Shown piece by piece: positions 1-36,150 of a DNA stretch of 36,150 nucleotides. The translations under genes and the position numbers were made by a program. Source of the DNA: Eubacteriaceae bacterium (GTDB lineage Bacteria > Bacillota > Clostridia > Eubacteriales > Anaerofustaceae); NCBI GenBank assembly GCA_017531485.1, contig JAFXKY010000018.1:1-36150 (forward strand). Reading direction: 5' to 3'. The notes under the pieces were generated by a model. It searched no databases. It was not told where the DNA came from and saw only the letters and a list, made by a program, of their open reading frames with translations. Numbering within the stretch: position 1 is the stretch's first letter; each line of letters opens with the position of its first letter.

Positions 1-56
1 GGCTCCGCCACGGGCGGCGTGCCGCAAGGCGGCCCGCGCGGCGCGGCCGCCGCCGG

Positions 57-121
57 AAAATCCGCGGATGCGGATTTTGCCGAAGGCAGAGCCTTCGGCG
101 GCTCAGCGCGAAGCGCTGAGC
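57..121. repeat. Cluster of three back-to-back 9-bp hairpins in GC-rich DNA
   Basis: Three perfect inverted repeats follow each other almost without spacers: AAAATCCGC/GCGGATTTT (57-65 and 70-78, 4-nt loop), GCCGAAGGC/GCCTTCGGC (79-87 and 91-99, 3-nt loop) and GCTCAGCGC/GCGCTGAGC (101-109 and 113-121, 3-nt loop). The flanks (1-56 and 122-147) are extremely GC-rich, with a further short GCCGC/GCGGC hairpin at 21-33. No convincing gene overlaps; the single open frame here has low-complexity Gly/Ala-rich coding and no ribosome binding site. The function is unknown. Confidence 0.8.
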
Positions 122-150
122 ACGGCGGCGGGGGCGGCGGGCGGGAATAT

Positions 151-180
151 AAAAAAAAGCTTTGTGCCACGGCACAAAGC
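151..180 (-). terminator. Second (distal) terminator of nifJ
   Basis: A 10-bp perfect stem, GCTTTGTGCC/GGCACAAAGC (159-168 and 171-180), is followed on the minus strand by eight T residues (151-158). It lies just beyond the proximal terminator, giving nifJ a tandem stop. Confidence 0.85.
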
Positions 181-189
181 AACATCATT

Positions 190-215
190 AAAAAAGAACG
201 GGCAAATGCCCGTTC
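190..215 (-). terminator. Proximal terminator of nifJ
   Basis: The stem GAACGGGC/GCCCGTTC (196-203 and 208-215) with loop AAAT is followed on the minus strand by a T run (190-195). It begins 12 nt after the nifJ stop codon. Confidence 0.9.
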
Positions 216-227
216 CATAATTATTAA

Positions 228-3200
228 TTATTCACCCTTACTCATCCTGAGATATTTTTCATATCTTTCCTTAGCGTCATTTTCCGTCTTCGCGAAGAGT
301 TCTTCTGCGATTTCGGGGACTGTGATGGAAAGTGATGTGTAACGTGATTCTGTGTTGATGAAATCCCTGAATGACATTGTCGGTTCGCCGCTGTCCAAGA
401 TGAACGGATTCTTGCCTTCGTCAGCAAGTGCCGGATTGTAGCGGTAAAGATGCCAGTATCCTGACTGAACCGCTTTCTTCATCTGATCCATCGGTTTCGC
501 AAGACCGCCCTTGATGCCGTGGTTGATGCAGGGAGCGTATGCGATGATGAGTGACGGTCCGTCATAGCTTTCAGCTTCCCTGAGAGCCTTGATGAGCTGA
601 TTGCGGTCAGCACCCATTGCTACCTGTGCTACATATACATATCCATAAGCCGCAGCCATCATTCCCAGGTCTTTCTTCTTGACCTTCTTGCCCTGTGCGG
701 CGAATTTCGCAACTGCCGCTGTCGGTGTGGATTTGGATGACTGTCCGCCTGTGTTGGAGTATACTTCCGTGTCGAATACCATTACGTTTACATTTTCGCC
801 GCTTGCGAGAACGTGGTCGAGTCCGCCGTATCCGATGTCATATGCCCAGCCGTCGCCGCCGAAGATCCACATTGATTTCTTCGTGAGGTGTTCTTTGTTT
901 TCAAGAACGTATTTTGATTCTTCACATCCGCAGTTTACCTTTTCGAGAACTTCAACGAGCTTTTCTGATGCAGTGATGCTTGATTCAGCATCGTTCATGT
1001 TGTCGATCCAGTTCTGAGCTGCTGTTTTTACGTCATCGTTTGTAGTCTTTCCGATGATGGCTGTGAGTTTTTCCTTGATTGTATTTCTCTGCTTCTTGAC
1101 TGCAAGATGCATACCGTAACCGTATTCTGCGTTGTCTTCGAAGAGTGAGTTAGCCCATGCGGGACCCTGACCCTTGTCGTTGCATGTATACGGTGAAGAC
1201 GGTGAGCTTGCGCCCCAGATTGAAGAACATCCCGTTGCGTTTGCGATATACATTCTTTCGCCGAAGAGCTGAGTGATGAGTTTTGCGTAAGGTGTTTCTC
1301 CGCATCCTTCACAAGCGCCTGAGAACTCTAAAAGCGGCTTTCTGATCTGGCTTCCTTTTACGCTGAAACGGTTGTCAAGCTGTTTTTCCTTTACTGTCAT
1401 CGCATAATCCCAGTTCGCAACTTCTTTTTCGAGAGCTTCGTCTACGGTGATCATGCTGAGTGCCTGCACTTTTTCCGGACAACTGTTTACACAGCTCTGG
1501 CATCCCGTACAGTCCTTCGGAGAAACCTGAATACGGTACTTGTATCCTTCATATGCCTTGCCTTTTGCGTCAACATTGATGAATCCTTCCGGAGCATTTG
1601 CCGCTTCTTCGCTGTCAAGGACGATGGGTCTGATAGCTGCATGCGGACATACGAGTGAACATGTTCCGCACTGGATGCATTTTTCGCTGTCCCATACGGG
1701 AACCATAAGAGCGATGGTTCTCTTTTCATATTTTGATGTACCTGCGGGGAGCTTGCCTGTTTCCAGTCCTGTGAATGCAGAAACGGGGAGCTTGTTGCCC
1801 TGCTGGGCAACGACAGGTCTGAGGATATTTTTGATGAAGTCCGGTTCATGGATTTCCTGAAGAGTCATCGGGTCTGCCGCATCCTTCCAGTCTTCCGGAA
1901 CTTCGATTCTGACGAGGGAATTTACTCCGTTGTCGATTGCCGCATAGTTCATGTCAACGATATGCTGACCTTTTTTGCCGTAGCTTGTGACGACTGATTC
2001 CTTGAGGTGCTTTTCAGCTTCTTCGTAAGGAATAACATTCGCAAGTCTGAAGAATGCAGACTGCATGATCATGTTTGCCTTTCTTCCGAGACCGATGTTC
2101 CTTGCGATGTCGCTTGCGTTGATGATGTAGAAGTTTACGTCGTTTTCTGCGATATATTTCTTCATTTCAGCCGGAAGGTTTTCGTTTAATTCTTCCGCTG
2201 TCCATGTCGTGTTGAGAAGGAGTGTTCCGCCCTGTTTTACGTCTTCCCAGATCTTGTACTGTCTTACGTAGCTCTGCATTGAGCATGATACGAAATCCGC
2301 CTTGTCGATGAGGTATGTAGCCTTGATGGGGCTCTTGCCGAAGCGGAGGTGGCTCATCGTTACGCCGCCGGATTTTTTACTGTCATAATCAAAATATCCC
2401 TGAGCGTACATATCCGTATTGTCGCCGATGATCTTGATCGCAGATTTGTTTGCACCGACTGTACCGTCTGAACCGAGTCCCCAGAATTTGCAGCTTACAG
2501 TGTCTGACGGGATAGTTCTGATGGTTTCGTTTACGGGGAGCGAGAGATTCGTCACGTCGTCCGTGATGCCGATAGTGAAGTTATTCTTCGGACATTCGCT
2601 CTTTAAGTTGTCATAAACAGCCTTGATCTGTGAGGGAGTGGTGTCTTTTGAACCGAGACCATAACGGCCGCCGACGATCTTCGGTGCGTTGTCCTTGTCA
2701 AAGAACAGATTTCTTACGTCGAGATAAAGCGGTTCGCCTGTTGCGCCGGGTTCTTTCGTTCTGTCGAGGACGGCGATCTTTCTGACGGTCTTCGGGAGAA
2801 CGTCGAAGAAATATTTTTCGCTGAACGGACGGTAAAGTCTTACTTTCACAAGACCGACTTTTTCGCCTTTTGCCATGAGATAATCAATTGTTTCTTCGAT
2901 AGTTTCGCATACCGAGCCCATAGCGATGATGATGTATTCAGCATCTTCGCATCCGTAATAATCGAAGGGCTTGTAATTTCTGCCTGTGAGAGCAGAATAT
3001 TTCTGCATATAGCTGTTTACAGTATCGGGAAGTGCGTCATAAAACTTGTTTGCAGCTTCCTTTGACTGGAAGAAGATGTCCGGGTTCTGTGCCGTGCCCT
3101 TTGTGTAAGGTCTTTCGGGACTGAGGGCATTTTTTCTGAATTCGTTGAGTGAATCGTAATTCACGAGTGTTTTCAGATCGTCATACTCAACGGTTTCGAT

Positions 3201-3746
3201 CTTCTGAATTTCGTGAGATGTTCTGAAACCGTCAAAGAAGTGTAAAAACGGCATATTTGTGTCGATGGCACTCAGATGTGCAACAGCTGCCATATCCATA
3301 GCTTCCTGAACGCTGTTTGAAGCGAGAAGTCCGAAGCCTGTCTGACGTGTTGCCATAACATCGGAATGATCTCCGAAGATAGAGAGTGCGTGACCTGCGA
3401 GAGCTCTTGCGGAAACGTGGAAAACGCCCGGAAGCTTTTCGCCTGAGATCTTATACATATTCGGGATCATCAGAAGAAGTCCCTGAGATGCTGTGAATGT
3501 AGTCGTGAGGGCACCTGCTGAGAGGGATCCGTGAACAGCGCCTGCGGCGCCGCCTTCACTCTGCAGTTCCGCAACGTCGACTGTGGAACCGAAGATGTTT
3601 TTCTTTCCGTTAGCTGACCATTCATCAACGACTTCTGCCATTGTTGATGACGGTGTAATGGGATAAATGGCTGCAACTTCCGTAAATGCATATGCACTGT
3701 ACGCTGCCGCGTTGTTGCCGTCCATCGTTTTCATTTTTTTAACCAT
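228..3746 (-). CDS. nifJ: Pyruvate:ferredoxin (flavodoxin) oxidoreductase
   Basis: This cytoplasmic enzyme converts pyruvate and CoA to acetyl-CoA and CO2, reducing ferredoxin or flavodoxin; it is the central fermentative step of anaerobes. At 1172 residues it has the full length of the fused single-chain family. The N-terminal domain begins with the pyruvate-site signature YPITPSS near residue 30. Two 4Fe-4S ferredoxin motifs follow near residues 692 (CIQCGTCSLVCP) and 749 (CTGCQSCVNSCP). The C-terminal thiamine diphosphate domain has GACEGCGE near 812, with its proximal-cluster cysteines, and GGDGWAYDIGYGG near 970. The start at MVKKMKTMDG has AGGAGG about 7 nt upstream; an internal Met at residue 5 is possible. 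The gene stands alone, with tandem terminators downstream and the hydrolase gene 92 bp upstream on the same strand. No odd residues were seen. Confidence 0.98.
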   Translation of the reverse strand: MVKKMKTMDGNNAAAYSAYAFTEVAAIYPITPSSTMAEVVDEWSANGKKNIFGSTVDVAELQSEGGAAGAVHGSLSAGALTTTFTASQGLLLMIPNMYKISGEKLPGVFHVSARALAGHALSIFGDHSDVMATRQTGFGLLASNSVQEAMDMAAVAHLSAIDTNMPFLHFFDGFRTSHEIQKIETVEYDDLKTLVNYDSLNEFRKNALSPERPYTKGTAQNPDIFFQSKEAANKFYDALPDTVNSYMQKYSALTGRNYKPFDYYGCEDAEYIIIAMGSVCETIEETIDYLMAKGEKVGLVKVRLYRPFSEKYFFDVLPKTVRKIAVLDRTKEPGATGEPLYLDVRNLFFDKDNAPKIVGGRYGLGSKDTTPSQIKAVYDNLKSECPKNNFTIGITDDVTNLSLPVNETIRTIPSDTVSCKFWGLGSDGTVGANKSAIKIIGDNTDMYAQGYFDYDSKKSGGVTMSHLRFGKSPIKATYLIDKADFVSCSMQSYVRQYKIWEDVKQGGTLLLNTTWTAEELNENLPAEMKKYIAENDVNFYIINASDIARNIGLGRKANMIMQSAFFRLANVIPYEEAEKHLKESVVTSYGKKGQHIVDMNYAAIDNGVNSLVRIEVPEDWKDAADPMTLQEIHEPDFIKNILRPVVAQQGNKLPVSAFTGLETGKLPAGTSKYEKRTIALMVPVWDSEKCIQCGTCSLVCPHAAIRPIVLDSEEAANAPEGFINVDAKGKAYEGYKYRIQVSPKDCTGCQSCVNSCPEKVQALSMITVDEALEKEVANWDYAMTVKEKQLDNRFSVKGSQIRKPLLEFSGACEGCGETPYAKLITQLFGERMYIANATGCSSIWGASSPSSPYTCNDKGQGPAWANSLFEDNAEYGYGMHLAVKKQRNTIKEKLTAIIGKTTNDDVKTAAQNWIDNMNDAESSITASEKLVEVLEKVNCGCEESKYVLENKEHLTKKSMWIFGGDGWAYDIGYGGLDHVLASGENVNVMVFDTEVYSNTGGQSSKSTPTAAVAKFAAQGKKVKKKDLGMMAAAYGYVYVAQVAMGADRNQLIKALREAESYDGPSLIIAYAPCINHGIKGGLAKPMDQMKKAVQSGYWHLYRYNPALADEGKNPFILDSGEPTMSFRDFINTESRYTSLSITVPEIAEELFAKTENDAKERYEKYLRMSKGE

Positions 3747-3838
3747 GGTTGTAGCCTCCTTAGTTCGTCTGAGTAAAGAATTTCATGATCTATATCCGAA
3801 AAATATGTGTTCGTATAAAAAATCTCTGTTTATATAAA

Positions 3839-4663
3839 TCACTTCACCCTCTCTTCAAGCCACGCGAGGATGTCTGAAATGACTTCGTCCTTTTCGGGCT
3901 CGTTGAGGATCTCGTGATAAAGTCCTTCGTACATTTTAAGGGATTTGTCAGAAGAAGAGATGTTGTTATAAAAATTGACGCTTGCCTGCGGATCGGAAAG
4001 CTTATCTTCACTTCCGTGAAGGATAATTACGGGATATGAAAATTTGCCCGCGTTGTCCCTTGAATTGTTTGCGCCGATAACGCAGAACTGATTGTAAAGG
4101 GAGAATGTGAGCTTTTTGAGGTTGAGAGGGTCTGTGTTGTAATATTCAACAACATCCTTGTCACGGGAAACAAATTCCCCGAGAGAGTTCCCGAGTTTTG
4201 CTTTCGGAGCGATCTTTGAGAGAACTTTGATTGCTCCCTGAAGCTTTGCCGCAGACGGAGGAACGTCTGTGCAGGCGCCGCTGAGAATAATGCCGTCAAC
4301 AAGACCGTCCGTCTGTTCACCGACGGTGGATACGATGCATCCGCCCATGCTGTGCCCGAAGAGGAAGTGCTTCTTGTCGGGATTTTCGGCTTTTGCATAA
4401 TTCACGAGATAAATCGCTTCGTCGACGAATCTCTGAAAATCATCCAGATATCCTCTCATTCCGCCGCTTTGTCCGTGACCGTATAAATCAAGACCGTAGA
4501 CGGTATAACCGCTTTCATTTAATTTTCCGATGAAGTATGCGTATCTTCCGATATGCTCGCCGAGACCGTGAATAACGGTAATTACGGCTTTCGCACCTTC
4601 AACAGCATGCTTTTCGGCGTATATTGTTTCGCCGCCGATGTTAAGGCTGAGTACTTCTTTCAT
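3839..4663 (-). CDS. Alpha/beta hydrolase, monoacylglycerol lipase/lysophospholipase type
   Basis: This is a 274-residue serine hydrolase of the Hydrolase_4 (monoglyceride lipase-like) family, which typically cleaves acyl esters of glycerol or lysophospholipids; the real substrate cannot be read from the sequence. The oxyanion-loop motif HGLGEH is at 32-37, the nucleophile elbow GHSMGG places Ser105 as nucleophile, HGSEDKLSD gives the acid at Asp220, and His250 in YEGLYHEI is the base. There is no signal peptide or membrane segment, so it should be cytoplasmic. The start is preceded by AAAGGTG on the minus strand. It lies 92 bp upstream of nifJ in the same direction. No terminator is obvious between them, so partial co-transcription is possible, but no functional link is evident. 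Confidence 0.9.
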   Translation of the reverse strand: MKEVLSLNIGGETIYAEKHAVEGAKAVITVIHGLGEHIGRYAYFIGKLNESGYTVYGLDLYGHGQSGGMRGYLDDFQRFVDEAIYLVNYAKAENPDKKHFLFGHSMGGCIVSTVGEQTDGLVDGIILSGACTDVPPSAAKLQGAIKVLSKIAPKAKLGNSLGEFVSRDKDVVEYYNTDPLNLKKLTFSLYNQFCVIGANNSRDNAGKFSYPVIILHGSEDKLSDPQASVNFYNNISSSDKSLKMYEGLYHEILNEPEKDEVISDILAWLEERVK

Positions 4664-4742
4664 GGATGCACCTTTTATTTATTCTGATTTTATATCTCCC
4701 CCCAAAACGCTGAGTGAAGCGCTTCGACGTAAAGGAGTGAAA

Positions 4743-4773
4743 AGTTATCAGCTTTGCCGATAACTTGTTTTTA
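4743..4773. other. Hairpin with T-rich 3' side, terminator-like
   Basis: The inverted repeat AAGTTATC/GATAACTT (4743-4750 and 4760-4767) is followed on the plus strand by GTTTTTA. No plus-strand gene precedes it. On the minus strand it would lie in the interval between rnpB and the hydrolase gene, but its T tract there is only four bases. Its role is unclear. Confidence 0.4.
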
Positions 4774-4799
4774 TATGTCATACAGGTGTGTTTTCATAT

Positions 4800-4891
4800 C
4801 ATGCGCAGGATAAATTCGTGTAGGCAAGGCGTCCGGATATTTTACGGAGTGCGCGTACTTGTAGCTGCGCAGTAAACCGATTAGCCCCATG
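4800..4891. repeat. Palindrome-ended intergenic repeat, copy 1
   Basis: The unit starts CATGCGCAGGATAAATTCGT at 4800 and ends with TTAGCCCCATG. The same start sequence recurs at 4888, 88 bp later, followed in both copies by a GGCAAGGCG-like string. Read from the opposite strand, the far end begins CATG...GGCTAAT, so the unit is bounded by imperfect inverted ends. No reading frame fits a protein. Confidence 0.7.
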
Positions 4892-5012
4892 CGCAGGATA
4901 AATTCGTGACGCCAAGGCGGATTTTGATTTTGACGACCGCCGCGTACTCCATGTTACGCAAGGGCGGCGAAATTGAAATCCAACACAGCATACGCAGATT
5001 TAGCCAAGCATG
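4888..5012. repeat. Palindrome-ended intergenic repeat, copy 2
   Basis: This is the second unit with the start CATGCGCAGGATAAATTCGT. It ends at TTAGCCAAGCATG (about 5000-5012), directly against the 3' end of rnpB. It shares its first CATG with the end of copy 1. Inside, CCGCCTTGGC-like and GCCGCCCTTGCG-like strings are related in inverted orientation, giving a long imperfect hairpin potential. Confidence 0.7.
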
Positions 5013-5353
5013 AAGCTGTAAGCAGGCTCATAAGCCGGGTTCTGTTCTAATGACCATCTATCTTGACATACCGTCACCGGCAGCCTAAAGCGACTTACCA
5101 TGGGCGGGACGGGCCGCCCCTTTAATGCCCTTTCTTAGTCTTGCTCCGAATGGGGTTTACACGTCCGGACAGTTACCTGCCCGACTGTGAGCTCTTACCT
5201 CACCCTTTCACCCTTACCTTATAAAAGGCGGTTTCCTTTCTGTTGCACTTTCCTTAGAGTTGCCTCCACCGGACGTTATCCGGCATTCTGCCCTATGGAG
5301 CCCGGACTTTCCTCGCGGTCTCCCACGCGGTCAAACGGCTTGCTTACAGCTTT
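5012..5353 (-). ncRNA. rnpB: RNase P RNA, bacterial class
   Basis: This is the catalytic RNA that trims tRNA 5' leaders. Read on the minus strand, the 5' end (near 5353) contains the conserved GAGGAAAGTCCGGGCTCC block (about 5300-5318), and the 3' end contains ACAGAACCCGGCTTAT (about 5031-5046), the two most conserved RNase P RNA signatures. The terminal P1 helix is perfect over 11 bp: AAGCTGTAAGC at 5342-5352 pairs with GCTTACAGCTT at 5013-5023. The length of about 342 nt fits the family. Ends are inferred from P1 and may be off by a few bases. Confidence 0.95.
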
Positions 5354-5364
5354 GCTATTTTAGG

Positions 5365-5393
5365 ATTATATCACAAATTTCCCTGAGGGTAAA
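5365..5393 (-). promoter_or_regulatory. rnpB promoter
   Basis: On the minus strand, -35 TTTACC (5388-5393) and -10 TATAAT (5365-5370) are separated by 17 bp, placing the start near 5358, just before the P1 helix. Confidence 0.75.
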
Positions 5394-5408
5394 TAATTTA
5401 ATCAAAAT

Positions 5409-6407
5409 TTACAAAAAACTTTCCACATCTTCGCTTTTGCTTTTTAATATACTGAGAGATGCATTAAATTCTTTCAATTTTGATGCCATTATACTGATAA
5501 AACTTTTTTCACTTTCAAAATGTGTCGGACAGACGGCGGCAAGACCGCTTTCTTCACACGTAAGGAAGTCATTCCATTTCAGATCCGCACATATATACAT
5601 ATCCGCGCCCATGCGCATTGAAGCTTTGAGATAATCGCTTCCGCTTCCTGTGCAGACAGCGATGGTCTTTACTTTCTTGTCCTTATAATTCCTTGATGCC
5701 CTGAGGGTGGTGCATTCAAATATCTTTTTCAGCTCCCATGTCAGTTCACTTGCCGGGCGTTTTTCAGGAAGCTCCCCGATGATTCCGAGACCGACGGGAG
5801 AAGTTGTGGAAGAAATACCGGAAGATGTAATGCTTGCATCGGAAGAGATCTTCGCGAGTTTTGAAGATATCTTTCCGAAAAGGCTCCTGAAAGTAACTCC
5901 GTCAACAACAGCCTTTGTGCCGCTTTCGAAGATATTGTATTCAACGTTCATTTCCCTTAACATATCCTCGGTTCTGGGAAGATCCGCAATATCCACACAT
6001 GCGGTGAAGAAGCACTTCATATCGCTGAGGTCATCAAGAGGCCTTATGTTTTTAAGTCCGAGGGCGGAAGCGACATAATTATTCATTCCGGATTCACACA
6101 CGTCGAAAGCTGTATGGGAAGAATAGACGGTGATGTCGTTTCTGATGAGTTTTTTTATGAGGTTGCTTTTGTAGTCGTCGCTTATTCTCTTCACTCCCGA
6201 AAAAAGCATCGGGTGGTGGGAGATGATGAGGTTGCAGTTGTTTTTTATAGCTTCGTCGACGACATCTTCAAGGCAGTCAAGACAGACGAGGATGCCTGTG
6301 ATGTCCGAATCCGGATCCCCGACCTGAAGACCTGTGTTGTCCCACGGGTACTGATATTTTTCATTGGCAAATGTGTTGATGTATTCAATTATCTCTCTTA
6401 TCTTCAT
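5409..6407 (-). CDS. Nif3-like dinuclear metal centre protein
   Basis: This is a 332-residue Nif3/YqfO-family protein (often listed as GTP cyclohydrolase I type 2-like, although its cellular role is unsettled). Family members form hexameric rings with two metal ions per subunit. Visible metal-site motifs are WDNTGLQVG near residue 22, ISHHPMLFSG near 63 and the C-terminal THFESEK, corresponding to the family GH-x-x-x-E motif but with Thr in place of Gly. The length is close to the longer family form with its inserted middle domain. The start codon overlaps the end of trmK by 23 bp, the classic Firmicute trmK-nif3 pair, so the two are translated from one mRNA. A minus-strand AAAGGAG lies about 12 nt before the start. 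Confidence 0.93.
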   Translation of the reverse strand: MKIREIIEYINTFANEKYQYPWDNTGLQVGDPDSDITGILVCLDCLEDVVDEAIKNNCNLIISHHPMLFSGVKRISDDYKSNLIKKLIRNDITVYSSHTAFDVCESGMNNYVASALGLKNIRPLDDLSDMKCFFTACVDIADLPRTEDMLREMNVEYNIFESGTKAVVDGVTFRSLFGKISSKLAKISSDASITSSGISSTTSPVGLGIIGELPEKRPASELTWELKKIFECTTLRASRNYKDKKVKTIAVCTGSGSDYLKASMRMGADMYICADLKWNDFLTCEESGLAAVCPTHFESEKSFISIMASKLKEFNASLSILKSKSEDVESFL

Positions 6408-7080
6408 AATATTTCAGAACTCCTTTTATTCTTTCGTTTTCTTTTCTGAGAGAAGATATCTCCTCTGTTTTGTCCGATGCGGAAGATATCTTTGAGATGA
6501 TGTCTTCGTTGAGTTTCAGTCTGAACATAAGAAACTCCCTGTATGTTTCGTCTTTTCTTTCTGCGAGAAGAGACGGATATAAAAAGTCGTCTTTTACCGC
6601 GTCGGCATCGGATGAAGCGAGTATAATGCGGTAATAAAGGTGGCGGTCTTTGATTATTCTTTCGTCGATGACGCCGAAATTGTTATCATACAAAAACTCC
6701 CTGAGCATATCATACGCGCTCTGGGGCTGCAAGATTAAAAATTTAGCAGATCCTGCAACATTTACCTTTTCGGAAAGGAGATTTGTCATGAGTTCCCCGC
6801 CCATTCCGCACATGGTTATCACATCCGCTTCGTTTTCCTCAAGGACACTGAGTCCGCTTCCGAGGCGGAAGTCGCACTTATCATGGATCCCCGCCGTGCG
6901 GCAGGTATTTTCTCCGTTTTCGAGAGGGCCGCGGTTCACGTCGCAGACGATGGCTCTTTTTATTTTATTTTCCAGAAGGAGATAAGCCGGAAGGTACGCG
7001 TGGTCGCTTCCGATATCCGCAAGGGTGGCACAGTCACTGACGAGTTCCGCCACAGCCATAAGTCGTTTGTCAAGTTTCAT
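6385..7080 (-). CDS. trmK: tRNA (adenine-22-N1)-methyltransferase
   Basis: This 231-residue SAM-dependent enzyme methylates N1 of A22 in bacterial tRNAs. The N-terminal Rossmann half shows LADIGSDHAYLP (about 20-31, SAM-binding loop I), an acidic end of strand 2 (CDVNRGPLENG) and the TMCGMGG loop near 90, all characteristic of the TrmK/YqfN family. The C-terminal part (about 165-231) is Lys/Glu-rich and predicted helical, matching the family coiled-coil tail. It is the first gene of an overlapping pair with the Nif3-family gene. Confidence 0.95.
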   Translation of the reverse strand: MKLDKRLMAVAELVSDCATLADIGSDHAYLPAYLLLENKIKRAIVCDVNRGPLENGENTCRTAGIHDKCDFRLGSGLSVLEENEADVITMCGMGGELMTNLLSEKVNVAGSAKFLILQPQSAYDMLREFLYDNNFGVIDERIIKDRHLYYRIILASSDADAVKDDFLYPSLLAERKDETYREFLMFRLKLNEDIISKISSASDKTEEISSLRKENERIKGVLKYYEDKRDN

Positions 7081-7109
7081 AGTTTTTCCTTTAAAATTTG
7101 ATTTGTGTT

Positions 7110-7139
7110 ATTTTAACATATCCCCTCATTCGTCCGCAA
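7110..7139 (-). promoter_or_regulatory. Probable trmK promoter
   Basis: On the minus strand, -35 TTGCGG (7134-7139) and -10 TAAAAT (7110-7115) are spaced by 18 bp upstream of trmK. The match is moderate. Confidence 0.45.
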
Positions 7140-7205
7140 TATAAAACGAGAATGTTGGCGTGTAAAGACGCTTAAAAAAAATTTGTTATTTTTTTAAATT
7201 ACCTA

Positions 7206-7233
7206 TTGACAAAAAACAAAAGCGTGCTATAAT
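7206..7233 (+). promoter_or_regulatory. tRNA-Asn promoter
   Basis: A consensus -35 TTGACA (7206-7211) and consensus -10 TATAAT (7228-7233) with a 16-bp spacer lie 18 bp before the tRNA. Confidence 0.9.
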
Positions 7234-7251
7234 AACACTTGTTCGAGGCAT

Positions 7252-7327
7252 TCCTCAGTAGCTCAATCGGTGGAGCAATCGGCTGTTAACCGAGAGGTCG
7301 TAGGTTCAAGTCCTACCTGGGGAGCCA
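7252..7327 (+). tRNA. tRNA-Asn (anticodon GTT), CCA encoded
   Basis: A complete cloverleaf is visible. The acceptor TCCTCAG pairs with CTGGGGA (one G-T pair), the D arm has GCTC/GAGC, the anticodon loop is CTGTTAA, and the T arm is GTAGG-TTCAAGT-CCTAC. The discriminator is G, followed by an encoded CCA at 7325-7327. The outermost anticodon-stem pair is an A-G mismatch. A T-rich tract (TTTTTTATTTTTTG) follows directly and may act in termination. Confidence 0.97.
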
Positions 7328-7340
7328 TTTTTTATTTTTT

Positions 7341-7596
7341 GGAAAATGCAAATCTCCGGAGCGAGCCCGGACGAACGAAGTGAGTGAAGCGGTGAGCGGA
7401 TGCGGGCGGGCAGCGGCGGCGCGAAGCGGGGAGCGGAGGCGAACGGAGTGAGCCCACATGACTTTTACAAAACTCCGGGGACTGAGCCTGCGCACAGACC
7501 GGAACGGACGGACTGTCATGAAGGCATTTGCCGCGCATGACAGAGGAATCTGCTTTCGGATCTCCTCACGAATTTTCTAAAAATTTCAAAATCATA
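7341..7596. other. GC-rich spacer behind tRNA-Asn
   Basis: About 250 bp without a credible gene. The first part is rich in GAGCGAGC/GAAGTGAGTGAAGCGG-like strings, and open frames through it are Arg/Ser/Pro-rich with no ribosome binding site. An 8-bp inverted repeat, CTGTCATG/CATGACAG, lies at 7513-7520 and 7536-7543. A similar GTGAGTGAGCG-like texture follows tRNA-Trp near 35,830. Confidence 0.6.
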
Positions 7597-7625
7597 TTGA
7601 CAAACCCATCCACGATGATTATAAT
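7597..7625 (+). promoter_or_regulatory. Promoter of the trpXYZ T-box leader
   Basis: A consensus -35 TTGACA (7597-7602) and consensus -10 TATAAT (7620-7625) are separated by 17 bp. Transcription should start near 7632. Confidence 0.92.
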
Positions 7626-7631
7626 ACGTGA

Positions 7632-7894
7632 CATAAAAACCGTTGAAAAAGAGTAGTAACCGATAATTGAAATTCAAGAGAGTCCCGTAAGGTGCGATGG
7701 GATAAGGGAGATTACGGCGAATGGACTTTTGAGGGCTTAGCGAAAGGAAACGAGTAGCGAGGACGGGGACCTTACCCGTTATCAGCAAGGCGCGTATGGA
7801 TGTACGTGGAGCGAGTGGGTGCTTTTGCACCAATTTGGGTGGTATCGCAGAATACGTCTTTTGTCCCATGTTTTTGGGGTAAAAGGCTTTTTTT
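7632..7894 (+). promoter_or_regulatory. Tryptophan T-box riboswitch leader
   Basis: This leader reads the charging state of tRNA and allows transcription onward when the tRNA is uncharged. The near-universal T-box sequence appears as GGGTGGTATCGC at 7837-7848, with TGGT (7840-7843) as the bulge that pairs with the tRNA NCCA end. A stem-III hairpin GGTGC-TTTT-GCACC (7818-7831) lies just upstream. In stem I, AGTAGTAA (7652-7660) and GAATGGA (7719-7725) form the expected specifier-loop sides, so the specifier is TGG at 7722-7724, the tryptophan codon. An intrinsic terminator ends the leader. The Trp reading agrees with the downstream genes. The exact stem I fold is inferred, not computed. Confidence 0.92.
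7856..7894 (+). terminator. T-box regulated terminator
   Basis: GTCTTTTGTCCC (7856-7867) pairs over 12 bp, including G-T pairs, with GGGGTAAAAGGC (7876-7887), followed by seven T residues (7888-7894). It immediately follows the T-box and is mutually exclusive with the antiterminator in this riboswitch class. Confidence 0.93.
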
Positions 7895-7972
7895 ATACCT
7901 TTTGTGCCGTGGCGAAGCATATAAGGACATCTGCCACACAAAAATTAAGAATTAATTTTTCGGAGGAAAAAC

Positions 7973-8962
7973 ATGAAAAACAACACAATCAAAAAAATTC
8001 TTGCAATCATTCTCGCCGTATCAATGATCATTTCATTTGCTTCATGCAGTGAAAAGGACGACGATACGATCAACATCGCCATCGTAAAACAAATGGATCA
8101 TCCTTCCCTTGATGAAATAGCAAATTCTGTTGCATCCCGTCTTGACAAGATATCTGAAGAAACGGGAAAAGCCATTGAATATGAAATCTATTCGGGTCAG
8201 GGAGATCAGAGTATATTAAAACAGATCGGCGACACAGCCATTGCCGACAACGTTGATGCCATCATCCCCGTCGCAACCACGGCGGCGCAGATCATGACAG
8301 TATGTGCGGAAGAAACCAAAACCCCCGTCATCTTCGCGGCAGTATCCGATCCTGCGGGGGCAGACCTTACGGGAATAGATTACGTCACGGGAACGAGTGA
8401 TGCCCTCAACACAGAATTCATTATGGACATGATGTTCGCGCAGAATCCGGACATCAAGAGCGTCGGTCTTTTATATTCACTTTCAGAACCCAACTCTGAA
8501 ATGCCCATCAAAGACGCCAAAGCATATCTCACTAAAAAAGGCATCAGCTTCACGGAAGCCACAGCAAACACCAATGATGAGGTCATCGCCGCAGCAAGCG
8601 TCCTCGCTTCCAACGATTCAGACGTCATCTTCACTCCCACAGACAACATCATCATGAGCGCAGAGCTTGCAATAATGGACATTCTCATTGAAAATGATAT
8701 CCCCCACTACACAGGCGCGGATTCATTCGTAAGAAGCGGTGCATTCACTACCTGCGGAGTGAATTACACAGACCTCGGCACAGACACAGCGGATCTCGCT
8801 TACAAAGCTGTCACGGAAGGTTTCGGAAACCTCGAAGATTATTATAAAGTAGACGGCGGCATCATCACCGTAAATACTGAAACTGCCGCAGCCCTCGGAA
8901 TTGATTATTCCGTATTCGAAAGCATGGGAACCATCGTTGAAGTAACGACGACAGAAGAATAA
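7973..8962 (+). CDS. trpX: Tryptophan ABC transporter, substrate-binding lipoprotein
   Basis: This is the extracellular solute receptor of the TrpXYZ importer. The N-terminus is a lipoprotein signal: Lys-rich start, hydrophobic 9-22, lipobox FASC with Cys25 as the lipidated residue. The mature part (about 33-320) is the two-lobed periplasmic-binding fold of the ABC_sub_bind family (PF04392), recognisable by the opening INIAIVKQMDHPSLDE and the central VIFAAVSDP. The length of 329 is normal. GGAGGA lies 7 nt before the ATG. The tryptophan assignment rests on the TGG-specifier T-box upstream and the matching permease/ATPase order, because binding-site residues alone cannot define the ligand. 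Confidence 0.92.
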   Translation: MKNNTIKKILAIILAVSMIISFASCSEKDDDTINIAIVKQMDHPSLDEIANSVASRLDKISEETGKAIEYEIYSGQGDQSILKQIGDTAIADNVDAIIPVATTAAQIMTVCAEETKTPVIFAAVSDPAGADLTGIDYVTGTSDALNTEFIMDMMFAQNPDIKSVGLLYSLSEPNSEMPIKDAKAYLTKKGISFTEATANTNDEVIAAASVLASNDSDVIFTPTDNIIMSAELAIMDILIENDIPHYTGADSFVRSGAFTTCGVNYTDLGTDTADLAYKAVTEGFGNLEDYYKVDGGIITVNTETAAALGIDYSVFESMGTIVEVTTTEE

Positions 8963-9017
8963 TCAGAAATTTATAACGTGCCTGCGGAAATCCGCAGGCA
9001 TATCAAAGGAGTAAGAA

Positions 9018-9926
9018 ATGTTATTCATATCACAGACAGCACTTGAGCTGGGATTTGTATATTCACTTGTATCAATGGCGCTTTATCTGAGCTACCGCGT
9101 CCTTGACATTGCTGATCTGACAACAGACGGCAGTTTTGTCCTCGGAATGGCGGTGTCCGTATCGTTTGCGGCAAAGGGTCATCCACTCCCCGGGCTTTTC
9201 GCGGCAATGCTCGCAGGAAGTCTTGCGGGAAGCGTAACGGCTGTACTGCAGACAAAGCTCGGAGTACCGTCGATCCTTGCGGGGATCATCACGAACACGG
9301 GTCTGTATACCGTAAATCTCTTTGCCATGGGATGGTCTTCAAACATAAACCTCTTAAAGCAGGAAACCATCTTCACCATCTTCCGCGAAACGGGAATCGG
9401 CGGAAAGTGGTATGAATTTATTCTTATTTCATTCATTGTCATCATCGCAGGCACGATCCTCACATGGTTTTTATCCACAAGGCTCGGACTTTCCGTCAGG
9501 GCGACAGGTGACAACCGTGAAATGGTAAGTGCGTCATCAATAAACCCGTCCGTTACCATAACCATCGGCCTTTGCATCGCAAACGCCCTTACAGCGCTTT
9601 CGGGCGCAGTCGTCGGTCAGCTTCAGAAAAGCGCAGACATCAACGGCGGCACGGGCATCGTGGTAATAGGGCTTGCGTGCCTCATTATCGGGGAAACTGT
9701 ACTGGGAAGAAAAGGTGTCGGAAGAAGCGTGATCTCCGTAGTGATCGGAAGCATCATTTACAGATTCATATACGCCATCGTCCTCAAAACGGCGATCCTT
9801 CCCATTGAGTGCCTCAAACTCGTCACATCTGTCGTCGTCGCATCGGCAATAGCCTCCCCGACCATCAAAAACAACATTCATCTGGTAAAGATGAAAAAAG
9901 AAGCTGTGAAAAGGAGCAGGATATAA
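9018..9926 (+). CDS. trpY: Tryptophan ABC transporter, permease
   Basis: This is a 302-residue integral membrane protein of the BPD_transp_2/LivH-like permease family. It has about eight or nine hydrophobic segments from residue 5 to 285, with characteristic features such as DIADLTTDGSFVLGMAV near 30 and the EAA-like cytoplasmic loop around 155-180. It forms the channel through which the ligand delivered by TrpX passes. AAAGGAG lies 7 nt upstream of the ATG, 55 bp after trpX. Its TAA stop overlaps the ATG of trpZ by one base (TAATG), indicating translational coupling. Confidence 0.93.
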   Translation: MLFISQTALELGFVYSLVSMALYLSYRVLDIADLTTDGSFVLGMAVSVSFAAKGHPLPGLFAAMLAGSLAGSVTAVLQTKLGVPSILAGIITNTGLYTVNLFAMGWSSNINLLKQETIFTIFRETGIGGKWYEFILISFIVIIAGTILTWFLSTRLGLSVRATGDNREMVSASSINPSVTITIGLCIANALTALSGAVVGQLQKSADINGGTGIVVIGLACLIIGETVLGRKGVGRSVISVVIGSIIYRFIYAIVLKTAILPIECLKLVTSVVVASAIASPTIKNNIHLVKMKKEAVKRSRI

Positions 9927-10723
9927 TGTTAAAGATAGAAAATGTATCAAAGACATTCAACCCCAGGACCATAAATGAAAAGACGGCTCTGACAGACCTG
10001 TCCCTCGAATTGAAAGAAGGGGATTTCGTCACCATCGTCGGTTCAAACGGCGCGGGAAAATCCACCCTTTTCAACGCCATCGCAGGTTCATTCATCCCCG
10101 ACAGCGGTTCAATAGTCCTCGGCGGCAAAGACATCACATTCCTTCCGCCCCACAAGAGAAGTCACGAGATCGGAAGGCTCTTTCAGGACCCGCTGAAAGG
10201 AACGGCGCCGAACATGACCATCGAAGAAAATCTCGCCCTTGCATATCTCAGGGCAGGAAAAGGATTCAAGCCGTTTTCCCGCATATCAAAATCCGACAGG
10301 GAGTTTTTCGCGCATCATCTTGCACTCCTCGGAATGGGGCTTGAAGACAGGATGGATCAGCCGGTAGGGCTTCTCAGCGGAGGACAGAGGCAGGCACTGA
10401 CCCTTTTAATGGCGACGATAGTTCCGCCGAAGATCCTTCTTCTTGATGAGCACACGGCGGCGCTTGACCCGAAGACTGCGGAGAAAGTCATTGAGCTGAC
10501 AGAGAGGATAGTCGTTGACAACAACATAACCTGCCTGATGATAACCCACAACATGAATCAGGCGCTTGAGCTCGGAAACCGCACGCTGATGATGAACGAC
10601 GGAAAGATCGTATATGATGTGCGTGATGAGGAGAGAGAATCCCTTACGGTGAATGATCTTCTCATCAGGTTCCGCGAAGGTGCGGGAGTTGCCCTTTCAA
10701 ACGACAGGGTCCTTTTGTCATAA
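9926..10723 (+). CDS. trpZ: Tryptophan ABC transporter, ATP-binding protein
   Basis: This is the 265-residue nucleotide-binding subunit that powers the importer. Walker A is GSNGAGKST near residue 39, the ABC signature is LSGGQRQ near 148, Walker B is ILLLDEHTAALDP near 170, and the switch His lies in LMITHN near 205. The D-loop neighbourhood DEHTAALD has His after the catalytic Glu, as is common in this subfamily. I start it at MLKIENVSK, whose ATG overlaps the trpY stop and follows AAGGAG; a longer open frame extends 39 codons upstream inside trpY but is not plausible. A strong terminator follows at 10,774. Confidence 0.95.
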   Translation: MLKIENVSKTFNPRTINEKTALTDLSLELKEGDFVTIVGSNGAGKSTLFNAIAGSFIPDSGSIVLGGKDITFLPPHKRSHEIGRLFQDPLKGTAPNMTIEENLALAYLRAGKGFKPFSRISKSDREFFAHHLALLGMGLEDRMDQPVGLLSGGQRQALTLLMATIVPPKILLLDEHTAALDPKTAEKVIELTERIVVDNNITCLMITHNMNQALELGNRTLMMNDGKIVYDVRDEERESLTVNDLLIRFREGAGVALSNDRVLLS

Positions 10724-10773
10724 TACCGGGCTTACAGATCAGGCTATGCATAAAACATAAGTCAAAAATACAA

Positions 10774-10809
10774 AAGAGCTGTGCAGAAATTTCTGCACAG
10801 CTCTTAATT
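10774..10809 (+). terminator. Terminator of the trpXYZ operon
   Basis: A perfect 16-bp inverted repeat, AAGAGCTGTGCAGAAA/TTTCTGCACAGCTCTT (10,774-10,789 and 10,790-10,805), is followed by AATTTG. The minus-strand side also continues into a T-rich tail, so it may stop transcription from both directions. Confidence 0.85.
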
Positions 10810-10883
10810 TGTCTTATGTCTTATAATGTAACATACGCGGAGAGCATGAAACACTTTATATCATCTGTTCTGTAAATCGGGAT

Positions 10884-11117
10884 TTATCTGACCGATTCTG
10901 CTTTGATATCATGGTCCGTATCGTCAGAATTCAGCAGCATGATCTCCAATAGCATCAATACTGTTTCGTTACCTGACTCCTTTTTGCTTTTATCATAATT
11001 CGTCCATCGTATAGTAATGGATTCACCATATTCATGCACACCAGATCCGCCACGCAACAAATCGTTAAACGCGTTCAGATTATGCCCTGTTTTCCATTGC
11101 AGGTCTTTCGTCAGCAT
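10884..11117 (-). pseudogene. N-terminally truncated barstar-like protein
   Basis: The 77-residue frame resembles the barstar family of ribonuclease inhibitors from the helix-2 region onward: KTGHNLNAFNDLLRGG (9-24), GVHEYGESITIRW (26-38), and a C-terminal LLEIMLLNSDD helix. Barstars bind and block barnase-type RNases. Family members usually have about 20-25 more residues before this point, containing the first strand and part of helix 1. None of the three upstream minus-strand frames supplies them: the same frame reaches a stop six codons up. No ribosome binding site precedes the ATG, and no toxin gene is nearby. I infer a decayed or orphan immunity gene; C-rich repeats begin about 120 bp upstream. 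Confidence 0.55.
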
Positions 11118-11234
11118 TACAACATAATCTGATCAACAAACAAAGGAAATATTAAACGGGTGAGTTCGCATATTGCCTTGCTGTTTTTCGGAGCACGTCA
11201 TATATACAGTGCTTTTTATTTTGCCATGCTCATA

Positions 11235-11491
11235 TTCCCGATCCCCCTGCGGATAACTCCGCTTTCCCCCTTACTTGTAAGGGGGACGTCATCGGCTGAG
11301 GGACATCGGATGTGGGATGGAAGGTGGGGGGGGAAAAAAGATGTACGCAGGTCCTGCCGGTGACAGGGGGATTTGCGTGCAGGAGAATGTGTACAGATCC
11401 GTGTGTTCCCGAAGGCAGGCGGATCATCCCGTCACCACGGAATTTGTATATATTCCCCATCCCCCTTTATCCCCCTTATCCTAAGGGGGAC
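11235..11491. repeat. Dispersed repeat, family 1, copy A
   Basis: This 257-bp unit matches, in inverted orientation and with high identity, the segment 15,721-15,975. Its left end is TTCCCGATCCCCCTGCGG, and its right end carries the C-rich hairpin CCCCCTTA-TCC-TAAGGGGG (11,472-11,490). A second hairpin, CCCCCTTAC-TT-GTAAGGGGG, lies at 11,266-11,285. The interior is clearly conserved between the copies but has no credible reading frame. Confidence 0.88.
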
Positions 11492-11644
11492 AGACGTGGC
11501 TTCCTTAGAATAAGGGAGCTGTCACGGAGTGACTGAGGGATGGGCGTCCAAGCACCTTGCATCCGCCTTGTTCAGACAAAATGAGATTTTGTCGGGTTAT
11601 TGGTTCGTGGGAGATCCCTGTCTCACCCAACGCTTCTTGCCTCA

Positions 11645-11695
11645 CCGATCCCCCTGAGGCACCTTGTGCCTCTTTCCCCCTTATCCTAAGGGGGG
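11645..11695. repeat. Short C-rich repeat unit
   Basis: A miniature unit of the same design as the larger ones. It starts CCGATCCCCCTG, contains a 7-bp hairpin GAGGCAC-CTT-GTGCCTC, and ends with TTCCCCCTTATCCTAAGGGG. Just upstream, 11,550-11,600 has CACCTTGCATCCG and AGACAAAATGAGATTTTGTC, related to the units at 31.5 and 35.9 kb. Confidence 0.7.
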
Positions 11696-11765
11696 ACACA
11701 TTCTCCCCCACTCCACGAGGCAGACAAATTATTGCATTTTTTTCAGGGATTTTCATGATCCCGGC

Positions 11766-11794
11766 TTGCGGAAAAAGCATGTACGTTGTATAAT
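11766..11794 (+). promoter_or_regulatory. Promoter of the 5'-nucleotidase gene
   Basis: -35 TTGCGG (11,766-11,771) and a consensus -10 TATAAT (11,789-11,794) have a 17-bp spacer, 39 bp before the start codon. Confidence 0.8.
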
Positions 11795-11833
11795 GTACTC
11801 GTTTAAAAATAAATAAACAAGAAAGGGAAAACA

Positions 11834-13609
11834 ATGAAACTCAGAAAATCATTGGTAGCACTTCTTCTCGCTGTAATGCTCATGGTTGCACCGTTTACAG
11901 CATTCGCAGGAGAAGTAACAAAAACAGATGACATCGTTATCCTTTACACAAACGATGTTCACTGTGAAGCTGACGGATACGCTCAGATCGCTGCTCTCAA
12001 AAAACAGATGGCAGAAGAAAATGCTGCAGCATATCTCGTAGATTCAGGCGACTACATTCAGGGCGGCACACTCGGCACACTTACAAAAGGTGAAGCTCTC
12101 GTTGAAATCATGAACGCTGCAGGTTATGACTTCACAACACTCGGCAACCATGAATTCGACTACGGCATGGACCAGCTCATGTACCTCATGAACGATGTAG
12201 CAACATTCAAGGTGCTTTCCGCAAACTTCGACTCACTCGAAACAGGAAAAGCAGTATTTGACGATTATGAAATCGTTGAAGCTGCAGGCAAGAAGATTGC
12301 TTTCGTAGGCGTAACAACTCCGGAATCTTTCACAAAATCCACACCGACATACTTCCAGAACGACAAAGGTGAATACATCTACTCTTTCGCAAGCGAAAAC
12401 CTCGCTGAAGATGTTCAGAAATCTGTAGATGCTGCTAAAGCTGAAGGCGCTGACTTCGTTATCATCCTCGGACATCTCGGTATCGAAGGAACAACAGACG
12501 GCTGGAAATCATCAGACCTCATCCCGCAGCTCAAAAATGTAGATGCAGTTCTGGATGCTCACGCTCATCAGATAATCAAAGGCGACACATACAAAGATGC
12601 TGACGGCAAAGAAGTTGTCCTCACATCAACAGGTACAAAGATCGCTAACGTTGGTAAACTCACAATCAAAGCTGACGGCACTATCACAACAGAACTCATC
12701 AAAGCTGAAGACCTTCCGGCAGCTGACAGTGCAGTAAAAGCTGTTATTGATGCTGAAAATGAAGCATTCGAAGCAATCCTCAATCAGGTTGTTGCAACAA
12801 CAGAAGTTGTTCTCACAATCAAAGACGAAAACGGCAACCGTCTCGTTCGTAAAGACGACACAAACCTCGGTAACCTCTGCGCAGATGCTTACAGAAACCT
12901 CCTCGGTGCTGACGTAGCATTCGTAAACGGCGGCGGCGTCCGTGCTGACATCGATGCAGGCGACATCACATACGCTGAAATCATCGCTGTTCACCCGTTC
13001 GGAAACGAAGCATGCCTCGTTGAAGCAACAGGTCTCGAAATCTGGCAGGCTCTCGAAATGGGTTACAGACTCTTACCGAGCGAAAACGGCGGATTCTTAC
13101 AGGTATCAGGTCTTACATGTAAAGTAAACACAGCTATCCCGTCAGGCGTAGAAATCGACTCTACCGACTCTTCATTCGTAAAAGTAACTTATGAATACGG
13201 CAAGAACTCAAGAGTTCAGGATATCGAAATCGGCGGTAAAGCAATCGACCTCGACAAGACATACCTCCTCGCTTCTCACAACTACATGCTCAAATCAGGC
13301 GGCGACGGATTCTCTATGTTCCCGGACAACAAACTCCTCAAAGACGGCGTTCTCATCGACAACAGAGTTCTCATCGACTACATCGTTGGAAGCCTTGAAG
13401 GTAAAGTAACAGCTGAAGCTTACGGCAAAGCTGAAAACAGAGTCAACATCGTAAACGAAGAAATCGTTGTGCCCGAAGTACCGGTTGAACCGGAAAAACC
13501 GGAACACGACAACCCGCCCACAGGCGACAACGCATTCGTTTTCGCAATGTTCGCAATCGCTGCGATCTCAACAGTTGTTGTTATCGACAGAAAAAGAAAA
13601 GCTGCTTAA
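11834..13609 (+). CDS. Cell-surface 5'-nucleotidase/2',3'-cyclic phosphodiesterase (UshA family)
   Basis: This is a 591-residue secreted metallophosphoesterase that releases phosphate from extracellular nucleotides. Residues 1-27 are a signal peptide ending in AFA. The N-terminal calcineurin-like domain shows the dimetal motifs TNDVH, DSGDYIQG, GNHEFDYG, GHLG and DAHAH. The C-terminal 5'-nucleotidase domain (about 310-540) shows NLCADAYR, VNGGGVRADI and HPFGNE. The tail has a Pro/Glu spacer, NPPTGD (about 560-565), a hydrophobic helix and terminal RKRKAA, which fits a sortase-type anchor of the xPxTG class with an unusual first residue. AAGGGA precedes the ATG. Codon use is strongly biased (ACA, GCT, CTC, GAA), suggesting high expression. 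Confidence 0.94.
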   Translation: MKLRKSLVALLLAVMLMVAPFTAFAGEVTKTDDIVILYTNDVHCEADGYAQIAALKKQMAEENAAAYLVDSGDYIQGGTLGTLTKGEALVEIMNAAGYDFTTLGNHEFDYGMDQLMYLMNDVATFKVLSANFDSLETGKAVFDDYEIVEAAGKKIAFVGVTTPESFTKSTPTYFQNDKGEYIYSFASENLAEDVQKSVDAAKAEGADFVIILGHLGIEGTTDGWKSSDLIPQLKNVDAVLDAHAHQIIKGDTYKDADGKEVVLTSTGTKIANVGKLTIKADGTITTELIKAEDLPAADSAVKAVIDAENEAFEAILNQVVATTEVVLTIKDENGNRLVRKDDTNLGNLCADAYRNLLGADVAFVNGGGVRADIDAGDITYAEIIAVHPFGNEACLVEATGLEIWQALEMGYRLLPSENGGFLQVSGLTCKVNTAIPSGVEIDSTDSSFVKVTYEYGKNSRVQDIEIGGKAIDLDKTYLLASHNYMLKSGGDGFSMFPDNKLLKDGVLIDNRVLIDYIVGSLEGKVTAEAYGKAENRVNIVNEEIVVPEVPVEPEKPEHDNPPTGDNAFVFAMFAIAAISTVVVIDRKRKAA

Positions 13610-13624
13610 TATTAAATAAGCATT

Positions 13625-13651
13625 AAAGGGACAGGCTTCTGTCCCTTTTTT
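13625..13651 (+). terminator. Terminator of the 5'-nucleotidase gene
   Basis: The stem AAAGGGACAG/CTGTCCCTTT (13,625-13,634 and 13,639-13,648) with loop GCTT continues into a T run. Confidence 0.92.
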
Positions 13652-13679
13652 ATTGTTGTGGATTTTTTCAATATAACGC

Positions 13680-13708
13680 TTTTCAAGGACAGGATATAGG
13701 TGTATAAT
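13680..13708 (+). promoter_or_regulatory. Probable promoter of the flavoprotein gene
   Basis: -35 TTTTCA (13,680-13,685) and consensus -10 TATAAT (13,703-13,708) are separated by 17 bp. Confidence 0.6.
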
Positions 13709-13743
13709 AAAATTACGTTTAAAAACATCATAAGGAGAAAAAC

Positions 13744-14289
13744 ATGAAAGCAATAGTAGTTTACGGTTCAAAGAGAAACAACTCCACATCAAAAGCGGCA
13801 ATCGAACAGATCCTCAAGGGAGCAAAAGAAGCGGGTTATGATGAAGTAGTTGAATACGACATCAACAAGATCGACCTCAAAGGCTGCCGCAACTGCGGAG
13901 CCTGCAAAAAAACTGACGGTTTCTGCGTCATCAACGACGATCTGAAAGATTATTTCGACGAGCTCACATCAGCAGATGCCATCATCATCTCTTCCCCGAA
14001 CTATATGTCAAACGTAATCGGTCCCATGATCACATTCATGAACAGACATTACTGCCTCAGGGATGCTGAAAGAAACATCAAGCTTCAGAAGAAAGTAAAA
14101 CTCATCAGCGTATATTCTCAGGGCGCTCCGGCTGAAATGCCCAATTACGAAGCAAATTACGACTGGTTCACAAACTGCTTCATCGGCATGGGAATGGAAA
14201 ACGCAGGAAAGATCGTAATGCGCGGACAGATGCCCGAAGAAGGTGCTGAGATCTTTGTCAAAGCTTACGAACTCGGCAAAAACCTTTAA
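13744..14289 (+). CDS. Flavodoxin-like NAD(P)H-dependent reductase, iron-sulfur flavoprotein type
   Basis: This is a 181-residue cytoplasmic flavoprotein. The FMN phosphate loop is GSKRNNSTSKA (about 8-18), and SSPNYMSNVIGPM near 90 is the isoalloxazine-contacting loop of the FMN_red family. Between them, CRNCGACKKTDGFC holds four cysteines (48, 51, 54, 61) in the compact spacing typical of iron-sulfur flavoproteins, which shuttle electrons from ferredoxin. Similar motifs also occur in reductases without a cluster, so iron-sulfur content is inferred. The physiological acceptor is unknown. It has its own promoter and terminator and so is probably a single-gene unit. AAGGAG lies 7 nt before the start. 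Confidence 0.88.
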   Translation: MKAIVVYGSKRNNSTSKAAIEQILKGAKEAGYDEVVEYDINKIDLKGCRNCGACKKTDGFCVINDDLKDYFDELTSADAIIISSPNYMSNVIGPMITFMNRHYCLRDAERNIKLQKKVKLISVYSQGAPAEMPNYEANYDWFTNCFIGMGMENAGKIVMRGQMPEEGAEIFVKAYELGKNL

Positions 14290-14308
14290 TACATAATAAA
14301 AAACAATC

Positions 14309-14339
14309 AGCCCGTCAGAAGTTTCTTACGGGCTTTTTT
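14309..14339 (+). terminator. Terminator of the flavoprotein gene
   Basis: AGCCCGT (14,309-14,315) pairs with ACGGGCT (14,328-14,334), followed by a T run. Confidence 0.85.
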
Positions 14340-14349
14340 ATCACACAAG

Positions 14350-14379
14350 CAAAAAAACGGCATCATATGATGTCGTTTT
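14350..14379 (-). terminator. Terminator of the UroD-family gene
   Basis: A near-perfect 26-bp palindrome, AAAACGGCATCAT/ATGATGTCGTTTT (14,354-14,379), is followed on the minus strand by a long T run. It lies 18 nt past the stop codon. Confidence 0.85.
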
Positions 14380-14396
14380 GTGTTTATATAAAGATA

Positions 14397-15425
14397 TTAT
14401 TTGTTGTAGAAGTTTCTGCCGTATGTATAAGCTTCGTCCTGTACCCAGCCGTTAACTCTCATACCAGCTTCGTCGCCGAACTGTGTGAGAGCGCCGCCGC
14501 AGAATGCGTACTGTCCGCCGATAGCGTATTTGTCGAGTGAATCTCTTACTGACTGACGAACTTCATCTTCAGGTACTTCGCCCCACGGTCTGCCCGGGTT
14601 GTAATCCCAGCCGCCGCATACAGCGATCTTGCCTTTATATTTCTGCTGGATGCCGAGAAGGTCGTTTGATGTCTGTGCCGGGTCCCAGAAACGAACGCCG
14701 AAGTCGATCATATCATCAATGAAGTCTTCGCATCTTCCGCAGTTGTGGAACTGTACGGGGATTCCTCTTTCCATAGCGAGTTTTGTCATCTTAGCGTAAG
14801 CGGGTTTTAAGATGTCACGGTACATTTCTACTGAAAGGAACGGGTTAGACTGTGTAGCAGTATCGTCGAGGATGTAGAGGATGTCCGGCTTGTAGTATTC
14901 AATACCGTTTTCGATTACCGGTAAAACGAAGTCTACCATGTAGTGGATAAGTTCTTTAACAGCGTCCGGTTCTTCGAAGAATGCGCAAAGACCTTCGTTG
15001 AAGCCCATGAATGCCATAACCTGTTCGAAAGGCATAAGACCTGCGTTCATCATGACTGCAGACTGTGTTCTGTCGATGTTAGCTTTTTCATAATCTCTCT
15101 GAGCCATGAGTTCCCAGTCGATTCCTTCGGGCATAGCCGGAGCTTTGACAACTTCAGACCATCTTGTTATGTCATCAAGGATGAATGCGCCCGGTTTCGG
15201 GATTGAAGCGAAGCCTGTTTCAGCGTTTGCAACGTACGGAACGCCCCACATGTCGTTTCCTTCCGGTTTGCCGAAATAGTCCATCGGGAAGATCATCGGA
15301 CCGCATGATTTTGTAGCTGTTTCGCCGTGCGGGCCTTCACCGAACATAGTGTAAAGGGGTACATAATCCGGCTGGATGCCATAACCGATACCGAGATAAT
15401 TTTCTTTAGGTGTTCTCTGTGCCAT
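14397..15425 (-). CDS. Uroporphyrinogen decarboxylase-family protein (MtaA/CmuA-like methyltransferase)
   Basis: This is a 342-residue TIM-barrel protein of the UROD superfamily. The methyltransferase branch binds zinc through an HxC...C pattern, and this is visible: His227 and Cys229 in FHNCGRC, and Cys309 in AFCGG. Those enzymes move methyl groups between a corrinoid protein and coenzyme M or tetrahydrofolate. True heme-pathway UroD lacks this zinc site, and no other heme gene is nearby, so a methyltransferase-type role is more likely. No corrinoid protein or activator gene is adjacent, so the methyl donor is unknown. AAAGGAG precedes the ATG. The gene has its own promoter and terminator. 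Confidence 0.85.
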   Translation of the reverse strand: MAQRTPKENYLGIGYGIQPDYVPLYTMFGEGPHGETATKSCGPMIFPMDYFGKPEGNDMWGVPYVANAETGFASIPKPGAFILDDITRWSEVVKAPAMPEGIDWELMAQRDYEKANIDRTQSAVMMNAGLMPFEQVMAFMGFNEGLCAFFEEPDAVKELIHYMVDFVLPVIENGIEYYKPDILYILDDTATQSNPFLSVEMYRDILKPAYAKMTKLAMERGIPVQFHNCGRCEDFIDDMIDFGVRFWDPAQTSNDLLGIQQKYKGKIAVCGGWDYNPGRPWGEVPEDEVRQSVRDSLDKYAIGGQYAFCGGALTQFGDEAGMRVNGWVQDEAYTYGRNFYNK

Positions 15426-15495
15426 AATTTATTCTCCTTTATAATTATTAAGATATATAACCGCATAGCGGCATGTAAGGTTTATTTACGGTGTC

Positions 15496-15524
15496 ATTTT
15501 ATCAAAACGAAAAAAACGTGTCAA
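15496..15524 (-). promoter_or_regulatory. Promoter of the UroD-family gene
   Basis: On the minus strand, consensus -35 TTGACA (15,519-15,524) and -10 TAAAAT (15,496-15,501) have a 17-bp spacer. The leader of about 65 nt includes a small CCGC-ATA-GCGG hairpin. Confidence 0.82.
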
Positions 15525-15564
15525 TCTTCTGAAAAAAACATTTTTAATATCGTGATGACTTAAC

Positions 15565-15594
15565 AAAAACGACCTTTACGGAAAGGTCGTTTTT
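15565..15594. terminator. Bidirectional terminator-like hairpin without an adjacent gene end
   Basis: A perfect 13-bp stem, AAAAACGACCTTT/AAAGGTCGTTTTT (15,565-15,577 and 15,582-15,594), has loop ACGG and T tracts in both directions. The nearest gene ending toward it is the ACT-MBL gene, whose stop is 420 bp away on the far side of a repeat unit. Confidence 0.75.
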
Positions 15595-15720
15595 ATACGC
15601 TATGAACAATATGTGTATTTTTTTGTTCCACGACTGTCAACATGTAGTGTTTTATATGTCCAAAACGGGACAAATATGGGATTATCCCGATCTGTATGCA
15701 GGGAAAGGTGTCCGGAGCGC

Positions 15721-15975
15721 GTCCCCCTTATTTATAAGGGGGATAAAGGGGGATCGGGGATATGAATGAAGTCCGTGGTGACGGGATGATCCGCCTGCCT
15801 TCGGGAACACACGGATCTGTACACATTCTCCTGCCCGCAAATCCCCCTGTCACCGGCAGGACCTGCGTACATCTTTTTCTCTCAACGTTCTTTCCCACAT
15901 CCGACATTCCTCAGCCGATGACGTCCCCCTTACAAGTAAGGGGGAAAGCGGAGTTATCCGCAGGGGGATCGGGAA
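15721..15975. repeat. Dispersed repeat, family 1, copy B (inverted relative to A)
   Basis: This is the reverse complement of 11,235-11,491, with long identical stretches such as the blocks around 15,777-15,825 and 15,918-15,975 and a divergent patch near 15,878-15,898. The hairpin CCCCCTTAT-TT-ATAAGGGGG forms its left end at 15,723-15,742, and the AAGTAAGGGGGAAAGCGGAG block is near the right end. Open frames here are not protein-like. Confidence 0.88.
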
Positions 15976-16013
15976 GATAGGGACATCACCTGTCCATACC
16001 CGCAATGTGCGCA

Positions 16014-17453
16014 TCACTTCATTTCAAGCTCGTATTCCTTCACCATTCCGTGAGCGCCGAAGATCTTCCATTTTCCTGCTCCGAGGCGCTGCATGACGGC
16101 ATTTCTCTGCTTTGCGCAAAGGATCGGGTCGGTGTCTACGGATGTCATGAGGATCGGCGCGTAGCTGTTGTATTTTTTCTGCTCGGAAGTCATGCCGTGG
16201 GTGTTGACATATACATCTCCCGTGAATGAAATGCGGTGAAGATAATCGATCAGTATGATCTCGCCTTTGAGATGTCCGCCTTTTGCTTCGTATACTTCAA
16301 ATTCAAGCTCTCCGAAGCTGAAAAAGCCGACCTGACGCATTGTTTCCGAAAGGTCTGTCGTGTCCCCCCACAGTGCCGTGACTCTCTCCGGATCGGTCTT
16401 ATGGTAAGAAGTGAGAGTCTTGCAGATCTGAATGTACGGCTTATGAAGCGGGTTCTGTTCGCGGTAACCGTCGCCGCCTGAATATTCCAGCCCGAGACAT
16501 TCCCTGCTCTTGGCACTTGAATATATCTCATCAAACAGATGTAAAAGCCCGCAGTGATCCACATCTGCGTGAGTTATGAGGATCTTTTTATTCATGCTGT
16601 CAAATTCCGGCAGTATCTCCCTGAATATTTTCAGCATCTCTTCTTCATAGCAGGCATATCCGCTGTCAATAAACAAACAATCCCCCATGCTCTTTATTAT
16701 GGCAGTATTGCTGCCGCAGGGCGGCTCGATGAGGATTATTTCCGTGTTGTCCGTAATATAGTGGCGTGAGATCCTCGCTGAGAAGCTCTCTCCCCTGCAT
16801 ACGCTCAGAAGTTCCGCGAATTTTCCGATGGAATCAAACGTCCTGTAAGGAGAGTTGCCCTCTTCGTCAAGGGTCTGCATGGCGAGGTTGATGTTGACCA
16901 TGAGTTTCTCCTTGTCTTCCTTTGAAAGATCCATGGACATGGCGAGGGATGAAGCGAAGGTGTTATAAAATATGGAGTTGTCGAAATATTTCTCCGAACG
17001 GTTATAATCAATAAGCCTTACTTCACAAAGCTGTCCTGCCTTTTCGAGAAACTCCGTGAATTTTTCTTCGTCAGACACAAACAGCCCCATTTTGAAGAGC
17101 TGAAACTCCGTGTTGTCGCCCTGGGAAGATATGTAGGATATGTTGAAATTATATTCTTCGATGAGTTCCAGAACCGCCGTCACGCTTCCGGGGATGTCGC
17201 GCAGGCGGAATTCGAGAAGTATCACATTGGCGTCAGTGCTGCTTTCTCTGATATATCCGATCTCCCGCAGCTTTTCCATAGCCTTATCAAGGCTTTCTTC
17301 GCTCCCCTCCGCGTCGATAAAGAGGGTGTGGGCATCGACGGATTTGTTGTAGCTGACTCTTGTTATGTTTACATTCAGCGACGCAAATACCTTGCTCGCT
17401 TTCAGAAATGCACCGATGCTGTCGGGCATGGTTGTCACAAATGTCTTTTTCAT
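16014..17453 (-). CDS. ACT-ACT-metallo-beta-lactamase-fold fusion protein
   Basis: This is a 479-residue cytoplasmic protein with an unusual architecture. Residues 1-72 and 76-148 look like two ACT domains, which usually bind amino acids and adjust the activity of an attached enzyme; each has the PGS/DSIGAF-type turn after strand 1 (DSIGAF at 11-16, DIPGSV at 86-91). Residues 155-220 are helical linker. Residues 230-475 form a metallo-beta-lactamase fold with LFIDSGY (260-266), THADVDH (294-300), GGHLKGE (392-398) and FTGDVY (410-415). The standard HxHxDH motif is HxDxDH here, so one metal ligand is changed. The substrate is unknown; related folds hydrolyse esters, thioesters or act as diiron oxidoreductases. 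GGAGGA precedes the ATG. Confidence 0.82.
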   Translation of the reverse strand: MKKTFVTTMPDSIGAFLKASKVFASLNVNITRVSYNKSVDAHTLFIDAEGSEESLDKAMEKLREIGYIRESSTDANVILLEFRLRDIPGSVTAVLELIEEYNFNISYISSQGDNTEFQLFKMGLFVSDEEKFTEFLEKAGQLCEVRLIDYNRSEKYFDNSIFYNTFASSLAMSMDLSKEDKEKLMVNINLAMQTLDEEGNSPYRTFDSIGKFAELLSVCRGESFSARISRHYITDNTEIILIEPPCGSNTAIIKSMGDCLFIDSGYACYEEEMLKIFREILPEFDSMNKKILITHADVDHCGLLHLFDEIYSSAKSRECLGLEYSGGDGYREQNPLHKPYIQICKTLTSYHKTDPERVTALWGDTTDLSETMRQVGFFSFGELEFEVYEAKGGHLKGEIILIDYLHRISFTGDVYVNTHGMTSEQKKYNSYAPILMTSVDTDPILCAKQRNAVMQRLGAGKWKIFGAHGMVKEYELEMK

Positions 17454-17481
17454 AAATTTCCTCCGGAGAGTTTGTGAAATA

Positions 17482-17487
17482 ATTATA
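17482..17487 (-). promoter_or_regulatory. Extended -10 of the ACT-MBL gene
   Basis: On the minus strand, TGATATAAT gives an extended -10 (TGnTATAAT), about 30 nt before the start codon. The -35 region is weak. Confidence 0.6.
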
Positions 17488-17545
17488 TCACATATGGGGA
17501 CATTATTCCACCAGACAATGAATTATTAAATTTTCATTAACTGTT

Positions 17546-17574
17546 TTGACTTATCACGGGCTATGTGTTATGAT
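17546..17574 (+). promoter_or_regulatory. Promoter of the zinc-ribbon gene pair
   Basis: -35 TTGACT (17,546-17,551) and -10 TATGAT (17,569-17,574) are separated by 17 bp, upstream of AAGGAGG (17,584-17,590). Confidence 0.8.
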
Positions 17575-17595
17575 TATTTCATCAAGGAGGTACTT

Positions 17596-17955
17596 ATGGG
17601 ATTTGGTTTCGGTTGGGAAATAATGGATGCTTTTTCAGGAATAATGATGGTGATCTTCCCGTTTCTCTTTTTCGGGATCCTGTTTTTTAACATCGCAAGC
17701 ATGGTAAGTCCGAAATTCCGCGGAAAGATGATGAGCAGAGACATCAGGGCAAAGAAATACATGATGGAAGAATCCCGTGACGACATGAAAGACATCGCCG
17801 ATATGTCTGCAGATGCAGGAAAAGAAGCGATAACGACAGTCGTCAGAGCCGTAAAGGACGGGATCTCGGAAGATAAGATCTTCTGCAAATACTGCGGAGG
17901 CGAAATCGATTCCGACAGCATCTTCTGCAAGCATTGCGGAAAGGATCTGAGATAA
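17596..17955 (+). CDS. Small membrane protein with C-terminal zinc ribbon
   Basis: This is a 119-residue protein of unknown function. A hydrophobic segment at about 10-36 (MDAFSGIMMVIFPFLFFGIL) should span the membrane. A charged helical linker follows (about 45-90), and the C-terminus is a double-CxxC zinc ribbon, CKYCGGEIDSDSIFCKHCG, of the zinc-ribbon_2 type. The start at MGFGFGW is set by AAGGAGG 5 nt upstream; an earlier in-frame start has no such site. Such ribbons usually serve protein or nucleic-acid contacts. It is followed by a second protein with the same plan. Confidence 0.82.
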   Translation: MGFGFGWEIMDAFSGIMMVIFPFLFFGILFFNIASMVSPKFRGKMMSRDIRAKKYMMEESRDDMKDIADMSADAGKEAITTVVRAVKDGISEDKIFCKYCGGEIDSDSIFCKHCGKDLR

Positions 17956-18233
17956 TATACTTGCACGGGCTTCATTTCAGGACGGGCATACACAACATCC
18001 TCTTTACATTCTGCGCGGCGGCAGTGTTTATAAATTTTGTCCTTCGCGTGCTTTGTCTGTTCATTCCTTCCCTTCGCAGCAAGACCGGCTTTCTGAGCCC
18101 ATCCCGCAGGAGAAGGGATCATATGCGCTATGACGGATATTATACCCACAATGCATCTGCATACTGTCCCGATTGCGGAAGAGCAGTCGAAGCAGACAGC
18201 AATTATTGCCGCTTCTGCGGAAAAAAGCTCTGA
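17934..18233 (+). CDS. Second small zinc-ribbon protein, start uncertain
   Basis: The open frame has a hydrophobic stretch (NILFTFCAAAVFINFVLRVL), a basic RRRR cluster and a C-terminal zinc ribbon, CPDCGRAVEADSNYCRFCG, so it repeats the membrane-plus-ribbon layout of the gene before it in another frame. The long form would need a TTG start (17,934 overlapping the upstream stop, or 17,961), without a clear ribosome binding site. An alternative is a 36-residue free ribbon starting at the ATG at 18,123, preceded by AGGAGAAGGGATCAT. I favour a coupled membrane protein from the hydrophobic segment, but the start is unresolved. A terminator follows at 18,258. Confidence 0.55.
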   Translation: MRKGSEIIYLHGLHFRTGIHNILFTFCAAAVFINFVLRVLCLFIPSLRSKTGFLSPSRRRRDHMRYDGYYTHNASAYCPDCGRAVEADSNYCRFCGKKL

Positions 18234-18257
18234 ATACTGATACATTTACGGATCTTT

Positions 18258-18287
18258 ACCGTCTTAGTTTATAAGACGGTATTTTTT
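18258..18287 (+). terminator. Terminator/attenuator between zinc-ribbon and lipoprotein genes
   Basis: ACCGTCTTA (18,258-18,266) pairs with TAAGACGGT (18,272-18,280), followed by ATTTTTT. It ends only 11 nt before the ATG of the next gene and abuts that gene's AAGGAGAG ribosome binding site, so it could also modulate read-through or translation. Confidence 0.85.
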
Positions 18288-18298
18288 AAGGAGAGAAC

Positions 18299-18871
18299 AT
18301 GAAAAGAATTATCCTCACAATTTTAATTTTCGGCTTATTACTTCCCTCTTCCTGCTCCATGTCGGGAGGTGAAGACTCTCACGTCAACACTTCACCCGCA
18401 TACGAAGTCTGTTACGTAAACTACTCCGGTTCCGCGGAAATATATCTCGGAAGTTTAAACAAAGACAAGATGTACGAAAGCAGGAATCTGCATCTTCCCG
18501 TATATAAATTTGACGACCTTTCCTCGCTGAGTAATTTCCGTAAGAATTTTGATGGCGATCTGTCTTTTGATATGGGGTATGATGACGTTCCTTCATTTGA
18601 CGGACTTATGGAAAAATACGATGAAGAATATTTCTCTGAAAATTCCCTCATTGCGTGTTACGTTCAGTCCGGCAGCGGATCGTATCGTTATGGAGTGAAG
18701 GAAACATACAACGACGGGGAAAATTTCATTATTACGGTAACGTGCATAAATTCGCCTGAGGTCGGGACGTGTGACATGGCAGGGTGGTTAGTTGTTATGT
18801 CCGTACCGGAAGATGAAGTATCGTCATGTACAGTATTTGATGCGGTGATGGTGTACGGGTCGGAGCAGTAA
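18299..18871 (+). CDS. Predicted lipoprotein of unknown function
   Basis: This is a 190-residue protein with a lipoprotein signal: MKR start, hydrophobic 4-15, lipobox PSSC with Cys19. The mature part is acidic and polar, with alternating Tyr/Phe/Val strands, and I recognise no family. Two cysteines (about 116 and 145) in IACYVQ and VTCINS and a third in GTCDMAG could form disulfides on the cell surface. AAGGAGAG lies 7 nt before the start, directly behind the terminator hairpin. No transporter or enzyme partner is adjacent on the same strand, apart from the ECF component 154 bp downstream, which has its own promoter. Confidence 0.8.
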   Translation: MKRIILTILIFGLLLPSSCSMSGGEDSHVNTSPAYEVCYVNYSGSAEIYLGSLNKDKMYESRNLHLPVYKFDDLSSLSNFRKNFDGDLSFDMGYDDVPSFDGLMEKYDEEYFSENSLIACYVQSGSGSYRYGVKETYNDGENFIITVTCINSPEVGTCDMAGWLVVMSVPEDEVSSCTVFDAVMVYGSEQ

Positions 18872-18945
18872 AACCGGATTTCAGCATAACAGGATGGTAT
18901 AAGTACTCTTACGCCCCACAGGCTGAAAAACATATTCAAAATTGC

Positions 18946-18974
18946 TTGCAATTTTAAAAACAAAGGAGTATAAT
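18946..18974 (+). promoter_or_regulatory. Promoter of the ECF-coaX-dusB group
   Basis: -35 TTGCAA (18,946-18,951) and consensus -10 TATAAT (18,969-18,974) have a 17-bp spacer. The leader is about 45 nt. Confidence 0.8.
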
Positions 18975-19025
18975 GACGGCGAATAAGTCTTGTATCTCCA
19001 TACGGAGAATGAGAACGGAGGAATT

Positions 19026-19613
19026 ATGAAAAACACAAAAACACTCTACATGGTCGAAATGGCTCTTCTCATTGCGATCATCATCCTTATGGCGTTTACG
19101 CCTATCGGCTACCTCAGAACACCCGGCGTTGAGATCACATTCATCATGATCCCGGTAGTTATCGGTTCCGTCTTACTCGGCGAGAAGGCAGGAATGATAC
19201 TCGGCGGAGTATTCGGTATCACAAGCTTCATCCAGTGCTTTGGTATGAGCCCGTTCGGAGCGACGCTCCTTTCAATCAATCCTTTACTCACATTTCTGAC
19301 TTGTATGGTTCCCAGACTCCTTATGGGTTATTTTTCGGGAACTGTTTATAAACTTTTTAAGAAAACCCAAAATCAGCTCGTTGCTTTCGGCGCTGCAGCG
19401 CTTACAGGTCCGCTTACAAACACTCTCTTCTTTGTCGGTATGGTCATCGTTCTCTTCGGAAACACGGATTATATCATGGGTATGCGCGGCGGAATGAACG
19501 TACTCGCATTCTTTGCGGCATTTGTCGGAATGAACGGCGTTATTGAAGCCATCGCGTGCTTTGCCGTTTCAACGGGTATTTTAACAGCTCTGAAAAAGTA
19601 CATACATAGTTAA
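19026..19613 (+). CDS. ECF transporter S component, probably for pantothenate
   Basis: This is a 195-residue membrane protein with six hydrophobic segments between residues 8 and 190. The N-terminal helix (MALLIAIIILMAFTPIGYL) is followed by GVEITFIMIPVVIGSVLLGEKAG and the conserved loop after helix 3, the pattern of energy-coupling-factor S components (PF12822). These bind a vitamin and use a shared ATPase module encoded elsewhere; none of that module lies in this window. Pantothenate is proposed because a CoaX-like gene follows 18 bp later. The start at MKNTKT is set by GGAGG immediately upstream; a TTG-initiated longer frame has no support. Confidence 0.85.
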   Translation: MKNTKTLYMVEMALLIAIIILMAFTPIGYLRTPGVEITFIMIPVVIGSVLLGEKAGMILGGVFGITSFIQCFGMSPFGATLLSINPLLTFLTCMVPRLLMGYFSGTVYKLFKKTQNQLVAFGAAALTGPLTNTLFFVGMVIVLFGNTDYIMGMRGGMNVLAFFAAFVGMNGVIEAIACFAVSTGILTALKKYIHS

Positions 19614-19631
19614 TAATTTCAGGAGATAAAA

Positions 19632-20399
19632 ATGCTCTTAGCAGTCAATGCAAGAAACAAGGTCATAGAATTCGGTATATTTGACAATAAAACAAATAAA
19701 GGCTTATTCTCTCTTTCAACCGAAAAGATGATGACCTCTGACGAGCTGTCAATGAAGATATGTTGGCAGCTCGAATTTTTAAAATTAAACATAAACGATT
19801 TCACGGATGCCATCATCTCAAGCGTTGAGCCGGAAGTGAACAGTGTCCTCAAAAGGACTTTTGAACGCTTCGGGCTTAAAGTCATGTTTATCGCTCCGGG
19901 GATAAAAACGGGAATAAAGCTCCGTTCCGATGATCCGAGAGAGATCGGTTCCGACCGCATCATTGATGCGGTTGCGGCACACGAACTTTACGGCACCCCC
20001 GCCATCGTCGTCAGCTTCGGAACGGCGACGAGATTTGATTACATCGCTCCGGACGGCACGTTCTCCCACGCAATAACCGCCCCGGGTCTTATGTCTTCCG
20101 CAAGATCCCTCTGGTCAGACGCGTCAAAACTGCCGAAGGTTGAACTGAAAAAGCCGAAGAGCATCCTTGCCAGCAACACGGTTTCGAGCATGCAGTCGGG
20201 AATAATGTACGGCTTTATCGGGCTTGCGAAACATATCGTGGAGGAGATGAAAAAGGAAATAAACCTTGATGACATCAAGGTCATCCTCAGCGGACAGGAC
20301 GCCCACTATCTTGAAGGAGAGCTTGATTTTGTGGATTATTACGACGAAATGCTTTCCATGAAAGGACTTGTGCTGATATATGAAAAAAACAAGAGATAA
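19632..20399 (+). CDS. coaX: Type III pantothenate kinase-like protein with altered nucleotide-binding residues
   Basis: This 255-residue protein aligns along its length with CoaX, which phosphorylates pantothenate in coenzyme A synthesis. Retained motifs are ISSVEP (62-67), GSDRIIDA (106-113, with catalytic-base Asp108), GTATRFD (130-136) and the C-terminal MQSG.MYG block. However, the N-terminal phosphate motif, normally DxGNT, reads NARNK (6-10), so Asp6, Gly8 and Thr10 are all replaced; the Asp normally before GTAT is Ser128. A canonical CoaX would need Asp6 to position magnesium-ATP. The neighbours (S component upstream, dusB overlapping by 20 bp downstream) match a normal coaX locus. 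It is either a divergent kinase or one that has lost activity. GGAG precedes the ATG. Confidence 0.85.
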   Translation: MLLAVNARNKVIEFGIFDNKTNKGLFSLSTEKMMTSDELSMKICWQLEFLKLNINDFTDAIISSVEPEVNSVLKRTFERFGLKVMFIAPGIKTGIKLRSDDPREIGSDRIIDAVAAHELYGTPAIVVSFGTATRFDYIAPDGTFSHAITAPGLMSSARSLWSDASKLPKVELKKPKSILASNTVSSMQSGIMYGFIGLAKHIVEEMKKEINLDDIKVILSGQDAHYLEGELDFVDYYDEMLSMKGLVLIYEKNKR

Positions 20400-21348
20400 T
20401 ATATTTACAAGGCGCCTTGAATCAAACAACACCGCCCTTGCGCCGCTTGCAGGTTTCAGCGATGCGTCGTTCAGGAGTATCGCAAGCGTGATGGGCGCAG
20501 GGCTCACCGTAACGGAGATGGTCAGCGCAAAAGGCCTTGAATACAATAACGTCGCAACCAAAGAACTGCTTTACCGCGACAAAGACGAATCCTTTACAGG
20601 TGTCCAGGTCTTCGGAAGCGATCCTGACGCGCTGAAAAAGGCGGCGGAATATCTTTCGGAGAGAGACTTTGAGTTCATTGACATCAACATGGGCTGCCCC
20701 GTCAGAAAGGTCGTTAAAAACGGCGACGGAAGTGCGCTCATGGGAGATCTTCATAAGCTTTACACCGTCGCAAAAACCGTGGTGGACAATTCGTCAAAAC
20801 CTGTTTCCGCCAAGATACGCCTCGGGGTGGATGAAAATAATATCAACTGCGTGGATGCGGCGAAATATCTCGAGGATGCAGGTGTGGGACTTATAACGAT
20901 CCACGGAAGAACGGCGAAGATGATGTATTCGGGAAATGCGGACTGGGAAAAGATCGCGGATGTGGTGGAAGCGGTTGAAATTCCCGTTATGGGAAACGGG
21001 GATATAACGACTGTGGAAGATTACATCACCATCACCAAAATGACTTCCTGCCGCGGCGTTGCCATCGGAAGAGGAGCGATAGGAAATCCGTTTATATTCA
21101 GGCAGATTGCGGAATATAACAAAAATTCTTCTTACAGCGACATCACCAAAGACGAAAAGCTTGACTGCATGATAATGCATCTCAGAAGAATGAACGAGTT
21201 CAAGCCGGAGAAGGTGTGCGTGAGTGAGTTCCGCAAGCACTTCGCTTATTACACAAAAGGGATGTACGGTGCGGCAAAGCTCCGCAATGACATAAACAGC
21301 GTGGTGACCCTTGACGGGCTTATTGAGATGATAAATTCGTTGAGATAA
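20380..21348 (+). CDS. dusB: tRNA-dihydrouridine synthase
   Basis: This 322-residue flavoenzyme reduces uridine to dihydrouridine in the D loop of tRNA. Family landmarks in order are LAPLAGFSDASFR (20-32), TEMVSAKGLEYNN (45-57), DINMGCPVRK with catalytic Cys106, KIRLG near 146, ITIHGRTAKMMYSG near 171 and MGNGDI near 204 (FMN binding). A C-terminal helical domain (about 245-322) follows. In the middle, DGSALM replaces the more usual GSGAALM, a mild change. It begins inside the last codons of coaX, so the two are translationally coupled, as in many Clostridia. A terminator follows 18 nt after the stop. Confidence 0.95.
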   Translation: MKKTRDNIFTRRLESNNTALAPLAGFSDASFRSIASVMGAGLTVTEMVSAKGLEYNNVATKELLYRDKDESFTGVQVFGSDPDALKKAAEYLSERDFEFIDINMGCPVRKVVKNGDGSALMGDLHKLYTVAKTVVDNSSKPVSAKIRLGVDENNINCVDAAKYLEDAGVGLITIHGRTAKMMYSGNADWEKIADVVEAVEIPVMGNGDITTVEDYITITKMTSCRGVAIGRGAIGNPFIFRQIAEYNKNSSYSDITKDEKLDCMIMHLRRMNEFKPEKVCVSEFRKHFAYYTKGMYGAAKLRNDINSVVTLDGLIEMINSLR

Positions 21349-21366
21349 AATATGTATGATCGAAGA

Positions 21367-21388
21367 AAAGTGCGTCCGCACTTTTTTT
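21367..21388 (+). terminator. Terminator of dusB
   Basis: The stem AAAGTGCG/CGCACTTT (21,367-21,374 and 21,377-21,384) runs into a seven-T tract. Confidence 0.88.
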
Positions 21389-21436
21389 ATTTATACTCTT
21401 CCGCAATTTGCCGTTTTCACTCCCGCCCGAAGAGCA

Positions 21437-21463
21437 TAAAAAAGCGGAGCCTCAGCTCCGCTT
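21437..21463 (-). terminator. Terminator overlapping the mutL stop codon
   Basis: AAGCGGAGC/GCTCCGCTT (21,442-21,450 and 21,455-21,463) with loop CTCA is followed on the minus strand by six T residues. Its first bases lie inside the mutL stop codon. Confidence 0.88.
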
Positions 21464-23357
21464 ATATTCTGTTAAACGCTTTCATAAAATACTTTATACT
21501 CAGTTTTCCGACAACGCTCCTTCCGTGTGGGCAGGTGTAGGGATGCTCCGCCTTTGAAAGATCTTTCAGAAGCGCACGCACCTCCCTTTCGGAAATGTCG
21601 CTTTCGCCGCGGACTGCGTTGTGACAGGCGGCCCTGATAAGGCGCTCATTTCTCGCAAGAACGTCCCTCGGGGATACGGCCATCTCGTCCACGATCCTCT
21701 TGAACAGCTCGTTTATGTCATCCCCGGAAAATTCCGCAGGAATGCTTCGGAGCGCGATGTCATTTCCGCCGAAATCCTCGATCTCAAAACCGATGGACGA
21801 GAGAATGTCCACATTCTGGGTTATCATGATGTGATCTTTCGGCGTGAGGGATATGATCTTTGGGATCATAAGCGGCTGAACGGACACTTTCTGACTTCTG
21901 AACGCAGAAAGAAACCTTTCGTACAGAACCCTTTCGTGCGCCGCGTGAACGTCAACGGCATAAAGATACTGTCCGTCTTCAAGCATTGCATACTGCGAGA
22001 AGGCATTCCCCACAAATTTCATATTGGAAAGCTTTTCGAAGAATTCATGATTGATGACTTCCGCGGAAAGAATTCCTTCGTCTTTGTCCGTGAATTCCAT
22101 GACTGAGGAAGGAACTTCTTCGTTTATGGGCAACTCATGATGTTCCTGAGATATACTGATATCCTCATTTTCTGCTTCTGCCACATACGTTTCTTCATAC
22201 ATTTCCGCCACAGGTTCCGAAATCCTGTATTCTTCCACAGGCGCAGCGCTTTTTTCTTCACTTACATTCGGTTCATTTTTGAAAATATATGGCTTTAACG
22301 CTTCAAAGACTTCCTTTTCGTACTTCGGCGCTTCATGCAGCTTCTCCCTTACCGCCGGAGCAGAATTATTCACAACAAAACTGTCCGACAAAGCCTTTCT
22401 GAGCCCGTCTTTTATGAGCATACATATAAGCGAAGAATTCAGAAGCTTCACTTCCGTCTTCGCAGGATGAATATTCACATCCGTCATTCTCGGCGGCAGG
22501 TTGACGTAAAGAATAAAGTTCGGCCTGCTCTTGGAATAAAGCTCCATATAAAGGCTGTCCACGACAGAGGAAATTTCCGTACTCTTCACAAGGCGCCCGT
22601 TTATGAATATCCGCCTGAGCCTTCCGCGTTCGTCCGTAAAGGATGCGGATGAGATATATCCGTAAACATAAAGCGGCACATCTTCAAATTCCACGGGAAT
22701 GAGCCCCTCTGTGGATTCCTTGCCGTAAATACTTTTCGCACACCGCAGAATATCATCGCTTCCGTCGGTAAAGAACATCTCTTTGCCGTCACAAAGAAGC
22801 CTGAATGATATCTCCGGGTGAGAAAGCGCGATGGAACTTACGAGTTCCACAATGTCGGATGTCTCTTTTTTGTCGTTTTTTAAATATTTAAGTCTTGCGG
22901 GAGTGTTATAAAACAGATCCCATATCTCTATCGTTGTGCCGATGTTGCAGGAAGTCGTCCTCTTGTCCACGATCTCCCCGCCGACGATCTCACAGCGGTA
23001 TCCGACGGAAGAATCTTCCGATCTCGTTGTGATAATTACATTCGACACAAACGCGATGCTTGCGAGGGCTTCTCCGCGGAAACCGAGAGTATTTATCGAG
23101 TCGATATCATCCGTGATCTTGCTCGTGGCGTTTCTCGTAAAAGCAAGAGGGATGTCCTCCTCGTCGATTCCGTGTCCGTCGTCGGATACGATAATGAATT
23201 TCTTTCCGCCGCCGCGCGTCTGGATGATGATATTCTCCGAACCTGCGTCAATGGAGTTTTCAAGAATCTCTTTGAGGGCGCTTGTGGGAGAAGTCACGAC
23301 TTCTCCTGCGGCGATGCGGTCAATAGTGTCTTTTGATAATAACTTTATCCTTGCCAT
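21462..23357 (-). CDS. mutL: DNA mismatch repair protein MutL
   Basis: This 631-residue protein couples mismatch recognition by MutS to strand incision. The N-terminal GHKL ATPase has EILENSIDAGS (31-41), DDGHGI (58-63), FTRNATSKI and GFRGEALASI. A poorly conserved acidic linker spans about 340-440. The C-terminal domain carries the metal-endonuclease motif DVHAAHERVLYE near residue 469 (DQHAxxExxxxE family with Val for Gln), plus ACHNAVR and CPHGRSVV. This makes it an incising MutL, as expected where MutH is absent. Its start codon abuts the mutS stop codon with no gap. Confidence 0.97.
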   Translation of the reverse strand: MARIKLLSKDTIDRIAAGEVVTSPTSALKEILENSIDAGSENIIIQTRGGGKKFIIVSDDGHGIDEEDIPLAFTRNATSKITDDIDSINTLGFRGEALASIAFVSNVIITTRSEDSSVGYRCEIVGGEIVDKRTTSCNIGTTIEIWDLFYNTPARLKYLKNDKKETSDIVELVSSIALSHPEISFRLLCDGKEMFFTDGSDDILRCAKSIYGKESTEGLIPVEFEDVPLYVYGYISSASFTDERGRLRRIFINGRLVKSTEISSVVDSLYMELYSKSRPNFILYVNLPPRMTDVNIHPAKTEVKLLNSSLICMLIKDGLRKALSDSFVVNNSAPAVREKLHEAPKYEKEVFEALKPYIFKNEPNVSEEKSAAPVEEYRISEPVAEMYEETYVAEAENEDISISQEHHELPINEEVPSSVMEFTDKDEGILSAEVINHEFFEKLSNMKFVGNAFSQYAMLEDGQYLYAVDVHAAHERVLYERFLSAFRSQKVSVQPLMIPKIISLTPKDHIMITQNVDILSSIGFEIEDFGGNDIALRSIPAEFSGDDINELFKRIVDEMAVSPRDVLARNERLIRAACHNAVRGESDISEREVRALLKDLSKAEHPYTCPHGRSVVGKLSIKYFMKAFNRI

Positions 23358-25967
23358 TTACTCTTCATTCAGCTCCTTCTGAAGCCTGTATACAAAATTC
23401 ATAACTTCCACAGGCGACATTTCGTTTATGGGAAGCTTGCGTATCTCCTCTGCGACATTCGCTTCCTTATACGAAAACAGGTTGTATGTCACGTCCTTTT
23501 TCGGAGTTTTTGATCTCTTCACCTTTGACGGATCCGCCCTTTTGTGGTCTTTTTCGAGCTGATCGAGGATCTCCTGGGAACGGTCAAGCACCATTTCCGG
23601 AAGCCCTGCGAGCCTTGCGACTTCGATGCCGTAAGAACGGTCGGCACATCCTTCCTCGATGGTGTGTAAAAATATTACTCCGTCCACGGTCTGCTCTGTT
23701 TTGATATGATAATTCTTTATTCCCGAAGAAGTGTTTACTATATCCGTCAGCTCGTGATAATGCGTTGCGAAAAGGCACTTGCATCCGCATATATCCTTGT
23801 CTGAAAGATATTCCGCCACTGCCCACGCGATGCTCAGCCCGTCGAGAGTGCTTGTCCCGCGGCCGACTTCGTCCAGGATGACGAGGCTGTTGCGGCTTGC
23901 GTTCTTCAAGATATTGGAAACTTCCCCCATTTCGACCATGAATGTGGACTGTCCGCCTGCAAGGTCATCACTCGCGCCGACACGCGTAAAGATCCTGTCG
24001 ACGATGCAAAGATCGCACTCCGTCGCAGGAACAAAACAACCGATCTGGTTCATCAGCACGATTATCGCCACCTGCCTTATGTATGTGGATTTTCCCGCCA
24101 TGTTCGGTCCTGTGATAAGCGACATCCGGTCATCCTGAAGGTCGAGATATGTGTCGTTGGAGATAAAGCGGTCTGTTCCGATAAGTTCTTCAACGACAGG
24201 GTGACGGCCGCCGACGATGTTTATAATGCCGTCATTATTTATATTCGGGCGCACGTAACGGTTTTTATAGCTTACGTACGCAAATGAACAGAGTGCGTCG
24301 AGGATGCCGATCCTTGATGAAGTGTCTTTGATGCGCGCCATAGCTTCTTCGATCTTTGAAACGACGCTTTCATATATTTCCTTTTCAAGCCACATCACCC
24401 TTTCCTGAGCATTTGAGAGCTTGAATTCGATCTCCTTGAGTTCTTCCGTGACGTATCTTTCCGCATTCACAAGCGTCTGCTTGCGTATATAACGCTCGGG
24501 GACAAGATCGGCATTGCTTTTGGTCACTTCGAGGAAATATCCGTAAACCTTGTTGTATTTTACTTTCAGGTTCTTTATTCCCGTCTGTTCCCTCTCTCTC
24601 GCTTCCAGATCCGCGAGGATCTTTCCGATGTTGAACTTGATGTCCTTGAGTTCGTCAAGCTCTTCGTTGTAACCGTATTTTATCATCACCCCGTCGGCGA
24701 TGGCGTTGGTGCAGTCTTCGCTTATGGTCCTCGCTATTATATCCCCGATGTCGCCCAGATCATCCGTGTTCGCGCAGATATCCGCCAGGATCCCGTCGTT
24801 TGCCTTAATGAGCAGATCCCTCATTTTCGGGATGTTGTTTATGGTTCCGAGAAAGCTCAGAAGCTCCCTTCCGCGGATGGTGTGGGAATTGATCTTCGGC
24901 AGAAGTCTTTCGATGTCGTTCATATCGCTAAGGACATACTGAATGTCTTCCGTCACGAAAATGTCTTCCATTAAAAATTCTACCGCGTCATGCCTTCTTT
25001 TTATCTCATCGCTGTTCAGAAGCGGTTCGCTGAGCCATTTTCTGACGGTTCTGGCTCCGATAGGCGTCCTCGTTTCGTCAAGAGTACCGAGAAGGCTGCC
25101 TTTTTTGTCGAGGGTGCGCATTGTTTCGAGAAGCTCTAAGTTTCTTATGGTCGCAATATCAAGCACCATCAACTCGTCGCTCAGCCTCAGGTCGATCTTG
25201 CTGATCTGGGAAAGGCTGTTTTTCTGGGTTTCCCTGAGATATGATAAAAGTGCGCCGGAAGATTTGATAGCGCTTTCGTGCTTCTCAAGCCCCGTGGCGT
25301 TGATGGAGAAGACACTGAGCTGCCTTGTGATCTCCGCCTTGCAGGTGTCGAGAATGAAATATTTCGCCTTCAGCGGCGCAACGCTGCGGTGAATGATCAT
25401 CTCCGCTCTTTCCCTTATTTCCGTCGACTGATAAAACGTTCCGTTTACGATGACCTCGCTGGGCATAAGCGCGCCGATGAGACCGAAGAACTTTTCGTCT
25501 GCGTTGTCACCGTAAATTACCCTTGCGGACATCTCCCCTGTGGAAATGTCTGCGTATGAAATGCCGTATTCGAGCTTGTTGTAAAATACACTCATTATGT
25601 AATTGTTCTTCTGCTCGTCAAGGCTGTTCTGATCCGTTACTGTTCCGGAGGTCACCACCTTCACGATCTGTCTTTCCACAATGCCTTTTCCCGGAGGCGT
25701 CATCTGCTCACAGATCGCAACGCGGTATCCTTTTTCCACCAGCTTTGCAACGTACATATCCACAGCATGATGCGGAACTCCGCACATCGGCGCCCTTTCG
25801 GACAAACCGCAGTCCTTTCCCGTCAGGACCAGATCAAGCTCCTTACTGGTTGTTATCGCATCATCAAAAAACATCTCATAAAAGTCGCCGACCCTGAAAA
25901 ACAACAGCGCGTCGGGCTCCTGCTGATGAATGTCGATATATTGTTGCATCATTGGTGAAAGTGCCAT
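23358..25967 (-). CDS. mutS: DNA mismatch repair protein MutS
   Basis: This 869-residue protein detects mispaired bases. The mismatch-reading Phe-x-Glu motif is in VGDFYEMFFDD near residue 28. The connector, lever and clamp domains follow, then the ATPase with Walker A GPNMAGKST near 620, the signature DDLAGGQSTFMVEM, Walker B LVILDEVGRGT and ATHYHEL. The C-terminal helix-turn-helix and a short dimerisation tail complete the protein. It sits between miaB (1 bp gap) and mutL (0 bp gap), with AGGAGG lying in the end of miaB, so the three form one operon in the order typical of Clostridia. Confidence 0.98.
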   Translation of the reverse strand: MALSPMMQQYIDIHQQEPDALLFFRVGDFYEMFFDDAITTSKELDLVLTGKDCGLSERAPMCGVPHHAVDMYVAKLVEKGYRVAICEQMTPPGKGIVERQIVKVVTSGTVTDQNSLDEQKNNYIMSVFYNKLEYGISYADISTGEMSARVIYGDNADEKFFGLIGALMPSEVIVNGTFYQSTEIRERAEMIIHRSVAPLKAKYFILDTCKAEITRQLSVFSINATGLEKHESAIKSSGALLSYLRETQKNSLSQISKIDLRLSDELMVLDIATIRNLELLETMRTLDKKGSLLGTLDETRTPIGARTVRKWLSEPLLNSDEIKRRHDAVEFLMEDIFVTEDIQYVLSDMNDIERLLPKINSHTIRGRELLSFLGTINNIPKMRDLLIKANDGILADICANTDDLGDIGDIIARTISEDCTNAIADGVMIKYGYNEELDELKDIKFNIGKILADLEAREREQTGIKNLKVKYNKVYGYFLEVTKSNADLVPERYIRKQTLVNAERYVTEELKEIEFKLSNAQERVMWLEKEIYESVVSKIEEAMARIKDTSSRIGILDALCSFAYVSYKNRYVRPNINNDGIINIVGGRHPVVEELIGTDRFISNDTYLDLQDDRMSLITGPNMAGKSTYIRQVAIIVLMNQIGCFVPATECDLCIVDRIFTRVGASDDLAGGQSTFMVEMGEVSNILKNASRNSLVILDEVGRGTSTLDGLSIAWAVAEYLSDKDICGCKCLFATHYHELTDIVNTSSGIKNYHIKTEQTVDGVIFLHTIEEGCADRSYGIEVARLAGLPEMVLDRSQEILDQLEKDHKRADPSKVKRSKTPKKDVTYNLFSYKEANVAEEIRKLPINEMSPVEVMNFVYRLQKELNEE

Positions 25968-25968
25968 A

Positions 25969-27318
25969 TTATTCCTCCTGTTTCAGCATCTCTCCCAAAA
26001 GGTGGAATGTGGTGGGTTTTGTGATCTTTACCATAACTACGTCACCGGGACGGGCATCTCCCGTGAAGTTGACGAGCTTTCCGCCTTTTGTCTTTCCTGC
26101 GAGGATATTCTCGTCTTTTGTCGAACTTCCGTCAACGAGAACCTCCACAGTCTTTCCTTCGTATTTTTCAATTGATTGTTCGAGCATCTTCGCGTGAAGA
26201 AGCTCCATAAGTTTTTCAAATCTCACCTTTACCACATCTTCCGGCACAGCGCCTTCCATAACGGCGGCTTTCGTTCCGTGACGCGGGGAATAGATAAACG
26301 TAAATGCGGAATCAAATCTTACCTTTCCGACAACGTCAAGGGTTTCCGCGAAATCCTCTTCCGTTTCTGTGGGAAAGCCCACGATGATGTCGGTGGTGAT
26401 TGAAATATCGGGGATCTTCGCGCGGAGCTTTTCCACGGTTTCGAGGTATTTTTCCTTGTCGTATTTTCTGTTCATGAGCTTCAATACCCTGCTTGAACCT
26501 GCCTGCAGGGGAAGATGAACGCAGTTCATGACCTTGTCGTTTCTTGCGATCGCGTCAATTACGTCATCCGTCAGATCTTTTGGGTGGGAAGTCATGAATC
26601 TGATCCTTTCGATGCCTTCGACCTGAGAGACTTTGTCCAGAAGCTCTGCGAATGAGCAGGGTTCGGTGATCTCGCCGCGTTTTCCGTAGCTGTTGACGTT
26701 CTGCCCGAGCAGCATTATTTCCTTGCATCCGTTTTCCGCAAGCTCTCTTACTTCCTTCAAAATCATGCTTGCAGGGCGTGATTTTTCCCTTCCGCGTGTG
26801 TAAGGAACGATGCAGTACGTGCAGAAGTTGTCGCATCCGTTCATGATCGTGACATATGCCTTATAATCATATTCCCTCTTGATCGGGACATCTTCCGCGA
26901 TCTTTCCGTCGGGAATGACTTCCACGATCCTCTTCGGGCGGTCTTTCTTCATCTTTTCGAGGAAGTTTCCGAAAAGGTGGATGTTGTGGGTTCCGAAGAT
27001 GATGTCAACGAAGGGATAACGCTTTATTACGTCATTGACGTGTATCTCCTGCTGCATCATACATCCGCAGACAGCGATGATCATATCGGGATTTTTCGCC
27101 TTTACTGCCTTGTACTGACCGAGGTTGCCGTAAAAACGGTCATCCGCGTTTTCGCGCACACTGCAGGTGTTGATAATGAGAACATCCGCATCTTTGCTGT
27201 CGGGAGTGTATACATATCCTCTCTGTGAAAGGATCCCTGCGAGCTTCTCGGAATCGTTTTCATTCATCTGACAACCGAAGGTGATGATGTGATACTTACC
27301 ATATATTATATTTGCCAT
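25969..27318 (-). CDS. miaB: tRNA-2-methylthio-N6-dimethylallyladenosine synthase
   Basis: This 449-residue radical-SAM methylthiotransferase modifies A37 of tRNAs that read UNN codons. The N-terminal UPF0004 domain supplies the auxiliary 4Fe-4S ligands Cys16, Cys52 and Cys86. The radical-SAM motif GCDNFCTYC gives Cys162, Cys166 and Cys169, the CxxxCxxC set. The C-terminal TRAM domain (about 380-445) includes KTKGGKLVNFTG. It leads the miaB-mutS-mutL operon from a good promoter at 27,390. Confidence 0.97.
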   Translation of the reverse strand: MANIIYGKYHIITFGCQMNENDSEKLAGILSQRGYVYTPDSKDADVLIINTCSVRENADDRFYGNLGQYKAVKAKNPDMIIAVCGCMMQQEIHVNDVIKRYPFVDIIFGTHNIHLFGNFLEKMKKDRPKRIVEVIPDGKIAEDVPIKREYDYKAYVTIMNGCDNFCTYCIVPYTRGREKSRPASMILKEVRELAENGCKEIMLLGQNVNSYGKRGEITEPCSFAELLDKVSQVEGIERIRFMTSHPKDLTDDVIDAIARNDKVMNCVHLPLQAGSSRVLKLMNRKYDKEKYLETVEKLRAKIPDISITTDIIVGFPTETEEDFAETLDVVGKVRFDSAFTFIYSPRHGTKAAVMEGAVPEDVVKVRFEKLMELLHAKMLEQSIEKYEGKTVEVLVDGSSTKDENILAGKTKGGKLVNFTGDARPGDVVMVKITKPTTFHLLGEMLKQEE

Positions 27319-27389
27319 ATTTTCCTAAATACCTTCTTTTTTTTACAAATTTTTTTAAATTTTTTATACGCACTTGTGGCTGATATTAC

Positions 27390-27416
27390 ATTATACCATA
27401 AAATATCCCCTGTCAA
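27390..27416 (-). promoter_or_regulatory. Promoter of miaB-mutS-mutL
   Basis: On the minus strand, consensus -35 TTGACA (27,411-27,416) and extended -10 TGGTATAAT (TATAAT at 27,390-27,395) have a short 15-bp spacer, which the extended -10 can compensate. Confidence 0.8.
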
Positions 27417-27433
27417 AAGCTTTTTTTTACTGT

Positions 27434-28891
27434 TCATAATCCCCGATATTCATCTGCCAGCATTTCCCACAAAGGAACCGCAGAATACGGCGCACTGCCG
27501 CCTGAGGGAATAAGGACAGTCATGGCATAAGTTCTTTCCCCCGCAGGGAAATATCCCGTGAACCAGCTGTGGTGCGCTCCTCCTTCTCCGTTTTCCGCAG
27601 TGCCCGTCTTGCCTGCGGCTTGCGGGATATTTATAAACTCCGCACTGCCCGTAACGCAGGTCTGCCTGAAAAGCGTCTGAAGGGCTTTTACGGTCTTTTC
27701 TTTCAGCCCGAGGGTAAATACACCACTCTCACTTTTCCCGTCAAACATCTCATTTCCCGCAGGGTCGGTGATCTTTGAAATAATGTGCGGAGTTGTGATT
27801 TTCCCGCCTGACGCTATTGCGGAGGTTATCTTGTTTATGAGATAAACACTTGCCTGAATATTCCCCTGCCCGAGGGAAGCGTTGAAGATATCCATGTCGT
27901 TGTAAAGATACTCCGGAACGAAGCTGTAATAATCATCATACTCAAGAATGAATTCATGTCCGGGAAAGCCGTACTCACAAAATCCCCACTTCCTCGCAAG
28001 CAGAAGTGCCCTGCTTATTATCACATCCCCCTTCTTTTCGCATAAAAGACTGTTTACGTAATACGCCCACTCGTTGCAGGAAATGCCGAACGCCTCCGCC
28101 ATACTCATCTTCCCGTGGACGGCTTTTCCGCTGCAGTGCCTTACTTCCTCACCGACCATAAACTCCCCGTGGCAGACAAATTCATCTTCAGGGGTAATAA
28201 GTCCTTCTTCGATCGCCGCAGCGGCGGAAATGATCTTCATGATGCTTCCCGGCGGATAAGACAGAACGTTCAGGTTAAGCTCGCTGCCGTAAGTCGCCAT
28301 GACGATGATCTCGCCGCTTTCGCAGTCCGTGAGGGTCACGGCGACGGTGTCGTAACTTTTTTCTTCAGCATATTCCGAAATGATCTCTTCGAAGTTTCTC
28401 TGGGCGACATAATCAAGGGTGAGGGTTATGTCACAGCCTTCGTTTATGTGTTCGCCGATGACGGTGGCTCCCATGTCTTCAAGGAGCCTGCCGCCGGCAT
28501 CTGCCATACAGTAAACCCCTATGGCACTTCCGCCGCGGAGCAGTTCGTCGTAAATGAGATTTATGCCGTTTATTCCATAAGATCCCCCTTCCGTAGTATC
28601 AAAAGGATCCGTCTCTGTCTTTCCCACCACCTGTGATGCGCAGGCGGGATAATTTTCCCTCGGCAAAGACACCGTCGGGAAAATTTCCGAGAAAGTGTGG
28701 TTGAAGGATATGCCCGTGCGGTCGGTGATGTTGCCGCGGGGGTAGATGGTTTCGACTTTTCTGTAATACTGTCCCGCAAGTTCCCCGAGAGCGTCCTTAT
28801 CGTAAAATACCATGCATTTTACGGTTAAAAATGACAAAAATACAAATGATGTAAGTATGAGATATGTCGCAGATCTTATTCTTTTTTCCAT
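27434..28891 (-). CDS. Class B penicillin-binding protein (transpeptidase, PBP2/SpoVD-like)
   Basis: This is a 485-residue membrane-anchored D,D-transpeptidase that cross-links peptidoglycan. One N-terminal membrane segment (about 8-28) is followed by a short dimerisation region containing YPRGNITDRTG (50-60), and then the transpeptidase domain with SIMK (216-219), SCN (271-273) and KTG (428-430), a complete catalytic set. It is shorter than the housekeeping PBP2 or FtsI and has no PASTA domains. I start it at MEKRIRS, preceded by GGGAGG; a 44-codon upstream extension has no ribosome site. It is divergent from a DL-endopeptidase gene 110 bp away. No clear terminator separates it from miaB downstream. 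A specialised elongation or sporulation role is possible but not proven. Confidence 0.9.
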   Translation of the reverse strand: MEKRIRSATYLILTSFVFLSFLTVKCMVFYDKDALGELAGQYYRKVETIYPRGNITDRTGISFNHTFSEIFPTVSLPRENYPACASQVVGKTETDPFDTTEGGSYGINGINLIYDELLRGGSAIGVYCMADAGGRLLEDMGATVIGEHINEGCDITLTLDYVAQRNFEEIISEYAEEKSYDTVAVTLTDCESGEIIVMATYGSELNLNVLSYPPGSIMKIISAAAAIEEGLITPEDEFVCHGEFMVGEEVRHCSGKAVHGKMSMAEAFGISCNEWAYYVNSLLCEKKGDVIISRALLLARKWGFCEYGFPGHEFILEYDDYYSFVPEYLYNDMDIFNASLGQGNIQASVYLINKITSAIASGGKITTPHIISKITDPAGNEMFDGKSESGVFTLGLKEKTVKALQTLFRQTCVTGSAEFINIPQAAGKTGTAENGEGGAHHSWFTGYFPAGERTYAMTVLIPSGGSAPYSAVPLWEMLADEYRGL

Positions 28892-29000
28892 AATGCCTCC
28901 CGTAGGGATTTTTGACGGGAGAAAGAAAAATATTCCCTGTGTCTGCAACAAAATATCTCTTTTGCATATATTGTAGGTAGTAAAAAAACAGGAGAAACAT

Positions 29001-30275
29001 ATGAAACAATTATCCCTCGGCAAGACAGGACCGTATGTTGAGCTTTTACAGAGCGTACTTAAAAAATACGGCTATTATGACGGCAACATCGACGGCATCT
29101 TCGGAAATATGACGAAACGCGCGGTGACGGAATTTCAGGAACAGGCAGGGCTTTATCCCGACGGCATCGTGGGAAAAAGGACGTGGGGCGTTCTCACGCC
29201 GCTCATAAACGGTTATTTTATTCATACCGTATCATCGGGAGATACTTTTTATGATCTCGCAAAGAGATACTCTGCCGACCTTCGGCTGATATTGTCCGCC
29301 AATCCCCAAAAGGATCCCGAAAACTTAAAGATCGGCGAAGAAGTGATAATCCCCATTCAGGGCGGGATCGTCCCGACAGATGTGAGCTATTCATATCCCA
29401 TCATGAACATAAACATCAATTCCCTCTTTGTGCGTTTTCCGTTTCTCAGAAGGGAAAACGTGGGAAAGAGCGTTCTGAGAAACGACATCCCTGCGATCAT
29501 CTTCGGGGAAGGGAAAAGGAAAGTGATGTATAACGCATCGCATCACGCCAACGAATGGATCACGAGCGTCGTCCTCATGAAATATCTCGAAGACATCTGC
29601 ACAGCATACGTCCTCGGTGAAGATATTTTCGGCATCCCGGCAAGGGAGATATATGAAAACACGAGCATATATTTCATTCCGATGGTAAATCCCGACGGAG
29701 TGAATCTCGTTACGGGGGAACTCTCCGACATTTCCGGAGCTTATCAGTACGCAAGAAAAATAACTCCCGCCACACTCCCTTTCCCGTCTTCATGGGCGGC
29801 AAACATCAGGGGAGTGGACCTTAATTCCAATTATCCCGCAAAGTGGGAAGAAGCAAGAAAAACAAAATTCTCCCTCGGATACACCTCCCCCGGCCCTGTG
29901 GAATATGTCGGCACATCTCCTCTCAGCGAGCCCGAATCAAGAGCCATGGCGGAATACAGCAATAAAAACAATTTCGCCCTCACCCTTTCTTATCACACTC
30001 AGGGTGAAGTGATATTTTATATCTTCGACGATTTTGACCCGCCCATGGCGGATGAGTACGCCGAAGTCTTTTCTTCTGTCAGCGGATATATCCTGTCAGA
30101 ACCTTCCCCGCTCAGCGCATATGCAGGTTACAAAGACTGGTTCATTCAATCCTTCAACCGCCCCGGATTTACTGTGGAATGCGGCATCGGGCAAAACCCC
30201 ATACCAATAAGTCAGTTTGATGAGATATACCGCGACAATCTCGGAATCCTCACCCTTGCGGCGGCGGGAGAGTGA
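29001..30275 (+). CDS. Peptidoglycan-binding LysM M14 peptidase (gamma-D-glutamyl-meso-diaminopimelate endopeptidase type)
   Basis: This 424-residue zinc enzyme is predicted to cut the D-Glu-meso-DAP bond of wall peptides. Residues 1-68 are a PG_binding_1 domain (YGYYDGNIDGIFGNMTKRAV), 72-118 a LysM repeat (HTVSSGDTFYDLAKRY), and 130-424 an M14 peptidase. Zinc ligands are His182 and Glu185 in HHANEW and His332 in SYHTQG; the general base is Glu393 in TVECGIG. GVDLNSNYPA (271-280) resembles the DL-endopeptidase GVDLNxxFP signature rather than the carboxylate-binding Asn-Arg pair of true carboxypeptidases. No signal peptide is present, as in spore or mother-cell lytic enzymes. A CATATATT element upstream resembles a sporulation sigma -10. 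Confidence 0.9.
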   Translation: MKQLSLGKTGPYVELLQSVLKKYGYYDGNIDGIFGNMTKRAVTEFQEQAGLYPDGIVGKRTWGVLTPLINGYFIHTVSSGDTFYDLAKRYSADLRLILSANPQKDPENLKIGEEVIIPIQGGIVPTDVSYSYPIMNININSLFVRFPFLRRENVGKSVLRNDIPAIIFGEGKRKVMYNASHHANEWITSVVLMKYLEDICTAYVLGEDIFGIPAREIYENTSIYFIPMVNPDGVNLVTGELSDISGAYQYARKITPATLPFPSSWAANIRGVDLNSNYPAKWEEARKTKFSLGYTSPGPVEYVGTSPLSEPESRAMAEYSNKNNFALTLSYHTQGEVIFYIFDDFDPPMADEYAEVFSSVSGYILSEPSPLSAYAGYKDWFIQSFNRPGFTVECGIGQNPIPISQFDEIYRDNLGILTLAAAGE

Positions 30276-30324
30276 TTAAAATATATTTTTCGCATATATA
30301 TGTAAAAAACACAAAGAGGTAATT

Positions 30325-31455
30325 ATGATACATATTATGCGAGAAAACGAAACCACAGATGATCTGGGAGAAATTTACGGAGTGAATAAAAATCTCATCA
30401 CCATAAAAAACTCCCCTCATGCCATTTTTTCAGAGGGAAGCGCCGTATATATCCCTACGGAAGGTGAAGTATTTTTCACGGAGCGCGATATGACTTTACC
30501 GGAAGTTTCTTTAAAGACGGGAGTAAGCGAAGAAGTTCTCATAAAACACAACCCCCACATTCAAAATAAAGTGATAAAGAAAAACACGAGAATATCTTAT
30601 CCACTCAACGGATCACTCAAAGATATTTTTTCGGGCATATACCGCCTTTCGGGAATAAATTCCGACTTCACGGAGATCGACAGAAAGAATACTGTCGCAT
30701 CAAAGATATTTATCGTCTGCTATAAAAAAGACGCCAACGGCATAATTCTCCCTGCGGATTATCCCGCAATAAACGCCTGCAGGATAAACGGCATAATCCC
30801 TGCGTTTTATATTGATTCCCCCGAAGAATTTTCCGACGAAGACACCCTCTCGCAGATAAAGCAGGATCTTGTTTATAAGGATTATCGGGAAGTACTCATA
30901 AACGTCCGCTTCAGACGCGAAATTCCCCACGCGAAGATCCTGACGGAGTTTTTCAGAAGTATTGACCTTGCCGTTTCTTTAAAGGGTAACGAGAAGATAC
31001 TTACGGAATTTGAGTATGAAAACTATAATACGCTTTACTTCGCCCCACGAAGGAACATCTTTGACTTTAACGGGTTCGCAGGAGCGATAGATGAGCTTAT
31101 TGATCATATCCCCGTAAGGTATCTCGGATATGAATTCACCCACCACGCCGCAAGGGTGGACAAAACAGATATGAAGATAGATTACCCGTCGGCGGAGGAA
31201 ATAAAAAACATCTTTGAACGTAATTCCTGCCGCATAAGTTATGACGAACTCTCAAAGCTCTGTTTTTATCGTTACGGAGAAGACAATTCCAAAAACGTCA
31301 TTTATGAAGACCTCCGCGGAATATATTCAAAGGCGAAATATCTTCATGGGTGCGGCATAGACAGATTCCTGCTTTCGGAATTGTCGGAGGATGTCCGGTA
31401 TGCGGCAGGGAAAGGATATACGGACGGAAAAGAAATGCCGTCCGACTTGCTCTGA
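30325..31455 (+). CDS. LysM-like protein with a degenerate GH18/YaaH-like domain
   Basis: This 376-residue protein has two LysM-like repeats (1-45 and 49-94) and then a region (about 105-376) resembling the glycoside hydrolase 18 domain of spore cortex enzymes such as YaaH/SleL. The clearest match is near the C-terminus, where NVIYEDLRGIYSKAKYLHGC corresponds to the conserved YED-x2-S/G-I-x2-K strand and helix. Where active members have a DxE catalytic motif, this one reads INVRF with Asn193 and Arg195, so the acid is absent. I infer a wall- or cortex-binding protein without glycosidase activity. AAAGAGG precedes the ATG, and it follows the DL-endopeptidase by 49 bp. There is no signal peptide. 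Confidence 0.65.
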   Translation: MIHIMRENETTDDLGEIYGVNKNLITIKNSPHAIFSEGSAVYIPTEGEVFFTERDMTLPEVSLKTGVSEEVLIKHNPHIQNKVIKKNTRISYPLNGSLKDIFSGIYRLSGINSDFTEIDRKNTVASKIFIVCYKKDANGIILPADYPAINACRINGIIPAFYIDSPEEFSDEDTLSQIKQDLVYKDYREVLINVRFRREIPHAKILTEFFRSIDLAVSLKGNEKILTEFEYENYNTLYFAPRRNIFDFNGFAGAIDELIDHIPVRYLGYEFTHHAARVDKTDMKIDYPSAEEIKNIFERNSCRISYDELSKLCFYRYGEDNSKNVIYEDLRGIYSKAKYLHGCGIDRFLLSELSEDVRYAAGKGYTDGKEMPSDLL

Positions 31456-31501
31456 GGGGGGGCGTGGAACATCCGCATCTGCCGCACTTTCCACATCTCC
31501 C

Positions 31502-31697
31502 CGATCCCCCTGATGAGGGCGTCAAAGCACCGTGCATCCGTCAAAATCTGCGGCAAGCTCCGATTCTGACTCCGCAGGTGCTCCTCCGCCCTGTTCCGCT
31601 GAAATGGGATTTCAGCGGGTTTGGTTGGTGGAACACCCGTTTTTCCCTGACATTGTGCGTATCGCATCCCCCTTTATCCCCCTTATCCTAAGGGGGA
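31502..31697. repeat. Dispersed repeat, family 2, copy C
   Basis: This unit starts CGATCCCCCTGATGAGGGCG and ends with ATCCCCCTTTATCCCCCTTA then CCTAAGGGGGA. The part 31,547-31,697 (151 bp) is the reverse complement of 36,000-36,150 with only two visible differences. It contains the inverted repeat CCGCTGAAAT-GGG-ATTTCAGCGG (31,606-31,618 region). It follows directly after the LysM/GH18-like gene. Confidence 0.88.
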
Positions 31698-31717
31698 TCG
31701 AAAGATCCGCAGACCAC

Positions 31718-31744
31718 AAAAAAAGACCCGCCATTGCGGGTCTT
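31718..31744 (-). terminator. Terminator of the murT-gatD-membrane protein group
   Basis: AAGACCCGC (31,723-31,731) pairs with GCGGGTCTT (31,736-31,744) around loop CATT, followed on the minus strand by seven T residues. It sits 16 nt past the stop of the acidic membrane protein gene. Confidence 0.92.
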
Positions 31745-31759
31745 ATCTGTTTTAATTAC

Positions 31760-32920
31760 TTATTTTTCTTCGTCAACGCTCAATTCCACCACTTCTGCAT
31801 CTTCAAGCTGTTCATCGAGAAATTCATTGATCTTTTCGTCGCTGTCTTCGCCGTTTGCGATCTTTTCGAGCTTTGCGTTGACCATTTCGTTGTTTCTGAG
31901 CTGTTCCTGTTCGTCAAACTCTACTTCACCTTCGATTGCGAGGGTCTGTCCGATATATTTTCCGTTTTCGTCAAGACCTGCCTGCGCGCGGAGTTTTGCG
32001 AGCTTTTTCGGGGATTTCAGACGGAGAACGAGGATAATGAGAACAAGAAGGACAGTGCAGAGAACGCCGATGGTTATCCACATTATCTTCATAAGGTTGG
32101 ACTGTTTGAGGCCGAGGTTGATACTTGTAAACATTTCCTGCATTTCGGGATGATCAGCGATCTTTCCCTGCTTGCAGATCATGTGTACGCTGTAAGAATA
32201 GCCTTTGTAAACCGTGAAGTACATCTTTCCTTCGCCGACTTTCACAAGACCGTCTTCTCTTTCTTTCTCTTCTTCGCCTTCAGCATTTTCACCTTCGGCA
32301 TTTTCGCCTTCTGCGCCTTCGGCAGTATCTTCGGCATTCTGATCCTGTTTATCTTCTTCTTTCTTGTCTTCTTTGTTTTCTTCCTTCTTTTCGTCTTCTT
32401 TCTTTTCTTCGTCCTTACCTTCTTCGCCTTCTTCTTCGGCTACTTCGGAAGGATCTCCGAAATAATCATAAGACATTTCCCAGAAGTCAAATCCGTTTAT
32501 ATTCACGAGGGTCACGCCCGTCATCTCCGTAACGCCGCTGACGTTTGAAAGACGCTTTGTGAAATAATCGTCTTTCATGTATGTTGCGTCGTTGTATGTA
32601 GCGGAGAAGACTTCCCCGCCGACGGAATAATCATCGATTGTGAGTTCCGGATCTCTTTCGCTTTCGGAAAGATGCTCGTAATAATTTGTTGCAGAGAAAG
32701 TAACGGAAACGCCGTCTCCGAGAATGATACTCATGAGGTTTTCGTTTACCTTGCTCATCTTTGAATAAGCTTCTTCGGAAAGATTGATGGTGTAGCGACA
32801 TTCGTAGTTATAGTATTCCCTTGCAAAGACCGGAGATATGACAGCGCATACCATGATCAATGCGAGAATGAGGGAGAATACTCTCTTCGTTGTTTTATTT
32901 TCAGTTCTGTATCTTTTCAT
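31760..32920 (-). CDS. Secreted-domain membrane protein with long acidic linker
   Basis: This is a 386-residue protein of unknown function. A signal peptide (1-33, ending SPVFA) leads an extracellular domain (about 34-155) rich in Tyr and Ser. A very acidic Glu/Lys/Asp low-complexity stretch follows (160-223), with repeats of the type AEGEN. A second extracellular piece (225-275) is followed by a transmembrane helix (about 280-300) and a charged cytoplasmic tail (301-386). The outside part (CRYTINLSEEAYSKM) resembles the LppM-like beta-barrel class only loosely. I use the ATG at 32,920 because it is followed by the signal peptide; an upstream TTG-initiated frame lacks a ribosome site. It follows gatD by 89 bp on the same strand. 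Confidence 0.75.
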   Translation of the reverse strand: MKRYRTENKTTKRVFSLILALIMVCAVISPVFAREYYNYECRYTINLSEEAYSKMSKVNENLMSIILGDGVSVTFSATNYYEHLSESERDPELTIDDYSVGGEVFSATYNDATYMKDDYFTKRLSNVSGVTEMTGVTLVNINGFDFWEMSYDYFGDPSEVAEEEGEEGKDEEKKEDEKKEENKEDKKEEDKQDQNAEDTAEGAEGENAEGENAEGEEEKEREDGLVKVGEGKMYFTVYKGYSYSVHMICKQGKIADHPEMQEMFTSINLGLKQSNLMKIMWITIGVLCTVLLVLIILVLRLKSPKKLAKLRAQAGLDENGKYIGQTLAIEGEVEFDEQEQLRNNEMVNAKLEKIANGEDSDEKINEFLDEQLEDAEVVELSVDEEK

Positions 32921-33009
32921 TTTTTTCCACCGGTTTTCTGTTAATACGTCTATTTTATAATTAAATAAATCGTTTTTCAATACTTTGGAGAGAAAAATCC
33001 TTCCCCCGG

Positions 33010-33780
33010 CTATTTTTCCAGACGACTTGCGTCATATTTTTCGATCTTCAGGTCGATGAAGTCCTGAATTCGTTTGTTTGAAGCGTCTTCGAAGGCAAAT
33101 TCCGGCATGGTAAGTTCAAGATCGCTTCCCTTGTCTTTTAAGATCTTGATTATGATCGATGCTGCAAACGCAGGGTTCTTGACAAAGACAGGACCGAGAG
33201 CGTTGGTGAAGATAAAGCCATTCTTTACGAGGCCTTCGTCTTCCTTGTGGCAGTTGCCATAGCCGTATGTTACTTTTCCGAGGCTCTGTTCGTCATGAAT
33301 GAGAACGTCTGCCATCTGGATCTGTCCGCCGTATATTTTAAGTTCGTTTCCGTAAAGGTTCATCGTGAAGACTTCGTCGTTTGAATAAGTGATGTTTCTT
33401 TCGCGGATGCTGACGTCTACGATATCAAGCCCCGGATATACTTTTCCGTCAGATCTGAGGATATTTTTGGAAAAAAGGGCGATAGTCGTTCCGATGACGA
33501 TGATCGTTTTGCCCTTATCAAGATAATCCACAAACATATCCCTTTTTTCTTTCAGGACGCTTGCCATATTTATCGCCGTCCTGAGTTCCCCCGGAGAGAA
33601 AAACAGGATGTCATATTCATCAATGGTAAAGTCGTCATAAAAGGAATTTATTCTCGAAAAGTCAAATTCCGCGCCGAGCATCTTCGTGACTTTCTCAAAA
33701 GCCATGATGTTTCCCAGATCCCCGTGCAGGTTAAGGCTGTCCGCAAAGCAGTAACATAATTTAAGCGTATTTTTTTCCAT
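33010..33780 (-). CDS. gatD: GatD-like glutamine amidotransferase lacking catalytic Cys and His
   Basis: This 256-residue protein belongs to the class I glutaminase family that supplies ammonia to MurT for amidation of D-Glu in lipid II. The family start LNLHGDLGNI (16-25) and the late GKVTYGYGN (168-176) are well conserved. At the nucleophile elbow, where GatD normally has ICGGYQ, this protein reads IGTTIA (96-101), so the catalytic Cys is Gly97. At the second site, normally TYLHGP, it reads TNALGP (192-197), so the catalytic His is Leu195. Without these it should not hydrolyse glutamine. The gene lies 3 bp after murT and is surely co-expressed with it. It may be structural, or the pair may use another nitrogen source or substrate. 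Confidence 0.85.
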   Translation of the reverse strand: MEKNTLKLCYCFADSLNLHGDLGNIMAFEKVTKMLGAEFDFSRINSFYDDFTIDEYDILFFSPGELRTAINMASVLKEKRDMFVDYLDKGKTIIVIGTTIALFSKNILRSDGKVYPGLDIVDVSIRERNITYSNDEVFTMNLYGNELKIYGGQIQMADVLIHDEQSLGKVTYGYGNCHKEDEGLVKNGFIFTNALGPVFVKNPAFAASIIIKILKDKGSDLELTMPEFAFEDASNKRIQDFIDLKIEKYDASRLEK

Positions 33781-33783
33781 AAA

Positions 33784-35142
33784 TTACTGACCTTTCTTAA
33801 TGAAGCTCTTGAAGAACTTGATGTTGCGAAGGGGCGCCACGAGATAGATCTTGTCGTAATCGTATTTTACTATCTCATCAAGGACCGTCTTCGGGTCTTC
33901 GCTGTCGATGAAGTCAACTTCATCTTCCGTGAATCCGTCATAATAAAGCCTGTTGACCTGATCCATGGCGATATAATCCGAGAAGATGAGGATCTTGCCA
34001 AGACTGCCTCTGAGAGGAGTGAAGTCCGTTTCGTAAGCGTAATACGTGTTGGTGTAATGCGGGACGAACTTCGGACGTCTTTCGGGGATGATGCAAAGAC
34101 CGATGACGATGAGCTTTTCGCCTTCGTCCTTTGCGATGGCATCGACGCACATTCTGACAGTTTCCGGGTTGCCGTTTTTGTTTCTGAGAATGTGGATGTC
34201 TTTTCCTTTGTAAGTGATGATCTCGTCACGTCCTTCGATGTTTACGAAATTCGAAAGTGCGGCGCTGATCTTTTCGTTTTCGATTCCGAGATAGTTGCAT
34301 ACACAGCTTACAGCCGCATAATTATAAAGCATTATCGGCGTATCATACGGCATGATGTGGGTGATGCCGCCGACTTCGAATGTCTTTTTGTCGAAATCCA
34401 CGTTTTCCACCATGACCGTATTTGCGAGGGATGATGAGAAATTGCAGTGCGTGCAGTAAAACTCGCCTTCGTTGGTGGAGTTCATGTATTCAAACCTGAT
34501 GGGAGCTGAGCAGTACGGACAAGGAAGGGTGACTTCGTACTTGCCTTCTTTGTTGTAAGAAAGGCTGTTTTTGCTTACTCCGAAATATCTCACTTCACCT
34601 GCGAGGTCTTCGTAAGACTTGCTTCTGGGCTCGTCGTTGTTGAGGAACATTCTCATGTTTTCCGGCATATATTTTCTTAATATCTGATAAATAAAGTCCG
34701 GATCCCCGTTGCGGTGAACCTGATCCTGCATGATGTTGGTGATGACGATATTTCTGCCGCTGAGGTGGCGGATGATGTAAGGAAAGCTTCTTTCGTCAAC
34801 TTCGATGAGGATATAATCCGCGTCGATCTTTCCCGCAAGGTTCGAACCTGAAATGAGGACGCTTGCGGCGCCGTTGAGCATGTTCGAGCCTGAAAGGTTG
34901 GCGATGACTTTCTTGCCTGCCTGAGTGAGTGTGTGATATAAAAGATTTGTCGTTGTGGACTTTCCGTTTGTGCCGGTGATGAAGATTACCTTCTCCGGAT
35001 CGATGTCCGTAAAACCGAGCATAAAATTCTTGTCGATCTTATAAGCAAGCATACCCGGGAAGTCTGTTCCTCTTCCGGGGAAGATGAGCTTGATGAGATA
35101 AGCCGCAAGTTTTGACAGCCAAAGGGCGATTTTAAACTTCAT
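33784..35142 (-). CDS. murT: MurT-like Mur ligase-family protein
   Basis: This 452-residue ATP-dependent ligase-fold protein resembles the lipid II isoglutaminyl synthase subunit MurT. The RGTDFPG segment (24-30), P-loop GTNGKSTT (57-64), and a zinc ribbon with Cys208, Cys211, Cys230 and Cys233 are in the expected places, and the C-terminal Mur ligase domain is present. Three conserved stretches differ: the usual NxFRDQLDR motif reads NIMQDQVHRNGD (136-147), the KNPAG segment reads NKNGNPE (321-327), and the DGRD-SWIWDxDF region that completes the GatD triad reads PERRPKF...YETDF (353-374). The start at MKFKIALW follows AGAGG; upstream Met codons are less likely. It heads a leftward unit with gatD and the acidic membrane protein. 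Confidence 0.85.
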   Translation of the reverse strand: MKFKIALWLSKLAAYLIKLIFPGRGTDFPGMLAYKIDKNFMLGFTDIDPEKVIFITGTNGKSTTTNLLYHTLTQAGKKVIANLSGSNMLNGAASVLISGSNLAGKIDADYILIEVDERSFPYIIRHLSGRNIVITNIMQDQVHRNGDPDFIYQILRKYMPENMRMFLNNDEPRSKSYEDLAGEVRYFGVSKNSLSYNKEGKYEVTLPCPYCSAPIRFEYMNSTNEGEFYCTHCNFSSSLANTVMVENVDFDKKTFEVGGITHIMPYDTPIMLYNYAAVSCVCNYLGIENEKISAALSNFVNIEGRDEIITYKGKDIHILRNKNGNPETVRMCVDAIAKDEGEKLIVIGLCIIPERRPKFVPHYTNTYYAYETDFTPLRGSLGKILIFSDYIAMDQVNRLYYDGFTEDEVDFIDSEDPKTVLDEIVKYDYDKIYLVAPLRNIKFFKSFIKKGQ

Positions 35143-35156
35143 AAAAAACCTCTTTA

Positions 35157-35189
35157 CGTGGGGCAACCACGATGTCCCACATAGGTGGG
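35157..35189 (-). promoter_or_regulatory. Two tandem hairpins in the murT leader
   Basis: CGTGG-GGCAA-CCACG (35,157-35,171) and CCCAC-ATAG-GTGGG (35,176-35,189) lie between the promoter and the murT ribosome binding site. They may affect translation or mRNA stability; no known riboswitch fits. Confidence 0.5.
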
Positions 35190-35202
35190 CATACCAAAGC
35201 AT

Positions 35203-35231
35203 ATTATAATCCAATAATTACCTATTTGCAA
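35203..35231 (-). promoter_or_regulatory. murT promoter
   Basis: On the minus strand, -35 TTGCAA (35,226-35,231) and consensus -10 TATAAT (35,203-35,208) have a 17-bp spacer. Confidence 0.75.
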
Positions 35232-35278
35232 CGTTTTTAAACCGCATTTTCAAAACTTGACAAATTCAAAAAAAATGC

Positions 35279-35307
35279 TTGACAACCTGAGAGCTAACTG
35301 ATATAAT
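35279..35307 (+). promoter_or_regulatory. tRNA-Trp promoter
   Basis: Consensus -35 TTGACA (35,279-35,284) and -10 TATAAT (35,302-35,307) have a 17-bp spacer, 12 bp before the tRNA. Confidence 0.92.
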
Positions 35308-35319
35308 TATCACCGTTGT

Positions 35320-35395
35320 AGGGGTATAGCTCAGTTGGTAGAGCAGCGGTCTCCAAAACCGCGTGCCGAGGGTTCAAGTCCTTCTGCCCCTGCCA
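35320..35395 (+). tRNA. tRNA-Trp (anticodon CCA), CCA encoded
   Basis: A full cloverleaf is present. The acceptor AGGGGTA pairs with TGCCCCT, the anticodon arm is GCGGT-CTCCAAA-ACCGC with anticodon CCA, and the T arm is GAGGG-TTCAAGT-CCTTC (one G-T pair). The discriminator is G, followed by encoded CCA (35,393-35,395). The T-box leader at 7,632 should sense this tRNA species. Confidence 0.97.
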
Positions 35396-35464
35396 ACTTT
35401 TTTTATTTTTTGATGATTTACCGTATCCGCAGAGATGCGGTTATTTTTTTGCAGAAGGACGCAG
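35379..35464 (+). repeat. 86-bp direct repeat, copy 1 (includes the tRNA-Trp 3' end)
   Basis: Copy 1 covers the last 17 bases of tRNA-Trp, a T-rich tract, the hairpin CCGCA-GAGA-TGCGG and GCAGAAGGACGCAG. Copy 2, exactly 359 bp further on, has the same length with about five substitutions. GCAGAAGGAC at the end is also the reverse complement of the tRNA T-arm segment GTCCTTCTGC. Confidence 0.9.
35427..35450 (+). terminator. Terminator of tRNA-Trp
   Basis: The small stem CCGCA-GAGA-TGCGG (35,427-35,440) is followed by TTATTTTTTT. A duplicate with one G-T pair exists at 35,786-35,809. Confidence 0.65.
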
Positions 35465-35488
35465 AACCCCAAGGGGGTGAGTGACGTT

Positions 35489-35730
35489 AAAAATATCCCT
35501 GTGGGATATTTTTAGGCACGATGAACAGCCAAGTATTAACGAAGTGTCGAGGCTGTTCGTTTCAAATCGATCTTGTGCACGCAAAGATGATCTGAGTTGT
35601 ATGAGATAAAAGGATGATAAAACCGATTTGCGAGGCGTTAAGGAAACAGTCCGGCGGACTGTTTTTAGCCGAGTGTCCTGCGAGTGTAAGCGCCAGCGTC
35701 GAGCAGGACGGTGGATTTGCCTTCGGCAAA
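35489..35730. repeat. Array of five hairpins between the duplicated tRNA-Trp ends
   Basis: Inverted repeats in order: AAAAATATCCC-TGT-GGGATATTTTT (35,489-35,513, 11-bp stem), GAACAGCC/GGCTGTTC (35,523-35,530 and 35,551-35,558), AAACAGTCC-GGC-GGACTGTTT (35,644-35,664), GTCCTGC/GCAGGAC (35,675-35,681 and 35,703-35,709) and TTTGCC-TTC-GGCAAA (35,716-35,730). Three of them have 3-nt loops, as in the cluster at 57-121. No protein-like reading frame covers the segment. Confidence 0.8.
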
Positions 35731-35737
35731 GACACGT

Positions 35738-35823
35738 TCCTTCTGCCCCTGCCAATTTTTTTTATTTTTTGAATATTTACTGTATCCGTAGAGATGCGGT
35801 TATTTTTTTGCAGAAGGACGCAG
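35738..35823 (+). repeat. 86-bp direct repeat, copy 2 (orphan tRNA-Trp 3' fragment)
   Basis: This copy starts with TCCTTCTGCCCCTGCCA, the exact 17-base 3' end of tRNA-Trp including CCA, and continues through the T-rich tract and terminator hairpin to GCAGAAGGACGCAG. The rest of the tRNA is absent, so it is not a functional gene. Confidence 0.9.
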
Positions 35824-35856
35824 CGAACGCGAACGAGCTGGGTGAGTGAGCGACAT

Positions 35857-35999
35857 ACCCGACAAAATCCCATTTTGTCGGAACAGGGCGGAGGGACACC
35901 TGCAGAGTCAGAATCGGAGCTTGTCGCAGATGCTGACGGATGCACGGTGTTCTGACTCCCCATCCCCCTGTCACCATCGCGGAAAGCCGCTCGCTGACG
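35857..35999. repeat. Dispersed repeat, family 2-related unit E
   Basis: This unit contains CGACAAAATC-CC-ATTTTGTCGG (about 35,868-35,881), then the reverse complement of the GATTCTGACT...CACCGTGCATCCGTC block seen at 31,528-31,575, then CCATCCCCCTGTCACC. It shares its right-hand C-rich hairpin with copy D. The internal hairpin differs in sequence from copy C but keeps the same position and pairing. Confidence 0.75.
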
Positions 36000-36150
36000 T
36001 CCCCCTTAGGATAAGGGGGATAAAGGGGGATGCGATATGCACAAGGTCAGGGAAAAACGGGTGTTCCACCAACCAAACCCGCTGAAATCCCATTTCAGCG
36101 GAACAGGGCGGAGGAGCACCTGCGGAGTCAGAATCGGAGCTTGCCGCAGA
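36000..36150. repeat. Dispersed repeat, family 2, copy D (inverted relative to C, cut by the window end)
   Basis: This 151-bp segment is the reverse complement of 31,547-31,697 with two differences (near 36,040 and 36,046). The C-rich hairpin CCCCCTTA-GGA-TAAGGGGG forms its left end, and the repeat runs off the end of the window. Confidence 0.88.

Follow-up and report, generated by a model that had tools for sequence, protein, structure and literature searches.

The closest described system is MurT-GatD, the lipid II isoglutaminyl synthase of Staphylococcus aureus and Streptococcus pneumoniae, which amidates the alpha-carboxyl of D-Glu (PMC6085368). Glutamine is captured by Arg128 of GatD (PMC5871853), and the glutaminase triad is completed by Asp349 of MurT, the substitution D349N strongly lowering amidation in S. 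aureus (PMC6113224). The C94G variant of S. aureus GatD cannot use glutamine, but at pH 8.5 the complex containing it is able to amidate lipid II from NH3 (PMC3266927). Given that S. aureus MurT needs GatD for the use of NH3 too, either protein alone being inactive (PMC3266927), and that this need persists with the C94G variant, MurT can depend on a dead GatD as its scaffold in this organism. For the ligase itself, replacement of Lys59, Asn85 or Asp112/Glu113 in S. pneumoniae MurT leaves 1-3% of the activity and replacement of Asp136 or Arg140 leaves 10-13%; Asp139 is of little weight, with 71% of the activity remaining when it is replaced (PMC6085368). The FRDQMDR loop lines a proposed ammonia channel (PMC6085368). 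Archaea have MurT relatives that occur without GatD (PMC11915815), and the MurT described here resembles them in having no glutaminase, but differs in that GatD is kept as a separate subunit whereas it is absent from those archaea.

The window analysed here, that is, the whole stretch of 36,150 nucleotides from a Eubacteriaceae bacterium, carries a murT-like and a gatD-like gene on the minus strand (Table 1). As the preliminary description had proposed, both are open and adjacent, with 3 bp between them and no N across the stretch. In profile searches the MurT-like protein matches Pfam Mur_ligase_M and MurT_C. It scores 134 bits against NCBIfam MurT (5.5e-39), without reaching the curated equivalog cut-off of 800 bits, and the GatD-like protein scores 80 bits against NCBIfam GatD (1.3e-22), where the corresponding cut-off of 400 bits is likewise not reached. 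No other family is as near as MurT and GatD in sequence and profile searches, and the closest PDB chains by sequence are the MurT and GatD of S. aureus, S. pneumoniae and S. pyogenes. The monomer model of the GatD-like protein has a pLDDT of 94.5 and S. aureus GatD as its top fold match (6gs2_A, E 1.1e-20), while that of the MurT-like protein has a pLDDT of 85.9 and MurT of S. aureus as the nearest PDB chain by fold; profile and fold searches also gave distant matches of this MurT to the pMur peptide ligases of pseudomurein. The membrane-protein gene reported 89 bp downstream of the pair is at that distance if the ATG at 32920 is its start, and Pfam gave no informative family for it, only a low-complexity CDC45 match.

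Other features of the window include a PBP transpeptidase gene with a divergent PG-binding/LysM/M14 zinc carboxypeptidase gene near the pair (27434-30275), and an identical 25-bp stem-loop present in opposite orientations at 31595-31619 and 36078-36102, which sits in a longer dispersed repeat (about 31532-31640 and 35880-36102) reading as similar spurious ORFs. A tRNA gene lies on the plus strand at 35320-35392, with a perfect sigma-70-type promoter match directly upstream (35279-35307). An RNase P RNA (5015-5346, minus strand) and a T-box leader (7634-7871, plus strand) were also found.

The window GatD belongs to a form, here called type A, that has Gly and Leu at the catalytic Cys and His positions and the motif TN.LGP. 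The assignment of Gly97 and Leu195 to these positions, made in the preliminary description, holds in pairwise and multiple alignments against S. aureus GatD. The accompanying claims about MurT were also sound: the triad Asp349 is Asn in the window, the FRDQ segment is altered at its second Asp, with the first Asp and the Arg retained, and the P-loop and four zinc cysteines are in place. Compared with the isoglutaminyl synthase of S. aureus and S. pneumoniae, the window pair therefore lacks the Cys, His and Arg128 of GatD and Asp349 of MurT, and it has a larger KNP loop and another set of invariant residues. The substitutions of the S. aureus laboratory mutants GatD C94G and MurT D349N are thus both natural in type A (PMC3266927, PMC6113224), which differs from those mutants by about a dozen further conserved changes and by a racemase gene in many genomes.

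Table 1. Features of the murT-gatD-like locus, in window coordinates; residue numbers of canonical proteins are those of S. aureus.
Feature	Position	Strand	Remarks
MurT-like ligase	33784..35142	minus	452 aa from ATG; an alternative TTG start at 35214 would lengthen it
P-loop TGTNGKSTT, intact	34945..34971	minus	catalytic Lys kept in all MurTs beside a dead GatD that have letters there
Loop MQDQVHR (canonical FRDQMDR)	34705..34725	minus	second Asp is His; Gln in 89% of type A
Zinc ribbon, four Cys, intact	34438..34515	minus	from alignment
KNGNP, the KNP active-site loop plus two residues	34159..34173	minus	KQENP in most type A
Asn at MurT Asp349 position	34042..34044	minus	Asn in 92% of type A
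GatD-like protein	33010..33780	minus	256 aa; glutaminase-dead
IGTTIA replacing ICGGYQ	33478..33495	minus	Gly97 at catalytic Cys94 position
Thr131 replacing Arg128	33388..33390	minus	Val in 80% of type A
TNALGP replacing TYLHGP	33190..33207	minus	Leu195 at catalytic His189 position
Downstream gene	31760..32920	minus	possibly co-transcribed with the pair; N-terminal hydrophobic segment, acidic low-complexity stretch, further TM-like segment

Another Cys/His pair at the active site or a sequencing error, either of which could have accounted for the missing residues, was not seen. Alignments of 20 and 48 type A GatDs hold no invariant Cys or His, so that no relocated catalytic pair is visible and this candidate is rejected. 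Sequencing error is ruled out because identical substitutions recur in dozens of independent genomes; decay is rejected too, given that the changes are fixed across dozens of genomes.

Residues of the ligase are retained in essentially all of 133 aligned dead pairs, namely the ATP-binding Lys, the acceptor Asn, the Mg-site Asp-Glu, Asp136, Arg140, the zinc cysteines and the Lys of KNP; the loop residue that is altered in MurTs beside a dead GatD is Asp139. An intact MurT ligase core is thus well supported by these alignments. In type A the KNP loop of MurT becomes KQENP and D.SW becomes N.FY, each at 92-97%. The type A GatDs (48 sequences) have Glu65, Asp135, Tyr172 and Lys245 as invariants, Glu127 and Asn193 at 90% or more, and Gln153 and Ile154 nearly invariant. 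The glutamine pocket, the MurT Asp and the active-site loop have thus given way to other conserved residues, which we read as the mark of a new function under constraint.

Dead pairs are the rule in the order of the window host, where 33 of 41 genomes have MurT and a GatD with both Cys and His occurs in only three (G031, G034, G039). Type A is carried by Eubacterium callanderi, E. barkeri, E. aggregans, Acetobacterium spp. and Anaerofustis stercorihominis, as well as by Emergencia, Hornefia, Aminicella and Mogibacterium-like MAGs, and none of 18 whole genomes of named type A carriers has a MurT of canonical-level score. Type B combines Gly with Leu, Ile, Val, Ser or Thr, has a TGN motif, retains DxSW and frequently Arg128, and is found in Anaerofustaceae, an RF39-like order, Vescimonas and other Clostridia; these pairs may differ from type A in the amine used. 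Type A' (Ser/Val) is the second copy in the tandem murT-gatD pairs of Mogibacterium-like genomes, where it follows a Gly/Leu copy (L087, L088, L090-L092). The rare type C (L196, L198) has Glu for Cys and Arg for His (IEQGYKYLG, TQLRGP); a link of this type to Erysipelothrix was considered and dropped, the family having given only two genomes. Three loci of another Clostridia family (L302, L303, L305) show a separate loss of the triad, with Ala at Cys and Ser/Thr at His (AVATGFPLLG, THLSGP).

Across the class-wide sample, MurT is present in 158 of 291 genomes, and the Cys is missing from 21 of the 22 readable GatDs beside low-scoring MurTs (L279-L301). The scan of named genomes gave 142 matches with the GatD alignment and 0 with the MurT query alone, and viral contigs gave no match. 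Concatenated trees unite types A, A', B and C in a single clade with a support of 0.97, and of 0.997 with more genomes, these being FastTree values for divergent sequences in which long-branch effects are possible; about three further independent losses are counted within Clostridia (Fitch count 4). The linked loss in two subunits whose genes are both kept, first proposed from the window, is thus a conserved state of a whole clade, and this conservation favours repurposing over decay, as the preliminary description had suggested.

The window assembly (2.17 Mb, 81 contigs) holds a second murT-gatD pair at G000:C41 3303-5472 (L001 60-2229). A second, canonical pair had been suggested as something to look for; the pair is there but is not canonical, being of type B with both Cys and His gone from its GatD (ATGNTLE, TYLLGP). 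A gene for a YmdB-like metallophosphoesterase follows it. No canonical GatD was found in the host assembly, and the remaining GATase_3 match, on contig C43, is HisH as far as can be read from its operon. The host also carries a homologue of the racemase Orr (G000:C43:2649-3695, 4e-127), a candidate source of a D-diamino acid.

Clustering of the neighbours of 80 named loci showed that in 11 type A loci the gene next downstream of gatD encodes an Orr homologue, of the alanine-racemase fold. This neighbour matches racem_Orr (NCBIfam NF040742) at 3.3e-107 and scores 358 bits, below the curated cut-off of 480, so that its substrate may be either Orn or Lys. Given that the 11 loci fall mostly in one clade, the adjacency may have a single origin. 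By eye, the translations around orr in those Eubacterium and Acetobacterium loci that were read include no recognisable ornithine-fermentation genes. Within the order, a strong Orr match (E < 1e-90) was obtained in 26 of 31 dead-pair genomes and in 0 of the 10 genomes whose pair is canonical or missing (Fisher 2.7e-6, without correction for phylogeny); the canonical-only G034 and G039 have no Orr. Of the five dead-pair genomes without such a match, two have type B Val variants and one has a Thr variant, another is an 82%-complete MAG, and the last combines canonical with A-like pairs. All 10 named cultured type A species tested have Orr; in a broader type A set, some of whose loci had been selected for their Orr neighbour, it is present in 29 of 40. 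The racemase link is not universal, since no strong Orr was found in 60 genomes of the RF39-like order (0/60), where dead type B pairs are common. Orr is missing for many type B pairs and also for some of type A, in the RF39-like order and in several further MAGs, and another amine must therefore serve in those genomes. Orr is also common in Clostridia genomes without MurT, where it probably serves ornithine fermentation.

Other neighbours differ between lineages. GlmM and GlmS adjoin the pair in Acetobacterium/Eubacterium, Alr lies upstream of it in RF39-like genomes, and MurJ adjoins the type C pair, which in L196 is flanked by a glutamine-synthetase-like gene as well. An ATP-grasp ligase (CPS / D-Ala-D-Ala ligase-like) adjoins the pair in Mogibacterium-like genomes, where it and a Na+/H+ antiporter-like protein are encoded downstream of the tandem pairs.

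Group B peptidoglycan, in the scheme of Schleifer and Kandler, is that in which cross-links start at the alpha-carboxyl of D-Glu. Acetobacterium has peptidoglycan of this group, and the bridges of E. limosum contain D-Lys/D-Orn. According to a review table, Eubacterium includes type B2alpha peptidoglycan (PMC11382707). We propose that the pair may be a peptidoglycan-precursor ligase derived from MurT-GatD, in which MurT would use ATP to activate the alpha-carboxyl of the stem-peptide D-Glu as an acyl phosphate and GatD, having lost glutamine hydrolysis, would be retained as the structural partner that MurT requires. With no glutaminase in GatD the amine must come from elsewhere, and it would be one other than glutamine-derived ammonia; in the window lineage it would most likely be a free D-diamino acid (D-ornithine or D-lysine) from an Orr-type racemase. 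Placed on D-Glu, this residue could form the branch point for cross-links of group B, which run from D-Glu to D-Ala. What we infer is which carboxyl is the substrate, that GatD acts as a scaffold in this family, which amine is used and that a group B bridge is the product. We give a probability of roughly 0.5 to the reading in which GatD is a scaffold and MurT joins to D-Glu an amine other than ammonia from glutamine, probably a D-diamino acid that serves the group B bridges. The narrower version, in which the type A pair joins an Orr-made D-diamino acid to the alpha-carboxyl of D-Glu and types A', B and C use other amines, is more tentative and would be somewhat likelier to fail than to hold.

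Group B organisms outside the Firmicutes need not use such a dead-pair route, given that the actinobacterium Leifsonia shinshuensis, which is of group B, has a plasmid-borne GatD that retains both Cys and His, the sole Microbacteriaceae copy reached. On this plasmid (L243 3730-6679), a murT that has lost its zinc cysteines, the gatD and a vanY-like M15 peptidase gene lie among metal-resistance genes.

The main rival to the proposed ligase is an amidase that still makes D-iso-glutamine on the precursor, with NH3/NH4+ taken from the cytoplasm. It is chemically possible, since the S. aureus C94G complex uses NH3, glutamine use alone being lost (PMC3266927), and Gly97 of type A is this same change. 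Free ammonia may moreover be plentiful in gut amino-acid fermenters, and the DxSW motif of type B, often accompanied by Arg128, fits such a source. However, the NH3-dependent activity of S. aureus is absent at pH 7.5 (PMC3266927), and the use of free ammonia needs no insertion in the KNP loop, no new pocket invariants and no racemase linkage, all of which type A has. We therefore regard this explanation as unlikely, though it deserves to be kept in view. The intact ligase core, the linkage to Orr and the group B wall of Eubacterium together favour a ligase using an amino acid as the amine over one using free ammonia. The options listed in the preliminary description (another substrate, free ammonia or a non-amidating ligase) are narrowed accordingly, with a non-amidating ligase for an amino-acid amine being favoured.

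A different substrate altogether, such as a teichoic-acid, capsular or small-molecule carboxylate, combined with another amine, would have precedent in the repeated recruitment of Mur-type ligases, which family matches trace to pseudomurein pMur, F430 CfbE and the poly-gamma-glutamate and cyanophycin synthetases, and the DNAAD-motif region, a proposed binder of the stem peptide (PMC6113224), is altered in type A. Given that the acceptor Asn and the Asp-Glu are unaltered and that the neighbours in several lineages are Orr or the cell-wall genes GlmM/GlmS, MurJ and Alr, this is distinctly improbable. Attachment of a small non-diamino amine, such as glycine or an L-amino acid, to D-Glu, as in walls of group B1 or alpha-glycyl type, would leave Orr with another function and would suit the lineages in which type A and type B pairs occur without Orr, but the adjacency and co-occurrence of Orr within the window's own order leave it only a slim chance. 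It is hardly credible that the pairs are pseudogenes or regulatory remnants without ligase activity: three catalytic residues are gone and the scores fall far under the family cut-offs, yet across dozens of species the frames are open, the ligase residues are conserved, the clade has invariants of its own and the folds are confident.

The structure of group B peptidoglycan was described around 1970, and to our knowledge none of the enzymes that form its bridges has been identified so far; our search of the open literature turned up no paper dealing with genes for these bridges. Should the ligase attach an amino acid, it would be the first candidate gene known to us for the D-Glu branch of this wall type. 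The question is directly testable, since both Eubacterium limosum and Acetobacterium woodii can be grown in culture and are genetically workable. GatD is taken to be a glutaminase and a MurT-GatD annotation to be evidence for iso-glutamine in the wall, which looks wrong for many Clostridia, given that the main dead clade extends over several orders, with Eubacterium and Acetobacterium among its members. If our reading is true, a class I glutaminase would have persisted as an inactive scaffold after its synthetase partner switched to another amine. The family covers many gut and acetate-making bacteria, in which the ammonia-making part of the pair is lost and the joining part is kept, and the pair now probably attaches something else, such as a D-amino acid, at the same spot on D-Glu.
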